A stretch of 64,000 nucleotides of DNA from Candidatus Binatia bacterium (lineage in GTDB: Bacteria > Desulfobacterota > Binatia > UBA12015), in contig JAQWRY010000062.1 in NCBI GenBank assembly GCA_029243485.1, positions 1-64,000 of the forward strand, given 5' to 3'. Below are positions 1-64,000 of the stretch, one piece after another. Each line of letters begins with the position of its first letter. The stretch's first letter is position 1. The position numbers were made by a program, and so were the translations under genes. The notes below the pieces were generated by a model. The model was given only the letters and a program-made list of their open reading frames with translations, searched no databases and was not told the DNA's origin.

Positions 1-64
1 CAATTGCGCCCCAATCGAGTTCAAGCATCGATTGCGAAATCGCGGTTCGCCTTCCCCAGACGCA

Positions 65-90
65 GAAAAGCCCCGCCGAAGCAGGGCTCT
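65..90 (-). terminator. Intrinsic terminator of the tRNA-Arg transcript
   Basis: Read on the minus strand, an 8-bp stem (81-88 pairing with 69-76) encloses a TTCG tetraloop (77-80). It is followed by a run of four T (66-69 on this strand). It starts about 9 nt after the 3' end of the tRNA, which is where a factor-independent terminator for that gene belongs. Confidence 0.75.
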
Positions 91-96
91 TCAAAG

Positions 97-170
97 TGCG
101 CCCGGAGGGACTCGAACCCCCGGCCCTCTGGTCCGAAGCCAGATGCTCTATCCAACTGAGCTACGGACGC
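97..170 (-). tRNA. tRNA-Arg (anticodon TCG)
   Basis: On the minus strand the sequence folds as a complete cloverleaf. The 7-bp acceptor stem GCGTCCG pairs with CGGGCGC, with one G-T pair. The D-arm contains AGCTCAGTTGGATAGAGC. The anticodon arm is TCTGG-CTTCGGA-CCAGA, with anticodon TCG at loop positions 34-36, and the T-arm has GGTTCGAGTCC. The discriminator base is A and no CCA is encoded. Anticodon TCG reads the arginine codon CGA. A terminator follows directly, so this is probably a single-gene transcript. Confidence 0.95.
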
Positions 171-441
171 CTATGTCATCGCTCGGGCGCGGCTTGCCGG
201 ACCTACTGTCCGCCACTCTACCCCGAGACTGCGTGCAATGTGCGCTCTCTACGTAGACGACTCCGATCGATCGCGCCAGCACCTGACCGTGTAAACCACG
301 CACGCTTCGCGCAGGTCGTCCTCCGTATAGCCATCGCCGCGGTTCACAAGGGCAGGCCGCGCGACCGGCCGAAGGGCCCATCACTGCAATGCACAGTTGC
401 CCCTACTCGCCCGGAGCGCGCATCAGGTACCAGGGGAACCG

Positions 442-717
442 ATGCGCTCCCCCAACACTTCACGGCCCACCCCATCTTCCGCCCTGCGGTCGAGCCCACT
501 TCTCGTCGCGGCCGCGATCGTGGCCCTCGTCGCGACCAACGCCGCCGCAACCACCCTCTGCCTAAACCCTGCCGGCACCGGCGGCTGCTTCGCCGACGTC
601 CAGACCGCCGTCGACGCGGGCAGTCCCAAGCACCCCAAGACCAAGAGCTTCAACTGCCACCCCACGGACCAGCGCGGCGCGGCCCGCAACTGCGACATCG
701 GCGCCTACGAGTCCTGA
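442..717 (+). CDS. Choice-of-anchor-Q-type secreted protein, internally deleted remnant
   Basis: Ninety-one residues in one open frame, starting at ATG 442 behind an AGGGG motif at 431-435. Residues 1-34 look like a long signal peptide ending in a hydrophobic Leu/Val/Ala segment. The next part, CLNPAGTGGCFADVQTAV, resembles the first strand of the beta-helix in choice-of-anchor-Q proteins. The end, TDQRGAARNCDIGAYES, is the typical C-terminal motif of that family. The several hundred residues of repeats expected between them are absent; the join is at a DAGS motif. I infer an in-frame deletion between two similar DAG-containing segments. It may still be exported, but is probably not functional as the family protein. 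Confidence 0.5.
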   Translation: MRSPNTSRPTPSSALRSSPLLVAAAIVALVATNAAATTLCLNPAGTGGCFADVQTAVDAGSPKHPKTKSFNCHPTDQRGAARNCDIGAYES

Positions 718-855
718 TCGAGCGACCCGCGCCTCACCGCGGTGCTACGACATACAGATGTCGAGCTCCGGCAGACCCATCCGAGAGGGGTACGAACGAC
801 CGCCCCGGCCGCACGATCGAAACCCGCCCCAACCTGCGCTAGATCCTCCGGACCC

Positions 856-1773
856 ATGCATTTCGGTCGCGTCTCCTCCCCCGAGGGCATCCACTTCGAT
901 CCCGTGCCATCCGATCCCCGAACGATCGGCGTTCTCGGCGGCCGGCCCACAGCACACCCACAGCTCTTCATTGGGGCACCGATCTGGGGCGTCCCCGGGT
1001 GGGTCGGCGAGGTGTACCCGCCGCGCACGCCGGCGAAACAGTTCCTGCGCCACTACGCGCACCGATTCCCGACCGTCGAATTGAACCCGACGTTCTACAC
1101 GATCCCACCCGCCGCGCGCCTCGAAGCGTGGCGCGACACCGTCCCCGACGGTTTTCGCTTCTGCCCTAAGGTCCCTCGCGACGCCTCGCATGCTCGACCA
1201 GGAAAACAGCGCGACGACGCACTCACCGCATTCTCAGAAGCACTCGACATCCTCGGAACGAGCGCGCCCCTGCCCTTCCTCCAACTCCCTGCGGAGATCG
1301 CCCCGATGTCGCGCGCGCAGATCCGCAACATGATCGACCGGCTTCCCGAGCGACATCGCCCAGCAATCGAGTTCCGCCACCACGGCTGGTTCCACGACCA
1401 ACGACTCGACGACGAAACGTTCGCGTGGATGCAGGACACGAACCTCGCGGTCGTCGTGACCGACGTCGCCGGCCGTCGCGACGTCTTGCACGGGTCACTC
1501 CCCTCGCGCCGCGTCGTCGTTCGCTTCGGCGGCAACCGGCTACACGAGACCGACTACCAACGGATCCGAAGTTGGGCCGAAACCCTTACGAACTGGTTCG
1601 AACTCGGGCTCGAGGAAGCCTACTTTTTCGTCCACCAGCCCGAGGATGAGTTCACGCCCAGGCTCATCTCGGTCCTCGAAGAGGAAATTCGAGATCGAGC
1701 CCCGGAACTCCTCCCCCCGCTCCCACACCTCCTGCCGGAGCCGTCGGGAGACGGACAGCTCAGCCTTCTATAA
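856..1773 (+). CDS. DUF72 (YecE-like) family protein
   Basis: A protein of 305 residues with the DUF72 TIM-barrel pattern. It has the N-terminal strand with IGAPIWG...W, then the YPPRTPAKQFLRHYAHRF block, the invariant-looking VELNPTFY motif, the FRFCPKVPRD strand and AIEFRHHGWF further on. The biochemical role of DUF72 proteins is not established. An upstream ATG at 742 is in frame but would add 38 Arg/Pro-rich residues outside the domain, so ATG 856 is preferred. The stop is 37 bp before the next gene on the same strand, so co-transcription with the deoxyhypusine-synthase-like gene is possible. Confidence 0.85.
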   Translation: MHFGRVSSPEGIHFDPVPSDPRTIGVLGGRPTAHPQLFIGAPIWGVPGWVGEVYPPRTPAKQFLRHYAHRFPTVELNPTFYTIPPAARLEAWRDTVPDGFRFCPKVPRDASHARPGKQRDDALTAFSEALDILGTSAPLPFLQLPAEIAPMSRAQIRNMIDRLPERHRPAIEFRHHGWFHDQRLDDETFAWMQDTNLAVVVTDVAGRRDVLHGSLPSRRVVVRFGGNRLHETDYQRIRSWAETLTNWFELGLEEAYFFVHQPEDEFTPRLISVLEEEIRDRAPELLPPLPHLLPEPSGDGQLSLL

Positions 1774-1810
1774 AGGAAGGAGAACTCCGCAGACCGATGA
1801 TGGGAGCCCC

Positions 1811-2902
1811 ATGAGCCATTCCGACGATAAAACCTCGAACCCGGCGGACAAATCCGCCCCCCTGCGCAGCGAATTGGGCGACGGCCACGAGGATGGGCTG
1901 GAGCCCGTCCGCTCCCTCGACCTCGGCGCCGTCGGCTCGGTGGATGACCTCGTTCGAGGAATGGCGAAAACCTCGTTCGGCGGACGGAACCTGGGCGAAG
2001 CCGCCGACGTCTTGGAGACGATGGTCCGCGACCCCGACTGCTTCGTCGTCATGACGCTCGCCGGTGCGATGACCGTCGCGAAGCAGGGCCTCGTCATCGC
2101 CGAGATGATCGATCGCGGATGGATCCAGGCCGTCGTTTCGACCGGAGCCCTCATGACCCACGGTCTCGTCGAGAGCGCGGGCATGGTCCACTTCAAACAC
2201 GACCCGTCCATGCCCGACGAAGAGCTGCTGAAGAAGGGATACAACCGGGTTTACGACACCGTCGAGCTCGAGAAGAACCTCGACGACACCGAGCGGCTCT
2301 TGCACGGCATCCTCGATGCCGTCCCCGACGGCGAGACGCTCTGCAGCCACAAGCTCAACCGCATGATCGGCGAGCTTCTCAGCAAGCAAGACCAGGGGCG
2401 CGGCCCGCTCCGCTCCGCCTACGAGAAAAACGTTCCCGTCTACGTCCCGGCCTTCACCGACTCCGAACTCGGCCTGGACTACGCAACGCACAACCACCGC
2501 CGGCTGTCGCAGGGACGACCGCGCATCCCGTTCGATCCATTCTTCGACCTCGACCACTTCCACCAGCGATTCATCGCGGCCAAGCGACACGCGATCTTCA
2601 CCATCGGCGGCGGCGTTCCGCGCAACTGGGCGCAACAGGTCGCGCCCTACATCGACATCCTCGGCAAGCGCGTGCCTGAGCTCTTCCACAAGCCGTGTCG
2701 CTACCGGTACGCGGTCCGCATCTGTCCCGAGCCCGTCGAGTGGGGTGGACTGTCCGGCTGCAGCTACAGCGAATCCGTCAGCTGGGGGAAAATCATCCCG
2801 GCGAGCGAAGGGGGTCGCTGGGCCGAGGTAAAGGCGGATGCGACCATCGCGTGGCCTCTCATCGTCCGCGCGGTCATGGAGCGCCTCGACCGAGCCGCTT
2901 AA
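1811..2902 (+). CDS. Deoxyhypusine synthase-like protein (possible homospermidine synthase)
   Basis: A protein of 363 residues, almost the length of human deoxyhypusine synthase (369). Family hallmarks are visible: the N-terminal TSFGGRNLGEA block, TLAGAM, the Gly-rich IGGGVPRNW segment that contacts NAD in the family, and SVSWGKI near the C-terminus. The Lys of SVSWGKI (about residue 327) corresponds to the lysine that carries the aminobutyl group in the eukaryotic enzyme. Bacteria have no eIF5A, so protein hypusination is unlikely. Bacterial members are thought to transfer the aminobutyl group of spermidine to a free polyamine, giving homospermidine. The start at 1811 follows GGGAG and fits the conserved N-terminus. 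An arginine decarboxylase gene lies further along the window. Confidence 0.85.
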   Translation: MSHSDDKTSNPADKSAPLRSELGDGHEDGLEPVRSLDLGAVGSVDDLVRGMAKTSFGGRNLGEAADVLETMVRDPDCFVVMTLAGAMTVAKQGLVIAEMIDRGWIQAVVSTGALMTHGLVESAGMVHFKHDPSMPDEELLKKGYNRVYDTVELEKNLDDTERLLHGILDAVPDGETLCSHKLNRMIGELLSKQDQGRGPLRSAYEKNVPVYVPAFTDSELGLDYATHNHRRLSQGRPRIPFDPFFDLDHFHQRFIAAKRHAIFTIGGGVPRNWAQQVAPYIDILGKRVPELFHKPCRYRYAVRICPEPVEWGGLSGCSYSESVSWGKIIPASEGGRWAEVKADATIAWPLIVRAVMERLDRAA

Positions 2903-3222
2903 CTTGGGCTTCCCGCAGGCTCACATCTCGGCTCGCAGGGGGATCTGGGAATGGGACGAAGATCATCCGCCGGGACCCTGGCGCGGGGCCTGCTCGCCAG
3001 TGCCTGCGGCAATGTCGCGATCGAGTAATCGCCCAAAGGGACGGTGCTCGCGGCCTACGTGCTCCTCGGTCCGTCTACGAATGCCCAGCCACGCGCTAAC
3101 GCACGCGTGATCGTCCCGGGCGAAGAGCCCTTCTGCTCGGAATTGATCGCCACCGATGGCCGCGGCTACTCGATGCAGTTCCGCGACAATCTACACGGCT
3201 TCTCGGTTCGGGTCTGCGAGAC
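2903..3222. other. Decayed intergenic region with no convincing intact gene
   Basis: A stretch of 320 bases with only short plus-strand open frames. One at 2951-3028 encodes 25 residues ending LLASACGNVAIE, which resembles the start of a lipoprotein signal. Another begins near GTG 3041 with a hydrophobic VLAAYVLLG segment, continues with FCSELIATDGRGYSMQF, and then runs antisense through the neighbouring ABC ATPase fragment. Neither matches a family I recognise. Together with that fragment the region looks like remains of secreted and transport genes. Confidence 0.4.
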
Positions 3223-3426
3223 TCAGATCTCGTTCGAGACCGGGTCGTCGAGGCCGGCCATCAGATGGAGCAAGCCGGACTTGCCCGACCCACTCGCACC
3301 GACCAGGCTAACGCACTCTCCGCGCCCGATCTCGAGTGAAACGTCGTGGAGGGGGCGGACCGCTCCGCCCCCTTCTCGGTAGATCTTTGACGCCGCTTTG
3401 ACCTCGATAGCTCGAACGTCTGCCAC
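3223..3426 (-). pseudogene. ABC transporter ATP-binding protein, N-terminal fragment (LolD/MacB-like)
   Basis: About 67 residues from GTG 3426. They contain the first half of a LolD/MacB-type ATPase: IEVKAASKIYREGGG, a PLHDVSLEIGRGE strand, Walker A as GASGSGKSG, and LLHLMAGLDDPVSNEI. The frame then hits TGA where an intact member would continue for another 150-170 residues through the Q-loop, signature and Walker B. Walker A also has Gly where Ser/Thr follows GKS in most members. No continuation is visible in other frames downstream. The gene is truncated and cannot make a working ATPase. Confidence 0.65.
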
Positions 3427-3488
3427 GAGCGGGCGTTCGCAGCGCTCGCGAAACACGGTCAAGAATAAGCGGAATCTATCACCCGCAC

Positions 3489-4364
3489 TCATACGCGTCC
3501 GCCGCGCAGCAGAGCTCGCCCGAATCCCGCGAGTTCCGCCATGGAGTGCAGGTGCTCCACTCCATGGCCGCGCGGCAGATCCGCGGACGAAAAGCCCGCG
3601 CCGCCGACTATGAAGCCGGGGCGGCGGTCGGGGGCGAGCGAGCGGAAGTGCCGAACCTCGGGCCGCAGGGAGCGGCCCGCCCCCGGGATCGAGGCGCATC
3701 GCCACACGAGTAGTGGGCCATAGGTTTCCGCAGCCGACACGAGGGCCGCACTCGGGACGTGCGGCCCTAGGTTGAGCGAGCGGAATCCGACGTCCGCCAG
3801 AACTACGGAGGTCATGATGGACGGCAGGATGTACGGGTCGCCCTCCACCGCACCACCCAACGCGACGGGAGCCGCGAGCCGGTCCGGGATGGCGCTGCGA
3901 ATCTCCATCAGCGCGTGAAGGCAGGCATCGACGGCACGTTTCTCTTGCACGATCCCCGCGGGGCCCTCCCTCCACAGGAACCCGATCTCGCGCAGCGCTA
4001 GGCGAATCGGACCGTCGCACAGGGTCGATAGCGGGGTTCCGTCCAGGAATGCCGAGACCAACATCCGCCGGACCGCCGAAGTGTCGGACGCCCGAAGGGC
4101 GGCGAGTAGCGCCTCCGCCTCGGGAGCCGAAGCGAGCCCCCGGCTCGGCTCGCTCCGCGGAAAACCCAGCAGGTCCGGCCGCAAGAGCTCCAGCCCGGTC
4201 TCCCGGATGAACCGCACGGCCTCGGCCCGCGCGATCCGTCGGTGCCCCCCCGCAGTGCGCTCGGCGCGCAACCGACCGTCATCCGCCCAGCGACGGACGG
4301 AGGATTCGGACAGCCCCACCGCGCGGCCCAGATCGCGGGGAGAAAGGTATTCGGCGATATCCAC
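3489..4364 (-). CDS. MerR-type regulator with CarH/LitR-like cobalamin-binding fold, ligand residues lost
   Basis: A protein of 291 residues. Residues 6-60 form a MerR winged helix (LSPRDLGRAVGLSESSVRRW, then GGHRRI). Residues 80-160 are the four-helix cap and 165-290 the Rossmann-like B12 domain. CarH light sensors carry a W-x9-E-H signature in the cap. Here W131-x9-E141 is kept but the following residue is Lys142. The family DxHxxG motif, whose His is the lower cobalt ligand, is D176-P-Y178-I-L-P. Both histidines important for adenosylcobalamin are therefore absent, although the spacing matches CarH. It is divergent from the gene at 4481, with AGTTCTG-like repeats between them. I infer a repressor working without B12 or with another ligand. 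Confidence 0.8.
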   Translation of the reverse strand: MDIAEYLSPRDLGRAVGLSESSVRRWADDGRLRAERTAGGHRRIARAEAVRFIRETGLELLRPDLLGFPRSEPSRGLASAPEAEALLAALRASDTSAVRRMLVSAFLDGTPLSTLCDGPIRLALREIGFLWREGPAGIVQEKRAVDACLHALMEIRSAIPDRLAAPVALGGAVEGDPYILPSIMTSVVLADVGFRSLNLGPHVPSAALVSAAETYGPLLVWRCASIPGAGRSLRPEVRHFRSLAPDRRPGFIVGGAGFSSADLPRGHGVEHLHSMAELAGFGRALLRGGRV

Positions 4365-4372
4365 GATCTACC

Positions 4373-4463
4373 AGTTCTGAAGGATATGAAAGTTCTGTCA
4401 ATTTAGCCTTCAGGCTTGACTCGGCTTAAAAGCTCTCATAGTGACAGTTTTGAAAGTTTTAAA
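4373..4463. promoter_or_regulatory. Divergent promoter region with repeated AGTT(C/T)TGAA motifs
   Basis: The gap between the MerR-type regulator and the gene at 4481 holds four copies of a short motif: AGTTCTGAA at 4373, AGTTCTGTC at 4391, AGTTTTGAA at 4446 and AGTTTTAAA at 4455. The first two are spaced 18 bp apart and the last two 9 bp. It is AT-rich compared with its surroundings. A plausible promoter for the rightward gene is TTGACT (4416-4421) with CATAGT (4437-4442), although the spacer of 15 bp is short. The right-hand pair of motifs would overlap the start of transcription, as expected for an operator of the regulator. Confidence 0.5.
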
Positions 4464-4480
4464 TGAGTACGGGAGGAGCC

Positions 4481-4882
4481 ATGAGCAAAGAAATCACCAG
4501 GTTGATCCCCTCCGGCCGAGGCCGGGATCTCGCGAAGCTCGACGAGGTCATGGAACGAATTCGGCCCGAATTCGTGTTCGTGGATCCGCAGCAGGCGCCG
4601 TTCTACCACCGCGATAACCAGGAGACGGGCGAGAGCCGGCTGGCCCTCGCCATCCTGGAAGACGCGCTACGTTGCGCGGTCCGCCACGCCGACTCGTCGC
4701 TGGAGATTCAGCGTCTCGAGGCGGCGGAGGCGCTGGAATGGATCCAGTCCGACGACGACAACTATTGGCTCGCGTTCGAACCGATCTGTCAGCGGTTCGA
4801 GCTCGACCCGGGGTGGATCCGGCAGAAAATCGGGCGCCAGCTCGACACCGCCACCCGCGCCACGGACGCTCACGCCGCGTAG
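4481..4882 (+). CDS. Hypothetical protein controlled with the MerR-type regulator
   Basis: A protein of 133 residues that I do not recognise. ATG 4481 is chosen over an in-frame ATG at 4463 because GGGAGGA lies 4 bases before it. The sequence is soluble and acidic in its centre, with LALAILEDALRCAVRHA, then EALEWIQSDDDNYWLAFEPICQRFELDPGWIRQKI. This looks like a helical protein whose C-terminal half could be a small helix-turn-helix-like fold (FELDPGWIRQKIGRQL). No signal peptide or membrane segment. It lies alone between a divergent regulator and a hairpin terminator, so it is the obvious target of that regulator. Confidence 0.75.
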   Translation: MSKEITRLIPSGRGRDLAKLDEVMERIRPEFVFVDPQQAPFYHRDNQETGESRLALAILEDALRCAVRHADSSLEIQRLEAAEALEWIQSDDDNYWLAFEPICQRFELDPGWIRQKIGRQLDTATRATDAHAA

Positions 4883-4911
4883 CGCGTCACGGACCTGCAA
4901 GCAGGCAAGGC

Positions 4912-4933
4912 CCCGTTCGCAGTCGCGAACGGG
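4912..4933 (+). terminator. Hairpin terminator after the hypothetical gene
   Basis: A perfect 9-bp stem, CCCGTTCGC (4912-4920) with GCGAACGGG (4925-4933), closed by AGTC. It lies 30 bp after the stop of the rightward gene. There is no clear T run behind it, so termination may be weak or Rho-assisted. Confidence 0.5.
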
Positions 4934-5162
4934 CGCCTACGATCGTTCTAGGCGCAAACTCCTAAGGTCGCGACCGACTGCCCGGCGCACTGCGCCTCGC
5001 TTCACTGTCCCAGATCTGCCCGTCGCATCCACAGACGGGGTCGATGACCAGTGGTTCGTATCGAATCGGCTTCATCCCGTTCGTGGTGCGCGAGCGCACG
5101 TGGTCGATCGTGTCGGTCGTCGCGCTCCTCCGCGGGACCCGCGGTCACGCGGCCTGAGGCTC

Positions 5163-6341
5163 CTAAGCCAGCCGGCCAAGGGCACCCGCCCGACGTGCCC
5201 ATTCGAGCGCCAGACAACCAAAGGACACGAAGAAGACCCCGACGATCAGGAGGACGTCGTGCTGCCCGTACCGATCGACGGCCGCGCCGACGACCGGACC
5301 GACGACGAGGAAGCACATCCGGAAAAGTAGGCTCCGCAGCGAGAGGAAGCCGGCGCGGTCCGACGAGGGAATGAGCCGTTGCTCCTGATGGGCGAGCGCG
5401 GGTCCGATGAAGCCACGCATCGTGGTCAGACAGAAGTAGAACGCGAAGCCGAAGAGCGCGTGGGCGAGACCCAGCCCCGCGTACCCCACCCCGATCAACA
5501 CGACACCGACACCGAGGAGAGGACCGAGACCCAACCGGCGGCGACCGGGATCACTGGCAAGCGATCCCAGTGCGACCGTGTAGTTCGCGACGGCCCACAA
5601 CGGACCGAGCCAAATTACGGGAACGCCGGCACCCTCGGCGTAGAGCGGCACGAGCCACACGGGCAGGAACGAGGACATGCCCAAGACGATCGCAAGAACG
5701 ATGATTGCGGTGAGCTTTCGATTCGACACCAGAGCGGTCCGCACGATGCCACGCACGTTTTGCCAGTGCCCCCTCGTCTCCGGCGGATGACGCCGCGGCT
5801 CGAGAAGCGACCAAGCAACGAAGAAATTGGCGGACCACAGACCCACCTCCAGGAGAAACGGCAACCTTGGCGACCACGCGTACATGACTCCGGCGAGCAG
5901 AGCCGCCGTCCCTTCCGCGCTCTGACCGAAGAAGCGCACGCGCCCCGTCCACTTCGCAAACGACTCTTCGTCGTCGGTTTCTCGCAGCGACTCGTAGAGG
6001 AGCGCGCTATCGCATCCCGAGACCAGCGCCATCCCCAGACCGAGAAGGACCTCTCCGAGGAGGATCATCGCGAACGTGTCGGCGTACGAGTAGATCGCCC
6101 ACGCCACGGCGTTCACGGCCGAAGCGGCGATCAGCGTTCGGCGGTACCCGATCCGATCCGCGACGTACCCCGAAGGGAACTCGAAGACCGCCATCGAGAG
6201 ACCGAAGAAGCCCTGCAACAGCAGGATCTCGGCCATGTCGAGACCGATCGAGTGCTTCCAGAAGAGAGTGATGACGGCGACGGGAAACAACGCCATCTGC
6301 AGCGCGTGAAAGAGGCAGAGTCGCGACGGGTTCCGCGCCAG
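5163..6341 (-). CDS. MFS transporter
   Basis: About 390 residues with 11-12 predicted membrane segments. The region between helices 2 and 3 reads FEFPSGYVADRIGYRRTL, matching the MFS signature (D-R-x-G-R/Y-R-R). The substrate cannot be told. The start is uncertain: the frame runs upstream into the histidine phosphatase gene without a plausible ATG, and the first in-frame ATG (6296) lies inside the first membrane helix. CTG 6341 or ATT 6359, just after the upstream stop, would give a full helix 1. The gene follows the phosphatase directly, so translational coupling is likely. Confidence 0.8.
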   Translation of the reverse strand: MARNPSRLCLFHALQMALFPVAVITLFWKHSIGLDMAEILLLQGFFGLSMAVFEFPSGYVADRIGYRRTLIAASAVNAVAWAIYSYADTFAMILLGEVLLGLGMALVSGCDSALLYESLRETDDEESFAKWTGRVRFFGQSAEGTAALLAGVMYAWSPRLPFLLEVGLWSANFFVAWSLLEPRRHPPETRGHWQNVRGIVRTALVSNRKLTAIIVLAIVLGMSSFLPVWLVPLYAEGAGVPVIWLGPLWAVANYTVALGSLASDPGRRRLGLGPLLGVGVVLIGVGYAGLGLAHALFGFAFYFCLTTMRGFIGPALAHQEQRLIPSSDRAGFLSLRSLLFRMCFLVVGPVVGAAVDRYGQHDVLLIVGVFFVSFGCLALEWARRAGALGRLA

Positions 6342-6358
6342 GCTGGGGCCCGAAGGAA

Positions 6359-6991
6359 TTATCCGGTCCCCTCCCCGCTCCCGGCGGTCTCCTCGTCGTC
6401 GTGGTCCTCTGCAGAGAGCACCTGCACCCCGCCCGAGCCGTCGGTCGTGACCACGAGAATCTCGCAGTTGCCCGACACACTCGAGTGCTCCCACGTCCCG
6501 GTCAGATGGGAGCGCAGCGCCAGCATCACACCACCGTGACTCACGACGACGGTTTGGTGGTCCTCACGAAGAAGCGCATCGACGATCGGACCGGCGCGAT
6601 CGACCACGTCGAGCAGCGATTCTCCCTGGGGCGGACGCCACTCCCAAAACCGCGCGGGGTCATAGTCCGGATGCTCACGCATCGCATCGTACGGGGCGCC
6701 CGCGAGCGCCCCGATCTCACGCTCGCGGATCTCGGGAACGGTTTCGATCTCGCCAGCGTGCCCAATCGCGTCGGCAATGATCGCCGCGGTGCGCTGGGTC
6801 CGGTGGTACGGACTCGCCACCATACGGGTGGGCGCAAAGCGGGCTCCGATCGTGACGCCGGCCTCACGCGCCTGCTCGGTGCCCAGCCCAGTGAGGTCGA
6901 TCTGGTTATCGCGCGAAAACTGCCGGAGCCGATTCCCCTCGCTCTGCCCGTGCCTAACGAGAAGAAGACGTACGACCCTGAGCCCACTCAC
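6359..6991 (-). CDS. Histidine phosphatase family protein
   Basis: A protein of 210 residues of the phosphoglycerate-mutase-like superfamily. The catalytic RHG is at residues 13-15 (LLLVRHGQSEGN), followed by LTGLGTEQAREAG, SPYHRTQRTA with the second conserved arginine, the acid in VPEIREREIG, and the second catalytic His in VVVSHGGVM. The C-terminus is Glu/Asp/Gly-rich and probably disordered. These enzymes remove phosphate from small molecules or proteins; the substrate is not predictable. The stop is immediately upstream of the MFS transporter. Confidence 0.9.
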   Translation of the reverse strand: MSGLRVVRLLLVRHGQSEGNRLRQFSRDNQIDLTGLGTEQAREAGVTIGARFAPTRMVASPYHRTQRTAAIIADAIGHAGEIETVPEIREREIGALAGAPYDAMREHPDYDPARFWEWRPPQGESLLDVVDRAGPIVDALLREDHQTVVVSHGGVMLALRSHLTGTWEHSSVSGNCEILVVTTDGSGGVQVLSAEDHDDEETAGSGEGTG

Positions 6992-7139
6992 GGGCAGGTT
7001 CCGCTCGGGCCCTGGAGAGCGTCGAGCCCGATTGGGCCCGGCGTGTGCGTGAGCACCATTCCGGTCGTCTACACGTCGGGGCCTGCTCGGTCCACGAAGC
7101 CGATTCCCGCTGTCGCCCCGCCGCCACAGGCTCCAATAC

Positions 7140-7865
7140 GATTGCCTGGTCGGCGCACCCGTCGCGATGGAGAATCACGCGTGGCTCGGCTGTCAGGCAG
7201 CGCTCCATCTCGATCGATCGCTTCGGGAGCTGGCGCAAGAGCTGCGGCGGACCGTGGGTATCGGCCTCTCGACCCAGATGGGCCTGCACTCCGCCGAAAC
7301 CGTCCTCGGCGCGATCGGGCACTGCCCGGGCAAATCTGGATCAGCGACTCCACGGCGCGGCTCGTGTCGGACTACTACGAGCTGCGAGACCTCGGGCACT
7401 CACTCTGCGCGGTCCGGCACCCGCTGCTGCGAGCGGCGGCGTATCGATTTTCTTGGACGAGCCCCGAAGCGAGGCATCCTCTCCGCTCTGTCCCCAACAG
7501 TGAGGGCATGCAGGGATCCGATTCAAGCCGAACGACTCACTCGGGAAGCGCTCGAACTGTCGCGCGGTCACGCAGCGCGGGTGTACGAACTCGGCGCTCG
7601 GCTTTCTCGCGCGCACGCCGCACTCGCCGGTCGCCAGGCGTTCCGCGCCGATGAGATCGCCTGCGAACTCGCCCAGATCGAGCAGGCCATCGGCGTCGCA
7701 GGCGTGCGCAGGGCCGCGCCCGACCTGCACTGCTACCTGGCTCGCCTCGGGCGGCTCATTCGCGACGAAGACACCTACGAGCGGGGAATGGAGCGAACCC
7801 GCGCGCTGTACGTCGAACTCGGAGCCCCCGCGCGGGCCGACCGGCTTCTCGCGACCCCCGACTGA
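7140..7865 (+). pseudogene. Adenylate/guanylate cyclase with ATPase and TPR region, degraded remnant
   Basis: Pieces of a class III cyclase-AAA-TPR protein survive in two frames. One frame reads CLVGAPVAMENHAWLGC, then LRELAQELRRTVGIGLSTQMGLHSAETVLGAIG, the end of the cyclase core. From about 7325 the other frame continues the domain as PGQIWISDSTARLVSDYYELRDLG. The first frame resumes with RLTREALELSRGHAARVYELG and TPR-like helices to the stop at 7865. The metal-binding N-terminal part, part of the core and the whole ATPase are missing. With a frameshift plus deletions it is a clear pseudogene. The boundaries are where homology can be read. Confidence 0.6.
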
Positions 7866-7940
7866 TCGGTCGAGATTAGTGATCCCCGCATGGCAGCTGC
7901 CCTTTGACTGCCCACGCGGTCCTGCCGTAGCTTGACCGCC

Positions 7941-9953
7941 ATGATCTCATTGCGCGCTCGCGGCCGTGCCTTCCTCCCTCTCCTCCTCGGACTCTCCCTG
8001 CTCATCACCGCTTCGGTTGCGGGCTGCGGCGACAGCGCGACGACCGGAGGTAAACCCGCGCCGCTGCCCATCGACGTCGACACGCCCGATGCCGACGTCT
8101 GCGAGATCCTCTCGGACCAAGAATGCCTTCTCCCCTTCCCCAGCGACGCACTGACCGTCGCCGACGGATCGATGGACACGGGACGTCGCGTGAACTTCGC
8201 GCGCGCCGCCATGCCGAGCAACGCGTCGGGCATCCGAATCGACCCGACCGAGTGGAACCGCAACGACGGCTTCAGCCCCGGAGCCCAGATCATGGTGCGA
8301 ATACCAGGCCTCGATGACACCGCGTCTGATCTGCCTCCCGTGACGGACCTCGCGCGCTCGCTCGATGCGGACTCCGGTCTCGTACTCCTCGACGCCGACA
8401 CCGGCGAGCGCGTCCTCGCATGGGCCGAAGTCGACTCGCACGACGAAGATCCCGCGCGCCAGGCACTCCTCATCCACCCCGCACGAAGCCTCCGCGAGGG
8501 ACACCGGCACGTCGTTGCCCTGCGCCGCCTGGTCGACGGCTCCGGCAACGCGATCGAAGCCCCGGAAGTCTTCCGCGTGCTGCGCGATGGCATCGCGACG
8601 ACGAACGATGCGGTCGAGGCGCGCCGATCCTCCACGGAACGTATACTGATGGATCTCGCCGACCACGGTGTCGACGCCACCGACCTCTACCTGGCGTGGG
8701 ACTTCACCGTCGCGAGCGCCCGTAACCTCTCCGAACGGCTCCTATACATGCGCGACGATGCGTTCGGCGCGCTCGGCGGCGACGCCCCGGCATTCAACGT
8801 CGACACCGTGACGGAGTCGGACACCTCACGCGTAGTCGTGGGGACGTTCGACGTCCCGCGCTACCTCACCGGGGACGGCTCCCCGGGGACCGTTCTCAAC
8901 AACGCCGGCGACGACCCGCGCCCTCGCCGCAACGGGACCCAGACCGCCAACTTCGTCTGCGTAGTCCCCACCGCGACCGTCGCCTCCTTCATTCCCCGGA
9001 ACTTCCTTTACGGCCACGGCCTCCTCGGCACCGCAAGCCAGGTCATCGGCACGGGTCAGGCCGGGGCGGCGGCGAACATCACGTCGTGCGCCAGCGACAT
9101 CATCGGAATGTCGAACGAGGACATCGGGAACGCGATCGCCATCCTGCAGGACTTGTCCACGTTCCGCGCGTTCCCCGACCGACTGCAACAGGGCCACCTG
9201 AATTTCTTGTTCCTCGGCCGCCTGATGCTCCACCCCGATGGCTTCGGCAGCGACCCCGCCTTCCAACTCGACGGGGAGTCCGTCTTGTCCACGAAGGACC
9301 TCTTCTACCTCGGTGCGAGTCAGGGCGGGATCACCGGCGGCGCCCTGGCCGCCGTCGCACAGGACTTCACCCGCGCCGTGATGGCCGTCGGCGCGGCGAA
9401 CTACAGCCTCCTCATTCCGCGCAGCGTCGACTTCGACGAGTTCGACCCGCTGTTCGGCGAGTCGTACCCGGACGCGTTCACCCGACGGCTCGGATTCGGT
9501 CTCGCGCAAATGCTCTGGGATCGCGGTGAGGCGAACGGCTACCTCGAGCATTTGACCTCGAACCCGTACCCGGACACTCCGGCGAAGGACATCATGTACT
9601 TCATGGCATTCGGCGACCATCAGGTGGCCAACGTCGCGACCGAGGTTGCCGCGCGCACGATCGGTGCCTCGGTACGCGAACCCGCTCTCGCCCCCGGGCG
9701 CTCGACGTCCGTCGAGCCGTTCTTCGGAATGCCCGCCATCCCGAGCTACCCGTTCGAGGGATCGGCGCTCGTTGTGTGGGACTTCGGCACGCCCGCGCCC
9801 CCCGACACGAATCGCCCTCCGCGCGACGGAGAGGATCCGCACGGGAAGGCCGGAGACGTGGGCGAAGTCCTCGGGCTCATCACGGAGTACATGCGGGCCG
9901 CCGGCACCGTCGTCGACGTCTGTAGCGGGGAGCCCTGCACCACGCCCGAGTGA
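7941..9953 (+). CDS. Large lipoprotein with alpha/beta-hydrolase-like C-terminal part
   Basis: A protein of 670 residues. The N-terminus has a basic start, a Leu-rich core and a lipobox VAGC with Cys29, so it is a lipoprotein. The first 300 residues are a beta-rich domain with Asp-rich loops (CEILSDQECLLPFPSDAL, ALLIHPARSLREGHRHVVALRRLV). The second half has YGHGLLG and GASQGG with Ser460 in a nucleophile-elbow context, and GDHQVAN may hold the catalytic His. I infer a surface or periplasmic esterase/lipase-like protein of unknown substrate. ATG 7941 is preferred; an in-frame TTG at 7932 is an alternative. It stands alone after a degraded cyclase. Confidence 0.75.
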   Translation: MISLRARGRAFLPLLLGLSLLITASVAGCGDSATTGGKPAPLPIDVDTPDADVCEILSDQECLLPFPSDALTVADGSMDTGRRVNFARAAMPSNASGIRIDPTEWNRNDGFSPGAQIMVRIPGLDDTASDLPPVTDLARSLDADSGLVLLDADTGERVLAWAEVDSHDEDPARQALLIHPARSLREGHRHVVALRRLVDGSGNAIEAPEVFRVLRDGIATTNDAVEARRSSTERILMDLADHGVDATDLYLAWDFTVASARNLSERLLYMRDDAFGALGGDAPAFNVDTVTESDTSRVVVGTFDVPRYLTGDGSPGTVLNNAGDDPRPRRNGTQTANFVCVVPTATVASFIPRNFLYGHGLLGTASQVIGTGQAGAAANITSCASDIIGMSNEDIGNAIAILQDLSTFRAFPDRLQQGHLNFLFLGRLMLHPDGFGSDPAFQLDGESVLSTKDLFYLGASQGGITGGALAAVAQDFTRAVMAVGAANYSLLIPRSVDFDEFDPLFGESYPDAFTRRLGFGLAQMLWDRGEANGYLEHLTSNPYPDTPAKDIMYFMAFGDHQVANVATEVAARTIGASVREPALAPGRSTSVEPFFGMPAIPSYPFEGSALVVWDFGTPAPPDTNRPPRDGEDPHGKAGDVGEVLGLITEYMRAAGTVVDVCSGEPCTTPE

Positions 9954-10031
9954 GCGTGTAACCAGAATCGGACTCCTGGGCGTGGTACCGGTAGACGGCG
10001 CCTGCGCGACCGTCGCAACCGGGGGGAACCC

Positions 10032-11114
10032 ATGACAGAAGCGACATCTACGAACCGCAGCAGCGACGTCCTGATCGTCGGAGGCGGCCTCGACGGCCTA
10101 TCGGCCGCCGCCCATGCCGCACCCACCGGCGCCTCGATCACAGTCTTGGAGAAGGCTCGCGAGCTTGGCAGACGCGGCTCCACGCAGAACCGGGACGGCT
10201 TCCTGCTCAATCAAGGCCGGCACGCGCTCGACCCGCGATCCGAAACGAGCTTTCATCGCAGGGTGGACTACCGAAACAAGGTCGTGATCGTGACCGGCGC
10301 ATCTTCGGGCATCGGCCTCGTCACTGCGAGGGCCTTCGCCGCCCGCGGCGCCACTGTGATGTGCGTCGCCCGACGCGAAACTCTGTTGAAGAAGTTGGTC
10401 AAGGAGTGCCGTGACTCCTCCCCCGAGACGACCTACCTGTGTGGCGACCTCGGCGAACGGGCCTTCGCCGAACGCGTGGTCGACAAAACCGTCGAGCGCT
10501 TCGGTCGCGTCGACGTTCTGGTGAACAACGCCGCCGTGTCCAAACACAAGGAGATCTACCACTCCTCGATCGAAGAGGCGGAATGGGTCATGCGGGTAAA
10601 CTACCTCTCGCCGGTGTGGCTGAGCTTCACCGCGATCCCGTACATGCTCCGGGCCGGCGGCGGCACCATTGTCAACGTGTCCTCGATGGGAGGGCGAATC
10701 CCTCCACCGCGCGAGGCGCTGTACGCCGCATCCAAGAGTGCACTCAGCGCATTCTCCGAGGGGGCGCTGGCCGACCTGGAGGGCTCCGGCATCCACGTCG
10801 CCCTCGTCCTACCCGGCGCGATCGACACGGAGATATGGGACAAGGAAGACGAACCGGTCGGGTTCATCGGCAAGAAGTACCCGCCCGAGTTGGTGACCGA
10901 CGCCATCCTCGACGCGATCGAGAACAGACGGGCGGAGGTCATCGTGCCGCGCTTCGCACCCGGGCTTCTCGCCGCACGCTTTCTGCAGACCTTCTTCCCG
11001 AGTTTCCTTCGTCGCGCGGTGGCGCGAACGCATCCGAGCCAGCCCGACGTCATCGCGCGCGCCCGAGCCCGCGCCGAGAACGGCAAACGGCTGGGCGACC
11101 TCAGCGAGGGCTGA
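10032..11114 (+). CDS. SDR oxidoreductase with an in-frame FAD-binding-domain fragment at its N-terminus
   Basis: A protein of 360 residues made of two unrelated parts. Residues 10-66 match the start of phytoene-dehydrogenase-like flavoproteins: a dinucleotide-binding DVLIVGGGLDGLSAA, then TVLEKARELGRRGSTQNRDGFLLNQGRHAL. This stops after the first beta-alpha-beta unit. From residue 78 a complete classical SDR begins, with TGASSGIG, VLVNNAAVS, NVSSMGG and the catalytic YAASK near residue 231. GTG 10263 could be the real start of the SDR, although no good ribosome-binding site precedes it. Either a deletion fused the genes or the first part is a dead remnant read in frame. The 3' end overlaps the convergent isoaspartyl peptidase gene by 14 bp. 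Confidence 0.75.
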   Translation: MTEATSTNRSSDVLIVGGGLDGLSAAAHAAPTGASITVLEKARELGRRGSTQNRDGFLLNQGRHALDPRSETSFHRRVDYRNKVVIVTGASSGIGLVTARAFAARGATVMCVARRETLLKKLVKECRDSSPETTYLCGDLGERAFAERVVDKTVERFGRVDVLVNNAAVSKHKEIYHSSIEEAEWVMRVNYLSPVWLSFTAIPYMLRAGGGTIVNVSSMGGRIPPPREALYAASKSALSAFSEGALADLEGSGIHVALVLPGAIDTEIWDKEDEPVGFIGKKYPPELVTDAILDAIENRRAEVIVPRFAPGLLAARFLQTFFPSFLRRAVARTHPSQPDVIARARARAENGKRLGDLSEG

Positions 11115-11973
11115 CCGCAGGGCGGGCCGGACGGAGCACCCCACTTCGCGCCGTATCCCCGACGACGGATGCCCACGGCATCGCGGCCGCGTTGCACGCG
11201 TACCCAATCCGACCTTCGCGATCGACCAGGATGAGCCCGCCCTCGCCGCCCCCGACCTCGGCGATCTCCAGGGCGACCGCCTCGGCGACCACGATCGGCA
11301 GGTGTCCCGAGGCCAGCATTTCGACCGCACGCCGCGCACTCAGCGCCCGAATGATCGCTTCGCCGTCGCCGGTCGCGGAAACGGCGCCGTACGCCTCTTC
11401 GGCCCAGGTCCCGGCGCCGGGCAGTGGAGAGTCACCCACGCGCCCGGGCCGCTTGCGCGCGATCCCGCCGGTCGACGTTGCCGCCGCCAGGCCACTGTCC
11501 CGATCGAGCGCACACGCTCCGACCGTGTCCCCGCGCCGGTCGGTTCGATCCTCGAAACGCGCGCGAGCCCGGTCGCTGATCATCTGCGCGGGCGCATCCG
11601 GCTCGATGCCGTGCTCGCGTGCGAAGCCGAGCGCGCCCGGGCCGCACAAGAGTACGTGCTCTCCGTCGTCCAGGACTAGCCGCGCCAGGCGGACCGGATG
11701 ACGAAGCCAGGGCACCGCGGCAACCGAGCCGATGCGACGCTCGCCCGTCATCACGCAGGCATCGACCTCGATCTCACCCGCCCGGTTCAGCACCGCACCA
11801 TGTCCCGCGTTGAACTCCGGATCCTCCTCCAGCACCTCGACCGCGGCGACCACGGCATCCAGGGCGGGCCCCCCGGCCTCCAGGACGGCCGCGCCAACCG
11901 CCGCGGCTTTCGCACACCCGGCCCGCAGCAGTTCATCGCGGGCGCCGTCGATGGACCCGGCGCCCCCGTGCAC
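11101..11973 (-). CDS. Isoaspartyl peptidase / L-asparaginase (Ntn-hydrolase, type 2)
   Basis: A protein of 290 residues. The typical start VHGGAGSID is present, followed by AGGPALDAVVAAVEVLEEDPEFNAGHGAVLN. The autocleavage site is GDTVGACALD, where the Thr becomes the N-terminal nucleophile of the beta subunit. After it come the conserved STGGIARKRPGRVGDSPLPGAGTWA and GDGEAI substrate-binding segments. The enzyme hydrolyses isoaspartyl dipeptides and asparagine. The start is GTG 11973, 19 bp after the stop of the AMP nucleosidase gene. It is the last gene of a PAS-LuxR / AMP nucleosidase / peptidase operon. Confidence 0.9.
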   Translation of the reverse strand: MHGGAGSIDGARDELLRAGCAKAAAVGAAVLEAGGPALDAVVAAVEVLEEDPEFNAGHGAVLNRAGEIEVDACVMTGERRIGSVAAVPWLRHPVRLARLVLDDGEHVLLCGPGALGFAREHGIEPDAPAQMISDRARARFEDRTDRRGDTVGACALDRDSGLAAATSTGGIARKRPGRVGDSPLPGAGTWAEEAYGAVSATGDGEAIIRALSARRAVEMLASGHLPIVVAEAVALEIAEVGGGEGGLILVDREGRIGYACNAAAMPWASVVGDTARSGVLRPARPAVSPR

Positions 11974-11992
11974 GACAATCGACGAGCTCGGA

Positions 11993-12766
11993 TCAGTAGG
12001 TGAAATGCTTGATCCTCTCGCCCTTCTCGTCCATCTCGGTCATCGCTTCGATTCCGATGTCGAGATGTATCTCCGACCACAGCTCGGTGACCTTCGCGTC
12101 CGACTCTTCCGTCTTCACGCCTTCGGGCGTGATCGGCACGTCGGAGACCAGGAGCAACGAGCCTCGCGCGATGGCGTTGTCGTGACCGACGATGAAGAGC
12201 GTCGCCACCTCCATGTCGATCGCAATGCAGCGTAGGCGCTTCAGCCGATCGAGGAACGCGTCGTCGTGTTCCCACACGCGGCGGTTCGTCGTGTAGACGA
12301 CGCCGGTGCGGTACTCGTGGCCGTGGCCCACGATCTTCTCCGACACGAACTTGTGCAGCTTGAACGACGGCAGCGCCGGTACTTCGGGAGGCATGTAGTC
12401 GTTGCTCGTCCCCTCGCCGCGAATCGCGGCGATCGGGAGTATGAAGTGACCGATCTCCGTCGTGGGTTTGAGGCCACCGCACTTGCCGAGATGCAACGCG
12501 GCCTTCGGCTCGCGCGCGGCGAGAAGGTCCATGATCGTCGCCGCGTTCGCAGAACCGATTCCGAAATTGACGATCGTGACGCCAGCACTGCTGGTCGCGG
12601 CCTGCATCGGGCGCCCCTCGCCGTACAACTTGCAGCGAAACTTCCCACAGAACTTCTTCACGTAATCGTGGAAGTTCGTGAGCAGGATCCAATCGCCGAA
12701 CTCGTCGATCGGCATTCCTGTATAGCGAGGAAGCCAGTTTCGAGCTAGATCAAGGCGCTCCGTCAC
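11993..12766 (-). CDS. amn: AMP nucleosidase
   Basis: A protein of 257 residues of the nucleoside phosphorylase fold, in the short form containing only the catalytic domain. Visible segments are VTIVNFGIGSANAATIMDLL, ALHLGKCGGLK, GEGTSNDYMPPEVPALPSF, CIAIDMEVATLFIVGHDN and LLVSDVPITPEGVKT. The E in DMEVATLF matches the ribose-contacting Glu of the family. AMP nucleosidase splits AMP into adenine and ribose 5-phosphate. It lies 33 bp after the PAS-LuxR regulator gene and 19 bp before the isoaspartyl peptidase, so all three are probably one transcript. Confidence 0.88.
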   Translation of the reverse strand: MTERLDLARNWLPRYTGMPIDEFGDWILLTNFHDYVKKFCGKFRCKLYGEGRPMQAATSSAGVTIVNFGIGSANAATIMDLLAAREPKAALHLGKCGGLKPTTEIGHFILPIAAIRGEGTSNDYMPPEVPALPSFKLHKFVSEKIVGHGHEYRTGVVYTTNRRVWEHDDAFLDRLKRLRCIAIDMEVATLFIVGHDNAIARGSLLLVSDVPITPEGVKTEESDAKVTELWSEIHLDIGIEAMTEMDEKGERIKHFTY

Positions 12767-12799
12767 GGCGTTCAGACTACCGCAGACCCGCAGGCACGA

Positions 12800-13987
12800 C
12801 TACTGGCGGCTCTCCGGATTTCCGAGAAGGACCAGGCGAACGAGCGCCGCTACCGAGGGAGCTTCCATCTTTTTCATGACGCGAGCCCGGTAGACCTCCA
12901 CGGTCTTGGGGCTGAGGCCCAACTCGGCGGCAATGGCCTTCGTGGTCCCCCCGGCGACGAGCAGCTCCATCACCTCGCGCTCGCGCGGGGTGAGCGCGGC
13001 CGAGCGACTCGCGAAGTCGCGACGTTCGGTGTTCTCCCCTCCCTGCAACCACAGTGGGCTCGGGCCGGAGGCCGTGAGACCGCGCGGGTCCCCGCCGCGG
13101 ACGATCCCCTGCGGATCCTGCACCGTCTGCACCAAGCGCGCAGCGTGTTGGCGCGCCTGCGCGAGCATCTCGGCGGCCTTCTTACGGCCGGTCACGTCTT
13201 CGACGATTCCGGCCACGTGTGTCACGGCGCCGACCGAATCCTGCAAGCCGAACATACGCATGTGCAGCCAGGCGCGGATCGACTGGTCGGAATTGACGAG
13301 CCGAAGCTGCAGATCGACGCGCTCCTTGTGGATCCGCGCCACCTCCCCCACCAGCCGCTGGCGGTCGTCCGGATGCAGGGCCGCGAGCGTCGCCGGGCCA
13401 GCGACCGCGCCTTCATCGGCCCCGGCGAGGAGTGCCACGAGCCCCGCGCTCGCGTGAACGACCGTCTGCAGGTCGGGCGTGAGCAGCATAAAGCCATCGT
13501 GAACGTTGTCGCTGAGCTGCTGAAACCGACCGCGCGCCACCTCGAGCTCGCGGGCGAGCCTGCGTTCTTCGGTTTCATCGCGAACGAGAACCAAACGCGC
13601 CTTGGCAGACTTCCCGGGTGCGGTCGCCTCCGCTTCGGAGACGTGAACCCAAACCGGAAGGTCGCCCTTTGCGAGCAGACGGACCTCGCCGCCCGTCGCT
13701 TCGGGCCACTGCTCGTCGGCACACAGAAGCGATTCCAGCGTTCGCCCGCGCAGCTCGTCCTCGGTCTGCGCGAGAATCGTTTGCGCTGCCGGGTTGGCGG
13801 CCAGAACCTTCCCCGCGCGGCTGGCGAGAAGCACGCCGATCGGCGAGGCCTCGTACAACGGAGCAAGCGGCAACCGATCGAGCTCCATGACCTCGGACCC
13901 CGCAAGGGCTTTCGGCTTCGCCCGGCCAGCTCCACCTCTCGAACCTTTGGCGCGACCGTTCGGCCGCACCTCCCCTCGCTCCGCCAT
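12800..13987 (-). CDS. PAS-domain LuxR/FixJ-type transcriptional regulator
   Basis: A protein of 395 residues. Residues about 40-145 and 155-275 are two PAS domains ([25 protein letters not shown]; the second ends [14 protein letters not shown], a typical PAC end). Residues about 330-390 are a LuxR helix-turn-helix: [28 protein letters not shown], then [13 protein letters not shown]. There is no receiver or kinase domain, so it probably senses a ligand or redox state directly through PAS. ATG 13987 is chosen; two GTG codons just before it are alternatives. It is the first gene of the operon with AMP nucleosidase and isoaspartyl peptidase. Confidence 0.88.
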
Positions 13988-14103
13988 CACCACCTCGCGG
14001 CCGTCGCCACTAGAGGCGCGCCTTCAGCGCCGTATAATGTACACTAATCGACGAAGTGTCAACTTTTTGATGCTATTTGTCGGCGCTGCGCGACGGGCCC
14101 GCG

Positions 14104-14328
14104 TCAATCCGCAGCGTTTTTGCAAACGTGGTGCTCACAGACGAGGCCCGCGTCACAGCTTCCGTCGGGACTACAAGGACCTCCGTAGTGGCCCGGCGTC
14201 CCGTCTTCAACGCTCACCGTTAGCGGATCCGGTGCGCCGCCATCGCAGCCCCCGAGGAGCGCCAGCGCGCAGAAGATTCCTGGCACCACCGAGCGCCACG
14301 ACCGCAAATCCGCCTTCAATCGCCACAT
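14104..14328 (-). CDS. Small Cys-rich lipoprotein
   Basis: A protein of 74 residues. ATG 14328 follows a strong GGGGGAAGGT ribosome-binding site. A basic start (MWRLKADLRSWR) leads to a hydrophobic stretch and the lipobox LLGGC, Cys28 being the lipidated residue. After it come DGGAPDPLT and a C-terminal knot-like GPCSPDGSCDAGLVCEHHVCKN with four cysteines, spaced as in many short lipoproteins of deltaproteobacterial genomes. The function is unknown. It is divergent from the PP2C phosphatase gene. Confidence 0.7.
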   Translation of the reverse strand: MWRLKADLRSWRSVVPGIFCALALLGGCDGGAPDPLTVSVEDGTPGHYGGPCSPDGSCDAGLVCEHHVCKNAAD

Positions 14329-14502
14329 ACCTTCCCCCTTGGTTTTTCGTCGCGCGAGCGGACCGCGAGCGACTCCCTCAAGAACCGCCTTTCTCCGGCG
14401 CGCTCCGTTCGATATATCATCCGCGGTCCCCTGTTCGAAGGTCGTTTGCGTTTTTTGCAGGCAGCCCTTCATGGAGAACCGCGCCTTCGGCGCACATAGC
14501 TC

Positions 14503-15225
14503 ATGCAACTCGAGTGCTACGCAAGGACAGAGACCGGTCGGGTCCGGCCCACGAACCAGGACGCGATCGGCTGCTTCCCCGACATCGGCCTGTTCGCTGT
14601 CGCCGACGGCATGGGCGGCCACGAAGCCGGCGAGGTCGCGAGCCGGATGGCCGTCGAGAATCTCCACTCCTCGTTCGCCGGCAACCCGGCCACAGAGCAC
14701 GGAGACCGACTCGCCCACGCGATTGCCCAGAGCAATGAGGCGATCTTTGCCGCCGGCCGGCCCGGAGGAAAGACCTCTTCCCGACCGATGGGCACGACGG
14801 TCGTCGCCCTCTCGTTGTCGATGGCGCCCCGTCGCGCGAACTGGGCATACGTCGGCGACAGCCGCCTTTACGTCTGCCGCAAGGGCGAGCTCCGATTGCT
14901 CACCGCCGACCACACGCGCTTCGGAGGAAAATTCTCGAAGAGCGGCGAGATCCCGCTCGACGTCGCCCACACCAACGAACTGCTCGCGGCGCTCGGCATC
15001 GAATCAAGGGTTCAGCTGGGAAGCGGCTCGGACTCCTGGCGCAACGATGACGTCTATCTTCTTTGTAGCGACGGAATCTCCGGGCTCGTGACGCCCGAAC
15101 AGATCCGAGAAGGCCTGTCGCAATCCGCACCGGTCGACGAGATCGGCGCACGCCTGGTCGACCAGGCGATCGACGCGGGCGGCTCGGACAACGCGAGCGT
15201 CGTCCTCGTCCGCCCGACGATGTGA
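14503..15225 (+). CDS. PP2C-family Ser/Thr protein phosphatase
   Basis: A protein of 240 residues with the bacterial PP2C motifs in order: the starting TGRVRPTNQDAIG, FAVADGMGGHEAGEVAS with the metal-binding DGMGGH, MGTTVVAL, YVGDSRLYVCRKGELRLLTADHT, LLCSDGISGLV and GGSDNASVVLV. All metal-binding aspartates are present. There is no membrane segment. No Ser/Thr kinase gene is adjacent, so its partner lies elsewhere. It ends 7 bp from the convergent phosphosulfolactate synthase gene. Confidence 0.92.
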   Translation: MQLECYARTETGRVRPTNQDAIGCFPDIGLFAVADGMGGHEAGEVASRMAVENLHSSFAGNPATEHGDRLAHAIAQSNEAIFAAGRPGGKTSSRPMGTTVVALSLSMAPRRANWAYVGDSRLYVCRKGELRLLTADHTRFGGKFSKSGEIPLDVAHTNELLAALGIESRVQLGSGSDSWRNDDVYLLCSDGISGLVTPEQIREGLSQSAPVDEIGARLVDQAIDAGGSDNASVVLVRPTM

Positions 15226-15232
15226 TCCGGCC

Positions 15233-16102
15233 CTACTGAATCCTCTTCAGCTTGGGCTTGGCGTCGGAGCGGGCTCCGCGCGAGCGACGCTCCGGTCGCG
15301 GGATCTCTGCTTGGAGCTCGGCGTTGCGGCGCTTGTTCCAAATCTCCACGTCGTGGAAGTCGGCCATCGTGTCACCACGAAGTCCGAGACGAAGGGTCTC
15401 GAGTGCGATGACCTCGTTCGACGCGATGTTCCCGAGGTTCACCTCAGACCCGAGCTTCTGAACCATGTAGACCTGCTGGGTCTTCTGCGGCGACTCGAAG
15501 ATGAGATCGGCCGGGTCGACCTTGGCGACGATCTCGTCGATCAGTCCGGCCCGAGCTTCACCGGAGCCGAAGTACAGCCCCACAGTACCGCTCTCGCGCG
15601 CCTCACAGATGACCTTCCAGGCGCCGGCGTCCTGGTCGGACTGGATGAGCTCGACCCAACGGAACGGCGGGATGACCTTGTCCGAGTCCTTACTACCGAC
15701 CTCGGAGAGCACCGTGAATTCCTTGGTGAGCTCACGGATGTAACGCGCCTTCTCCTTCATCGACATGTCGATGACACCGTTCGAGATCTCGACGTGCGTG
15801 ACGCCGACCTCTCGCGCCATGTCACGGAACTCATCGAAGCGCTTCTGCAGAATCGCGACCTCGACCAACGTTCCGCCGAAGCAGACCGGGATGCCGGCTT
15901 CGCGGTACACCTTGATCTTCTCGATGACGTTCTGCGTGACGTAGCCAGTGCCCCAGCCGAGCTTCACGATATCGATGTAGTCCGAACACGTATCGAGCAT
16001 GTCCTCGACCTGACGAATGCCCATCCCCTTGTCCATGACATGGGTGACACCCACATCTCGGGGCTTGGCGCTTCGGGTCGGCAGGGAGAAGAAATCGAGC
16101 AT
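15233..16102 (-). CDS. Phosphosulfolactate synthase (ComA / XcbB1-like)
   Basis: A protein of 289 residues. The TIM-barrel pattern of ComA is clear: VTHVMDKGMGIRQVEDML, DYIDIVKLGWGT, IPVCFGGTLVEVA, VTHVEISNGVIDMS, FTVLSEVGSKD, and a late strand LIFESPQKTQQVYMV. The family adds sulfite to phosphoenolpyruvate to make (R)-phosphosulfolactate, the first step of coenzyme M synthesis in many methanogens and of bacterial CoM synthesis in Xanthobacter. The C-terminus has a Lys/Arg tail not needed for the fold. A good GGAG lies 7 bases before ATG 16102. It is the last gene of an operon with a lyase of the aspartase/fumarase superfamily and an ATP-grasp ligase. Confidence 0.88.
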   Translation of the reverse strand: MLDFFSLPTRSAKPRDVGVTHVMDKGMGIRQVEDMLDTCSDYIDIVKLGWGTGYVTQNVIEKIKVYREAGIPVCFGGTLVEVAILQKRFDEFRDMAREVGVTHVEISNGVIDMSMKEKARYIRELTKEFTVLSEVGSKDSDKVIPPFRWVELIQSDQDAGAWKVICEARESGTVGLYFGSGEARAGLIDEIVAKVDPADLIFESPQKTQQVYMVQKLGSEVNLGNIASNEVIALETLRLGLRGDTMADFHDVEIWNKRRNAELQAEIPRPERRSRGARSDAKPKLKRIQ

Positions 16103-16143
16103 CGTATGTCTCCAGTCTCGGTTGGGGTCTTCGGGGAAGTTGC

Positions 16144-17670
16144 TCAGGCCGAAGCCGCTCGCTCACGTGCGAGTTCAAGCAACGCCTCCTCTTTTGTTCG
16201 TAGTCGATCGGCGGTCTGCTGACGCCAGGCTGCGTGTTCCCCCAGTGCGGCCCGGCACTCTTTGATCATGGCGGCGACCGGCTCTGCGGCCGCCCCCCCT
16301 ACACCCCTTCTCGTATCCACTACTTCGGCTGGATCCCGCAGCGACTGGAGCGCCGCCTCATCGATCCCCAGAGAACGGCCCAGCACCTGCTGTGCCGCGT
16401 CGTCGAGCCGTGCCAGGGTGACACTGTCTGCCTTCGGGTCGGCTTCGATCTCGAGCCGGACCGCCAGAGCGACCAGACGATGCGATTGACGGTAGGAGAG
16501 CCCTTCGGCCTGCATGACGAGTTCGGCCAGGTCCATCGACGTGGTGAAGCCTTTTCCTGCGCGCTGCCGCATCAGGTCCGTGTCGAACGTGAGTCCGGCT
16601 AGAACCCCGGCCATGAGCCTCGTCGTGCGAATGCCGTCGTCCAGCGCGCGCGGCACCTCACCCAGGGCAAATATTCGATTGTCCATCTGAGCCGAGGGGG
16701 TCTTACCCACCGCAGCCATGGAGACGAGACGGCCCATCACGCTCCCCGTGATGCCACGAACGAAGGCCAGAGAGTAAGGGTTTTTCTTTTGCGGCATGAT
16801 CATGCTGATCCGCGTGTGTCGGTCGGCGAGCTCCACCAAGCCGAACTCCTGCGTGTTCCAGATCTGCAGATCCTCGGCGAGTCGGTCCAGATGGAGCAGA
16901 TGCGTCAGCACCTGGGTCAAGACTTCAATCGGTTGATCGACCTGCCACATCGCATCCCGGGTGTTCTCAATGGCGCCGTCGAAGGCGAGTAGCTCGGCAA
17001 GGCGCGATCGCGCGAGTGGGAGGCGCGAGCCATTGATGTTGCCGATTCCACCGGGGCACTGATTGTTGCGCGCAAAGACTTCGCGCAGACGGTCTAGATC
17101 GCGAAGAAGCGGGAACGTGAATGACAGCAAGTAGTGCCCGAGGCTCGTCGGTGTCGCAGGCTGCAAGTACGTGTAGTCCGGCATCACCGTCGTCGGATGC
17201 GCTTCCGCTTGTGCGATCAGGGCTTCGGCCGCCGCAATCGTCTCGGCCGCCAACTCGAGCAGCCGGTCTCGAACCGCGATCCGGTAAGCGATGGTCGCCG
17301 GTTCCCGACGGGGCCTCCCGGCGCCCATCCAACCCGCAACAGCTTCGTCGCGCGCCTTCACCCACGCCTCGCGATTGGAGTAGACGTCTTCGATCGTCGG
17401 ATCGAGCGGGAAGTCTTCGAGCGGCACGTCGTGCAAGTCGAGGAGGTGCGCCAGCAACGCGCGGCCCGGCTCGTCCGGAACGACGCCGACCTCCATCAAC
17501 ATCAGAATATGCGCGAAATCGGAGAGGCTCAGCCCGCGATAGAGAATGGGTGCATCCGCGATCTCACGGGCAAACGATGCCTCGACGAGTTCGCGCGCGG
17601 GCCCTTCCTTCAGTCGAGCGCCCTCCCCCTGCCCTTTGGAGGGAGGACCGCTGTCCTTCGTTGCGCTCAA
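16144..17670 (-). CDS. Argininosuccinate-lyase-like enzyme of the aspartase/fumarase superfamily
   Basis: A protein of 508 residues. The superfamily signature is ISMIMPQKKNPYSLAFVRG, with the catalytic-loop serine at about residue 289; the second Ser of the usual GSS is Met. Earlier come TYLQPATPTSLGHYLLSF (substrate loop) and CPGGIGNINGSRLPLAR. It is probably not a true argininosuccinate lyase, because it sits with phosphosulfolactate synthase and no arginine gene. In bacterial coenzyme M synthesis a relative (XcbC1) removes phosphate from phosphosulfolactate to give sulfoacrylate, and I infer a similar elimination here. The start is TTG 17670 behind GAGG that overlaps the upstream stop; longer in-frame starts would run into the ATP-grasp gene. 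Confidence 0.85.
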   Translation of the reverse strand: MSATKDSGPPSKGQGEGARLKEGPARELVEASFAREIADAPILYRGLSLSDFAHILMLMEVGVVPDEPGRALLAHLLDLHDVPLEDFPLDPTIEDVYSNREAWVKARDEAVAGWMGAGRPRREPATIAYRIAVRDRLLELAAETIAAAEALIAQAEAHPTTVMPDYTYLQPATPTSLGHYLLSFTFPLLRDLDRLREVFARNNQCPGGIGNINGSRLPLARSRLAELLAFDGAIENTRDAMWQVDQPIEVLTQVLTHLLHLDRLAEDLQIWNTQEFGLVELADRHTRISMIMPQKKNPYSLAFVRGITGSVMGRLVSMAAVGKTPSAQMDNRIFALGEVPRALDDGIRTTRLMAGVLAGLTFDTDLMRQRAGKGFTTSMDLAELVMQAEGLSYRQSHRLVALAVRLEIEADPKADSVTLARLDDAAQQVLGRSLGIDEAALQSLRDPAEVVDTRRGVGGAAAEPVAAMIKECRAALGEHAAWRQQTADRLRTKEEALLELARERAASA

Positions 17671-17677
17671 ACCGTCC

Positions 17678-18997
17678 TCAATCGACCGTGACCCGACGGA
17701 GGCCCTGCCCGACCGTCGGATCAGCCGCCAGCAGTAACTCTTCGAGGTGCTTCGGACGGCTCTGGCGGGTGCGCTCGGCCTCCGGCTCCTTGTGTTTCGC
17801 GCGGCGACGGATCCGGCCCATGCCGGCATCCACGATGCGTGACAACGAATTCAGAAGCGGGCCCGGATCGTCCCACGCGGCGTACGCATAGGTGCGTTTG
17901 CCGCTGTACGACTTGAGCCAGGACCAGGGCGTCAGGCGTTTCTCGGGCAGGAAGTAGAGCGAAACCGTCTTCAGGTCGCGCTCCTCGTGGATCCACTTGA
18001 CCCCCTCTTCGAAGCTCGTTTGCCGAGCGACCGGCAGGCCGAGCACCTCGCGGTACCAGATATTCGGGAGGTTGATTCCCGACCGGGTCACGAGGCCATG
18101 CGGGAACCACGTACGTCCCCCGGTCGCCTCGGTCATCTTGTAGCTGCCATCGCGGCGATCCTTCTTGAACTCGACCACGCCGTAGCCCACGTGCCCGACT
18201 CCCTGCAGGATGCGCACGGCTTCCTTCGCGACCCAAGGTTGGTTGAGACTCTCCGCGAGCGTCGCGGTTCCGAAGCCGCGAGGGTACATGCGCAGCTTTC
18301 GCCCGCTCCAGATCGCGAGGGGATTCTGATCCTTGTCGAGGTACGTGACGCCCCACACTACCTGACTGTCGTCACCGGGCATGTACTCCTGAATGATCAG
18401 ATCCTGGTGAACGGGGTAGATCAGGTCATAGAGCGACTTCAGCATGTCGGCCGAGTCGGCCAGGAACAGCCGCGTGTCGAACGTGTCGCGCCAGTTTGCG
18501 GTCGGCTGGAACGGCTTGATCAGACACGGGTACGAGATGTCGCGCACGATCTCGTCAATGTCGTGCGCCTCGTCGGTGAACCAAGTGCGCGGCAGCGGGT
18601 AGTCGCGCTCCATCGCGATTTTGTAGAACGACTTCTTGTCCATGAAGAGTTCGAGCACTTCTTTGGACGGCAGCCGGTAGTGGAACCACTCGTCCAGTTC
18701 GTCGCGGTGCTGCGAGATCATCTGGACGTTCAAGTCGCCGCTCGGGATCAGGACGGCCTTCTCATCCAGGGAACGCCCGATCTCCTGGAGGGTATCGATC
18801 AGGCCCGGCCCGCCCTTCACGAAGTCATCGCATTGGACCTTCGTGGCGTAACGGGTCTGGGCACCGGGCTGTGTGAGATCCGTGTCGATGCCGATCACGG
18901 GGACGCCGACCCGGCCGAGGGCACGACAGGTGGCGAGGCCGTTTTGGCCGAGCCCCAGGACGATCGCCGGGGGCCGGTCGAATTTGGGCAGATTCAT
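17678..18997 (-). CDS. ATP-grasp ligase
   Basis: A protein of 439 residues. The N-terminal Rossmann-like domain starts IVLGLGQNGLATCRALGRVGVPVIGID, as in D-aspartate-ligase and carbamoyl-phosphate-synthase-like ATP-grasp enzymes. The ATP-grasp body follows: MDKKSFYKIAMERDYPLPRTW, YPCLIKPFQP, LIIQEYMPGDDSQ and GYGVVEFKKDRRDGSYKMTEATGGRTW, which holds the magnesium-binding Glu region. Such enzymes join a carboxylate to an amine or thiol through an acyl phosphate. It is first in the operon, 7 bp before the lyase gene, so I infer that it ligates the sulfonated product or a precursor to an amino acid or amine. Confidence 0.85.
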   Translation of the reverse strand: MNLPKFDRPPAIVLGLGQNGLATCRALGRVGVPVIGIDTDLTQPGAQTRYATKVQCDDFVKGGPGLIDTLQEIGRSLDEKAVLIPSGDLNVQMISQHRDELDEWFHYRLPSKEVLELFMDKKSFYKIAMERDYPLPRTWFTDEAHDIDEIVRDISYPCLIKPFQPTANWRDTFDTRLFLADSADMLKSLYDLIYPVHQDLIIQEYMPGDDSQVVWGVTYLDKDQNPLAIWSGRKLRMYPRGFGTATLAESLNQPWVAKEAVRILQGVGHVGYGVVEFKKDRRDGSYKMTEATGGRTWFPHGLVTRSGINLPNIWYREVLGLPVARQTSFEEGVKWIHEERDLKTVSLYFLPEKRLTPWSWLKSYSGKRTYAYAAWDDPGPLLNSLSRIVDAGMGRIRRRAKHKEPEAERTRQSRPKHLEELLLAADPTVGQGLRRVTVD

Positions 18998-19219
18998 CAG
19001 GTTCTAACCTCAGAGAACTTGGAGAGCGACTGGCGGGGGGGTGAATTCACCGAAGGCTTGCGGAGGATCACTCGATCCCCGAATCCAGCATGATCACGGC
19101 TCGGCGCACCGAAGGCAAGGGACTGCCCTCGCGCGAACCCCTGCTCCGGCCTGGGCTTGCGGCCCCGCTGGCGTTCGCTATCGCCCCGGGAGACGATGGA
19201 ATCCGAGCCCAGGCGAACA

Positions 19220-19858
19220 ATGGCCGAGCGCTATGACCCCCGTGAGATTCGGGCCCGCAGACGAGTCGAACGGGCCGTGGAGTCCCTCGGCCAGCGTGCC
19301 ATGGACCTCGGGCTGGACCCGCTCGCCTTCCGCCTGACCCGGCCCTTGCGCGTGGAGCCGGATCTGCGCCCGAGGCCCTGGATCGTGGTCCTGAGCGGTG
19401 GAATCACGTCGAAAGGCCTGCTGAACGCGACCACCCAGGCCCGGGTGGAATGGGCGGCTCAGCTGTACCGGGACGGCCTCGCGCAGCACCTGGTCGTGAG
19501 CGGCGGCCCCCGGCGGCCCGGCCGGCCCCCGAGCGGCCCGGCCATGAAAGCCCTCGCGGTCGATTTCGGCGTCCCCGAGGACCAGATCGAGATCGAGGGC
19601 CACTCCAGCCGGACCGCGGAGAACGCCGAGGAGGTGGCCTCCCTGGTCCGAAAGCGCGGCGAACCCTCCATCCTCCTCGTGACCAGCGCGATCCACATGC
19701 GCCGAGCCAAGCTCTGCTTCCAAAAGCAGGGCGTGGACGTCGGCGCGGCGCCGGTCCCCCGGATCGAGGGGGAACCGCCCGAGCGCGCGAGCGTCGTCTC
19801 CCAAGCGCTGCACGAGTACATCGGACTGCTCTACTACGGTCTGCGCCGCTGGATCTGA
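19220..19858 (+). CDS. YdcF/SanA-like DUF218 protein
   Basis: A protein of 212 residues from ATG 19220 (an ATG at 19196 is possible). The DUF218 pattern is present: WIVVLSGGITSKG, RVEWAAQLYRDGLAQHLVVSGG, DFGVPEDQIEIEGHSSRTAENAEEV and ILLVTSAIHMRRAKLCF. Members are linked to envelope integrity or vancomycin tolerance (SanA, ElyC) or bind S-adenosylmethionine (YdcF). There is no membrane anchor here, so it is probably cytoplasmic. It is divergent from the ATP-grasp operon and 43 bp before the radical SAM gene, with which it may be co-transcribed. Confidence 0.8.
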   Translation: MAERYDPREIRARRRVERAVESLGQRAMDLGLDPLAFRLTRPLRVEPDLRPRPWIVVLSGGITSKGLLNATTQARVEWAAQLYRDGLAQHLVVSGGPRRPGRPPSGPAMKALAVDFGVPEDQIEIEGHSSRTAENAEEVASLVRKRGEPSILLVTSAIHMRRAKLCFQKQGVDVGAAPVPRIEGEPPERASVVSQALHEYIGLLYYGLRRWI

Positions 19859-19901
19859 CTCGCCTCTTGACACTTTCCCCCAAAAGGCGAACAAATGGCG
19901 A

Positions 19902-20996
19902 ATGTCGACCGCACAACTCCCGGGCCGAGGAACCGGTCTCGAACCGCCCAACCGATTCGACGGCATCCAGCTGCTCCGGGCCGATCTCGACCAGGAACGA
20001 CAGAGCCAGATCGATCAGGGTCTCGAGCCGACCAGCCCGGCGATCGCCACCTCGTTTCACCGCGACGCCAGCCGCTCGATCCTGGCCGGGAACAACAGCC
20101 CTGACATCGGCTTCCAGTACAGCCTAAACCCGTACCGAGGTTGCGAGCACGGCTGCATCTACTGCTACGCCCGCCCCAGCCACGAGACCCTTGGCTGGAA
20201 CGCGGGCATCGACTTCGAAACCCGAATCACAGTGAAGGAGGAGGCTCCCTTCCTCTTGCGCGCGGCCTTCTTCTCCGCGCGTTGGGAGCCTCAAACGGTT
20301 GCGCTCTCCGGCAACACCGACTGCTACCAGCCGATCGAGCGTCAGCTCCGCATCACGCGGCGTTGCCTCGAAGTGTTCGCCGAGTTCCGCAACCCCGTGG
20401 CGATCATCACCAAGTCCGCCCTCGTGGCGAGGGACGCCGACCTCCTGGCGTCCCTCGCCCGCCGCCACGCGGCGCAGGTCCGGATCTCGATCACCACTCT
20501 CGATTCGACCATCGCCCGTCGCATGGAACCTCGAGCCGCAAGCCCCGAACGACGCCTGGACGCCATCCGACGCCTCACCGACGCCGGGGTGCCCACCGCC
20601 GTGATGATCGCTCCGGTGATCCCCGGGCTGACCGACGAGGAGATCCCCCGAATCCTCGAAGCCGCCGCCGATGCCGGCGCGCAGAGTGCCAGCTGGACCC
20701 TGGTACGACTCCCCCACCCCGTAGAGGAACTGTTCGTCGAATGGCTCGGGCGCCACTTCCCCGACCGACGAGACCGCGTCGTCCACCGGATTCAGGAAAC
20801 ACGCGGCGGCAGCGGTCGCCTGTCCGACTCCAAGTTCGGCCGCCGCATGCGGGGCCAAGGCGAGTACGCGCGCACCCTTGCCGCCCTCTTCGCCGCGAGC
20901 GCGCGGCGCTACCGGCTCGATTCACCGCTTCGCCCCCTCGACACCTCATCGTTCCGACGCCCGCCCACGCCAGGAGAGCAACTCGCGCTGCTCTAG
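19902..20996 (+). CDS. PA0069-like radical SAM protein (SPL-related)
   Basis: A protein of 364 residues. The iron-sulfur motif is CEHGCIYCYARPSH (CxxxCxxC), preceded by FQYSLNPYRGC as usual for this subgroup. Further family features are NTDCYQPIE, VAIITKSALVARDADLL, VRISITTLD, TAVMIAPVIPGLTD and a C-terminal RGQGEYARTLAALF. The SPL-like radical SAM family includes spore photoproduct lyase, but this subgroup has no known reaction. A 5'-deoxyadenosyl radical mechanism is expected. Confidence 0.88.
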   Translation: MSTAQLPGRGTGLEPPNRFDGIQLLRADLDQERQSQIDQGLEPTSPAIATSFHRDASRSILAGNNSPDIGFQYSLNPYRGCEHGCIYCYARPSHETLGWNAGIDFETRITVKEEAPFLLRAAFFSARWEPQTVALSGNTDCYQPIERQLRITRRCLEVFAEFRNPVAIITKSALVARDADLLASLARRHAAQVRISITTLDSTIARRMEPRAASPERRLDAIRRLTDAGVPTAVMIAPVIPGLTDEEIPRILEAAADAGAQSASWTLVRLPHPVEELFVEWLGRHFPDRRDRVVHRIQETRGGSGRLSDSKFGRRMRGQGEYARTLAALFAASARRYRLDSPLRPLDTSSFRRPPTPGEQLALL

Positions 20997-21159
20997 GGTC
21001 CCGAGTCCGAAGGATCCAGGACCCCGCCGCCGTCATGCAAACTGACGATTTTGGGCGAAAAGCGTCGAGAACTTGACGCACAGCGCGCCGCAGATCCGAA
21101 ATTCCCTAGGGCAATCGTTCGACGCGCGGGGGCATACTTCTTGCGCACTCAAACTTCAG

Positions 21160-23871
21160 ATGGGAACGCCCAGAGTAGGAGACCGGCTCCGTGCGGTCCT
21201 CCATAGCGAAACACAGCCGGTTCTCGCCGACCACATACGCGGCCTGTGCTGGCTCGCGGCGATCTCGATCTCCTTCTCGATCCTGCCCGATCTGAAGCTG
21301 ACCGGCGTCGGCCAGGTCGTGCTGATCTCGACGAAGCTCGGCGGCGTTTTGATCTCGTTCCTCGGCCTCCTCGTCATCCGCCGGCTCGCGACGGGAGAGT
21401 GGCGAGCTCTCGCGGTCACCTCGGCAGGCCTGGTGTTGTGCGTTCTCGCAGTCCCGACGGTCGGTGCGATCGTGTACGCGGACCCGGTTCGCGGAGCGTT
21501 CACCCTCACCTTCATCTCCGTGGCGACGGGAGTCGCCTTCCCATGGGGCACCCGCCCGCAGATTGCCGTCGCGTTGGCCGCGGCTCTCGGCGTGACCGCA
21601 GAGGTTGCCTTCCAGGAGCCGGCGGTCTCCGTCCCCGCCAACACGCTCGTCGCGGCGTTCGCCTTCATCAGTGCGAGTGTCTGGCTCGCTTCAGTGCTCG
21701 ATCGCCAGCGGCGCGAGAGAGCACGAGCCGATCTCCTGCAAGAAGGGCAGCAGCGGGTCCTCGAGTTGGTCGCGCGAGACGCGCCACTCGAAGAGGTCTT
21801 TCACGCCCTGATCGACAGCGTCCAAGAGCGAGAGCCGTCGCTACGCGCCGCCGTGCGACTGCTCTGCTCCGAAGAGGACGTCCCCGTCCTGTCGCTGAAC
21901 TCCGCCCCCGCGCTTCCCGAGCAATTCGTGATCGAGACCCTGGTGGTACCCATCGGCCCGAGTGAAGGCGCAAGTGGGACCGCGGCCTTCCGCGCGCAAC
22001 GCGTGGTGACACCCGACATCCAGTCCGACCCTCTTTGGAAGCACGACCGCGCGGTTGCGCTCGCGAGCGGCTTGCGCGGCTGCTGGGCCGAGCCGATCCG
22101 AGGCGCCGACGGAACTCTACTCGGCACCATCAGCGCCTACTACGAAGTCGCTCGCGACCCCTCGCAGGCGCAGTTCGAACTCCTCGAGATGGCAGCCAAC
22201 CTGAGCGCCATCGCGATCGAGCGCGCTCGCTCCCACGAGGCACTCGTCGCCGCACGCGACGTCGCTGAAGAGGCGGCGCGCGCCAAGGGCGAGTTCGTCG
22301 CGAACATGAGCCACGAGATTCGGACGCCCCTCAACGGCGTGATCGGCATGACCGGGCTGCTTCTCGATACGAAACTCGATCAGGAGCAGAACGAGTACGC
22401 GGGCATCATTCGCACGAGTGGCGAGAGTCTTCTTTCGATCATCAACGACATCCTCGACTTCTCGAAGATCGAGTCCGGGCGGGTCGAACTCGAAGAACAA
22501 CCCTACGAAATCGGACGCTGCGTGACCGAGGCCATGGATCTCGTCTCGCTACGTGCCGCCGAGCAGAGCCTCGAACTCGCGTACTGCCTCGGACCCGACG
22601 TGCCCCAGATAGTCCTGGGCGACATCACCCGCGTGCGACAGATTCTGGCGAACCTGCTCGGCAACGCGGTCAAGTTCACCGAACGCGGCGAAATCGTCGT
22701 TTCGGTCGAAGTGCGCTCGCGCGACGGAGACGCCTGCGAACTCGAGTTCTCTGTACGCGACACGGGGATCGGCATTCCTGCCGACCGCGTCGAACGGCTC
22801 TTCCAACCGTTCACCCAGGTCGACTCGTCCACAACGCGCCGCTACGGCGGTACGGGGCTCGGCCTCGTCATCGCCCGCCGGTTCTCCGAGATGATGGGCG
22901 GTGAGATGTCCGTCGAGACCGAGGAAGGCCTCGGCTCGACGTTCCGGTTCACCATCCAGACGCGAGCGGCGGCTACCACCAACTCCGATGGCAACTTGAA
23001 GCTCGACACCCTCCGAGGCCGTCGCCTCCTCGTCGTGGACGACAATGCAACGAACCGCGTGATCCTCGAGCGCGAAGGCCGGTCCTGGGGCATGGACGTA
23101 CAATGCGCCTCGTCGGGAGCTGAGGCCCTCGCGTGGATCCAGCAAGGAGGCCGCTACGACATCGCGGTCCTCGACTTCCTCATGCCGGACATGGACGGCG
23201 TCTCGCTCGGACGCGAGCTGCGAAACCAGAGCGCCGTGCGACTGGCGCCCCGGATTCTCCTGAGCTCCGTTGCTGCCGACGACATGGGCGCGTTCCGTAT
23301 CGACGACGACGCGCGCGGAGAGTTCACCGCCGTGCTCACCAAGCCGATCCACCTCGGCCAGTTGGAACGCGTGCTCGCCAGCGCGCTGGGCCCGCCTGAA
23401 ACCGAGGCGAACCGCCCGGCGAACCCCTCCGAGGTCGATTGCAAACTCGAACGACGTCACCCGCTGCGGGTGCTCCTCGCCGAGGACAATCGCATCAACC
23501 AGCGCGTCGCGATCAAGATGCTCGAGCGCATGGGCTACCGTGCCGACGTCGCCGCGAACGGCGCCGAAGCCGTCGAGGCCATCTCACGCCAGCCATACGA
23601 CGTCATTTTAATGGACATGCAGATGCCCGAGATGGACGGCCTCGCGGCGACGGAGCGAATCCGCGCGACCCTTCCTGCGAACTCGCAACCGCGGATTATC
23701 GCCATGACGGCGAACGCTTCCGTGCAGGATCGCGAGACGTGTCTCTCTTCCGGCATGGACGATTTCCTGAGGAAACCGGTCGTCGCACGCGATCTCGAAA
23801 CAGCGCTCGAGAAGGCAACGCCGATCCTACGCTCCAACGTCACGGCTCCGATCGAACCGCATCCCGTCTAG
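21160..23871 (+). CDS. Membrane-bound hybrid histidine kinase with GAF and two receiver domains
   Basis: A protein of 903 residues from ATG 21160; TTG 21073 in the same frame would add 29. Residues about 25-190 form five or six membrane helices. A GAF domain spans about 205-350. The kinase H-box is [13 protein letters not shown] with His385, followed by the ATPase motifs [18 protein letters not shown] and GGTGLGL. Receiver 1 has Asp672 ([12 protein letters not shown]) and receiver 2 has Asp819 ([12 protein letters not shown]). No HPt domain is attached and no response regulator is adjacent, so output must pass through a separate phosphotransfer protein. It stands alone between the radical SAM gene and convergent dinB. 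Confidence 0.9.
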
Positions 23872-23887
23872 GCGTACCCCGAGCGGC

Positions 23888-25102
23888 TCAATCGCCTCGT
23901 TTGATCTGCGAGGTCAGTGACGCCCGGACGACACCACCGGCGCCTCGGCGGACCGCGTCCTTCCCATGGCGATCGGCGATCTTGTCCAGCGCCTCGTTGA
24001 GCTCGTGCTTGCGCGGCGCGTCGAAAATCGAGAGCTGTCGTCCTCCACCCTGCTCCACCTGCTGGATCCCCGCTGCCGTGACTCCGACGAGGCGGATCGG
24101 TCTCGGCAGCTCCCCGTCCCGCAGCAGAGCCCGCGCCGCCTCCGCGAGAGTCGCGCCGTCGTCGGTCGCCTCAGGCAGCGTGAGTTGGCGGGTGTAGGAG
24201 CGGTACCCTCCCGGGCGCTCGAGCTTCTCGGTCGACTTGACCTTCAGCCGAACGACGCGTGCGAGAACTTCGTCGCGTCGCAGGCGTCGCGCCACGGCTT
24301 CCGCATGCTGTCCGATGACGTCTCCGAGTATCTGGTCGTCTTCGACATCAATCGCAAACGTGTTTTCCTCGCCGTACGAGCGCGCGTCCCGGTCGCGCTC
24401 GATCGTCCGCACGTCGTCTCCCTGGGCAAGGTGCCAGAGCCTCCGAAGCCCCGTGGGGACCGCGCGATCTTCGATCTGAGCCAGATCGCCGATGGTGAGG
24501 ATTCCCCTCAGACGCAGCTTCTCTTCGGTGACGGCACCGACTCCCCACAGGCGCGAGATCGGCAGCGGCTTGAGGAAGCTCCGGACCTCGCCGGCGGGCA
24601 CCTCAAGCAGACCGTCGGGCTTCGACAGATCACTCGCGATTTTCGCGACCATCTTCACGGGCCCGATTCCGACCGAAACCACGAGTCCGACGTCTTCCAT
24701 CACGCGGGCCTTCAGCCGCTCTCCAACTTCGAGCGGTGAGTCCGCCCGGAGGGCCCGCATGGTCGACGTGATGTCGATGAAGGCCTCGTCGAGGGAGAGC
24801 GGCTCGATGTCCGGGGAAAACTCCTCGAACACCGCCCGAATCTGCTTCGAGACCCGGCCGTACTTTCCCAGATCACCGGAGAGGAACACGGCCTCGGGAC
24901 AGCGGCGTTGCGCTTCGATCGCCGGCATTGCCGAATGCACGCCGAAACGACGCGCCTCGTACGATGCCGCCGATACCACGCCCCGCGGCGGCTTCCCCCC
25001 CACCACGACCGGACGGCCCCGCAACTCGGGTCGATCGCGCTGTTCGACCGACGCGTAGAAGGCGTCCATGTCGGCGTGCAGAATGACGGGTGACCGAGGC
25101 AT
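23888..25102 (-). CDS. dinB: DNA polymerase IV (Y-family)
   Basis: A protein of 404 residues. The first metal-binding Asp11 is in ILHADMDAFYASVEQRD, and the second catalytic block is SLDEAFIDIT. It also has VVGGKPPRGVVSAASYEARRFGVHSAMP (dNTP-binding), SVGIGPVKMVAKIASDLSKPDGL, and a little-finger domain from about residue 240. Polymerase IV bypasses damaged bases with low fidelity. The start is ATG 25102; an in-frame start further upstream adds residues not in the family. It is divergent from the acyl-CoA dehydrogenase gene. No LexA box is evident. Confidence 0.93.
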   Translation of the reverse strand: MPRSPVILHADMDAFYASVEQRDRPELRGRPVVVGGKPPRGVVSAASYEARRFGVHSAMPAIEAQRRCPEAVFLSGDLGKYGRVSKQIRAVFEEFSPDIEPLSLDEAFIDITSTMRALRADSPLEVGERLKARVMEDVGLVVSVGIGPVKMVAKIASDLSKPDGLLEVPAGEVRSFLKPLPISRLWGVGAVTEEKLRLRGILTIGDLAQIEDRAVPTGLRRLWHLAQGDDVRTIERDRDARSYGEENTFAIDVEDDQILGDVIGQHAEAVARRLRRDEVLARVVRLKVKSTEKLERPGGYRSYTRQLTLPEATDDGATLAEAARALLRDGELPRPIRLVGVTAAGIQQVEQGGGRQLSIFDAPRKHELNEALDKIADRHGKDAVRRGAGGVVRASLTSQIKRGD

Positions 25103-25194
25103 CGGCACCACCGAGAGTAGCACGCCTCAGAGGCCAACCGGCGTCTCGACCTTGAACCGAATCGGGGATCGTGAGCAAGCCGCGGAGGCGAACG

Positions 25195-26370
25195 ATGGAC
25201 TTTGACCCGACTGACGACGAGCGCGCCTTCCAACGCGACCTGCGCGCCTGGCTCGACCGGAACCTGCCCGACGCATGGAGGACCGAGCACCCACGCGAGC
25301 CGTGGACGGCGGAGACCCGTGAAATCGCCCGGCAATGGCAAGCGCGACTCGCATCGGAGCGCTACGTCGCGCTCGGATGGCCGGCAGCGAGCGGTGGCCG
25401 GGAGGCATCACTGGGCACGCGCATTCTCCTCCAGACCGAACTTCTGCGGGCCCGAGCCCCTCGCCTCCTCGGCCACGTCGGGCTCGACCTCGTGGGCCCC
25501 GCACTGATCGCTCATGGCTCGGACGCACAGAAGCGTCGCCATCTCGACCGGATGCGCACCGGCGAGGAGTTCTGGTGCCAGGGCTTCTCGGAGCCGGGCG
25601 CCGGCTCCGACCTGGCGAGCCTCGCGACACGCGCCGAGCGCCGGGACGACAACTACATCGTGAACGGACAAAAGGTGTGGACGAGCGTGGCCGACGTCGC
25701 AGACTGGTGCTTTCTTCTCGCACGAACCGATCCGAGCGCTTCCAAACACGCAGGCATCTCCGTTCTCCTCGTGGACATGCGCAGCCCCGGCATCGAAGTC
25801 CGACCGCTTCGCCAACTCACCGGCGACGCCGAGTTCAACGAAGTGTTCTTCGACGACGTGTCCGTCCCCGTTTCGAATCGGCTCGGAGCGGAGGGAGCCG
25901 GCTGGTCGGTCGCAATGGGAATCCTCAGCCACGAGCGTGGCCCGATGTGGACCTTCCTCTTCCAAGGGCACCTCCGCCACGAGTTCGACCGACTCGTCGC
26001 TTTGGTCCGAGCCCGCGGCGAGTCCGAGGCACCGCTTCTCCGCCAGGCGCTCGCCGCCGCGCACATCGATCTCCAAATCATGCGACTCCTCGGATGCCGC
26101 GGGCTCACGACCGACCAGCGCGGGGGCAACCCGGGCCCCGCCTCGTCGCTCGAGAAGCTATTCGGAAGCCAGGTCTCCCAGCGCCTCCGAGCCCTCAGCG
26201 TGAAGACACTCGGGCCCGAGGCTCTACTCGCGAGCGACGACCCAAGGTCCCCATGGGAGGGTCGGTGGCTCCGCTCCTATCTCTACTCGCGGGCCGAAAC
26301 ACTGCTCGGCGGTACGTCCGAGATCCAGCGCTCCGTGATCGCACGGCAGCTTCTGGGCCTGCCGGGCTAG
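25195..26370 (+). CDS. Acyl-CoA dehydrogenase
   Basis: A protein of 391 residues, starting at ATG 25195 behind GGAGG. Motifs: DEERAF-like N-terminal helix, LGWPAASGGREAS, FCQGFSEPGAGSDLASL-type FAD/substrate segment (here WCQGFSEPGAGSDL), VNGQKVWTS, FNEVFFDDVSVP and the C-terminal ETLLGGTSEIQRSVIARQLLGLPG. This matches the FadE type used for branched or ring-bearing acyl-CoA substrates. The exact substrate is unknown. It stands alone between dinB and the second hybrid kinase. Confidence 0.9.
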   Translation: MDFDPTDDERAFQRDLRAWLDRNLPDAWRTEHPREPWTAETREIARQWQARLASERYVALGWPAASGGREASLGTRILLQTELLRARAPRLLGHVGLDLVGPALIAHGSDAQKRRHLDRMRTGEEFWCQGFSEPGAGSDLASLATRAERRDDNYIVNGQKVWTSVADVADWCFLLARTDPSASKHAGISVLLVDMRSPGIEVRPLRQLTGDAEFNEVFFDDVSVPVSNRLGAEGAGWSVAMGILSHERGPMWTFLFQGHLRHEFDRLVALVRARGESEAPLLRQALAAAHIDLQIMRLLGCRGLTTDQRGGNPGPASSLEKLFGSQVSQRLRALSVKTLGPEALLASDDPRSPWEGRWLRSYLYSRAETLLGGTSEIQRSVIARQLLGLPG

Positions 26371-26387
26371 GCCGGCGCTGCGCCCCG

Positions 26388-27812
26388 CTAGTCTTCGGAC
26401 GCGAGGACGCCGAGCGTCTCGAGGAGTTCGTCTGATTCAATCGGTTTCGAAACGACGGCGTCGAAGCCCGACGCGATCGCCTTGCGCCGTTCTTCTTCGC
26501 GACTGTGCGCGGTCAGCGCAATCGCAGGCAGTCGTGGCACTCGGGAGCGTGCCTCGTTCTCTCGGATGGCGAGCATCAGCGCGTACCCATCATGCCGCGG
26601 CATCGCGAGGTCGGAGACGAGGACGCGCGGTTTGAAACTCACGAGCGCGCCGAGAGCTTCTTCCGCACTGCCGACCGTGCGAACGTCCGCCCCCCAGTGG
26701 GCGAGCAGCGCACTCGCAGCCTGCGTCGCGTCCGGTTCGTCGTCGACCACCAGAACGCGAACACCGGATAGATCTCCGCACGCGGCCTCCTCCCGGGACG
26801 CCTCTTCGACGCCCGCCTCTGGGGGCTCCGCGGCCGGCAACTCGACCGCGAACGAAGCCCCGCGGCCATTGCCGCCGCTCTGGGCAACCACGGAACCGCC
26901 ATGAACTTGTACGAGCCGACGCACGACCGCCAACCCGAGACCGAGCCCGCGATGGCGTCGAGTGATCGCGCTCGAGACCGGCCAGACGCGGTCGAAAATG
27001 CGGCTCAAATCCGCCGCTCCGAGTCCCCCGCCCGTGTCCGTCACGACGAGACGGACCATTTTGCCCGACCGACTCGCTTCGACTTCCACCCTCCCGCCGT
27101 GTGACGTGAACTTCACGCCGTTGCCTACGAGGTTCCGTAGAATCTGGCGCAACCGCCGCGTCTCTCCCGAGACGACGAGGGAGTCTTCGCAGCGATACAC
27201 GATCTTGACGCCCTTGCCCTCGCTTTCCGCGCGGAACGACTCCGCGATGTCGGCCACGAGGGGACCGATAGCGACCCGATCCGGGGTGTACGGAAGACGA
27301 CCCGATGCGGCCCGCGCCGCAACGGAAAGATCGTCAATCATGGCCTGCAGCGAGCGTGCGTTCCGTTCGATCGCACTGATCGCCGATGCCGTTTGTGCGG
27401 CGTCCATGGTCTCAGCCCGAAGCAACTCGGCCCAGGTGAGGATCGGCGAGAGCGGCGTGCGCAGCTCGTGCGTCAGCAAAACGAGGAAGTCATCGTCGGC
27501 GAAGCTGCTCGGGACATCGTCGTCGCGCGACAGATCGCTCATCCGGCGACGGCGCGCCGCCTCGTACGCGCGTCCGATCTCGAGCATCAGCTCTGCGATG
27601 CGAGGAGCGGCGACACCCAGCGGAACATCCGGCGACGCCTCCGCCAGCCGACGGAGCGCACCCGCGTGGATCTCCTCCATCGCGGAGTGTGGCACGCCCT
27701 GGTCGTCGAGCTCTCCGCCGATCGACCGCGCCTCGGCCATGATCGTCGGCTCGTCGCCCTCGTCCAGACACCGGCGCAACAGCGCGCCGTATCGCTCATC
27801 GACCGACTTCAT
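26388..27812 (-). CDS. Soluble hybrid histidine kinase with RsbU-N-like sensor and one receiver
   Basis: A protein of 474 residues. Residues 1-95 resemble the helical N-terminal domain of RsbU-type phosphatases, which binds a partner protein. The H-box is LLTHELRTPLSPI with His115. ATPase motifs follow: VGNGVKFTSHGG, DTGGGLG and GLGLGLAVVRR. A receiver domain with Asp401 (VLVSDLAMPRHDG) closes the protein, with Lys456 in VVSKPIE. The start ATG 27812 overlaps the TGA of the upstream membrane protein gene (ATGA), which implies coupled translation. That membrane protein may therefore be its signal input. Confidence 0.88.
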   Translation of the reverse strand: MKSVDERYGALLRRCLDEGDEPTIMAEARSIGGELDDQGVPHSAMEEIHAGALRRLAEASPDVPLGVAAPRIAELMLEIGRAYEAARRRRMSDLSRDDDVPSSFADDDFLVLLTHELRTPLSPILTWAELLRAETMDAAQTASAISAIERNARSLQAMIDDLSVAARAASGRLPYTPDRVAIGPLVADIAESFRAESEGKGVKIVYRCEDSLVVSGETRRLRQILRNLVGNGVKFTSHGGRVEVEASRSGKMVRLVVTDTGGGLGAADLSRIFDRVWPVSSAITRRHRGLGLGLAVVRRLVQVHGGSVVAQSGGNGRGASFAVELPAAEPPEAGVEEASREEAACGDLSGVRVLVVDDEPDATQAASALLAHWGADVRTVGSAEEALGALVSFKPRVLVSDLAMPRHDGYALMLAIRENEARSRVPRLPAIALTAHSREEERRKAIASGFDAVVSKPIESDELLETLGVLASED

Positions 27813-28273
27813 CTCTCGCAGACCGCCCCACCCTTTTGTTGCCACGACCGGCAGGGGCGCGCCAACCCCTGGCTGGAAATTCCCGGAGAAACTGCGGCGC
27901 CGGCATTGGCCCGTAGCCACCATACGAACAGGCCCGCAAAGAACAGATTCCCGCTGGCGAGAAAGGCGATCTGCCCTGGAACCGAACCACCTACGCAAAG
28001 AGCGCACACGATGGCGACCACGCCCCCCTTCCCCAGCGCACCAAACGCCACGAGGGGCCGCTGGATCTCAGCCTGCTGGGCCAACCAGCCATAGAGCAGC
28101 CCGAACAGGGCGATCGTCCATGCCAGAAGTATCGCGTAGACTGCCGGCACGCCGCCGGGGAGACCGGCCACCTGCCCCAAAACCGAGTCCGGCATGGAGG
28201 CGACGAGGGCGAAGACCACGTTGAACACAGCGGTGACCCACAACGCGGTCCGTAGGATTCTATCAGGGTCCAT
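27809..28273 (-). CDS. Four-helix membrane protein coupled to a histidine kinase
   Basis: A protein of 154 residues with four hydrophobic segments, about residues 8-27, 41-62, 77-98 and 102-118. Arg/Asp residues lie at the N-terminus and a polar C-terminal tail ends RSWQQKGGAVCER. I recognise no family motif. ATG 28273 is preferred over a start at 28294. Its stop overlaps the start codon of the soluble hybrid kinase. I infer a membrane sensor or anchor for that kinase; an independent small membrane protein is equally possible from sequence alone. Confidence 0.7.
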   Translation of the reverse strand: MDPDRILRTALWVTAVFNVVFALVASMPDSVLGQVAGLPGGVPAVYAILLAWTIALFGLLYGWLAQQAEIQRPLVAFGALGKGGVVAIVCALCVGGSVPGQIAFLASGNLFFAGLFVWWLRANAGAAVSPGISSQGLARPCRSWQQKGGAVCER

Positions 28274-28375
28274 CAGAAGCCTCCGGACCCGCATACCCGT
28301 CCGGTGCGATGACCGCGAACACGCCGGTGTGGTCAGAAACCCACGGAGGCACCGCCTCGGCCCGCCCCCGCCAGC

Positions 28376-28647
28376 CTACGGGAGTTCCAAGAAGAGCCGC
28401 GCGGACAGAACGCTGGCGTGGTCGACGAACAGGGAATCGATGCTCTTAGTCGCAGCCGGCTCGACGGAACGAAGCGACGTGTGTCGAAGGTGGCGCCACC
28501 ACCGTGCGGGTGAAGCTCCGCCCACACATCGGTCAGCCCCGCTGCGGGCAGCCGATCGATCGCCTCCGAGTACGGCGTGGAATTCAGATCACCGCCGACG
28601 GCGTTCGGCCATTCCCCGTCCTGCGGCACTTTGCTCCTGCCGACCAA
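28376..28647 (-). pseudogene. Endonuclease/exonuclease/phosphatase family, C-terminal remnant
   Basis: On the minus strand one frame carries VGGDLNSTPYSEAIDRL, the Asp-x-Asn metal-site region of this family, and GLTDVWAELHPHGGGATFDTRR. The next conserved block (IDSLFVDHASVLSARLFLELP) is in a different frame, so there is a frameshift near 28460. The N-terminal two-thirds of the fold is missing. It fills the otherwise gene-free gap between the membrane protein gene and rapA. Confidence 0.6.
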
Positions 28648-28732
28648 CCCGCCGGCTCCTCCGGTAGGAGCCCTCTTGGATCAGGCTCCAAGATGAAGCT
28701 CCAGGCTTCGTCCGCTAGGCTGCTCCGCTCTC

Positions 28733-31525
28733 GTGAGCACCTTCGCCATCGGACAACGCTGGATCAGTGAGGCCGAGCCCGAGCTCGGCCTGGGGACCCT
28801 CATCGAGATCGATGGTCGCCAGATCGAGATCGTGTTCCGCGCAACGGGCGACCACCGCCGTTACGCCGCGGCCTCCGCGCCGCTGCGCCGAATCCGCTTC
28901 AAGAGCGGCGATCGGATCAGCGGTCGAGACGGTGTGAGCTTCGCCATCGAAGAGGTGGTGGAAGACGGACACCTCCTCCTGTACCGCGGCGACGGCCAGG
29001 AGCTTACCGAGGACGAGCTGACCGACACGCTCTCCGCCGGAGGACCCGATGAGCGCCTGAAGCGCGGCCAGGTCGACGAAGCGCGGGCCCACGCGCTGCG
29101 CACCGAGGGACTGACGCATCTCAGTCACGTTCGGGGCTCGACCGTCCGCGGCTTCCTCGGGGGCCGGATCGACCTCATCCCCCACCAGCTCTACATCGCC
29201 GGTGAGATCGCATCACGGCACGCACCGCGAGTGCTGCTCGCCGACGAGGTCGGACTCGGGAAGACCATCGAAGCGTGCCTGGTTCTCCACCGACAGCTGC
29301 TCGGCGGGCGCGTCGGCCGCGCTCTCATCCTCGTGCCCGAATCCCTCGTGCACCAGTGGTTCGTCGAACTCGTCCGGCGCTTCCACCTCTGGTTCAAACT
29401 CTACGACAGGGAACGTTGCGACTCGATCCGCGCGACCGAGCCAGACGCAAACCCGTTCCTCGAGGAACAGCTGGTGCTGACTAGCCTCGACTTCTTGCTC
29501 TCGAGTCCGGAAGACGCGCAGGCCGCGGTCGAGGCTGGCTGGGACATGCTCATCGTTGACGAAGCGCATCGGCTCGCCTGGTCCGAGGACGAGCCTAGCG
29601 ACGGCTATCGACTCGTCGAAGCCTTGTCTCACCGCTCACCGAGCACCCTGCTGCTCTCGGGTACGCCCGAGCAGCTCGGCGAAGGAGGCCACTTCGCTCG
29701 GCTGCGACTGCTCGACCCCGAGCGACACACAGATCTGGAGGCCTTCCGAAGCGAGCGAGACGGATTTGCAGGAATCGCCGACCTCGTCGACAGCCTTCTC
29801 GACGGGACGGCGATCCCCGAAACACAGCGGACGGGCGTCCTGGCAAACGATCCGACCGGAACTCTCGCAGCCGGTTTCGCCGGCGTCGCAGCGGGAGATG
29901 AAGATGCGCGCGCAAAGCTCGTGTCCGACCTCCTCGATCGCCACGGCACTGGCCGGGTTCTCTTCCGAAACACCCGCGCCGCGATCGCGGGCTTTCCACG
30001 ACGCATCCCGCATCTCGTCCCGCTCGAGGGCGGCCCAGAACACGCGGACACCTCCCCGTACGACTACTCTTCGGACCCCCGGACCCCGTGGCTCCTCGAC
30101 CTCCTTGGCAACGTCGGAGACGAAAAGGTCCTGCTCATCTGTCACAAGCGCGAGCAAGTGAAGGCCATCATCGCTGCCCTCGAGGACCGAGCGCAGCTGA
30201 AGCTCGCAGAGTTCCACGAGGGGCTCTCGCTCCTCCAACGAGATCGCAACGCCGCCTGGTTCGCGGAGCCGAGCGGTGCCCGCATACTGCTGTCCTCCGA
30301 GATCGGCAGCGAGGGACGCAACTTCCAGTTCGCCCACCACCTCGTGCTGTTCGACCTTCCCATCGACCCCGAACTCCTGGAGCAGCGGATCGGTCGGCTC
30401 GATCGGATCGGTCAGCAAGGCGACGTCAACATTCACGTCCCCTACCCGGTGGGAACCGCACACGAGTTGCTCGCCCGCTGGCACCACGAGGCGCTCGACG
30501 ACTTCGCACAGAGCCTGCGGGGAGGGACCGAGGTCCTGGCCCTTGTGGAAGCTCCGCTTCGCGCGGCGCTCGAACGCGTCGCGGCCGGCGACCCCGACCT
30601 CGAGGGCGAGAAGAGTCTCTTCGAGCAGAGCCGCGGGCACCGCGAAGACATCGCTCGACGGCTCGAGCAGGGTCGGGATCGACTCCTCGAACGCAGCTCG
30701 CTTCGGCCCGAGCGCGCCGACACGGTCCGTCAATCGATCGCCGCGGAGGACTCCGACCTCGGCTTCGAACGGTACCTGATCCGGCTTCTCGAATACTTCG
30801 GTGTCGACGTCGATGAGGTCAGCCCCCGAAGCTACCGACTCGGTACCGATGGCCTCTACGTCGACGCGATCCCCGGGCTCCCCGCGGCGGGGCTCTCCGC
30901 GACATTCTCGAGAGAAGTCGCACTCCGCAGAGAGGACCTGGTGTTCCTCACGCGGGACCACCCCCTCGCGCTCGGCGCCCTCGAACTGCTCCTCGGTTCC
31001 GAACGTGGCAACAGCGCGTTCGCCCTCTGGCAGGCAGAGGACCCCAAGGGCCTGCTTTTGGAGGTACACTTCGTCATCGAGGCCCTAGCGCCCCGCGAGC
31101 TCGCGATCGACCGATTCCTGCCCCCCACGCCGGTGCGCGTCGTGATCGATCAACGCGGCGAGCCGACCGACGGCGATGCACTCGCTGCCGCCGCAACCGA
31201 GGGCGCGCGCCCTGACGCCCTCCTCGCCCGCCCCGAGGTGAGCACCCACGTACTGCCCGCAATGTTCGAGGCTGCTCTGGCGGCCTCGGAGCCGGCGCGA
31301 CGCCGCCTCGTCCACCGCGCGCGGCGCGCAGTCACCACCGACCTCGGCGCCGAGCTGGACCGCCTCCGCGCGCTGCGGATCGTCAACGATCGGGTCCGCG
31401 AGGACGAGATCCGACTGGCCGAAGCGGAGATCTCCGACCTCGACAAGCACCTAGGCTCCGCGCGGGTCCGGCTCGACTCCGCGCGCCTTGTTTGGCACGG
31501 TCCGAAAGCCCTTCTGGAGCGCTGA
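28733..31525 (+). CDS. rapA: RapA-like SNF2-family ATPase (RNA polymerase recycling)
   Basis: A protein of 930 residues from GTG 28733. N-terminal Tudor-like domains (about 1-110) precede a SNF2 helicase core. Walker A is in LLADEVGLGKTIEACL, Walker B is LIVDEAHRLAW, and the second lobe has VLLICHKREQ, ILLSSEIGSEGRNFQFAHHLVLFDLP and the arginine-finger motif QRIGRLDRIGQ. The C-terminal part follows the RapA pattern. RapA binds RNA polymerase and helps release it from stalled post-termination complexes. It precedes speA by 44 bp. Confidence 0.9.
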   Translation: MSTFAIGQRWISEAEPELGLGTLIEIDGRQIEIVFRATGDHRRYAAASAPLRRIRFKSGDRISGRDGVSFAIEEVVEDGHLLLYRGDGQELTEDELTDTLSAGGPDERLKRGQVDEARAHALRTEGLTHLSHVRGSTVRGFLGGRIDLIPHQLYIAGEIASRHAPRVLLADEVGLGKTIEACLVLHRQLLGGRVGRALILVPESLVHQWFVELVRRFHLWFKLYDRERCDSIRATEPDANPFLEEQLVLTSLDFLLSSPEDAQAAVEAGWDMLIVDEAHRLAWSEDEPSDGYRLVEALSHRSPSTLLLSGTPEQLGEGGHFARLRLLDPERHTDLEAFRSERDGFAGIADLVDSLLDGTAIPETQRTGVLANDPTGTLAAGFAGVAAGDEDARAKLVSDLLDRHGTGRVLFRNTRAAIAGFPRRIPHLVPLEGGPEHADTSPYDYSSDPRTPWLLDLLGNVGDEKVLLICHKREQVKAIIAALEDRAQLKLAEFHEGLSLLQRDRNAAWFAEPSGARILLSSEIGSEGRNFQFAHHLVLFDLPIDPELLEQRIGRLDRIGQQGDVNIHVPYPVGTAHELLARWHHEALDDFAQSLRGGTEVLALVEAPLRAALERVAAGDPDLEGEKSLFEQSRGHREDIARRLEQGRDRLLERSSLRPERADTVRQSIAAEDSDLGFERYLIRLLEYFGVDVDEVSPRSYRLGTDGLYVDAIPGLPAAGLSATFSREVALRREDLVFLTRDHPLALGALELLLGSERGNSAFALWQAEDPKGLLLEVHFVIEALAPRELAIDRFLPPTPVRVVIDQRGEPTDGDALAAAATEGARPDALLARPEVSTHVLPAMFEAALAASEPARRRLVHRARRAVTTDLGAELDRLRALRIVNDRVREDEIRLAEAEISDLDKHLGSARVRLDSARLVWHGPKALLER

Positions 31526-31569
31526 ACACCCATGGCGCCGCCTCCCACGCGTCGGTATAACTCGACGCG

Positions 31570-33513
31570 ATGCGCAGCTGGACCATCCAGGACGCCCTCG
31601 AGCTCTACGACGTACACGCCTGGGGCTCCGGGTTCTTCACGATCAACCGAAACGGGAACGTCGAAGTGCGTCCGCGTGGGGATCGTGGCCCCGGTATCGA
31701 CCTCGGCGAGCTGATTACCTACTTGCGTGGCCGTGGCCTCCGCCTCCCGCTGCTCGTCCGGTTCTCCGACATCCTCGCTACCCGCCTGCGCGAACTCTCG
31801 CAGTGTTTCGGAAGCGCGATCGAGGAGCACCAGTACACCGGCCGCCACCGGGCCGTGTACCCGATCAAAGTGAATCAACAGCGCCACGTGGTGCAGGAAG
31901 TCATCGACTTCGGACGCCGCCACGGCGTCGGCCTCGAAGCCGGCAGCAAGCCCGAACTCCTCGCCATTCTGCCGATCGCCGACACTCCGGATTCCTTGAT
32001 CGTGTGCAACGGCTACAAGGATCGCGCCTACATCGAGATCGCACTCCTCGCCCAGAAGCTCGGCCGAACCCCCATCATCGTCCTCGACCGATTTCACGAA
32101 CTCGACCTGGCGCTCGAAGTCGCCGACGAGCTGGGCATCCGACCTCACCTCGGCGTGCGGGCAAAGCTTTCCGCGCGCGGTGCCGGTCGTTGGGTGGAAT
32201 CCGGCGGAGACCGCAGCAAGTTCGGGCTCACCGCCGACGAACTGATCGTCACCGTGGAGCGGCTCCGCGAGAAGGGCATGCTCGATTGCCTCGAGCTCGT
32301 CCACTTCCACGTGGGCTCCCAGGTCACGAGCATCCGGGCCATCCGCGAAGCCGTTCAGGAAGCGACTCGATTCTACGTCGGACTCGTCGAGATGGGCGCC
32401 GGCCTGCGCTACCTCGACGTCGGCGGCGGCCTCGGCGTAGACTACGACGGCTCGCAGACGAACTTCGCGTCGTCGATGAACTACACGAACACCGAGTACG
32501 CCCGCGACATCATCTCGACCGTCGTCGAGGCCTGCAACGAGAAGAACGTCGCGCATCCCGACATCATCACCGAGACGGGTCGCGCCATGGTCGCGCACCA
32601 CTCTGTTCTCGTCTTCAACGTGCTCGGCGTGAACGAGGTGCTCCCGAAGTCGGCCCCTGCGGTGCCGGCCGAGAAAGACCACAAGGTCGTCCACACGCTG
32701 TACGAGACGTTCCAATCAATCACGCAGAAGAACACGATCGAGGCGTACCACGACGCCGTCCAGGCCAAGGAAGAAGCGCTCACGCTTTTCAACCTCGGCT
32801 ACCTGGATCTGAAGACTCGCGGAACCTGCGAGCGCCTGTTCTGGGCCTGCTGCGCCCGCATTCTACGCCTCGTGCAGGACATGGAGTACGTGCCCGACGA
32901 ACTCCAAGGCCTCGAGCGCGCGATGGCCGACACCTATTACGGCAACTTCTCCGTGTTCCAATCCGCCCCCGACCACTGGGCGGTGAAGCAGCTCTTTCCC
33001 GTCATGCCCCTGCATCGCCTGAACGAGCGCCCGACCCGTCGGGGCGTCTTCGCCGACCTCACGTGCGACTCCGACGGAAAGGTCGACCAGTTCATCGACC
33101 GACACGATACGAAGAACGTCCTGGAGCTCCACGGGGTCAACGGCGAGCCTTACTACATCGGGATCTTCCTCGTCGGAGCGTACCAGGAGATCCTCGGCGA
33201 CCTTCACAACCTCTTCGGTGACACCGACGCCGTTCACGTCCGACTCGGCGAAGCCGATCGCATCGAAATCGAGCATCTCGTGGAAGGCGACTCCGTCGAG
33301 GAGGTCCTCGGCTACGTCCAGTACAGCAAGCCCGAACTCGTCGAGCGCGCCCGAGGTGCGATCGAGGTCGCTCTCCGGGAAGGCCGGATCTCCGTGGAAG
33401 AGTCCGCGCGTCTTCGCCGCCGCTACGAGGAGGGCTTGTCGGGCTACACCTACCTCGACGTTCGCGATCCGACGCAGGAGATCTCCGTGGTCGGCCCAAA
33501 GGCCGGCTCCTGA
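31570..33513 (+). CDS. speA: Biosynthetic arginine decarboxylase
   Basis: A protein of 647 residues, close to E. coli SpeA (658). The PLP-binding Lys100 is in AVYPIKVNQQRHVVQEV. Further family segments are GLEAGSKPELL, GARAKLSARGAG-like substrate loop (here GVRAKLSARGAGRW), LVHFHVGSQVTSI, LDVGGGLGVDYDGS and ETGRAMVAHHSVLVF. It makes agmatine from arginine, the start of putrescine and spermidine synthesis. No speB or speE is nearby, but a deoxyhypusine-synthase-like gene lies at 1811. Ten bases separate it from htrA. Confidence 0.95.
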   Translation: MRSWTIQDALELYDVHAWGSGFFTINRNGNVEVRPRGDRGPGIDLGELITYLRGRGLRLPLLVRFSDILATRLRELSQCFGSAIEEHQYTGRHRAVYPIKVNQQRHVVQEVIDFGRRHGVGLEAGSKPELLAILPIADTPDSLIVCNGYKDRAYIEIALLAQKLGRTPIIVLDRFHELDLALEVADELGIRPHLGVRAKLSARGAGRWVESGGDRSKFGLTADELIVTVERLREKGMLDCLELVHFHVGSQVTSIRAIREAVQEATRFYVGLVEMGAGLRYLDVGGGLGVDYDGSQTNFASSMNYTNTEYARDIISTVVEACNEKNVAHPDIITETGRAMVAHHSVLVFNVLGVNEVLPKSAPAVPAEKDHKVVHTLYETFQSITQKNTIEAYHDAVQAKEEALTLFNLGYLDLKTRGTCERLFWACCARILRLVQDMEYVPDELQGLERAMADTYYGNFSVFQSAPDHWAVKQLFPVMPLHRLNERPTRRGVFADLTCDSDGKVDQFIDRHDTKNVLELHGVNGEPYYIGIFLVGAYQEILGDLHNLFGDTDAVHVRLGEADRIEIEHLVEGDSVEEVLGYVQYSKPELVERARGAIEVALREGRISVEESARLRRRYEEGLSGYTYLDVRDPTQEISVVGPKAGS

Positions 33514-33523
33514 CACCAGACCC

Positions 33524-34852
33524 GTGACTCGACGACTCCTTCAGCTCGCCCTCGTCGCGACATTCCTGGTCGCCCCCGTCGGCCTCTCGGCGGCGGCACC
33601 GCAAGCCTCGCGGCGAACGCACGTCGTCGAGGCCGTCGAGAAGATTCGTCCTGCGGTGGTGAACATCTCCGCCGAAGAACTGATCGTGGTCCGTCCCGAC
33701 CCGTTTTTCCAGGATTTCTTCGGACGCTTCTCGCAACCCCGCCATCGGCAGTACAAGCGGACGAGCCTCGGCTCCGGCGTCCTCGTCCGTGCCGACGGCT
33801 ACGTCGTCACCAACGCCCACGTCGTCGCCCGCGGTGACCGCATCACCGTCACTCTCGCCGACGAGCGGGAGTTCGAAGCTACGCTCGTGGGAACGGACGA
33901 GCACGCCGATCTCGCCGTGCTGCGGATCGAGGGAACCGACCTACCCCACGCGATGTTCGGGCCCAGTCACGACCTGATGATCGGCGAGAGCGTCATCGCG
34001 ATCGGAAACCCGTTCGGGTTCTCCCATACCGTCACGACGGGGGTGATCAGCGCGACGGGACGCTCCCTGCGACTCGAAGAGCGCACCTACTTCGACTTCA
34101 TCCAGACCGACGCCTCGATCAATCCAGGGAACTCCGGGGGGCCCCTCCTCAACATCCACGGCGAACTGATCGGCATCAACACCGCGATCTGGGGCCGCGC
34201 GGAGAACATCGGCTTCGCGATCCCCGCCGCTCGGGCTTCGCGAGCCGTCCAGGAATTGATCGACCACGGCTACGTACGCGTCGGCCACACCGGCGTCCTC
34301 GTACAAGACCTCACCCCGGCGCTGGCCGCAGCGCTCGAGACGAAGGCGACGCGCGGTGTCGTCGTCCGCAACGTGGATCCGGGGAGCCCCGCCGAGTCCG
34401 CCGGACTCGAAGTCGGCGACATCGTCGCCTCGCTCGACGGGCAAACCATCCGCGACCGCGTGGAATTCGACGAACGATTGGCAAGCGCAGGGGTCGGGAC
34501 GCCCATGGAGCTCGAAGTGCACCGCGCCGACGAACGCGTCGCGGTCACGATCATCGCGGCGGCGCTCAGCGAAGAGCGGATCGACGACATTGGGTGGCAC
34601 CGACTCGGCCTCCGGGTCGACGAAGGCGCGACCAAGGAGGCGGTCGCGATCACGGAAGTCCGGCGACGCAGTCACGCGGCACGCGCCGGGATAGAGCCGG
34701 GCGACCTCTTGCTCGCCATGGAACAGAAACCAATAGTAACGGTCGCAACGTACCGACGCGCAGTCGCGCGACTCCGCGGCATCGGGCCCATTTCGATCAT
34801 CGTGCGGCGCGGCAACGCAACCTACCGCGTCACGCTCCCCGCCGAGGGCTAG
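33524..34852 (+). CDS. HtrA/DegP-family periplasmic serine protease
   Basis: A protein of 442 residues from GTG 33524. A signal peptide (about 1-24) precedes the trypsin-like domain with triad His99 (VTNAHVV), Asp129 (HADLAVLRI) and Ser204 (NPGNSGGPLLN). Two PDZ domains follow, about 255-335 and 345-435 (VVRNVDPGSPAESAGLEVGD; RRRSHAARAGIEPGDLLLA). It degrades misfolded envelope proteins. It starts 10 bp after speA, so the two may be co-transcribed although functionally unrelated. Confidence 0.93.
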   Translation: MTRRLLQLALVATFLVAPVGLSAAAPQASRRTHVVEAVEKIRPAVVNISAEELIVVRPDPFFQDFFGRFSQPRHRQYKRTSLGSGVLVRADGYVVTNAHVVARGDRITVTLADEREFEATLVGTDEHADLAVLRIEGTDLPHAMFGPSHDLMIGESVIAIGNPFGFSHTVTTGVISATGRSLRLEERTYFDFIQTDASINPGNSGGPLLNIHGELIGINTAIWGRAENIGFAIPAARASRAVQELIDHGYVRVGHTGVLVQDLTPALAAALETKATRGVVVRNVDPGSPAESAGLEVGDIVASLDGQTIRDRVEFDERLASAGVGTPMELEVHRADERVAVTIIAAALSEERIDDIGWHRLGLRVDEGATKEAVAITEVRRRSHAARAGIEPGDLLLAMEQKPIVTVATYRRAVARLRGIGPISIIVRRGNATYRVTLPAEG

Positions 34853-34872
34853 TGCATCGTAGGCACTAGGTG

Positions 34873-34901
34873 TTGCCCCCGACAAATTCGAAAAATACGA
34901 A
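34873..34901 (+). promoter_or_regulatory. Candidate promoter and long leader of the cold-shock gene
   Basis: TTGCCC (34873-34878), a 17-bp spacer, and TACGAA (34896-34901) form a sigma70-like promoter in a locally AT-rich stretch. Transcription would begin near 34908, giving a leader of about 105 nt before the ATG at 35014. Long structured leaders are typical of cspA-type mRNAs, where they act as RNA thermosensors. Confidence 0.4.
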
Positions 34902-35013
34902 TCCATGCTTCGCCTTCTCGTTTGCTTCTGATATCAGGTTCGCCAAGAAAGACTGCGAGTGCGTCTCCCCGATGATTGGAGTGACTCGCCGAGTTTTAGA
35001 AGTGGAGCATCTT

Positions 35014-35217
35014 ATGCCACAGGGTCGCATCAAGTGGTTCAACAACGCGAAGGGCTACGGCTTCATCGTGCAGGATGGAGGCCCCGAGATCTTCGTGCAC
35101 TACTCCGCCATTGAAGGTGAGGGATACAAGACTCTCGCCGAAGGCCAGGAAGTGGAGTTCGAGATCTCGGACAGTGACAAGGGTCCACAAGCGACCAAAG
35201 TCACCCGGAAGGACTGA
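35014..35217 (+). CDS. Cold-shock domain protein
   Basis: A protein of 67 residues, the usual CspA length. It has [15 protein letters not shown] (RNP1) and [17 protein letters not shown] (RNP2), and it ends with GPQATKV. It is a single-stranded nucleic-acid-binding beta barrel. A GGAG motif lies 7 bases before ATG 35014. The acylphosphatase gene begins 20 bp further on. Confidence 0.95.
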
Positions 35218-35237
35218 CCCCTCCCCCCTGAGATCGC

Positions 35238-35507
35238 ATGCGTCTGCGGCTAGCAATCCGGGGACGCGTGCAAGGCGTCTGGTTCCGCGGTTCCGCCCGT
35301 GAAGAAGCACTGCGGCTGGGACTGGTCGGCTGGGCGAGAAACCGGGGGGACGGATCCGTCGAGATCGTCGCGGAGGGCACCCCGAGCGCGATGAACTCGT
35401 TCCTGGAGTGGTGCCATCATGGCCCGCCCGGAGCGCACGTCCACGACGTAACGCAAAACGCCGAACCTTCGGGCGACGACCTGGTAGACTTCCGCGTCCG
35501 CTATTGA
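35238..35507 (+). CDS. acyP: Acylphosphatase
   Basis: A protein of 89 residues, the family length. The phosphate-binding loop with its catalytic Arg is GRVQGVWFRG, and the catalytic Asn is in LVGWARNRGDGSVEIVAEG. It hydrolyses acyl phosphates such as carbamoyl phosphate. It lies 20 bp after the cold-shock gene and 32 bp before the secreted DUF4412-like gene. Confidence 0.95.
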   Translation: MRLRLAIRGRVQGVWFRGSAREEALRLGLVGWARNRGDGSVEIVAEGTPSAMNSFLEWCHHGPPGAHVHDVTQNAEPSGDDLVDFRVRY

Positions 35508-35539
35508 GTTCGGATGCCGCACGAGCCAGGCTATGACTC

Positions 35540-36370
35540 ATGATGATCCGAGCCTTTTCGTGGCTGCCCCTTCTGCTGGTCGCCCTCCTCTTTCCGACGA
35601 GTGGGTCCGCGGGAATCGACGTGAAGACCCGAACCGTCGGCTCCGCCGGGACACCCGACTCGAGTCGCCTGCGCGCCGACGGGAACCAACTGCGCATTGA
35701 TACCGCCGCGCCCCCGAGCGGCCAGGGCGCGACATCGATCGTCTTCGACGCCAACACCGAAGTTCTGCGGGTCTATCGTCACGCAGAGAACTCCTACGTC
35801 GAGATCGACAAGGAGTTCGCCGCCCAACTCGGCGCGAAGATGGCGGAGGCCCAAAAGATGATGGAGGCGCAGCTTGCGAAGATGCCTCCCGAGCAGCGCG
35901 CCATGATGGAAAAGCTGATGAAGAGCGGGGCCATGCCGTTCCCGAACCCGGGTGCGAAAAAGAACGCCGTGCCGCTCGAGGCCAAGTCCACCGCAAAGAC
36001 CGAGACCATCGGTGAGACCGTGTGCACCGTCTACACGCTCAGCCGCGGCGGCACGCCCAAGGGAGACGTCTGCGTCGCCGCCTGGGACACCGTCGCGATC
36101 GGCCCGAACGACATCAAGGTTCTGAAGAAACTCGGTGCTTTCCAGAGCAAGATGACCGAGTCCCTCGCGGGTGCGGTCCCGGGAGCCGCGCAGCCCTTCG
36201 AGTTGCTGGACCGCGTCGACGGGTTTCCGCTTCGCACGCGTCGCACCGAGGGTGGGAAGGTCGTGTCCGAGACCTACTTCGAAGATCTCCAGCAAGCCGA
36301 AGTCGATCCGGATGCCTTCTCGATCCCGGCCGGGTACACGAAAAAGGAGACCGCCGCCCCGGGCGGCTGA
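35540..36370 (+). CDS. Secreted DUF4412-like protein
   Basis: A protein of 276 residues with a clear signal peptide (cleavage near residue 24). After a beta-rich first part (SIVFDANTEVLRVYRHAENSYVEID) comes a Met-rich helix, KMAEAQKMMEAQLAKMPPEQ, that is typical of DUF4412 proteins. A second beta part follows, with CTVYTLSRGGTPKGDVCVAAWD and YFEDLQQAEVDPDAFSIPAGY. Its periplasmic role is unknown. Two adjacent ATG codons (35540, 35543) can serve as start. It converges with hspQ. Confidence 0.75.
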   Translation: MMIRAFSWLPLLLVALLFPTSGSAGIDVKTRTVGSAGTPDSSRLRADGNQLRIDTAAPPSGQGATSIVFDANTEVLRVYRHAENSYVEIDKEFAAQLGAKMAEAQKMMEAQLAKMPPEQRAMMEKLMKSGAMPFPNPGAKKNAVPLEAKSTAKTETIGETVCTVYTLSRGGTPKGDVCVAAWDTVAIGPNDIKVLKKLGAFQSKMTESLAGAVPGAAQPFELLDRVDGFPLRTRRTEGGKVVSETYFEDLQQAEVDPDAFSIPAGYTKKETAAPGG

Positions 36371-36389
36371 GTCGCCGTCCGAAGACCCC

Positions 36390-36758
36390 TCAGTGCATCG
36401 TCTTCGGTAGGCGGATCTCGTAGAAGCCGCCGCTCAACTCACCGAACAGCTCACACACTTGCGGGTGGCCGATCGGCTCGCCCGTGTCGTCGGCGAGCAG
36501 GTTCTGCTGAGAGACATACGCGACGTAGTAGCTCGTCTCATTTTCGGCGAGCAGGTGGTAGTAGGGCTGCTCCTTGTGGGGGCGCACATCTTCGGGAATC
36601 GACTCCCACCACTCTTCTGTGTGGTTGAAGATGGGGTCGACATCGAAGATCACGCCGCGAAAGGGGTAAATCCGATGTCGCACAACCTGGCCGATTGCGT
36701 ACTTGCCGTCGTGGTCGTCCACAACGCAGACAGTAAGGACGCGATCCCCGGCGGTCAA
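36390..36758 (-). CDS. hspQ: HspQ-type heat-shock / hemimethylated DNA-binding protein
   Basis: A protein of 122 residues. The conserved block is KYAIGQVVRHRIYPFRGVIFDVDPIF, then WYHLL-like PYYHLLAENETSYYVAYVSQQNL. HspQ influences Lon protease and DnaA stability in enterobacteria. The apparent start TTG 36758 overlaps the TGA of rsmI (TTGA). A GTG codon within VCVVDDHDG is an alternative that gives a protein nearer the usual size. It is the last gene of the nuo-rsmI-hspQ transcript. Confidence 0.85.
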   Translation of the reverse strand: MTAGDRVLTVCVVDDHDGKYAIGQVVRHRIYPFRGVIFDVDPIFNHTEEWWESIPEDVRPHKEQPYYHLLAENETSYYVAYVSQQNLLADDTGEPIGHPQVCELFGELSGGFYEIRLPKTMH

Positions 36759-37615
36759 TCGGTCTCCGACTCCTCGATCGCGCGGCGATAGACGTCCCGC
36801 CTGGGGAGTCCCAGCTCCAGGGCCACCGCGCGCGCCGCGCGGGAGGCCGATTCCCCTTCCGCGAACCGGGCACGGAGCCGTTCACCGACGATGGGATCGT
36901 CCACGCCGCCTACTTCGGTGCGCGGATCCGGCGCGCCGGCGATGGCCAACACCAGCTCGCCCCGCACCCGCTCCGCGTCGTCGGCACCGGCATACCGGGC
37001 AGCGAGTTCCTCCAGCGTCCCCCGGACGAGTTCCTCGAACTTCTTCGTCAGCTCTCGTCCGATGACTGCGTCACGCGGCCCGAGAACCTCGGCGAGATCT
37101 TGCAAGGCAGCCGGAAGACGTCGCGCCGTCTCGAAGAGCACAAGCGTGTCCCGGTGATCCGAGTACTCAGCCGCGAACTTCCGGCGAGCCTGCGTCTTCG
37201 CGGGCAGAAATCCCAGGAACGTGAAGCGCCCCGCGGGCAACCCCGCGCATGACAGTAGAGCGAGCGGCGCCGACGGACCGGGAATTGGGATCACCCGAAC
37301 CCCCGCCGCATGCGCCTCCCCGACCAGGCGAAAGCCCGGGTCCGAAAGAAGCGGCGTACCCGCGTCGCTGACCAACGCGATCGACTCGCCTGCGAGAGCG
37401 CGCTCGATCAACTCCGGCGCGCGAGTGGCCTCGATCGCGTCATAGTAGGAGACGAGCGGCTTCGACAAGCCCAGGTGCTGAAGGAGCACCCGCGTTCGCC
37501 GCGTGTCCTCGGCCGCAACGACATCGACCTCACCGAGAATGCGCTCGGCCCGACGGGTGATGTCCTCGAGATTCCCGATGGGCGTTGCGACCACGTAGAT
37601 CGTGCCCACCGCCAC
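36755..37615 (-). CDS. rsmI: 16S rRNA (cytidine1402-2'-O)-methyltransferase
   Basis: A protein of 286 residues. It opens with TIYVVATPIGNLEDITRRA and has AEDTRRTRVLL, ALVSDAGTPLLSDPGFRLV, PIPGPSAPLALLSCAGLPAGRFTFLGFLP and the RELTKKFEE segment near the dimer interface, all typical of RsmI in the SAM-dependent tetrapyrrole-methylase fold. It methylates C1402 in the decoding centre of 16S rRNA. The start is GTG 37615 (another GTG is 6 nt on). It is 18 bp after nuoN and overlaps hspQ. Confidence 0.95.
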   Translation of the reverse strand: MAVGTIYVVATPIGNLEDITRRAERILGEVDVVAAEDTRRTRVLLQHLGLSKPLVSYYDAIEATRAPELIERALAGESIALVSDAGTPLLSDPGFRLVGEAHAAGVRVIPIPGPSAPLALLSCAGLPAGRFTFLGFLPAKTQARRKFAAEYSDHRDTLVLFETARRLPAALQDLAEVLGPRDAVIGRELTKKFEELVRGTLEELAARYAGADDAERVRGELVLAIAGAPDPRTEVGGVDDPIVGERLRARFAEGESASRAARAVALELGLPRRDVYRRAIEESETD

Positions 37616-37633
37616 AAGCCCGACCCCTCAGAC

Positions 37634-39118
37634 TCAGCCGACGAACAGTCGGGCCGACCGGTCAGCGAAATCGAAGAGCGGTCCCCAGAAGAGCCCGAGC
37701 ACGATCGTCCCGATCGTCAACAGTCCGAGCAGAAGCCCGTTGTGCATGTCGACCTCGACGACGCCCTCGCCCCCTTCGGGCTGGTCGAGGAACATCGTCC
37801 GCACGATCTTCGCGTAGTAAAAGAGCGAGACCACACTATTCGCAACGCCAATGAGCGCCAGGATGTAGAACTCCTCCTTCACGACGGCCGCGAAGAGATG
37901 GAATTTGCCGATGAAGCCGGCGAGCGGCGGAAGCCCCGTCAGCGAGAACATGAAGACCGCCATCGCGATGGCCGGCAAGGCACCGCCCCGCCACGCGAGG
38001 CCCCGGAAGCTCGCGAGATCTTCGCGGCCCGTCGAGTTCGCCACCATCATCACCACGAGGAAGGCCCCGATGTTCATGAGGTAGTAGACGGTCAGATAGA
38101 AGATCATTGCCCGCAGGCCATCGTCCGTCAGAACGACGAGGCCCATGAGCGCATAGCCCGCGTGAGCAATGCCCGAGTACGCGAGGAGTCGCTTCACGTT
38201 CGCCTGCTGATTCAGCGCGGCGAGGTTTCCGTATGTCATCGTGAGCGCCGAGAGCACCAGAAGAAGGTGATCCCACCTGACTCCGCCGACGATCTCATAC
38301 GTGCCGCCGCCACCGGGCTGCGCGAGCGCGGTCAGGAAGAAGCGAATCATCAACGCGAAGGCCGCCGTCTTGGAGCCAACGGCAAGGAACGCGGCGACGG
38401 GAACCGGAGCGCCCTGATAGACGTCGGGTGCCCACATGTGGAACGGGAAAGCGGAGATCTTGAAGCCCAGGCCCGCCACCGTGAGGATCAGCGCGACGTA
38501 CAGAGCAAGCTGCCCGGAAGCGTCGAGTCCTGCGAGCGCCTGCTGGATCGCGTGGAACTCGAGGCTACCCGCGAGCCCATAGATCCAGCTCATGCCGTAG
38601 ATCATCGCGCCCGAAGCCACACCACCGTAGATGAGGTACTTGAGCGACGCCTCGCCCGAACGCCGGCTGTGCAGCGAGTACCCCGCGAGCACGTAGGACG
38701 TGAGACTCACGAACTCGAGCGAGAGGTACGCCATCAGCAGGTTGTTGGCGGACGCCATGTACGCCATGCCCAGCGTCGCCGCCAGCAGGATCGCCCAGTA
38801 CTCCCCCTGGTTCAGGCGTCGTACTTCACGCGAACCGAGCGACATCCAGATCGTCGCGAACGAAGACAGTAGAACGAGGAGCTGGAAGTAGAGTCCGAAC
38901 TCGTCGAGAACGATGGACTTGTGGAAGAGCGTCCCCGTCTCCGAGGACAGCTGCATGACGACGAGAAAGATCGCCGCCGCCACAACCAACAAAGCGATGT
39001 CGCCGAGCCACTCCTTCTTCTCGATCACCAGGTCGAGAAGGAACACAGCCACCACCGAAAACGCCAAGAGCAGCGCCGGCAAGCTGTGGGAGAGGCTCGC
39101 GAAATTTGCGAGGTCCAA
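37634..39118 (-). CDS. nuoN: NADH-quinone oxidoreductase subunit N
   Basis: A protein of 494 residues with about 14 membrane helices. It is one of the three antiporter-like proton-pumping subunits of complex I. The conserved lysine and glutamate regions are visible (LSLEFVSLTSYVLAGY; HMWAPDVYQGAPVPVAAFLAVGSKTAA). It is 15 bp after nuoM and is the last nuo gene of the operon. Confidence 0.95.
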   Translation of the reverse strand: MDLANFASLSHSLPALLLAFSVVAVFLLDLVIEKKEWLGDIALLVVAAAIFLVVMQLSSETGTLFHKSIVLDEFGLYFQLLVLLSSFATIWMSLGSREVRRLNQGEYWAILLAATLGMAYMASANNLLMAYLSLEFVSLTSYVLAGYSLHSRRSGEASLKYLIYGGVASGAMIYGMSWIYGLAGSLEFHAIQQALAGLDASGQLALYVALILTVAGLGFKISAFPFHMWAPDVYQGAPVPVAAFLAVGSKTAAFALMIRFFLTALAQPGGGGTYEIVGGVRWDHLLLVLSALTMTYGNLAALNQQANVKRLLAYSGIAHAGYALMGLVVLTDDGLRAMIFYLTVYYLMNIGAFLVVMMVANSTGREDLASFRGLAWRGGALPAIAMAVFMFSLTGLPPLAGFIGKFHLFAAVVKEEFYILALIGVANSVVSLFYYAKIVRTMFLDQPEGGEGVVEVDMHNGLLLGLLTIGTIVLGLFWGPLFDFADRSARLFVG

Positions 39119-39133
39119 GCGCCCGCCCCTTCC

Positions 39134-40642
39134 CTACCGCGCGCTCAGGATACCGGTCGCGGATGCGACCGGCCCTTGGCCGGCGGAGAGCACGGTCTCA
39201 TTGAGGTGCGTGAGCGAAACATCGATCAGACTGAGAACCGGCTTCGGGTAGACGCCCAGGATGATCACGATGATCGCGAGCGGCACCAGCATGCCGACTT
39301 CGCGCATGTTGATGTCGGGCAGGTCCAGGTACTTCTCGTTCGCCGGACCGAGGTAGATGCGCTGCATGGTCCAGAGCATGTAGCCCGCGGTCAGAACGAC
39401 CGCAGCGGCCGAGATCACCGTGAGCACCGGGTAGTAGCGCCAGCCGCCGAGGAGAACCAGAACCTCGGAAATGAACGCCGAGAGCCCTGGCAGGCCCATG
39501 GCGGCGAAGAACGCGAAGGCCGTCCAGCCGGTGTAGAACGGCATGATGCTGGCGAGCCCGCCGAAGCCGTTGATCTCACGATGGTGCGCCCGGTCGTAGA
39601 TGACACCGACCAGAAGGAACAACATCGCGGTGACCGTTCCGTGGTTGAACATCTGAAGGACGGCGCCGTCGATGCCCTGCTGCGTGAACGTCGCCATTCC
39701 GAACATGACGTAGCCCATGTGGCTGATCGACGAGTACGCGATCAGCTTCTTGTAGTCGGTCTGCGCCATCGCGCAGAGGGCGCCATAGATGATGTTGACG
39801 ACCCCCAACACCACGAGGAAGTAGTACGCGAACTCCAACGTGCCGACCGGCAGAATCGCGTAGTTGATCCGCAGGATTCCGTAAGCCCCCATCTTGAGCA
39901 GGACGCCGGCCAGGATGACCGAGATCGCGGTCGGCGCCTCGACGTGCGCGTCGGGCAACCAGGTATGGAACGGGAACGCCGGGATTTTGATCGCGAACCC
40001 GATGAACAACGCGATCCAAGCGAAGCGTTGGAAGTTGTCCGAGTACGTCGGTGCTCGGCGGGCGAGCTCGAGCATGTCGAACGTGTGCGGGTCGTTGTAG
40101 AAGTACAACGCCAGCATCGCGACCAGCATCAAGACACTGCCGACCATCGTATAGAGGAAGAACTTGATCGCGGCGTACTCGCGCCGCGGCCCGCCCCAAA
40201 TACCGATCAGGAAGTACATCGGCAGGAGCATCACTTCCCAGAAAACGAAGAACAGGAAGAAGTCGAGCGCACAGAAAACGCCCATCATCGCCGTGTCGAG
40301 GAGCAGGAAGAGCGGGAAGTAGGCCTTGACCGCCTTGTCGATGTTCCACGAAGCGACGATGCAGATCGTCGAGAGCAGCGCGGTCAACAGGATCATCGTG
40401 ATCGAGATCCCGTCGACACCGACGTAGTACTCGATGTTGAAGGCCGGAATCCACGCCACCCGCTGCACGAGCTGCATGTCGGGCGTCGTACGATCGAAGC
40501 TTCCAAAGAGCTGGAAGGCCATGATCAACGGCGGAACGGTCGCGCCGAGCGCAACCCACTTGATCGCCGCCTCCGCCTTCTTAGGCATCAGCAGGATCAA
40601 GGCCGCTCCGATCAGCGGCGTAAAGATCATCCAGGTCAGCAT
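39134..40642 (-). CDS. nuoM: NADH-quinone oxidoreductase subunit M
   Basis: A protein of 502 residues starting at ATG 40642 behind GAGGGGA. It has about 14 helices with the family motifs FFVFWEVMLLPMYFLIGIWG, the helix pair around IPAFPFHTWLPDAHVEAPTAISVILAGVLLKMGAYG, and YSSISHMGYVMFG. It is a proton-translocating antiporter-like subunit of the membrane arm, 35 bp after nuoL. An in-frame extension to 40783 lies inside nuoL and is not the start. Confidence 0.95.
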   Translation of the reverse strand: MLTWMIFTPLIGAALILLMPKKAEAAIKWVALGATVPPLIMAFQLFGSFDRTTPDMQLVQRVAWIPAFNIEYYVGVDGISITMILLTALLSTICIVASWNIDKAVKAYFPLFLLLDTAMMGVFCALDFFLFFVFWEVMLLPMYFLIGIWGGPRREYAAIKFFLYTMVGSVLMLVAMLALYFYNDPHTFDMLELARRAPTYSDNFQRFAWIALFIGFAIKIPAFPFHTWLPDAHVEAPTAISVILAGVLLKMGAYGILRINYAILPVGTLEFAYYFLVVLGVVNIIYGALCAMAQTDYKKLIAYSSISHMGYVMFGMATFTQQGIDGAVLQMFNHGTVTAMLFLLVGVIYDRAHHREINGFGGLASIMPFYTGWTAFAFFAAMGLPGLSAFISEVLVLLGGWRYYPVLTVISAAAVVLTAGYMLWTMQRIYLGPANEKYLDLPDINMREVGMLVPLAIIVIILGVYPKPVLSLIDVSLTHLNETVLSAGQGPVASATGILSAR

Positions 40643-40677
40643 GTTCCCCTCATTTGTTCTCGAACGCCCCTCGCCCT

Positions 40678-42843
40678 TCAGATCAGCTGAACGAAGAGCA
40701 CCACCGCCACGCCGATTACGATCACGTAGAGGTAGGAGTAGATGTGTCCCGTCTGGATCGTGCGGACACGGTTGCCCGCCCACGAGGTCACGCTGCCCAC
40801 CGCGTTCACCGCCCCGTCGACGACATACGTGTCGAAGGCAGCCTCCACCGTGGCGATGGTGCGTGTAACCGCAGCGACTCCGTTCACGAGCCCGTCGATG
40901 ATGATTCGGTCGAAGTTCGAGAGCAGGCCCGAAATGGCCAGCGTCCCGCGAATGACCGTCGCTTCGTAGAGTTCATCTACGTAATACTTGTTGTAGATCA
41001 GCTTGTACGGCACGCCCGCCAGGATGTCGCTGAAGCGCTCCGGCGCGATGGCCTTCTTGATGTAGATCAGCCAGGCGAGCAGGATCCCGCCCATCGCGAT
41101 CAGAACCGAGACACCCATCAGGATGTACTCGAACGGATCGTGCGCGACGCTGTGGGCCACGTGCTCGACGTCGGCCGCGACCTCGGCGACGATTCCCTGT
41201 GCGCCGTGTGCGGCCGCCGCGGCAGCGCCGTGGCCTCCCGCGGACATGACCGGCGCGAGCCAGTTGTCGAAGATGTGATGACCGCCGAGGGCCCCGGGGA
41301 CGTTCAGGAAACCGGTCAGAACCGCGCCCGCTCCGAGAACCATCAGTGGGATCGTCATGACGAGCGAAGACTCGTGCGGCTCGTGGTGCCCGTGGTCGCC
41401 ATGGCCGTCGTCGGCCGCGTGACCCTGGTCGTCTTCACCCGCATGCCCCGGGCCGCGGTACTCCCCGTGGAACGTCAGGAAGACCTGCCGGAACATGTAA
41501 AACGCAGTAAAGCCCGCCGCGATGCTGCCGAAGAGCCAGATCAAGCCGGACCCGTGCGGGCTCGACCAGGCCTTCCAGAGAATTTCATCCTTAGAGAAGA
41601 AGCCGGCGAACGGCGGAATGCCGGAAATGGCCAAGGTCGAGACCAGGAACGTCCAGTACGTGATCGGCATGTACTTCTTCAGGCCACCCATGTTCCGCAT
41701 GTCCTGCTCGTGATGCAGGGCGTGGATGATGCTGCCCGAGCCGAGGAACAAACAGGCCTTGAAGAACGCGTGCGTGAAGAGGTGGAAGATGCCGGCCGAA
41801 TACGACCCCACACCCATCGCGATGAACATGAATCCCAGCTGCGAGACCGTCGAGTAAGCGAGAACCTTCTTGATGTCCCACTGCGCGACACCGATCGTCG
41901 CCGCGACGAACGCGGTCGCCGTACCGATGAAAGCGATCACGCCGAGCGTCGCTGGCGCCATGTCGAACAAGAAGTTGAGTCGGGCGATCAGGTAGACGCC
42001 CGCTGTGACCATCGTTGCGGCGTGGATCAGAGCCGACACCGGCGTGGGGCCGGCCATCGCGTCGGGCAGCCAGACGTACAGCGGAATCTGCGCCGACTTG
42101 CCGGCGGCGCCCACAAAGAGCGCCAACGTGATGAAGGTGGCCGCGCCGAGCCCGAAGATCATCTGGCCATCGAGCAGGTGCACGCGCTCGGCGATCTCCC
42201 GCACGACGAGCGTGCCCTGCCCCGTCTGGTCCAGACACCAGTAGAGCGCGAACATCCCCAGCACGAAGCCGAAGTCGCCGATGCGGTTTACAATGAACGC
42301 CTTCGAACCCGCCGTCGCGTTCGCGTTGACCTTGTAATAGAAGCCGATCAGCGCGTAGGAGCAGAGCCCGACGCCTTCCCAGCCGACGAACAGCGTGAGC
42401 AGGCTGTCACCGAGAACGAGCGTGAGCATCGCCGCGGTGAAGAGGTTCAAGTAGGCGAAGTAGCGCCAGATGCTCGGCTCGTCGTCCATGTAGCCGGCCG
42501 AGTACATGTGGATCAGCCCGCCGATCCCGGTGACCACCAGCAGCAACGTGCTCGAGAGCGGATCCGCCCACCACGCCAAGTTCACCTTCAGGTGCCCGAC
42601 GTGGATCCACTCGGACATGTCGTCCAAGAGGAAGCGTTGGTCCGGCTCCATCCCGACGAGTTGCAGGAACGCGGTCACCGCGAGGATGAAGGCGAGCGCA
42701 ACCGGCGCGCAGGCTATCCCGATGACCGCTCCGCGGCCCAGGCGCTTTTGAATGTGAAAGCCGAACAGCCCGTTGATCGTCGCTCCGATGAGCGGCAACA
42801 GGATGATCCAGCGCAGGTAATCTACTTCAGTAGGATGAGACAC
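40678..42843 (-). CDS. nuoL: NADH-quinone oxidoreductase subunit L, with His-rich insertion
   Basis: A protein of 721 residues, longer than the usual 610-650. The antiporter core is normal: FVGWEGVGLCSYALIGFYY, SAQIPLYVWLPDAMAGPTPVSALIHAATMVTAGVYLI, AYSTVSQLGFMFIAMG. The C-terminal long helix that runs along the membrane arm is present. Between about residues 460 and 500 is a soluble insertion with many His, Asp and Gly residues (GHAADDGHGDHGHHEPHE). The proton path is not interrupted by it. It may bind metal or be a disordered loop. Confidence 0.93.
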   Translation of the reverse strand: MSHPTEVDYLRWIILLPLIGATINGLFGFHIQKRLGRGAVIGIACAPVALAFILAVTAFLQLVGMEPDQRFLLDDMSEWIHVGHLKVNLAWWADPLSSTLLLVVTGIGGLIHMYSAGYMDDEPSIWRYFAYLNLFTAAMLTLVLGDSLLTLFVGWEGVGLCSYALIGFYYKVNANATAGSKAFIVNRIGDFGFVLGMFALYWCLDQTGQGTLVVREIAERVHLLDGQMIFGLGAATFITLALFVGAAGKSAQIPLYVWLPDAMAGPTPVSALIHAATMVTAGVYLIARLNFLFDMAPATLGVIAFIGTATAFVAATIGVAQWDIKKVLAYSTVSQLGFMFIAMGVGSYSAGIFHLFTHAFFKACLFLGSGSIIHALHHEQDMRNMGGLKKYMPITYWTFLVSTLAISGIPPFAGFFSKDEILWKAWSSPHGSGLIWLFGSIAAGFTAFYMFRQVFLTFHGEYRGPGHAGEDDQGHAADDGHGDHGHHEPHESSLVMTIPLMVLGAGAVLTGFLNVPGALGGHHIFDNWLAPVMSAGGHGAAAAAAHGAQGIVAEVAADVEHVAHSVAHDPFEYILMGVSVLIAMGGILLAWLIYIKKAIAPERFSDILAGVPYKLIYNKYYVDELYEATVIRGTLAISGLLSNFDRIIIDGLVNGVAAVTRTIATVEAAFDTYVVDGAVNAVGSVTSWAGNRVRTIQTGHIYSYLYVIVIGVAVVLFVQLI

Positions 42844-42855
42844 TGGCAGCTTCCC

Positions 42856-43167
42856 TCAGCCCCTGAGCGTGTCGGTCGCTTCGACGTCGATCGTCTCGAA
42901 CTTCCGATAGATACCGAGAACGATCGCAAGCCCGATCGCAGCCTCTGCGGCCGCGAGCATGATCGCGAAGATGGTGAAAATCTGTCCGTCGTACCCGCTC
43001 CCGCCGAAGCGCGAGAACGCGATGTAGTTGATGTTGGCGGAATTCAGGATCAGCTCGACGCCCATGAGGACGCCGATCGCGTTGCGCCGCGTGAGAACCG
43101 TGAAGAGCCCCGCGATGAAGACCAGAATGCTGACCGTCAGGAAATGATGCAGGCCGATGTCGAGCAT
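42856..43167 (-). CDS. nuoK: NADH-quinone oxidoreductase subunit K
   Basis: A protein of 103 residues with three membrane helices. The two conserved buried glutamates are in LMGVELILNSANINYIAFSRF and MLAAAEAAIGLAIVLGIYRK. The ATG overlaps the nuoJ stop by one base (TGATG), so translation is coupled. It is part of the proton channel region of complex I. Confidence 0.96.
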   Translation of the reverse strand: MLDIGLHHFLTVSILVFIAGLFTVLTRRNAIGVLMGVELILNSANINYIAFSRFGGSGYDGQIFTIFAIMLAAAEAAIGLAIVLGIYRKFETIDVEATDTLRG

Positions 43168-43664
43168 CAGTCGCGAATTTCCTTCCGGGAGAGAACGATC
43201 GCCCCGACGAGTGCGGTCAACAGCACGACCGACGCCAGTTCGAACGGCAGGAGATAGGGGCCGAGGAAGAGCTCCCCGATCGCGTATGTACTCGGCGTGG
43301 GGTCACCGGGATCGACCAACTTCCAGGGCGCCCGGAAAGCCGCCGTGAACATCCCGAAAGCGACGATGCCGACGACCAGAGCGGCGGGGATCCTCCCGAC
43401 GGAGCGGTTCGACACTTCCACCTCCGCGATCTGATGCGTGAGCATGATCGCAAAGAGCGTCAGGACCAGGATCCCGCCGACGTAGACAAGGATCTGAACG
43501 ACGGCGAGGAAGTCGGCAGAGAGAAATGCGTACATCCCCGCGGTCCCCAGGAGAGCGCCCATCAATGCGAACGCCGAGTACACGACGTTGCGCGACAGCG
43601 CGACACCGAGGGCACAGCCCACGGTCAGCCCGGCAATCAAATAGAATAGTGCGGCGTAGACCAC
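43167..43664 (-). CDS. nuoJ: NADH-quinone oxidoreductase subunit J
   Basis: A protein of 165 residues with five membrane helices. The family motif ALMGALLGTAGMYAFLSADFLAVVQILVYVGGILVLTLFAIML contains the helix 3 pi-bulge region that couples quinone reduction to pumping. It follows nuoI after 54 bp and overlaps nuoK by one base. Confidence 0.95.
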   Translation of the reverse strand: MVYAALFYLIAGLTVGCALGVALSRNVVYSAFALMGALLGTAGMYAFLSADFLAVVQILVYVGGILVLTLFAIMLTHQIAEVEVSNRSVGRIPAALVVGIVAFGMFTAAFRAPWKLVDPGDPTPSTYAIGELFLGPYLLPFELASVVLLTALVGAIVLSRKEIRD

Positions 43665-43718
43665 TTCAGAGCACCACCACGGCGGCCCCGAGCAACGAAC
43701 GGCGAGCGATGAGGCCCG

Positions 43719-44252
43719 TCATTTCGAGCTGCCGGGGGTTGCAAACTCTTCCAGATACTTGAGCCCACGCGTAAGAATCGGTGCGACCTCGGGATCCGTC
43801 TCGGGTCCCTTGACCGGCTTGTACGCGGGGATCGGCGCTTTGACGTATCGGCGAATCAGACTCTCGAGAGAGTAGTCCGCCCCTTCGAACTCCGTCGTGT
43901 GATGAATCGAGCCCGTCGGGCACGGCTCCGAACACAGTCCGCAGTACATGCACTTCGCCAGATCGATGTCGAAGCGCTTGAGCGTCATTTCCTTCGTCTG
44001 CTTGTTCTTGTCGGCATCGATGACGATGCAGTCGATCGGACAGGCGCGTTCGCAAGCGAGACAACCGGTGCAGATCTCCAGGTCGACGTCGAGCAGCCCG
44101 CGGTAGCGGAACGGCAAGGCGTCCTGGAGCCGAATGTCGAGCCGGTCCGGGTACTGAATGGTGAACGGCTTGCGCACGAAGTGCGACGCCGTAATCGCCA
44201 TCCCCTCGAAGATGGTGGTGATCGTGTCTTTGATGTTTCCGAAGTAGCCCAT
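43719..44252 (-). CDS. nuoI: NADH-quinone oxidoreductase subunit I (two 4Fe-4S clusters)
   Basis: A protein of 177 residues. The two ferredoxin motifs are CTGCLACERACP and CMYCGLCSEPCP, ligating clusters N6a and N6b that pass electrons to NuoB. An N-terminal amphipathic helix with a typical HFVRKPFTIQYPD segment anchors it. It follows nuoH after 12 bp. In this 11-subunit complex NuoI is the most likely entry point for electrons from an external donor. Confidence 0.96.
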   Translation of the reverse strand: MGYFGNIKDTITTIFEGMAITASHFVRKPFTIQYPDRLDIRLQDALPFRYRGLLDVDLEICTGCLACERACPIDCIVIDADKNKQTKEMTLKRFDIDLAKCMYCGLCSEPCPTGSIHHTTEFEGADYSLESLIRRYVKAPIPAYKPVKGPETDPEVAPILTRGLKYLEEFATPGSSK

Positions 44253-44264
44253 TTTCCTACTGCC

Positions 44265-45449
44265 TCACGCGAGCGGACTCAGGTGCATCTCAGGCTTGGC
44301 CCGACGCAGGTGGAACATGACCCGAGAGAGGAAATACAGCATTACGCCGACCCCCAAAGCGAACATCAGGATCCGCACGGGAAGGAAGCCGTGGGGGAAA
44401 ATCACGAACCAGATCATTGCGCCGAGCAGATTCACGAACCCGATCGGCGTAAGGTACTTCCAGCAGAGCGTCATGAGCTGATCGACGCGGACGCGCGGCA
44501 GCGTGCCCCGGACCCACATCGCGACGAATACGATGAAGTACGACTTGAGGAAGAACGTCGCGAACTGCAGGAGCCCGACCAGAACCGGATTGTCCGTGAC
44601 CGGCGGGATCTGCCAGCCACCGAGGAACATCGTCGCGCACAGCGCCCCGATGACGTAGAGGTTGCCCCACTCCACCAGGAAGAAGAGGAGATTGCGCAGT
44701 CCGCTGTACTCGGTGAACGCGCCGGCGACGAGCTCCGACTCGGCCTCGGGAAGATCGAACGGCGTCCGGTTCCCTTCGGCGAGTGCCGACACGAAGAAGA
44801 GGAAGAACCCGATGAACAGGAATGGGTTGTCGAACAAGAACCAATTCCACGGCTCCCAGCCCTGCGCCCGGATGATCGACTGCATGCTGAGCGACCCGGT
44901 GAAGAGCACCACCGTAATCACGGCGAGCCCCGCGGGAATCTCGTAGCTGATGATCTGCGCCGCGGAGCGGATCCCGCCGAGCAGCGCCCACTTGTTGTTC
45001 GATGCCCAGCCGGCCATCAACACGCCGACGACGACCAGTGCGGTCACCGCGGTGATGTAGAGGAGTCCGACGTCGAGATCGGCGGCCACGAGGCCGTCCC
45101 CGAAGGGGATGACGGCGAAGGTCGCGAAGAAGCCCATCATCGCGAGGTACGGCGCCGCCTTGAACAACGGCGCGTCCGCTTCCTCCGGAATGATGTCTTC
45201 CTTCATGATGTTCTTGAGGCCATCGGCGAGCCACTGAATGCTGCCCTGCGGGCCCACGCGGTTCGGTCCGATGCGGGACTGGATTCGTCCCCACACGCGA
45301 CGCTCGAGCCAACTCGTGACTCCGGCGACCAGCATGATGAAGTTCAGCAAAACGAAGGCGAAGAACGCGACGATCAGCACGTAGCCGAGCTCGGTCGGCA
45401 TCCCGGTGAAGATGCCGCCGTCGAGCATGCTGTCGGCGAGCTTTTGCAT
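44265..45449 (-). CDS. nuoH: NADH-quinone oxidoreductase subunit H
   Basis: A protein of 394 residues with eight or nine membrane helices. It forms the quinone chamber with NuoB and NuoD. Conserved segments are WLERRVWGRIQSRIGPNRVGPQG, the Glu-rich loop AEGNRTPFDLPEAESELVAGAFTEYSG and WVRGTLPRVRVDQLM. Its ATG overlaps the nuoD stop by one base (TAATG). NuoG, which normally lies between D and H, is absent. Confidence 0.96.
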   Translation of the reverse strand: MQKLADSMLDGGIFTGMPTELGYVLIVAFFAFVLLNFIMLVAGVTSWLERRVWGRIQSRIGPNRVGPQGSIQWLADGLKNIMKEDIIPEEADAPLFKAAPYLAMMGFFATFAVIPFGDGLVAADLDVGLLYITAVTALVVVGVLMAGWASNNKWALLGGIRSAAQIISYEIPAGLAVITVVLFTGSLSMQSIIRAQGWEPWNWFLFDNPFLFIGFFLFFVSALAEGNRTPFDLPEAESELVAGAFTEYSGLRNLLFFLVEWGNLYVIGALCATMFLGGWQIPPVTDNPVLVGLLQFATFFLKSYFIVFVAMWVRGTLPRVRVDQLMTLCWKYLTPIGFVNLLGAMIWFVIFPHGFLPVRILMFALGVGVMLYFLSRVMFHLRRAKPEMHLSPLA

Positions 45450-46609
45450 TACCGGTCCACCTCCGGAGCCACGATGTCGAGGCTCGCGATGACCGCGATG
45501 AGATCCGCGATCATGAGGCCCTTGCTGAGTTCTTCAACGATGGCCATCGCAGCGTACGAACCAGTTCGGATGTGGGTCCGTGCCGGGAACGCGGTGCCGT
45601 CGCTGACGACGAACCACCCCATGTCACCGCGCGAACCTTCGACGCGAACGTACGTCTCGCCGGCAGGCGGCTTGAACGTGCGTGCGACCTTCGCAACGAC
45701 GGGACCTTCGGGAATGCCGCCGAGCGCCTGACGAAGGATCTTGCAGCTCTCCTTCATCTCGTCCATGCGCACCATGTAGCGATCCCAGCAGTCGCCGACG
45801 ATGCCCATCTTGCCCTGACCGACCGGCACGTCGAAGTCGAACTCCGGATAGCAGGAGTACGGCTCATCCTTGCGGACGTCGTACTTCACGCCCGAACCGC
45901 GCAGGTTCGGGCCGACGAGGTTGTAGGCGATCGCCATCTCGCGCGAGACCGGAGCGACGCGGCCCATCCGCTCGGTGTAGATCTTGTTGAACGAGATCAG
46001 CTCGTTGTATTCGTCGATGAGCGGCTCGAACGCATCGAGGAAGGCGGTGGCGCGCTTGATGAAGCCGGGCGGGAGGTCCCACGCACATCCGCCGATGCGC
46101 ATGTAGTTGAACGTGAGACGGGCACCACACAACTCTTCGAGAATGTCGTTGATCTTCTCGCGTTCGCGAAGCGCGTGGGTGAACGGCGTCATCGCCCCGA
46201 TGTCCATGGCGGTCGCGCCGACCGAGATCAGGTGGCTCGCGATACGGCCGAACTCGCACGCGATCACGCGGCAGTACTCACCGCGTCGCGGCACTTCGAT
46301 CCCAGCCAGAGTCTCACAGGCGATCGCCCAGCCCTGGTTGCACTGCATCGCCGAGACGTAATCGACGCGATCGGTGTACGGCATGAAGCCGTGGTAGCCG
46401 ACCTTTTCTGAGATCTTCTCGATCGAGCGGTGCAGGTAACCGATGTCGGGAATGGCGCGGCGCATGATCTCGCCGTCCGCCTTCACGACGAAACGCAGCA
46501 CGCCGTGGGTGGAGGGATGCTGCGGACCCATGTTGAGGGTCATCTCCTCCGTTTCGAGACCGGCGGCCGTCTCGCGCTCGAGACCAATTTCGATTGAGGT
46601 CGTGCTCAT
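45449..46609 (-). CDS. nuoD: NADH-quinone oxidoreductase subunit D
   Basis: A protein of 386 residues of the 49-kDa, NiFe-hydrogenase-large-subunit-like family. It has [23 protein letters not shown] with the quinone-binding His, then [19 protein letters not shown] and [12 protein letters not shown]. The metal-ligating cysteines of hydrogenases are absent, as in all complex I members, so it is not an energy-converting hydrogenase. Its ATG overlaps the nuoC TGA (ATGA). Confidence 0.96.
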
Positions 46610-47103
46610 AGCTTCAGCAAGCTCTCTCGGCGCGTCGAGATGCCGTGGTATTCCTCTGGCTCGACGAAGTCCTTGCGAAGGGGATGGCCGACCCAGTCCT
46701 CGGGCATGAGAAGGCGGCGCAGATCGCCGTGACCGATGAAGTTCACACCCATCAGATCGAAGGCTTCACGCTCGAGCCAATCGCCGATGGGCCACACCGT
46801 AGAGACGGTCGGCAGAACGGGATCGAGCCGCGGGCAGGACGCCTTGAGCGTCAGCTTGTGGCGGTGCTCGTAGCTGTACAAGTGGTAGTAGACGTCGATC
46901 AGGTCGTCGGCCTTGCGGTCGACGGCCGTCAGATTCGACAGGCAGTCGAAGGCAATCTCGGGATCTTCCTTGAGATGCCGGCAGGCCTCGGCGACCGCGG
47001 CGGGAAGCACCTCGACGATCGCCCACTCGGCCTCGGCCACTTCCGGGAGGACCGAGTTGCCGTGTCTTTCCCGGAGACGGCGGTGGATCTCTGTTGCGTC
47101 CAT
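46606..47103 (-). CDS. nuoC: NADH-quinone oxidoreductase subunit C
   Basis: A protein of 165 residues starting at ATG 47103. It has [73 protein letters not shown] and GHPLRKDF, the 30-kDa subunit signature. It is separate from nuoD rather than fused as in E. coli. It is 7 bp after nuoB. Confidence 0.96.
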
Positions 47104-47110
47104 TACCGCT

Positions 47111-47608
47111 TCAGACCGCCGCGCTCTCGGGCGCACGGACGAGCCAGCGCTCTTGCTGGATCTTGTCCTGGAGCTTCAGGAGGCCCTCGGTCAGCGCCTC
47201 GGGGCGAGGCGGGCAACCAGGGACGTACACGTCGACCGGAATGACTTTGTCGACGCCGTCGCACACGGAGTAGGCGAGCTGGAAGAGCCCCCCGCAGTTC
47301 GCACAGCTGCCCATGGAGATCGCGTACTTCGGATCGGGCATCTGCTCGTAAAGCAGCTTGGTGCGCAAAGCCATCTTCAGCGTGAGCGTGCCCGACACGA
47401 TAATGAGGTCGGAGACGCGCGGCGTTGCCCGGGGGACGGCACCAAACCGGTCCAGGTCGGAACGCGGCCCGCCGGCCTGCATCATCTCGATGGCGCAGCA
47501 CGCGAGTCCGAACAGCATGTACCAAACCGAAGATTTTCGGGTCCAGTTGAGGACGTCGTCGATTTTGCTCGTGACGACGGTCTCCGGAATCGTGTTGATC
47601 AAAGACAT
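47111..47608 (-). CDS. nuoB: NADH-quinone oxidoreductase subunit B (cluster N2)
   Basis: A protein of 165 residues. The cysteines of the N2 cluster are visible in [17 protein letters not shown] and [12 protein letters not shown]2 is the final cluster that reduces quinone at the interface with NuoD. It is 31 bp after nuoA and 7 bp before nuoC. Confidence 0.97.
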
Positions 47609-47639
47609 CGAGAACTCTCTCCCCGCACCCGTGGCCGAG

Positions 47640-48032
47640 TCAGCCGGGTTCGACGACCTTCTTGAGCCATTCGAGATCCTGCTTCACCCACACGTAGATC
47701 AAACCCACGAAGAGGATCGTGATGAAGACGAACAACTCGAGAAACGCGACGAGGCCGTTGCCGTCCAACACGAATTGTCGGAACGCGGTCGCGACCGGAT
47801 AGACGAACGCCACCTCGACGTCGAAGATCACGAAGATCAACGCAATGAGGTAGAAACGAATGTTGAAGTTGATCCACGCACTGCCCGAAGGGGGCTCGCC
47901 GCACTCGTACGTGGTGAGCTTTCGCCGCTCCGGATTGTCCGGACGAAGGAGGAACCCGAGCCCCATCATGAGGGCCGCGGTGATCGCCCCCAGAAGCAGG
48001 AAAACTAATACATTGGCTAGGTCAAAGTTCAC
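47640..48032 (-). CDS. nuoA: NADH-quinone oxidoreductase subunit A
   Basis: A protein of 130 residues with three membrane helices and the conserved loop [24 protein letters not shown], followed by [15 protein letters not shown]. The start is GTG 48032 (VNFDLANVL), supported by GGAG 5 bases before it. Upstream in-frame codons extend through non-coding sequence and are rejected. It is the first gene of the operon nuoABCDHIJKLMN-rsmI-hspQ. Confidence 0.95.
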
Positions 48033-48123
48033 AAAAACTCCAAATTCAGAATCGAATGTAGCTACCACCGGCCTTCGCGTCGAGTCAACGCGCGCCGGGG
48101 TCCCGCAACGCCCTCCGGAGCGG

Positions 48124-48146
48124 AAAAACCCCCGAATCCACGGGGG
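48124..48146 (-). terminator. Intrinsic terminator of the BtuFCD-like operon
   Basis: On the minus strand a 6-bp GC stem (48141-48146 with 48129-48134) with a 6-nt loop is followed by five T (48128-48124). It starts two bases after the stop of the ABC ATPase gene. It separates this operon from the nuo operon transcribed in the same direction. Confidence 0.8.
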
Positions 48147-48147
48147 A

Positions 48148-48969
48148 TCAGCCGCGCCGAGGCCCGCCGGGCGGCCCGCCGGGGGCCTGCAACCACCCCG
48201 GCAGGGGTAGAACGACGATCTGCCCGGTGACATCGTTCGGTGCCACGTAAAGGTCCGTGCCGTAGACCTCACACAAATCGGCGTATCGTAGGACCGACGG
48301 GGGTGCGCCGTACGAGTGGAGGCGGCCCGCCGAGAGAAGGGCCAGCCGGTCGCAGTACATTCCGGCGAGATTGAGGTCGTGCAGCACGAGCACCACCGTG
48401 AGTTCGCGCTCGGCACAGAGGTTTCGCACGAGGTCGAGTAGAAGCACCGTATGCCGCAGGTCGAGATAGGTCGTCGGCTCGTCGAGCAACAGGACGCGCG
48501 GCTCCTGTGCGAGCGCCCGCGCCAGAACCGCCCGCTGACGCTCCCCGCCGGAGAGCTCATCGATGGGTCGATCCGCGAGAGATGACACGTCCGTGCGCTC
48601 CATCGCTTCGCGCGCGATGGCGAGGTCGTGCGCGGTCTCCCATCCGAAGGCCCCGGTATGCGGCGAACGCCCGAGGAGAACGAGTTCACGAACGAGGAGG
48701 GGAAACGAGACGTGCGTCTCCTGCGGAACGAGAGCGATCGCCCTCCCCCGCTCACGACGCCCGACCTGATGGAGATCGCGGCCGTCCAACAAAACTTGCC
48801 CACGGTCGGGCGCGCGCAGCCCACCGAGCGCGCGAACGAGCGTGGACTTCCCCGAACCATTCGGACCGATGATCCCGAGGACCTCGCCGGGCGCCACAGT
48901 CAGGTCGACGTCCGAGATCGCCTCGCGCGCCCCGTAACGCACCGCGACGCCGCGCGCCTCGATACGCAT
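48148..48969 (-). CDS. ABC importer ATP-binding protein (BtuD/FecE/HmuV type)
   Basis: A protein of 273 residues. It has Walker A GPNGSGKST (35-43), the Q-loop VPQETHVSFPLLVRELVLLGR, the signature ELSGGERQRAVLARALAQEP, Walker B VLLLDEPTTYLDLRH and the switch His in VLVLHDLNLA. The C-terminal YGTDLYVAPNDVTG matches the importer class for cobalamin, heme and ferric chelates. Its ATG overlaps the permease stop (TGATG). Which compound is imported cannot be decided from this subunit. Confidence 0.92.
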   Translation of the reverse strand: MRIEARGVAVRYGAREAISDVDLTVAPGEVLGIIGPNGSGKSTLVRALGGLRAPDRGQVLLDGRDLHQVGRRERGRAIALVPQETHVSFPLLVRELVLLGRSPHTGAFGWETAHDLAIAREAMERTDVSSLADRPIDELSGGERQRAVLARALAQEPRVLLLDEPTTYLDLRHTVLLLDLVRNLCAERELTVVLVLHDLNLAGMYCDRLALLSAGRLHSYGAPPSVLRYADLCEVYGTDLYVAPNDVTGQIVVLPLPGWLQAPGGPPGGPRRG

Positions 48970-50003
48970 CAGACCGCCAACTCCCGCCGCCCCTGCCGAC
49001 GCAGCATGTAGAGAAAGAACGGACCACCACAGAGCGCGGTCACCACCCCGACAGGAAGTTCCGTCGGCCCCATCGCCGTGCGCGCCGCGGTGTCGGCAAG
49101 CACGAGGAACACCGCACCACCCCAGAGCGACGCCGGCAGCACACGACGCTGATCGCTGCCCACGACCAGCCGTACGGCGTGTGGAACGATCAGGCCGACA
49201 AAACCGATCATACCCGACACCGGGACGGCACCGGCGACGAGAAGTGCCACGGCGAGATAGACGCGACGACGGGCCCGCCCGACGTCCACGCCCAGACTCA
49301 CCGCCCCCTCTTCGCCCAGCGCCATCGCGTTCAGATCTCGTGCGCTCGCAGCGAGCAGTACGAGTCCGGCGACCAACGTGCCGGCGGCTGCCCATGTCCA
49401 GGCATCGCCGCGGACGACGAGCGTCCCGACGACCCACGCCAGGATGCCATGCGCGCGATAGAAGTCGGCCATGCTGTTGATGAACGTGATCAACGCCGCC
49501 GCGAACGCGTTGAACACGACCCCCGTCAAGAGCAAGGTATGGGGCGTCACCCGACCACTCGCCGACGCCACCGCGCGCACCAGTGCTGCCGTCCCGAGCG
49601 CACCGACGAACGCTGCGACCGGCACGAGCGCAAGCGCGGTTTCACTCCCGAGCCCTAGAGCCGCAATCGCCGGCAGTGGAGCCACGATCATCGCAAGGAT
49701 GCCGAACAACGCGGCACCGCCCGAGATCCCGAGGATGTGCGGGCACGCCAGCGGGTTGTGCAACAGCGCCTGCAACCCAGCGCCGCCGAGCCCCAGAGCG
49801 CCACCGACGAGCGCGGCGAGCAACACACGTGGGAGACGCGCACCGAACAAGATCACGTGCGCGGGATCATCCACCGGCGCCGACCACGCGGCCAGCGGGT
49901 CGATGTCGACCGGCCCGACCGCGAGACCGAACAAAGCAGCGACCAGGAGAAGCGCGGCGCCACCGAGATGCAATAACAACGCGCTCCGCACCGTAATCTG
50001 CAT
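48969..50003 (-). CDS. FecCD-family ABC transporter permease (BtuC-like)
   Basis: A protein of 344 residues with about ten membrane helices. It has RLPRVLLAALVGGALGLGGAGLQALLHNPLACPHILGISGGAAL, VTPHTLLLTGVVFNAF, and the coupling-helix region ALGEEGAVSLGVDVGRARR, followed by GFVGLIVPHAVRLVVGSDQR. It forms the membrane channel of the importer. ATG 50003 overlaps the stop of the binding-protein gene. Confidence 0.93.
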   Translation of the reverse strand: MQITVRSALLLHLGGAALLLVAALFGLAVGPVDIDPLAAWSAPVDDPAHVILFGARLPRVLLAALVGGALGLGGAGLQALLHNPLACPHILGISGGAALFGILAMIVAPLPAIAALGLGSETALALVPVAAFVGALGTAALVRAVASASGRVTPHTLLLTGVVFNAFAAALITFINSMADFYRAHGILAWVVGTLVVRGDAWTWAAAGTLVAGLVLLAASARDLNAMALGEEGAVSLGVDVGRARRRVYLAVALLVAGAVPVSGMIGFVGLIVPHAVRLVVGSDQRRVLPASLWGGAVFLVLADTAARTAMGPTELPVGVVTALCGGPFFLYMLRRQGRRELAV

Positions 50004-50989
50004 CACGGCGCATCCGGCGTCGGCGTCGGCGTCGGTACGGACTTCCCGTGTACCAACTCGAACAGCTCTCGCGCGGCGACGCCCAGCCTCGGGCCCGGCC
50101 GAAGGAGCGCATTGGAGCGCTGCGCTCGGACCCGCCGGTCCCGGACCGCGGGCACCGAGCGATAGGGCTCCCACCATCGCAGCAAGCCCGCGTCCCCACC
50201 CGGGCCGGCCTCGGTACCCATCGCACCGTCTATGATCACTTCGGGCGCCGCGGCGACCACCGTCTCGAGCGATAGACGCGGCCACGTCCCCCCGCCGATC
50301 GCGCCCACGTTTTCTCCGCCCGCCACCTCGATGAGCTCGTTCAAGAACAGCGCGCCCCCGGCGACCACGAGCGGATCATGCCCGACGACGAAGAGAACCC
50401 GGCGTCGGGGTTCGGCAGCCGCCGCGCCGCGCACGGCCGCGAGTTGCCCCTGCACGTCCGCAACCAGGGCTTCCGCCTGCTCGGGTTTCCCCAACCACCG
50501 GCCGACGGTCCGCATGGAGGCAAACGCGTCGGGGACGGTGTCTTCGGAGACCACGACGACCTCCACTCCCAGCCGCCGGAGATGATCCACCGCGGCCCGG
50601 TTGCCCGGAGTCGGCACGCCGATCACGACATCCGGTTCCACGCCTAGGATCGCCTCCACGTTCGGCTGCAGATAGGAGCCGACCCGCGGGAGTGCCCGGG
50701 CCGCCGGCGGGAAATCGCAGTAGCTGGAGACGGCTACTAGCCGGTCCTCGGCGCCAAGGGCGAAGATCGTCTCGGTCACGGACGGCGCGAGCGAGACGAC
50801 TCGGCGCGCCCCGCCGGCAGGCGGTTCAGCGGCCATGGAGGTCGCCCCGAAGAACAGGCACAAAGCGAGCCCGGCCCGGGCCCCTCGGAGGCAGGCTGCC
50901 GAGAATTTCGGCAGCCGACCGCGGTGGCTTTCGTCTGAACGCACGTCTGTGGCTCGGGAGATCAGCCTCGCCGTAGCAAGCCCGCGCAA
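50003..50989 (-). CDS. BtuF-like periplasmic substrate-binding protein
   Basis: About 328 residues. A signal peptide with the hydrophobic GLALCLFFGATSMA core is followed by RRVVSLAPSVTETIFALGAEDRLVAVSSYCDFPPAA, the class III (helical backbone) binding-protein start seen in BtuF, and then LPRVGSYLQPNVEAILGVEPDVVI. The end has a Thr-Pro repeat. The YCDFP segment is common in cobalamin-binding BtuF, so vitamin B12 is the most likely cargo, but this is inference. The start is TTG 50989 or GTG 50944. It is divergent from the porin gene. Confidence 0.85.
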   Translation of the reverse strand: MRGLATARLISRATDVRSDESHRGRLPKFSAACLRGARAGLALCLFFGATSMAAEPPAGGARRVVSLAPSVTETIFALGAEDRLVAVSSYCDFPPAARALPRVGSYLQPNVEAILGVEPDVVIGVPTPGNRAAVDHLRRLGVEVVVVSEDTVPDAFASMRTVGRWLGKPEQAEALVADVQGQLAAVRGAAAAEPRRRVLFVVGHDPLVVAGGALFLNELIEVAGGENVGAIGGGTWPRLSLETVVAAAPEVIIDGAMGTEAGPGGDAGLLRWWEPYRSVPAVRDRRVRAQRSNALLRPGPRLGVAARELFELVHGKSVPTPTPTPDAP

Positions 50990-51182
50990 AAGGCTCCAAC
51001 CGTCAGCGGCTTACGGGGTTTCCCCCCTAATCACCCACCATCCCGAAACCCCCGAAACAAGCCCATTTCCTTTGCATCATCCCTATAAAGTGCTAACCCA
51101 ACTGGGAAATTCTGGTCGACTTCTTCGGGCACCCGCACGCGAGCGGACGTGGACCCGAATGGGCTGAGGAAGAGGAGGAGTT

Positions 51183-52529
51183 ATGTCGACGCGAGCGGGG
51201 AAGTTGGCGGCCGCGCTGGCCGCAATAGTGCTTGGTGCCTTTACGGGTGTCGCGCATGCGGATGAGATCGTGGCCGAGGAGATCATCGTCGGTGAAGAGG
51301 TCATAGCGCCTCCGGCAGAGGCACCTCCTCCCGAGGAGCCGTGCTGCGTCGTGCCCCCGTTGGGCTATCTGGACACGACGTTCGACGACATCGTCGCGTG
51401 GTGGGCCAAGCCCAACCGCGACCTGAAGATCAGCTCGGGGCTGTCCACGTCGTTCCAATGGGACTTCAACGAGCCCTCGAACTACAAGGTTCCGTTCCGA
51501 TTCAACACGACCCACAGTCGATACTTCGTCGACCTGTTCCAGCTTTCGCTCGGCTACCGGGCCGAGCCGGAGCCCGGCGACTTCGGCGGCCAGATCGTGT
51601 TCGATGCAGGACGCTTGGCGCGCCGAGAAAAGTCCGACTGGAACGGATCCGGTGTCGTCCCGGACACATGGTGGGAGAACAAATCGGCTGCGCTTCAGCA
51701 GGCCTTCGCCGTTTACAACGTTCCCATCGGGAACGGCCTCACCCTCAAGGGCGGTAAGTTCGTCACGCTGAACGGCAACGAAGCCATCGAGCCGTGGGCC
51801 AACCCCACGTACTCCCGCTCGTACCTGTTCACGTGGGCCGCGCCGTACACCCACACCGGCGGCTACGCGACCTACCCGGTCACCGATATGGTGTCCCTCA
51901 CGGCGGGTGGCGTGATCGGCTGGGACAACGTGTTCGACAACAACTCCGCGCCCGCAGCGATCGGGGAGATCATGATCGACCCGAGCGAATACGCGAACCT
52001 CAAGGTGAGCGGTAGCTTCGGGCCCGAGCAGACCTGTCGACCCAACCCCGGCGTCCTGCCCACCTTGCAGGGACAGGGCTGTGACTCGAACATGCGCGGC
52101 CTCGTAGACGTCGTCCTCAACGTGGACCCCGTCGAAGACCTGCACACCTCGATCAACTTCCTGTGGGCTTCCGAGGATGAGGCGAGCCTGGTCAACCCCG
52201 GACGCCATGCGCAGTGGCTCGGAGCCACAGGCACCGTTTGGTACGACTTCCTGGATTGCTTCACCGTCGCCACACGCGGCGAGTGGTTCCAGGACCAACA
52301 GGGCGTGCGACTCGGCACGACCAACGCCGCCGGCAACCCGATCGGCGCGACCGTCTGGGCGGTCACCGGCGACCTCAAGGCGATGCTCTCGGAGCACGTC
52401 TACATCAGGTCGGAATATCGCTACGACGGTTCGCCGCAGCCGATCTTCACCGCGACGAATGCCGCCGGCCAGACCGGTGCGTGGCGCGGACAGAACACCG
52501 TCGCCGTCGAACTCGGGTACTCCTTTTAG
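51183..52529 (+). CDS. Outer-membrane beta-barrel porin (OmpL-like, porin-2 type)
   Basis: A protein of 448 residues. The signal peptide ends VAHA near residue 26, followed by an acidic segment (EIVAEEIIVGEEVIAPPAEA) and a Cys-Cys pair. The barrel domain has strands with alternating polarity, aromatic girdle residues and the Phe C-terminus (VAVELGYSF) required by the Bam machinery. A segment GNGLTLKGGKFVTLNGNEAIEPWANPTYSRS is typical of the porin-2/OmpL-like family. It has a very strong GAGGAGGAG ribosome-binding site and a TATAAA (51084-51089) about 90 bp upstream, so high expression is likely. A hairpin terminator follows. Confidence 0.85.
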   Translation: MSTRAGKLAAALAAIVLGAFTGVAHADEIVAEEIIVGEEVIAPPAEAPPPEEPCCVVPPLGYLDTTFDDIVAWWAKPNRDLKISSGLSTSFQWDFNEPSNYKVPFRFNTTHSRYFVDLFQLSLGYRAEPEPGDFGGQIVFDAGRLARREKSDWNGSGVVPDTWWENKSAALQQAFAVYNVPIGNGLTLKGGKFVTLNGNEAIEPWANPTYSRSYLFTWAAPYTHTGGYATYPVTDMVSLTAGGVIGWDNVFDNNSAPAAIGEIMIDPSEYANLKVSGSFGPEQTCRPNPGVLPTLQGQGCDSNMRGLVDVVLNVDPVEDLHTSINFLWASEDEASLVNPGRHAQWLGATGTVWYDFLDCFTVATRGEWFQDQQGVRLGTTNAAGNPIGATVWAVTGDLKAMLSEHVYIRSEYRYDGSPQPIFTATNAAGQTGAWRGQNTVAVELGYSF

Positions 52530-52562
52530 GGCGACCCAAAACCGACCCGGACCCAAACCGAG

Positions 52563-52588
52563 GGGCCGCGTGGAAACACGCGGCCCTT
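52563..52588. terminator. Bidirectional hairpin terminator between porin and acyltransferase-like gene
   Basis: A perfect 10-bp stem, GGGCCGCGTG (52563-52572) with CACGCGGCCC (52577-52586), closed by a GAAA tetraloop, followed by only two T. It lies between the stops of two convergent genes. Confidence 0.6.
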
Positions 52589-52611
52589 CGTGCGTTCGGG
52601 GTAGGCGTCGG

Positions 52612-54375
52612 TCAGAAAAACGCGCGCCCGCGACGGTCGACGGCGCCCTGGACCAGGGACGCGACACGACTGCGCGTGCGCTCGGTGAGCCGGGTCACCT
52701 GCACGCCGTCGCCTGCGGCCTGGGGGCCGAGTTCCGCGAAATCAGCCATAGGCGTACCGAACTCGATCCGCCATCGACTCGGCAGAGGCAGCAGGCCTCC
52801 CAGACCGAGCCACGGGAACGTCGGCGTGACCGGCACGACCGGCATCCCAATCTTCCGGGCCACCCAATCGAGCCTTCCAAGGACCGGATGCGTCTCTTCC
52901 GCGCCTACGATCGCCACCGGCACGACCGGTGCGCCCGAACGCAACGCGGCGCGCACGAAGCCGCCATCTCCGAAGGAGTCGAGTTCGTACCGACGCCGGA
53001 ACGGCCGACCGAGGCCCCCTCCGCCCTCCGGAAAATACGCGACGACTGCATCGCGCGCGAGCAGCGACTCCCCGTTCTCATCCGATGCCCGCACGCCCCC
53101 GCAGCGAGCCATCACGTCCCCAAGAACCGGCAGATCGTACACCCCCTGGTCGAGCAACGGCCGCACCGAGCGGCGTGCGCCGTGGTCCTCTGCCACGGCG
53201 AAGCGCAGCATCGCGCCATCATAGGCAAAAAGGGTTCCGGAATAGTTCGCGACCAGGATCACGGGCCCGTTCGTCGGGACGTTCTCGAGACCGGCCGTCT
53301 CGACCCGCCACCAACTCCGGTACAGGAAGCGGAGCAACGGGCGCAGGGCGTGGTCAAAGTTGGCGTCGTAGCCGAAGTCGTCGAGATCGCCGCTGTCCCT
53401 CGACCCGAGCTCCTCGAGCGCACTCGCAACCGACCCCTGCTCCAGCGTCCGACCAAGTCGCGCGTACACGTCCAGGAGGCTCTCGGCCGCGCGCACCACG
53501 GGGCCCTCGTCCTCCACGGCCCCCTGCTCATCCGCACCGGTCTCGCGCGCAACGTCGTTCAGCATCTCCTCGAGCGAGTCGAGACGGCTGCGGAACTCCG
53601 CCGGGCGCACTGACGACCGCGCGCCCCCCGGGCTCTTCTTGGCGGAACTCGCGGATGCAGCCTTCGCGCCCCCGCAGGGCCTCCGTCCCGCCTCGGGTTT
53701 CGGTGACGACTCCCGCTTCCTCGCACGCTTCGGTCTCGCGCCCAACTCCGTCACCGCGTTCTTCGCACCGGGTGAGGACGTCGGCTTCGGCGCGGGCTTG
53801 GGCTTCGGCGCGGGCTTGGGCTTCGGCGCGGGCTTCGGCCTCCGCTTCGGCGCAGACTTCGGCTTCGGCGCGGGCTTCAGCTTCGGCGCGGGCTTCAGCT
53901 TCGGCGCGGGCTTCGGCTTCGGCGCGGGCTTCGGCTTCGGCGCGGGCTTGGACCTCCGCTTCGGCGCGGGCTTCGGCTTCGGCTTCCGCTTCGGCGCGGG
54001 CTTCGGCTTCGGCTTCGGCGCAGACTTCAGCTTCGGCGGGGGCTTCGACCTCCGCTTCGGCGCAGACTTGGCCCCGGGCTTCGGCTTCGGCGCGGGCTTC
54101 AGCTTGGACGCAGACTTCAGCGTCGGCACGACCTTCGATCTCGGTATAGGCTTCGGCTTCAGCGCGGACTTCGACCTGGCTGCACGCTTCGGTGCAGGCG
54201 CGGGCTTCGATCTCGATCCAGGCTTCGGCTTCGGCTTCGGCGCAGACTTCGACGCAGACCGCCGTTTCGTTACGCGCTTCGCGGTCGGCTCCGCCACCGC
54301 GGCGACGTCCGTCTTGCCCCCGGACGCGGCCTTCTTCCCCCGATTCCGCCCCGCCTCTTTTCCCGTCGCCGCCAT
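52612..54375 (-). CDS. PlsC-like acyltransferase homologue with Lys/Pro repeat region and missing catalytic His
   Basis: A protein of 587 residues in three parts. Residues about 42-198 are a low-complexity repeat of Lys, Pro, Ala and Ser ([12 protein letters not shown]) that would be a highly basic, disordered arm. A linker with a helical segment ([16 protein letters not shown]) follows. Residues about 340-587 are a lysophospholipid-acyltransferase-like domain: [17 protein letters not shown]378[12 protein letters not shown], then DNGESLL-like loop, [30 protein letters not shown]. The expected NHSG catalytic His is Tyr378, with one extra residue before the Asp. Catalysis by the usual HxxxxD mechanism is therefore doubtful. 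ATG 54375 is chosen; TTG 54405 overlaps the upstream stop. Confidence 0.8.
53782..54250. repeat. Degenerate tandem repeat (12-bp unit) encoding the Lys/Pro arm
   Basis: A unit close to GGCTTCGGCGCG recurs, with variants, across about 470 bp, in phase with codons on the minus strand (CGC GCC GAA GCC type). The repeats arose by slippage and keep the reading frame. The opposite strand is also free of stops here, which gives a spurious Gly/Phe-rich frame. Confidence 0.85.
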
Positions 54376-54401
54376 TGAGGCTTCCGCTCCCCCTCTCGCG
54401 C

Positions 54402-55487
54402 TCAATCGAGGAGCGCGCGCGCGACCGCTTCCAACGCAGGCGCCTCGGGAGCGTAGCGAACCGCAAGGCTCTGCGCGCGCTCACTATGGAATCGCAGGGG
54501 ATGCTCGACGACGAAGCCGGCGCCACCGTGGATGTGATGCCCGCCCACACACAACTCGCGAAAGGACCGCCCCACATAGGCAAGAGCACTCTCGACCTCG
54601 TGCCCTTCAAGCTTACCAGCATCGACCCGCGTGATCGCCCGCCACGCCAGATGGCGCGACGCGGATAGTCGGATCGACATGTCGGCGAGCTGATGACGGA
54701 CCGCCTGAAACAACGCGATCTTCTGCCCGAACTGCTCACGCTCCTTGGCGTAGTCGACCGTCGCGTCGAGCACGGCTTCCATCCCGCCGACCATCTCCGC
54801 GAGCGCCAACGCCTCCTGCGTGCGCTGCACCCGCAAGAACAGCGCGGCTCCACCCCCGAGCGCCTCGCGTACTGTAGCGCCGTCGTAGTCGACGTGCGCC
54901 TGGCGATCTCCGCCGAACGTCTTCAACTCCTGGAGGCGCACGTGACCGGCTCCCGCGTCGACAAGGACAAGGGCGGCTCCGTCGGGCCCCTGCCCCGCGA
55001 CCAGGTGAAACTCCGCGGCCTTTGCATCCGGGACGTACGCCTTCGCGCCCCGCACGACGTCTCCGGTCGGCGTGGACTCGATCTTCGTCTCAAACGACTC
55101 CGGACGGCGAGCCCCCTCTTCGTCGAACGCGATCGCCAGCCTCTTGCGGCCCGCGAGAAGCTCCGGCAGAACCGCGCTCCCCGGGGCGACGGACGCGAGC
55201 ACCACGACGCCGCGGATGACGCCCAGAACAGATCGCGGCACGAGCCCGCGGGCGCACTCCGCCACCAGCAGCGCGACATCGGTGAGCGAAGCCCCGCTCC
55301 CCCCCGCGGAGACGGGCGCTCCGAGCCCCAGCCATCCGAGCGCGGCGACCGCGGCGCGCAAGGCCGGATCCGCACCGTCAGCCGTCGTCTCCCACGTCTG
55401 CAATCGATCCGGGGTGACTTCGCGTGCGCAGAAATCGCGCACGGCGAAGCGAAGCTCTTCCTGCTCGGGTGTCGCAGTCGGCCGCAT
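54402..55487 (-). CDS. Acyl-CoA dehydrogenase, probable small/non-catalytic-type subunit
   Basis: A protein of 361 residues with an ACAD fold: [44 protein letters not shown], and the helical C-terminal part [37 protein letters not shown]. The final segment [21 protein letters not shown] is typical of the partner subunits in heterotetrameric ACADs that act on steroid or other bulky acyl-CoA. The gene is 3 bp after a second ACAD gene, which supports an alpha2-beta2 enzyme. The substrate is unknown. Confidence 0.85.
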
Positions 55488-55490
55488 GAT

Positions 55491-56663
55491 CTACTTCCGC
55501 GGCAGCCCGAGGCCCATGAATCCGATTATGTCGCGCTGGACCTCGTTGGTCCCACCGCCAAACGCAAGCATCGGAGATAGCCGATAGAGCCACTGCATCC
55601 GGCCGCCCGCGAGCGCGCGTTCGTCATCTGCATGGAGCTGTCCATTCAAACCGAGGATCTCACACCCCTCGTCAGCGATGCGCTGGCTCAGCTCCGACAC
55701 CTGGATCTTCGCCATCGAAGATTCCGCCGCCGGAACCCCGCCCTGATCCTGTGCCCATGCGGTCTGGAGCCCCAACATGCCCGCCGCATCGATCTCGACC
55801 TGCAGCCGCGCGAGTCGCTCTCGTACCCACGGAACTTCACGGAGCGGACGACCATCGACCACACGCGTGCGGACCTCGTCGACGAGCGCTCGAAAATGAC
55901 AGCGGGCCATCCCGATCGAACCGATCGAGAGGCGCTCGAAATTGAGCGCCATCGCCGCGTAGTAGAACCCCATGCCCCGCTCGCCGATGAGGTAGCTGCG
56001 GGGCACGCGGACGTCGTCGAAGAAGACGGCGTTCGTCCGAAGCCCCGGCCATACCCAGATTGGCTGGACGCTCACTCCGGGGGCATCCATGGGCACGATC
56101 ATCATCGAGATGCCCTTGTGTTTGCGCGCGTCGGGCTCCGTGCGGACGGCGAGCCAGTTGTGGGTGGCGTGGTGCGCCATCGTGTTCCACATCTTGGCCC
56201 CGCTCACGACCCATTCGTCCCCGTCGAGGACGGCCTGCGTGCGAAGCGACGCAAGGTCGGTGCCCGCCTCGGCCTCGGAGTAGCCGAGAGCAAACTCGAT
56301 CTCGCCGTCCTGGATCCTCGGCAGCCAGTCCTGCTTCTGGTCCTCGTTCCCGATCCTCATGATCGTCGGCGCGACCGACGTGACCGTGAGGGGCAGCATC
56401 GGAGCCCCGGCGGACTCGATCTCGTCGATGAAGATCCACTGCTCGATCGCGGACTTCCCCAGACCACCGTACTCCTGGGGCCATGCGAGCCCCCACCAAC
56501 CGCGCGCCTTGAGTGCCTCGAGAAACGCGAGCGCGAGCGGGCCACGGCCTTCGTTGCCCCGGGCTCTCGTCTCGTCGGCCAGCGCGTCGTCGACGTGTGC
56601 CGAGATGAACCCCCGCACCTCTTCCCGCCACGCACGCTCGCGAGGACTGAGCTCGTAGTCCAT
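55491..56663 (-). CDS. Acyl-CoA dehydrogenase, partner subunit
   Basis: A protein of 390 residues from ATG 56663. Motifs: MDYELSPRERAWREEVRGFI, LAWPQEYGGLGKS, FALGYSEAEAGTDLASL, VVSGAKMWNTMAHHATHNWLAVRT, TNAVFFDDVRVPRSYLIGERGMGF and FGGGTNEVQRDIIGFMGLGLPRK. It forms a tight pair with the next gene, as in heteromeric FadE enzymes of steroid-like degradation. It is divergent from the ArsA-like pair with 74 bp between. Confidence 0.88.
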   Translation of the reverse strand: MDYELSPRERAWREEVRGFISAHVDDALADETRARGNEGRGPLALAFLEALKARGWWGLAWPQEYGGLGKSAIEQWIFIDEIESAGAPMLPLTVTSVAPTIMRIGNEDQKQDWLPRIQDGEIEFALGYSEAEAGTDLASLRTQAVLDGDEWVVSGAKMWNTMAHHATHNWLAVRTEPDARKHKGISMMIVPMDAPGVSVQPIWVWPGLRTNAVFFDDVRVPRSYLIGERGMGFYYAAMALNFERLSIGSIGMARCHFRALVDEVRTRVVDGRPLREVPWVRERLARLQVEIDAAGMLGLQTAWAQDQGGVPAAESSMAKIQVSELSQRIADEGCEILGLNGQLHADDERALAGGRMQWLYRLSPMLAFGGGTNEVQRDIIGFMGLGLPRK

Positions 56664-56737
56664 AGAGACAGAGACTGTCACGCACGGACCGGATCGGCAA
56701 TTGACGCTCAAGTGGGGCTGGGGTACCGAACCCCTCC

Positions 56738-57655
56738 ATGTCCGGCGCACGTCTCGCGATCATCACCGGGAAGGGGGGCGTCGGTAAAACGACCGTCGCC
56801 GCCGCCCTCGGCCGCGCCGCAGCCCAGGAGGGACGCAAGGTTCTGGTGATCGAGATCGCGACCCCCGGACGCCTCGCCAGCGTGCTCGACGTCGACGAGC
56901 TCGCGACGGAGCCGACCGAAGTCCACCCCAACCTCTACGCGGTCGGCCTGGACGAGGCCCGGTCGCTGGAACATCTCGTCGACGGCCTTCTGCCGCTTCG
57001 CTTTCTGTCCCGCCAGTTGCTCTCCAGCGAGACGTTCCGGATCGTGGCAGCAGCGGTTCCGGGCATCCTCGAGATCGCCCTCCTCGCACAAATCGAGGAA
57101 TGGATGAACGCGTCGAGCTTGCGCCGAGGCGGCTACGACCTCGTAATCCTCGACGCCCCGGCCAGCGGTCACTCCGTCCCCCTGCTCGCCTCCCCCCGCA
57201 CCCTCTCCGGACTCGCGGCGATCGGGCCCCTCGCAGACACCGTCCGACGGATCTCCCGCTGCCTGGAAGACCCGCAGCGCACCATGGCCTTCGTCGTCGC
57301 GATCCCCGAGGAGTGGGCCGTCGCCGAGGCCATCGAACTCGTTGCTTCTCTGCGCGACGACCTGAAGGTGCCCGTCGCCCGTCCGCTGCTCAACGCCGCG
57401 TTCCCCAGGCGGTTCTCCAAGAAGGACGAGAAGCTGCTCGACGAGGCGGAACAGAACGGCACGATCGACCCCGAATTGCTGATCGCCGGCCGCTACTTCC
57501 TCCAGCGACGAAAGGCGGCCCAAAAGCAGGGGAAGTCCCTCAAGAAGGGCACGGGACTCGGCCCCGTCGAGCTACCGTTCGTGTTCTCGCCGACGATGGC
57601 GTGGGAGGATCTCGACCCGGTGGCCGACGCCCTCCGAGCGGGACTGGCCACATGA
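56738..57655 (+). CDS. ArsA/Get3-family ATPase, first of a pair (BagA/B-like)
   Basis: A protein of 305 residues. The deviant P-loop GKGGVGKT (11-18) has the signature Lys12 of SIMIBI ATPases. VIEIATPGRLASVLDV matches switch I, except that the usual DPA is ATP. ILDAPASGHSVPLLASP corresponds to the switch II region (DTPPAGH in relatives). No cysteines for arsenite binding are present and no arsenic genes are nearby, so arsenite export is unlikely. Tandem ArsA-like pairs of this size are known from actinobacteria (Rv3679/Rv3680). Its stop overlaps the start of the second gene. Confidence 0.85.
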   Translation: MSGARLAIITGKGGVGKTTVAAALGRAAAQEGRKVLVIEIATPGRLASVLDVDELATEPTEVHPNLYAVGLDEARSLEHLVDGLLPLRFLSRQLLSSETFRIVAAAVPGILEIALLAQIEEWMNASSLRRGGYDLVILDAPASGHSVPLLASPRTLSGLAAIGPLADTVRRISRCLEDPQRTMAFVVAIPEEWAVAEAIELVASLRDDLKVPVARPLLNAAFPRRFSKKDEKLLDEAEQNGTIDPELLIAGRYFLQRRKAAQKQGKSLKKGTGLGPVELPFVFSPTMAWEDLDPVADALRAGLAT

Positions 57656-58818
57656 TCGAACGCGTTCTCGAAGGCGCTCGCGTGGTCGTCTGCCTCGGCC
57701 CCGGCGGCGTGGGAAAGACGACGACCGCCGCCGCACTCGCGGTCGCCGGGGCGCAACGGGGCCGCAAGGTAGCCGTGCTCACGGTCGACCCGGCCGCACG
57801 CTTGAAGGATGCTCTCGAGCTCCCCGAAGAGCCCGGCAAGTTCCACCGTATTCCACTGCCCGACGGCACCCCCGGGACCCTGGACGCCATCCTTCTCGAC
57901 TCCAAGAGCCTGTTCGACGAACTCGTGACGCGACTAGCTCCCAACTTCACCGTGGCGGACAGGGTGCTCGAGAACCCCGTCTATCGGAACGTGGCCGGCG
58001 CGTTCGCCGGCTCCGACGCCTACATGGCGTTGGAACAATTGCTGGACATCGTCGACAACCCGGCGTTCGATCTGATCGTCGTCGACACGCCGCCCGCGAG
58101 CCATGCCCTCGAACTGTTCGACGCTCCCGAGCGCATTCTCGCGCTGCTCAACTCGCGTGCGCTCGAGTATCTGAGCGAGCCCATCCGGATTCTGGGCGGC
58201 GCCACATCGCGGTTCACGCGCGGCATTCTGTCCGCCGTACTCGACGGGCTCGAACGCATGACCGGCCTCAGTCTGCTCGGCGACATCTCTTCGCTCGCGA
58301 CCGACTTTGCGGGCGTTGCGCCCGCGTTCCGGCGACGCGCCGAGTCGATTCACGACCTCATGCGAAAAGACGACACCCGCTACGTGCTCCTCGCCTCCCC
58401 GGACCCGCACGCGGCGCGTGACACGGTTCAGTTCGCCGCCGACATCGACGAATTCGGAATCGCTCTCGAAGCAGTCGTCGTGAATCGGGTCCTGCGAGTC
58501 TCGACCGACGAGCTTCCAGTCCCGGCGAGCGAGCCGGTGGCCGTACCCTCGGGGGAGGGCTGGTCCGCCACCCTCGCGCGCAACCTCGTCACGTGTGCCC
58601 GCGAACTCGAGGTCCTTCAGGACTCACAACGCGCCGTGATCGATGCACTCCGGATCGGGCTCGCGGAAATCCGTGGATCCGGCGAGGAGGAGCCTGCGAC
58701 CGAGCCCATCTGGCTCGAACTCCCGGCTCTCTCGCCCGCCCCGACGACCCTCGCGCAGATCGAGCGGCTCGCCCGCGGCTTCGCGTCGCCCCCCGACCTC
58801 GCGATGGAGTGGGGCTAG
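57652..58818 (+). CDS. ArsA/Get3-family ATPase, second of a pair (BagA/B-like)
   Basis: A protein of 388 residues. The P-loop is GPGGVGKTT (16-24), where the signature Lys of the deviant Walker A is Pro17, so cross-subunit hydrolysis may depend on the partner. VLTVDPAARLKDALEL is a canonical switch I and LIVVDTPPASHALELFDAPERIL switch II. The start ATG overlaps the previous TGA (ATGA), so both proteins are made in matched amounts and probably form a heterodimer. Its stop overlaps that of the convergent phasin-like gene. Confidence 0.88.
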   Translation: MIERVLEGARVVVCLGPGGVGKTTTAAALAVAGAQRGRKVAVLTVDPAARLKDALELPEEPGKFHRIPLPDGTPGTLDAILLDSKSLFDELVTRLAPNFTVADRVLENPVYRNVAGAFAGSDAYMALEQLLDIVDNPAFDLIVVDTPPASHALELFDAPERILALLNSRALEYLSEPIRILGGATSRFTRGILSAVLDGLERMTGLSLLGDISSLATDFAGVAPAFRRRAESIHDLMRKDDTRYVLLASPDPHAARDTVQFAADIDEFGIALEAVVVNRVLRVSTDELPVPASEPVAVPSGEGWSATLARNLVTCARELEVLQDSQRAVIDALRIGLAEIRGSGEEEPATEPIWLELPALSPAPTTLAQIERLARGFASPPDLAMEWG

Positions 58819-59186
58819 GACCTCGGCTTTTCGCTCTTCTTGGCGGCCTTCGGAGCCCGCCGCGGTGCAGGACGCTTCTTCGGCTCGCGCTCCGCGAGGA
58901 GCCGATCGAGCTTGATGTTGATGTTCACCAGGCTGCCCTGGAGGGCCTCCACCTTGGCCATCAGCTTCTCGTGGTCACTGCGCGTCGTGACGTTCAGGGC
59001 GCCCAAAACCCGCTCGAGGTTCTTGTCGACCTGGCCCTTCGTTTCGGCGGCGCGCTTCAAAGCGCCGGCCACCGCCTCGGTGACGCGGGGGTTCTGCAAG
59101 ACCTCTCCCGCGACCTGGGAGACCTTCTCCTCGCCCTGTTCCACCAACCACTGCCAGACATTGTCCGGATTCGCTCGGTTCGCCAT
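58815..59186 (-). CDS. Phasin-like coiled-coil protein
   Basis: A protein of 123 residues. It starts MANRANPDNVWQWLVEQGEEKVSQVAGEVLQNP, then heptad-like helices (VTEAVAGALKRAAETKGQVDKNLERVLGALNV; LMAKVEALQGSLVNINIKLDRLLAE). It ends in a Lys/Pro/Ala tail (KKRPAPRRAPKAAKK). This is the layout of phasins and of PhaF/PhaM-like granule proteins that bind DNA through a basic tail. No PHA synthase is in the window, so the role is tentative. Its last bases overlap the end of the ArsA-like gene. Confidence 0.65.
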   Translation of the reverse strand: MANRANPDNVWQWLVEQGEEKVSQVAGEVLQNPRVTEAVAGALKRAAETKGQVDKNLERVLGALNVTTRSDHEKLMAKVEALQGSLVNINIKLDRLLAEREPKKRPAPRRAPKAAKKSEKPRS

Positions 59187-59258
59187 CTCGTCATCCGCCC
59201 CCAAGCGCTCGATCCGAGCGCGCCCTTCCACTACAGTTTGCCCAGCGAGGCGGTCAAG

Positions 59259-59525
59259 GTGCAGACACTGGCGAGCATCCTCGGAACGGTGAGCGGACTC
59301 CGCTTCGTCGCATCCGATCTGGAACCCGACGTGACCATTGCCACGTCCCTGGCGATGCACATCACCTACGCCATCATCTGCCGCATCTTCGCCGCCCAGC
59401 GCGATCGACCGCCCACCCCATGGCTGGCCGCCGGATTCTTTACAGGCGTCTTCGCCGTCGCCGCCCTGATCATGCTCGGCGATCGCGAGCCCGCAACCGA
59501 CGAACCCGGCTCTGAGCGCCCGTAG
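59259..59525 (+). CDS. Small membrane protein, unknown
   Basis: An 88-residue frame with GTG 59259 behind a GAGG 8 bases upstream. It has a first amphipathic segment (VQTLASILGTVSGLRFVASDL), a hydrophobic helix around TIATSLAMHITYAIICRIF and a second around WLAAGFFTGVFAVAALIML, then an acidic tail. No family recognised. Divergent from the phasin-like gene with 72 bp between, so both could share a control region. It could also be a non-coding frame; the two clean membrane helices support it. Confidence 0.5.
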   Translation: MQTLASILGTVSGLRFVASDLEPDVTIATSLAMHITYAIICRIFAAQRDRPPTPWLAAGFFTGVFAVAALIMLGDREPATDEPGSERP

Positions 59526-60242
59526 CTAGTCTGCGAAGTTCCGATCCACGAAGTAGTAGCTGAACAGGTTGAACATTTCGTTCTCGGTGCTCTCGCCACC
59601 AGTGATCGGACAGGCATCGCAGAGTCCGTCACCGGCACCCGGGCTGGCGTCGCACGCCGCATGATCGTCCACACCGGCGCACGCGGCGCCGACGACTCGG
59701 GCCGCGCACGCAACCAGGTCACACGTTCCGCCGAACTGGTCGCCCGCAGTTTCGCGCAGCCGCATGTAGCGGGTCACCTCGTGGGCGTTCGGCGTACCGT
59801 CGGCGTTCATGCCGTTGTTGTAGGTTCCGCAATACGTCAGCGTCCGGTCCCCCGGGTCGGGCGAGTCAAACTCCAGCGCCAGCTCCTACTTCTGCACCAG
59901 CGGATCGTTCAAGAGGAAATTCTCATAGAGCAGCGTGCAATCCGGCCCCGTGATCGTCGTGTGCTTCCCGCGCTTGTGCGTGTCTGTCTGGAACTCGAAC
60001 AACCGCGTCCCCGGCGGAAGGACGTGCTCGCTGCAGTACGTCTCCTCGGAGAACGGCGGCGTATTCGGGCGAAAAATGGACGAGAAGTCGGTGATCGGAA
60101 CGACGAGGAACTGAGGATCCTCCGTGTAGTAGTAGTTGACCTTCGCGTGCATGACGGCGTCGGCCGTCGTCAGGTTGAATGCGTGGCTGTTCCAGTAGAT
60201 GACGCCGCGGACCGGAAGCTCCGCGTAGACGCCGTCCGCGAA
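59526..60242 (-). pseudogene. Copper type II ascorbate-dependent monooxygenase-like, C-terminal part with internal amber stop
   Basis: The frame reads SLFADGVYAELPVRGVIYWNSHAF and continues with NYYYTEDPQFLVVPI, DTHKRGKHTTITGPD, the C-terminal cupredoxin-like part. A TAG at 59886-59888 interrupts it after NDPLVQK. The same frame then goes on with LEFDSPDPGDRTLTYCGTYNNG and ends GGESTENEMFNLFSYYFV, with the Met copper ligand region. The first His of the usual HTH copper motif is Asp. The N-terminal domain is gone: homology stops at about 60243, where a carboxylesterase fragment begins on the other strand. Family assignment is moderately sure; its broken state is clear. Confidence 0.6.
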
Positions 60243-60244
60243 GA

Positions 60245-60700
60245 GCGACCGCCGACGAGTTGCTGCAGGTCCAGATCAAGGCCGGTGCAGCCGCGCAGGC
60301 GGGCCTCGGCGCCACGCTCTTCGGCAACGGCGGAGCCGGACTTCGCCCCGTGATCGACGAACACACCGTGACGAGAAGCGCGGCCGAGGCGGTGGCCGTT
60401 CACGCCGAGAAACCCCACGACGTCATCGCCGCGTTCTGCGCGACTCACCCCGACGAGAGCAACCGTCGCCGCATGGTGCACATGCAGGGCGGCACCATGT
60501 TCAGCACTCCGAGCCTTCGCGTCGTCGACGCTCAGGTTCAGACCGTCGGCGGCTCGGTATGGATCTACCTCTTCACCTGGAAGAGCTAGGGCTTCGGCGG
60601 CGCCATGGGCGCGATGCACGCACTCGAGATCCCATTCGTATGGAATCTCGACCTGGCATCCTGGGCCGCGCTGCTCGGCGAGAACCATCCCGCGCGAGTT
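60245..60700 (+). pseudogene. Type B carboxylesterase, C-terminal part with internal amber stop
   Basis: The frame starts without an initiation codon at DELLQVQIKAGAAAQAGL, then has RPVIDEHTVTRSAAEAVA, the second-half segment FSTPSLRVVDAQVQTVGGSVWIYLFTWKS and a TAG at 60587-60589. The same frame continues GFGGAMGAMHALEIPFVWNL, which holds the catalytic-His region (GAxHALEIPFVF in active members). It then loses similarity near 60700, before the convergent luciferase-like gene. The N-terminal half with the nucleophile serine is missing. Confidence 0.65.
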
Positions 60701-60724
60701 GGGGGTTACGTCCCTACCGATCTC

Positions 60725-61981
60725 CTACTTCCGAGCTCCGGACGTCGACGCGACGAGTCGGTTCCCAATCGTGGATTCGTCGGTCTTCTGGCTCATCTTC
60801 TGCATCAGCACCGGGTACGACTCGACGGGCGGAACCTCGTCCATCTCCCTTGCCGGCACGACCTTCTCCATCGCCCGAGCGATCGCCGGGGCCAGGCGTT
60901 CGGCCTTCTCGGCGACCCGCTTCGCGTGGCGCTCCTTGAACGCGGGCTGGATCTGTTCCGAAAAGAGTTCGAGCGACTCGCAAATGTGTGCGTGCTTGTT
61001 CCGCCCACCCTGCTGAATGAAGATCGTCTGATCGACGCCCAACGACTCGAACTTCTCGAGGTGCTCTCGCACCTGATCGACATTCCCGACGCAGCTACTC
61101 GGTTGCCACGCGAACTTCCCGTTCTTCTGGAAGTCGTCCCAGACATTGAACCTACCGGGAACATGCGTACCGGTGACGTAGAAGTGTGAAAGCGCGTAGC
61201 CAAAGAACTTGAAACCCTCGAGGCCGCGCTGCAGTGCTGTCTCGGAATCCTCGTGAAGCATGAAGCCCGCAACCATCGCGATGTTCGGGTTCACGGCCTG
61301 TCCGATCGGCTCGCACTCCTTCTCGAACGTCTCGTAATACTCCTCGATCCAGTACTTCGCTTCTTCGGGCTCCACGAACGCGAACGTCAACGCGCCGACG
61401 CCGAGCTTGGCGGCGAGGCGAATCGTCTCACGATTCGAGCACGCGACCCACAAGGGAGGATGCGGCGTCTGCATCGGTTTCGGGACGACATTGCGATGCG
61501 GCATCTTGAAGAACTTGCCGTCGAAACCCGGATACGGGCTGCTGCTCATCATCCGCGCCGTCTCTCCGACCGCCTCGAGCCACATTTCCCGCTTCTTCAT
61601 CGGGTCGATGCCGAAGCCCTCGAGTTCGCTGCGGGAACTCGATTCACCCGTCCCCCAATCGACGCGACCGCTGCTGACGAGGTCCAGCGTGGCGATACGT
61701 TCCGCAACGCGGGCCGGATGATTGTAGTTTGGGGGCATCAACGTGATGCCGTGGCCGAGGCGGATGTTCTTCGTCCGCTGGCTACATGCAGCCAGGAAGA
61801 CCTCCGGCGCCGAAGAGTGCGAGTACTCTTCGAGAAAGTGATGCTCGACTTCCCACGCATAGTCGATCCCGAGCCGGTCGGCGAGCGCCACCTGATCGAG
61901 TGCTTCTTGGAAGAGGCGGTGCTCGTCGCCATCCTTCCAGGGCCGGGGGATCTGATGCTCGTAGAAGATTCCGAACTGCAT
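60725..61981 (-). CDS. LLM-class flavin-dependent oxidoreductase
   Basis: A protein of 418 residues of the bacterial luciferase-like family. It starts MQFGIFYEHQIPRPW and has AWEVEHHFLEEYSHSSAPEVFLAACSQRTKNIRLGHGI, the PARVAERIATLDLVSSGRVDWGTG block, a substrate lid, PKPMQTPHPPLWVACSN and the C-terminal VGNVDQVREHLEKFESLGVDQTIFIQQGG. It uses reduced flavin (FMN or F420) to oxidise an unknown substrate. It lies 3 bp after the TetR gene, so the regulator and oxidoreductase form one transcript. Confidence 0.92.
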   Translation of the reverse strand: MQFGIFYEHQIPRPWKDGDEHRLFQEALDQVALADRLGIDYAWEVEHHFLEEYSHSSAPEVFLAACSQRTKNIRLGHGITLMPPNYNHPARVAERIATLDLVSSGRVDWGTGESSSRSELEGFGIDPMKKREMWLEAVGETARMMSSSPYPGFDGKFFKMPHRNVVPKPMQTPHPPLWVACSNRETIRLAAKLGVGALTFAFVEPEEAKYWIEEYYETFEKECEPIGQAVNPNIAMVAGFMLHEDSETALQRGLEGFKFFGYALSHFYVTGTHVPGRFNVWDDFQKNGKFAWQPSSCVGNVDQVREHLEKFESLGVDQTIFIQQGGRNKHAHICESLELFSEQIQPAFKERHAKRVAEKAERLAPAIARAMEKVVPAREMDEVPPVESYPVLMQKMSQKTDESTIGNRLVASTSGARK

Positions 61982-61984
61982 GGG

Positions 61985-62665
61985 TCAGTCCTTTCGTCCT
62001 GGGCTTGGAGCACCGGAGTTCTCGAACAAGGCGGCGAGGCCGCCGAGGGTGAAACGAACGAGGCCGTCGAGGAGACGTTCACGCTCTCGGGCCCGCTGGT
62101 CCCCACTCAGACCGAGAAAGTGCACGATCGCCCCGAAGGTCATCGACTGGACAAGCTCGGCGGCAAGCTCGAGATCCGCATCGGGGACCTCTCGATCGCC
62201 AAGGATCGTGCGGTAGTCCACGACGAGGCCCTCGATCCAGCGGCGGCGACCTTCCCGCAAGAAGCGCCGAACGCGCGCGTCTTCGCTCTCACGCTCGCGG
62301 AGCATGATGTGGAACAAGTCCGCGTTCTTCTCGGCAATCGCGAAAACCGTCTCAAAGGAGTGCCGCGCGATCTGCTCAGCCGAGGCGCCTTTCCGCGGTT
62401 GGTTCGCGTCGTGCACCATCTGTCGGAAGGTCGTGCCGTGCTCGCTCAGAATCGCGAGGAACAGGTCCGTCTTGTCCTTGAACTGGTGGTAGAACGAGCC
62501 GACCGAGACACGAGCGGGACCGAGGACATCCTCCTTCAGATTAGTCGCGGCGTGGCCCCGGCGACCGAAGGCGCGCCGGCCGCAGTCCAGCAGTCGCTGA
62601 CGCGTCCTCTCCCGGGAGGCGGCACGCGTCCGGCGCGGCTCCAGGCCTGGGGCTCCGGCGGGCAT
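61985..62665 (-). CDS. TetR-family transcriptional regulator
   Basis: A protein of 226 residues. The helix-turn-helix is RQRLLDCGRRAFGRRGHAATNLKEDVLGPARVSVGSFYHQFKDKTDLF (residues about 22-70), a typical TetR DNA-binding domain. The rest is a helical ligand domain. It precedes the luciferase-like oxidoreductase in the same transcript and is divergent from a thioesterase gene. A perfect inverted repeat starts 5 bp upstream of its ATG, so autoregulation is likely. The inducer is probably an acyl-CoA or the oxidoreductase substrate (inference). Confidence 0.9.
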   Translation of the reverse strand: MPAGAPGLEPRRTRAASRERTRQRLLDCGRRAFGRRGHAATNLKEDVLGPARVSVGSFYHQFKDKTDLFLAILSEHGTTFRQMVHDANQPRKGASAEQIARHSFETVFAIAEKNADLFHIMLRERESEDARVRRFLREGRRRWIEGLVVDYRTILGDREVPDADLELAAELVQSMTFGAIVHFLGLSGDQRARERERLLDGLVRFTLGGLAALFENSGAPSPGRKD

Positions 62666-62669
62666 AATC

Positions 62670-62687
62670 CTAGAATATCGCTTCTAG
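62670..62687. promoter_or_regulatory. Palindromic operator for the TetR regulator
   Basis: CTAGAA (62670-62675), six bases, TTCTAG (62682-62687) form a perfect inverted repeat. It lies between the divergent TetR and thioesterase genes, only 5 bp from the TetR start codon. A further half-site-like TCTAGG lies at about 62697. The position and symmetry fit a TetR dimer site controlling both directions. Confidence 0.6.
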
Positions 62688-62745
62688 AACTGGCCGTCTA
62701 GGTTGCTTGCTCGGCCAGAGAGCCACTTGTTACCCTTTTTGGTCG

Positions 62746-63597
62746 ATGAGCGACTCCGTCTACACAGTCGAAGGGAACGTCTACAGCCCGACGAAGTGGG
62801 CCGGGAGCCCTTGGTCCACGTCGATGCAGCACGGCGGCCCGGTGAACGGTCTGTTCGCCCGCGAGTTCGAGCGGGTGGCCGGCGAGATCGGAATGCAGAT
62901 CGGCCGCATCACGATCGACCTCTTCAAGGCGGTTCCGATGGATCCGCTCGTGGCCGAGACCCGCTTGCTGCGCCAGGGCAAGCGAGTCGCCGCAGTCGAA
63001 ACGACGCTCCATCCGACCGACGACAGCACCCTCGTCTCCCGGGCCACCGGCCTTCTGCTGCGTGCCGCCCCCCACGACGGCCGCCACTGGGAAACGCCGG
63101 AGTGCGCGCCTCCCCCACCGGAGAGCACCTCACCGGCAACGCACCCGGGCGACAGCAAGATCCCGTTCAAGATGCCTCCCGGGTTCCACGAGCACCTGGA
63201 GAGCCACGCGGGCCTCGACGAGGCCGGCCCCTTCGTGTGGATGACCACACCACTGGATCTCGTCACCGGGGAGACCATCTCGCCGCTGCAGCGCGCGACC
63301 GCCCTAACCGACATGACGCTCGGCACGCAGATGCGCATGACGGTGCGTGGCCGCGCCGCCGCAAAACCGGGCGAGACGCCGCCTCCGGCCGGGGCCTTGA
63401 TGATCAACACCGACACCACCGTGTACTGGGAACGCCCGTTCGTCGGCGACGATCTCGGCCTGCGGCCGTCGTTGATCACCGAGAGCGACGGCATCGGAAC
63501 CGCGGAAGCGATCCTCTACGACGCGAACGGTCGCGTCGGGCGCTCTTTGCAGACAGCCCTCGTGCAGCGCGCCTTCAAACGCCAACCGAAGGCCTGA
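62746..63597 (+). CDS. Acyl-CoA thioesterase-like protein (double hotdog)
   Basis: A protein of 283 residues from ATG 62746; an earlier in-frame start at 62707 would add residues outside the domain. The first hotdog domain has STSMQHGGPVNGLFAREFER and ITIDLFKAVPMDPLVAETRLLRQGKRVAAVETTL. The second has the LQRATALTDMTLG and GALMINTDTTVYWERPFVGDD segments, with the Asn-Thr-Asp typical of this thioesterase-like family. It should hydrolyse or bind an acyl-CoA. It is divergent from TetR with the palindrome between. Confidence 0.85.
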   Translation: MSDSVYTVEGNVYSPTKWAGSPWSTSMQHGGPVNGLFAREFERVAGEIGMQIGRITIDLFKAVPMDPLVAETRLLRQGKRVAAVETTLHPTDDSTLVSRATGLLLRAAPHDGRHWETPECAPPPPESTSPATHPGDSKIPFKMPPGFHEHLESHAGLDEAGPFVWMTTPLDLVTGETISPLQRATALTDMTLGTQMRMTVRGRAAAKPGETPPPAGALMINTDTTVYWERPFVGDDLGLRPSLITESDGIGTAEAILYDANGRVGRSLQTALVQRAFKRQPKA

Positions 63598-63676
63598 ACC
63601 GCAGAGTCGGCCCAGTAGCCGCTGCGCTTGTCTTGCTTGACCCCGCGGACGGCGCTGCCATAGGTGCACCTCGTGA

Positions 63677-64000
63677 GCGAGCGCACATCCACGGATCCGA
63701 AGCCCGCTCTACTTCCGGCCGGGCGTCCCGACCGCAACCTGGGAGGCCTTTTCCCCGGCCGACTTCGGATGGCGGCCCGCGAGCCTCTCCGCGCTCTTCG
63801 AGTGGTGCGAGAGTCACGCCTCGCAGCAGCTCTTGATTCTGCAAGACGGCCGCCTACTCGCTGAAGCCGACTGGAACGGCGCCGACGCCTCGGTGAGTCT
63901 CGGCATCGCCTCGATGCCGAAGTGCGTCGTCGCGAAAGCGGGCGTCATCCAACTCGCCCGACAGATCGCCGTCAACTACGCCAGCCAAGGCATCCGCACA
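63677..64000 (+). pseudogene. Serine-hydrolase N-terminus joined in frame to an SDR-like segment, runs off the window
   Basis: An open frame of 108 codons to the window edge with no start codon. Its first part, LYFRPGVPTATWEAFSPADFGWRP, then LFEWCESHASQQLLILQDGRLLAEADW, resembles the N-terminus of beta-lactamase-like serine hydrolases. Near 63890 it changes to SLGIASMPKCVVAKAGVIQLARQIAV-type sequence followed by NYASQGIR. That matches the helix after the catalytic Tyr-Lys of SDR enzymes, with the Tyr apparently Val. It looks like another deletion chimera; the part beyond 64000 cannot be seen. Confidence 0.45.

Follow-up and report, generated by a model that had tools for sequence, protein, structure and literature searches.

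A ComA, XcbC-clade lyase and ATP-grasp gene set in Binatia as a candidate operon for an amide-linked C3 sulfonate

The window analysed here, a 64,000-nucleotide stretch of DNA from a Candidatus Binatia bacterium, contains three minus-strand genes that are best explained, tentatively and with a probability of about 0.42, as an operon encoding a short route to a sulfonated product, in which phosphoenolpyruvate and sulfite would be converted to sulfoacrylate and then linked to an amine as an ATP-dependent amide, the most likely amine being a surface-glycan amino sugar. The ComA protein would form phosphosulfolactate from phosphoenolpyruvate and sulfite, the lyase would cleave phosphosulfolactate to 3-sulfoacrylate and phosphate, and the ATP-grasp protein would convert the carboxylate of sulfoacrylate (or of its reduced form) to an acyl phosphate before joining it to the acceptor. 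By analogy with characterised homologues, we strongly infer the reactions up to sulfoacrylate, while we put forward the ligation step, the identity of the acceptor and the eventual role of the product more cautiously. The features are as follows.

17678..18997, minus strand: first gene, ATP-grasp ligase (439 aa, ATG start), the proposed C3-sulfonate:amine ligase
17671..17677, minus strand: gap of 7 bp between the ATP-grasp stop and the lyase TTG start, read from the sequence
16144..17670, minus strand: second gene, XcbC-clade lyase of the aspartase/fumarase superfamily (508 aa), the proposed phosphosulfolactate phosphate-lyase
16103..16143, minus strand: gap of 41 bp between the lyase and ComA
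15233..16102, minus strand: third gene, ComA, phosphosulfolactate synthase (289 aa, ATG start)

The preliminary description of this DNA had proposed three co-directional genes with gaps of 7 and 41 bp, encoding an ATP-grasp ligase, an aspartase/fumarase-family lyase with a catalytic-loop serine, and a ComA-like phosphosulfolactate synthase; the open reading frames give the same order and spacing, and the assignments of the lyase and the synthase hold up under the profile searches and alignments given below. The TTG start of the lyase at 17670 is a choice, as the mechanical open reading frame extends upstream to 17829, and a GAGGA motif lies just upstream of this TTG, overlapping the ATP-grasp stop. 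Comparison of the window with two congeners puts dN/dS for each of the three genes within ~0.04-0.15, indicating that they are more than chance open reading frames.

ComA matches PF02679 with 293.5 bits (cut-off 25.2; profile positions 2-243 of 243) and aligns along its length with the solved archaeal and Bacillus phosphosulfolactate synthases of the same family (1qwg and 1u83), although it differs from these in its operon and in scoring below the cut-off of the NCBIfam archaeal equivalog TIGR03849 (264 versus 280 bits). The lyase matches PF00206 (113.6 bits) and carries the loop R-I-S-M-I-M-P-Q-K-K-N-P, in which S289 is the catalytic-loop serine. With the NCBIfam XcbC model (NF052535) it scores 533.9 bits, under the curated cut-off of 575, and it is therefore labelled XcbC-clade rather than XcbC; for comparison, the same model gives 742 bits for Xanthobacter XcbC, 628 for one lyase from an f5 coenzyme M cluster, and 465-466 for the lyases of family f110. 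The phylogeny that the preliminary description had called for groups the lyase with plasmid XcbC from Xanthobacter, Methylocystis, Nocardioides and Mycolicibacterium, apart from true argininosuccinate lyase (ArgH), with 100/100 support in both of two trees (six ArgH picks in the wrong frame had been removed beforehand; one row, ArgHfam_L176, was left out of the first; the XcbD, PurB and L208 rows were left out of the second). In the alignment, all 25 XcbC-clade rows, including each of the 13 trio lyases aligned, share the letters TY (for TH), RxRRE, RDxMW and xDN, while TH is found in 11/11 ArgH and ArgH-like rows; the lyase of genome G211, which falls outside the XcbC clade in the tree, has TR. 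The lyases of G002, G003 and G007 were counted as XcbC-clade by score, and those of G508 and G514 (265-284 bits) stand outside the trees. Judged from sequence, the enzyme is an XcbC-clade lyase and not an argininosuccinate lyase.

For the ATP-grasp protein, a Pfam search at E 0.001 gave no match. It aligns with carbamoyl-phosphate-synthase-like and PRK12767-like ATP-grasp models at a best score of 46.9 bits (cut-off 218), and when its profile was compared with the sequences of solved proteins gave only a weak match to KtrA. Its predicted structure (pLDDT 72.5, with residues 239-244, 339-388, 401-415 and 427-439 below 50) is closest to 2pn1 (Z 23.4), with Z values of 20.3-20.9 to PylC, and the 50 structural matches listed, which align over 278-345 residues at Z 18.9-23.4, all carry titles of ATP-grasp enzymes. 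The model thus places this protein in the ATP-grasp fold. In common with the carboxylate-amine ligases of this fold (the CarB-like 2pn1, and PylC), it keeps the ATP-site lysine and acidic residues (K161, E204, E276 and E290), but it is only 14-17% identical to them, has T292 in place of the usual N of the E-x-N motif, and bears a C-terminal tail that is conserved across an alignment of nine family sequences. A search of plasmids by tblastn with the ATP-grasp returned 87 records, all below 60% identity and 37 of them from Priestia; a scan of the whole collection with the ATP-grasp profile, whose reliance on a pair of short peptide patterns means that relatives may be missed, found 14 loci, nearly all of them in the family, plus L084. 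Three separate clades, each with 100/100 support, hold the ATP-grasps from the trio, those from f110 and those from two loci encoding ComA and a ComB-like protein (L095 and L096); the forks joining these clades are not strongly supported.

The gene neighbourhood search, likewise proposed in the preliminary description, found the trio conserved across the window's family and recovered it from two more families of the class. Neither outcome that the preliminary description had named as counting against its reading, a lyase grouping with true ArgH in a genome without arginine genes elsewhere or a trio conserved in no relative, was observed. Within 148 genomes of the class, where all counts are lower bounds, at least 22 XcbC-clade lyases were found; an ATP-grasp gene lies beside the lyase in 16 cases and one to two genes away in four (all f110), making 20/22, and the other two lyases sit in coenzyme M clusters. 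In 20/22 cases the contig of the lyase also carries ComA, and the remaining two contigs break off within the lyase gene. The trio has a patchy distribution beyond the family, with the lyase lacking from at least 14 other f109 genomes, and a scan of the phylum with the lyase profile at E 1e-75 recovered at least 2 of 395 genomes, namely the window's own and G211. All four f110 genomes with the lyase combine an ATP-grasp of a different clade with a flavoprotein of the fumarate-reductase/NadB type, which is missing from the trio. By E. coli FrdA numbering this flavoprotein, encoded at 7685-8881 in L235, keeps E246, H356 and R391, but H233 is replaced by Q and T245 by P. Since sulfoacrylate is an analogue of fumarate, a fumarate-reductase-like protein at these loci is as expected if sulfoacrylate is the intermediate, and this second arrangement lends weight to the earlier proposal that an ATP-grasp ligase takes the place of the later Xcb steps. 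A broader reading, somewhat less probable than the pathway proposed for the operon itself, is that ComA and the XcbC-type lyase, in some loci accompanied by the flavoprotein, make up a sulfoacrylate/3-sulfopropanoate cassette that has been combined on more than one occasion with ATP-grasps of different lineages and places C3-sulfonate amides on surface-glycan amino sugars.

The amino sugar of a surface glycan is considered the most likely acceptor because, in some relatives, the cassette is found amid polysaccharide genes. The neighbours in these relatives include flippases, glycosyltransferases and O-acyltransferases, with a de-N-acetylase in one genome: L229 has a flippase, GT4, MBOAT and PIG-L, L235 a glycosyltransferase and a flippase, L236 a flippase, and L230 a glycosyltransferase, while a sulfotransferase is present in L031 and L034 and an O-acyltransferase in L037. 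The glycan acceptor rests on these relatives, since the neighbours of the operon within the window (AMP nucleosidase, a PAS-LuxR regulator, a PP2C phosphatase, DUF218 and a radical SAM protein) include no recognised polysaccharide gene. The same absence, together with the DUF218, PP2C and radical SAM flanks that several f1 relatives share among the flanks searched, and the resemblance of the predicted model to the amino-acid ligase PylC and other ATP-grasp ligases, would fit a pathway that is identical up to sulfoacrylate but ends on an amino acid, a polyamine or a lipid amine, so that the product would be a free small molecule or a lipid. This outcome is the strongest competitor and is nonetheless unlikely given the polysaccharide genes flanking the cassette in L229, L235 and L236, the glycosyltransferase beside it in L230, and the fact that L084 and L087, which hold the closest relatives of the ATP-grasp (46%), also have polysaccharide genes around it. 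Neither ComA nor the lyase occurs in the 18-21 kb searched around these two relatives; the L087 genome lacks ComA, and elsewhere in that of L084, on different contigs, there are two partial matches to ComA.

An ATP-grasp of this type therefore needs no sulfonate, and a more distant reading is that the ligase acts on an unrelated acid and merely shares an operon with the lyase and ComA, whose sulfoacrylate or sulfolactate would serve another use. Consistent with such an arrangement, a similar ATP-grasp was found at none of 19 other ComA stretches, drawn from 13 of the phylum's 41 genomes with ComA and in some cases truncated by contig ends; on this sample, the idea that ComA generally goes with such an ATP-grasp was rejected, and four of the 19 stretches have a ComB-like match. 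The pairing of ATP-grasps from two separate clades with 20/22 XcbC-clade lyases, and the adjacency of a third-clade ATP-grasp to ComA and a ComB-like gene, make the unrelated acid improbable.

According to PMC8727900, ComA and an XcbC-type lyase carry out the two opening steps in the bacterial synthesis of coenzyme M, and the trio proteins are 37% (ComA) and 43% (lyase) identical to their counterparts for both steps in the Xanthobacter autotrophicus Py2 xcb cluster (L025). In the same class, L231 and L232, from another family, hold homologues of XcbB, XcbC, XcbD and XcbE, with XcbA also in one, so that a pathway to coenzyme M or a similar cofactor with its later enzymes unlinked has to be considered. 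The trio operon, however, differs from the Xanthobacter cluster in having the ATP-grasp ligase and in not containing XcbA, XcbD or XcbE, and this ATP-grasp is in turn missing from the coenzyme M clusters at the six plasmid XcbC loci examined, the 6 best of 275 plasmid records. None of the 14 family genomes has an XcbD above the cut-off of 600 bits, and an epoxyalkane:CoM transferase is represented by a weak partial match in one of them (26.5 bits), making coenzyme M unlikely. A distant XcbD was considered on the strength of matches of 233-292 bits in 6/14 family genomes, none of which exceeds 600; at the three loci whose surroundings were viewed, L209 and L211 lie beside open reading frames that by eye resemble purine genes, and L208 adjoins an ATP-grasp paralogue and has PurB as its best model (307 bits, below the PurB cut-off). 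The best XcbD score is 83 bits in the window's genus and 67 bits in its own genome, at the ArgH locus. A cofactor with unlinked later steps is thus very improbable, and of the product suggested in the preliminary description, a sulfonate metabolite or a coenzyme-M-like cofactor, the cofactor part is weakened while the pathway is otherwise supported. Least credible, to the point of being negligible, is a second argininosuccinate lyase among ordinary arginine genes: the superfamily and the SxxMPQKKNP loop are shared with ArgH, the window lyase scores just below the ArgH cut-off (TIGR00838; 272.5 versus 279.5 bits) and some trio lyases exceed it (281-299 bits), but a separate ArgH is encoded at C75 of the window's genome (609.4 bits), ArgH of 580-609 bits occurs elsewhere in 11/14 family genomes, and both the separate clade and the active-site letters (TY for TH, RPRRE for RSRND) exclude it.

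Literature searches pairing phosphosulfolactate synthase with ATP-grasp, or sulfolactate and sulfolactic acid with polysaccharide and ATP-grasp or N-acyl, found no paper; the matches listed for sulfoacrylate and sulfopropionyl, and those listed in broader searches, include none on this gene set, and the portion of a glycan NMR review that was searched contains none of six sulfonate terms. The data indicate that the first half of the coenzyme M pathway recurs in a little-known bacterial class with a different ending, in 20/22 of the lyase cases. If the proposed pathway is correct, sulfoacrylate would have a second biosynthetic role, phosphoenolpyruvate and sulfite would be linked to a new sulfonated product, and a testable function would be available for a type of ATP-grasp that is also found in polysaccharide clusters, with the f110 variant adding the independent prediction of a flavoprotein that reduces sulfoacrylate. 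Should the glycan acceptor also prove true, the product would be a new negatively charged glycan decoration, giving the coenzyme M route a destination outside cofactor synthesis.

The three genes named in the preliminary description (a ComA, an aspartase/fumarase-family lyase and an ATP-grasp protein) are present as described in the window, the first 64,000 bases of C62 in a source assembly of 6.5 Mb in 88 contigs:

18997-17678, minus strand: ATP-grasp, identified from a predicted model against solved structures
17670-16144, minus strand: lyase, NCBIfam XcbC 533.9 bits (cut-off 575), ArgH 272.5 bits (cut-off 279.5)
16102-15233, minus strand: ComA, PF02679 293.5 bits across the whole profile

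The solved phosphosulfolactate synthases 1u83 and 1qwg align with the ComA over its full length, and each gene has a dN/dS of ~0.04 to 0.15 between the window and two congeners. A Pfam search with the ATP-grasp protein gave zero matches at E 0.001, and its predicted model (mean pLDDT 72.5, falling under 50 at residues 339-388 and in three more stretches) matches ATP-grasp enzymes, with the CarB-like 2pn1 at the top (Z 23.4; 293 residues at 3.8 A). PylC scores Z 20.3-20.9, and because the best 50 structure entries span Z 18.9 to 23.4, no single enzyme stands out as the next nearest after 2pn1. The lysine and acidic residues that we take to form the ATP site are kept, with T where the E-x-N motif, presumably of the same site, usually has N.

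The reading of the lyase as ArgH is ruled out by a separate ArgH in the genome, by trees and by altered active-site letters. The preliminary description would have abandoned its proposal had the lyase clustered with true ArgH and no other arginine gene existed; the contrary was found. The window's genome has its own ArgH on contig C75 (609.4 bits), and such an ArgH (580-609 bits) occurs in 11 of the 14 genomes of the window's family and was not found in the other three (assemblies 63-88% complete). Two maximum-likelihood trees separate the window lyase from ArgH and group it, at 100/100 support, with XcbC proteins from plasmids of Xanthobacter, Methylocystis, Nocardioides and Mycolicibacterium. 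In the alignment, TY replaces the TH of ArgH in all 25 XcbC-clade rows, which share RxRRE, RDxMW and xDN, and TH is found in 11/11 ArgH and ArgH-like rows and RSRND in 5/5 ArgH rows; we assume that the TH/TY, RxRRE, RDxMW and xDN positions line the active site, as in argininosuccinate lyase. As reported in PMC8727900, XcbB1 forms phosphosulfolactate and XcbC1 then sulfoacrylate.

The trio, whose conservation had been proposed as a check, is kept across the family and is also present in families f109 and f4. The ATP-grasp occurs in 14/14 family genomes (69-95% identity to the window's) and the lyase in 13, the remaining ATP-grasp stopping near a contig end; the order ATP-grasp, lyase, ComA is kept wherever contigs permit. 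A scan of 148 class genomes (lyase threshold E 1e-75) gave lyase matches in at least 25, and at least 22 genomes hold XcbC-clade lyases (19 assigned by tree, 3 by score): 13 in the window's family, 2 in f109, 1 in f4, 4 in f110 and 2 in f5. In 16 of these 22 the lyase has an ATP-grasp gene directly beside it, and in the four of f110 such a gene is one to two genes off; the two f5 lyases stand with XcbB, D and E homologues. ComA shares the lyase contig in 20/22, and the contigs of G002 and G007 stop within the lyase. The class scan did not find the lyase in at least 14 f109 genomes, the trio being patchy beyond the family. Genomes G211, G508 and G514 have weak lyase matches only (four in total, 265-297 bits), with ComA absent from the surrounding stretches. 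The G211 lyase falls outside the XcbC clade, with TR at the TH/TY position, and no XcbC-clade lyase was found in that genome, which has six ComA-family matches (L157, L158, L159), some in tandem.

A sulfonate pathway with the ATP-grasp in place of the later Xcb steps, possibly towards a coenzyme-M-like cofactor, had been proposed; a ligase ending is the probable reading and coenzyme M an unlikely one, the XcbD cut-off being reached by 0/14 family genomes. XcbD-model matches of 233-292 bits occur in six of the 14, none within the window's genus, and the epoxyalkane:CoM transferase gave one weak partial match across all 14. The best 6 of 275 plasmid lyase matches are coenzyme M clusters, and a trio-type ATP-grasp is absent among their listed genes. 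Coenzyme M clusters (~47-61% identity to Xanthobacter) are also seen in the f5 loci L231 and L232, the latter with XcbA and the former on a contig that stops at ComA. One family member (L208:9081-11745) carries a PurB/XcbD-type lyase adjoining an ATP-grasp paralogue, an unexplained second lyase-ligase pair.

The four lyase-bearing f110 genomes group a lyase (41% identical), a different ATP-grasp (~30%), a flavoprotein and a ComA (48-51%). For the three flavoproteins scanned, L-aspartate oxidase is the top model and fumarate reductase models come next; none of these scores reaches its cut-off. Among E. coli FrdA residues that we presume functional, E246, H356 and R391 are kept in 4/4, Q stands for H233 and P for T245, and R288 falls in an alignment gap, where by eye a nearby R-D pair may correspond. 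Sulfoacrylate is fumarate with a sulfonate in place of one carboxylate, so loss of one half of the dicarboxylate site and retention of the other is a pattern that a sulfoacrylate reductase might display. Both genomes scanned for an electron transfer flavoprotein gene have one upstream. Breakdown of 3-sulfopropionate via sulfoacrylate and sulfolactate is described in a thesis, as cited in PMC11489063.

Two more genomes of the phylum (L095, L096) have ComA and ATP-grasp near each other with a ComB-like phosphatase (PF04029 match in L096, likeness by eye in L095), together with glycosyltransferase and exosortase genes in L095 and a B12 radical SAM gene in L096; a sulfolactate-bearing polysaccharide is possible there. 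The ATP-grasps of the trio, the f110 set and the L095/L096 pair form three clades, each 100/100, with L084/L087 sister to those of the trio (96/98). The three groups likely recruited ATP-grasps separately, though the forks uniting them are not strongly supported. Such an ATP-grasp occurs in none of 19 other ComA stretches (13 genomes), and the L084 and L087 proteins (46% identical) lie among polysaccharide genes without ComA or lyase, both of which count against over-reading; ComA was not found in L087's genome, and the L084 genome gave two partial ComA matches, neither on the contig of the ATP-grasp. Within the family, the ATP-grasps share a conserved C-terminal tail (17681-17800 in the window) ending DPTVGQGLRRVTVD. 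In L087, L095 and L096 the full ORF stops before it, and the L084 tail has diverged.

The trio's neighbours in the window are an AMP nucleosidase, a PAS-LuxR regulator, a PP2C phosphatase, a DUF218 protein, a PA0069-type radical SAM protein and, by eye, a histidine kinase; no recognised polysaccharide gene is among them, so a glycan acceptor is inferred from relatives. Further along, a minus-strand ORF run (37634-47608) resembles, by eye only, a NADH dehydrogenase (nuo) operon. In L229 the trio is surrounded by a flippase, a glycosyltransferase, an MBOAT, a PIG-L de-N-acetylase and a second ATP-grasp, and in L230 a glycosyltransferase lies immediately upstream. The f110 sets neighbour a glycosyltransferase and flippase (L235) or a flippase (L236); a sulfotransferase lies upstream in L031 and L034 and an O-acyltransferase downstream in L037.

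No description of such a gene set was found in the literature searched, among the matches listed. The trio is best read as a variant of the sulfonate pathway that uses an XcbC-clade lyase and probably ends in a ligase step. ComA and the lyase are predicted to perform its first half, up to sulfoacrylate (probability roughly 0.85), and the ATP-grasp probably ligates a C3 sulfonate to an amine, for which, by analogy with the relatives, a glycan amino sugar is a candidate acceptor.
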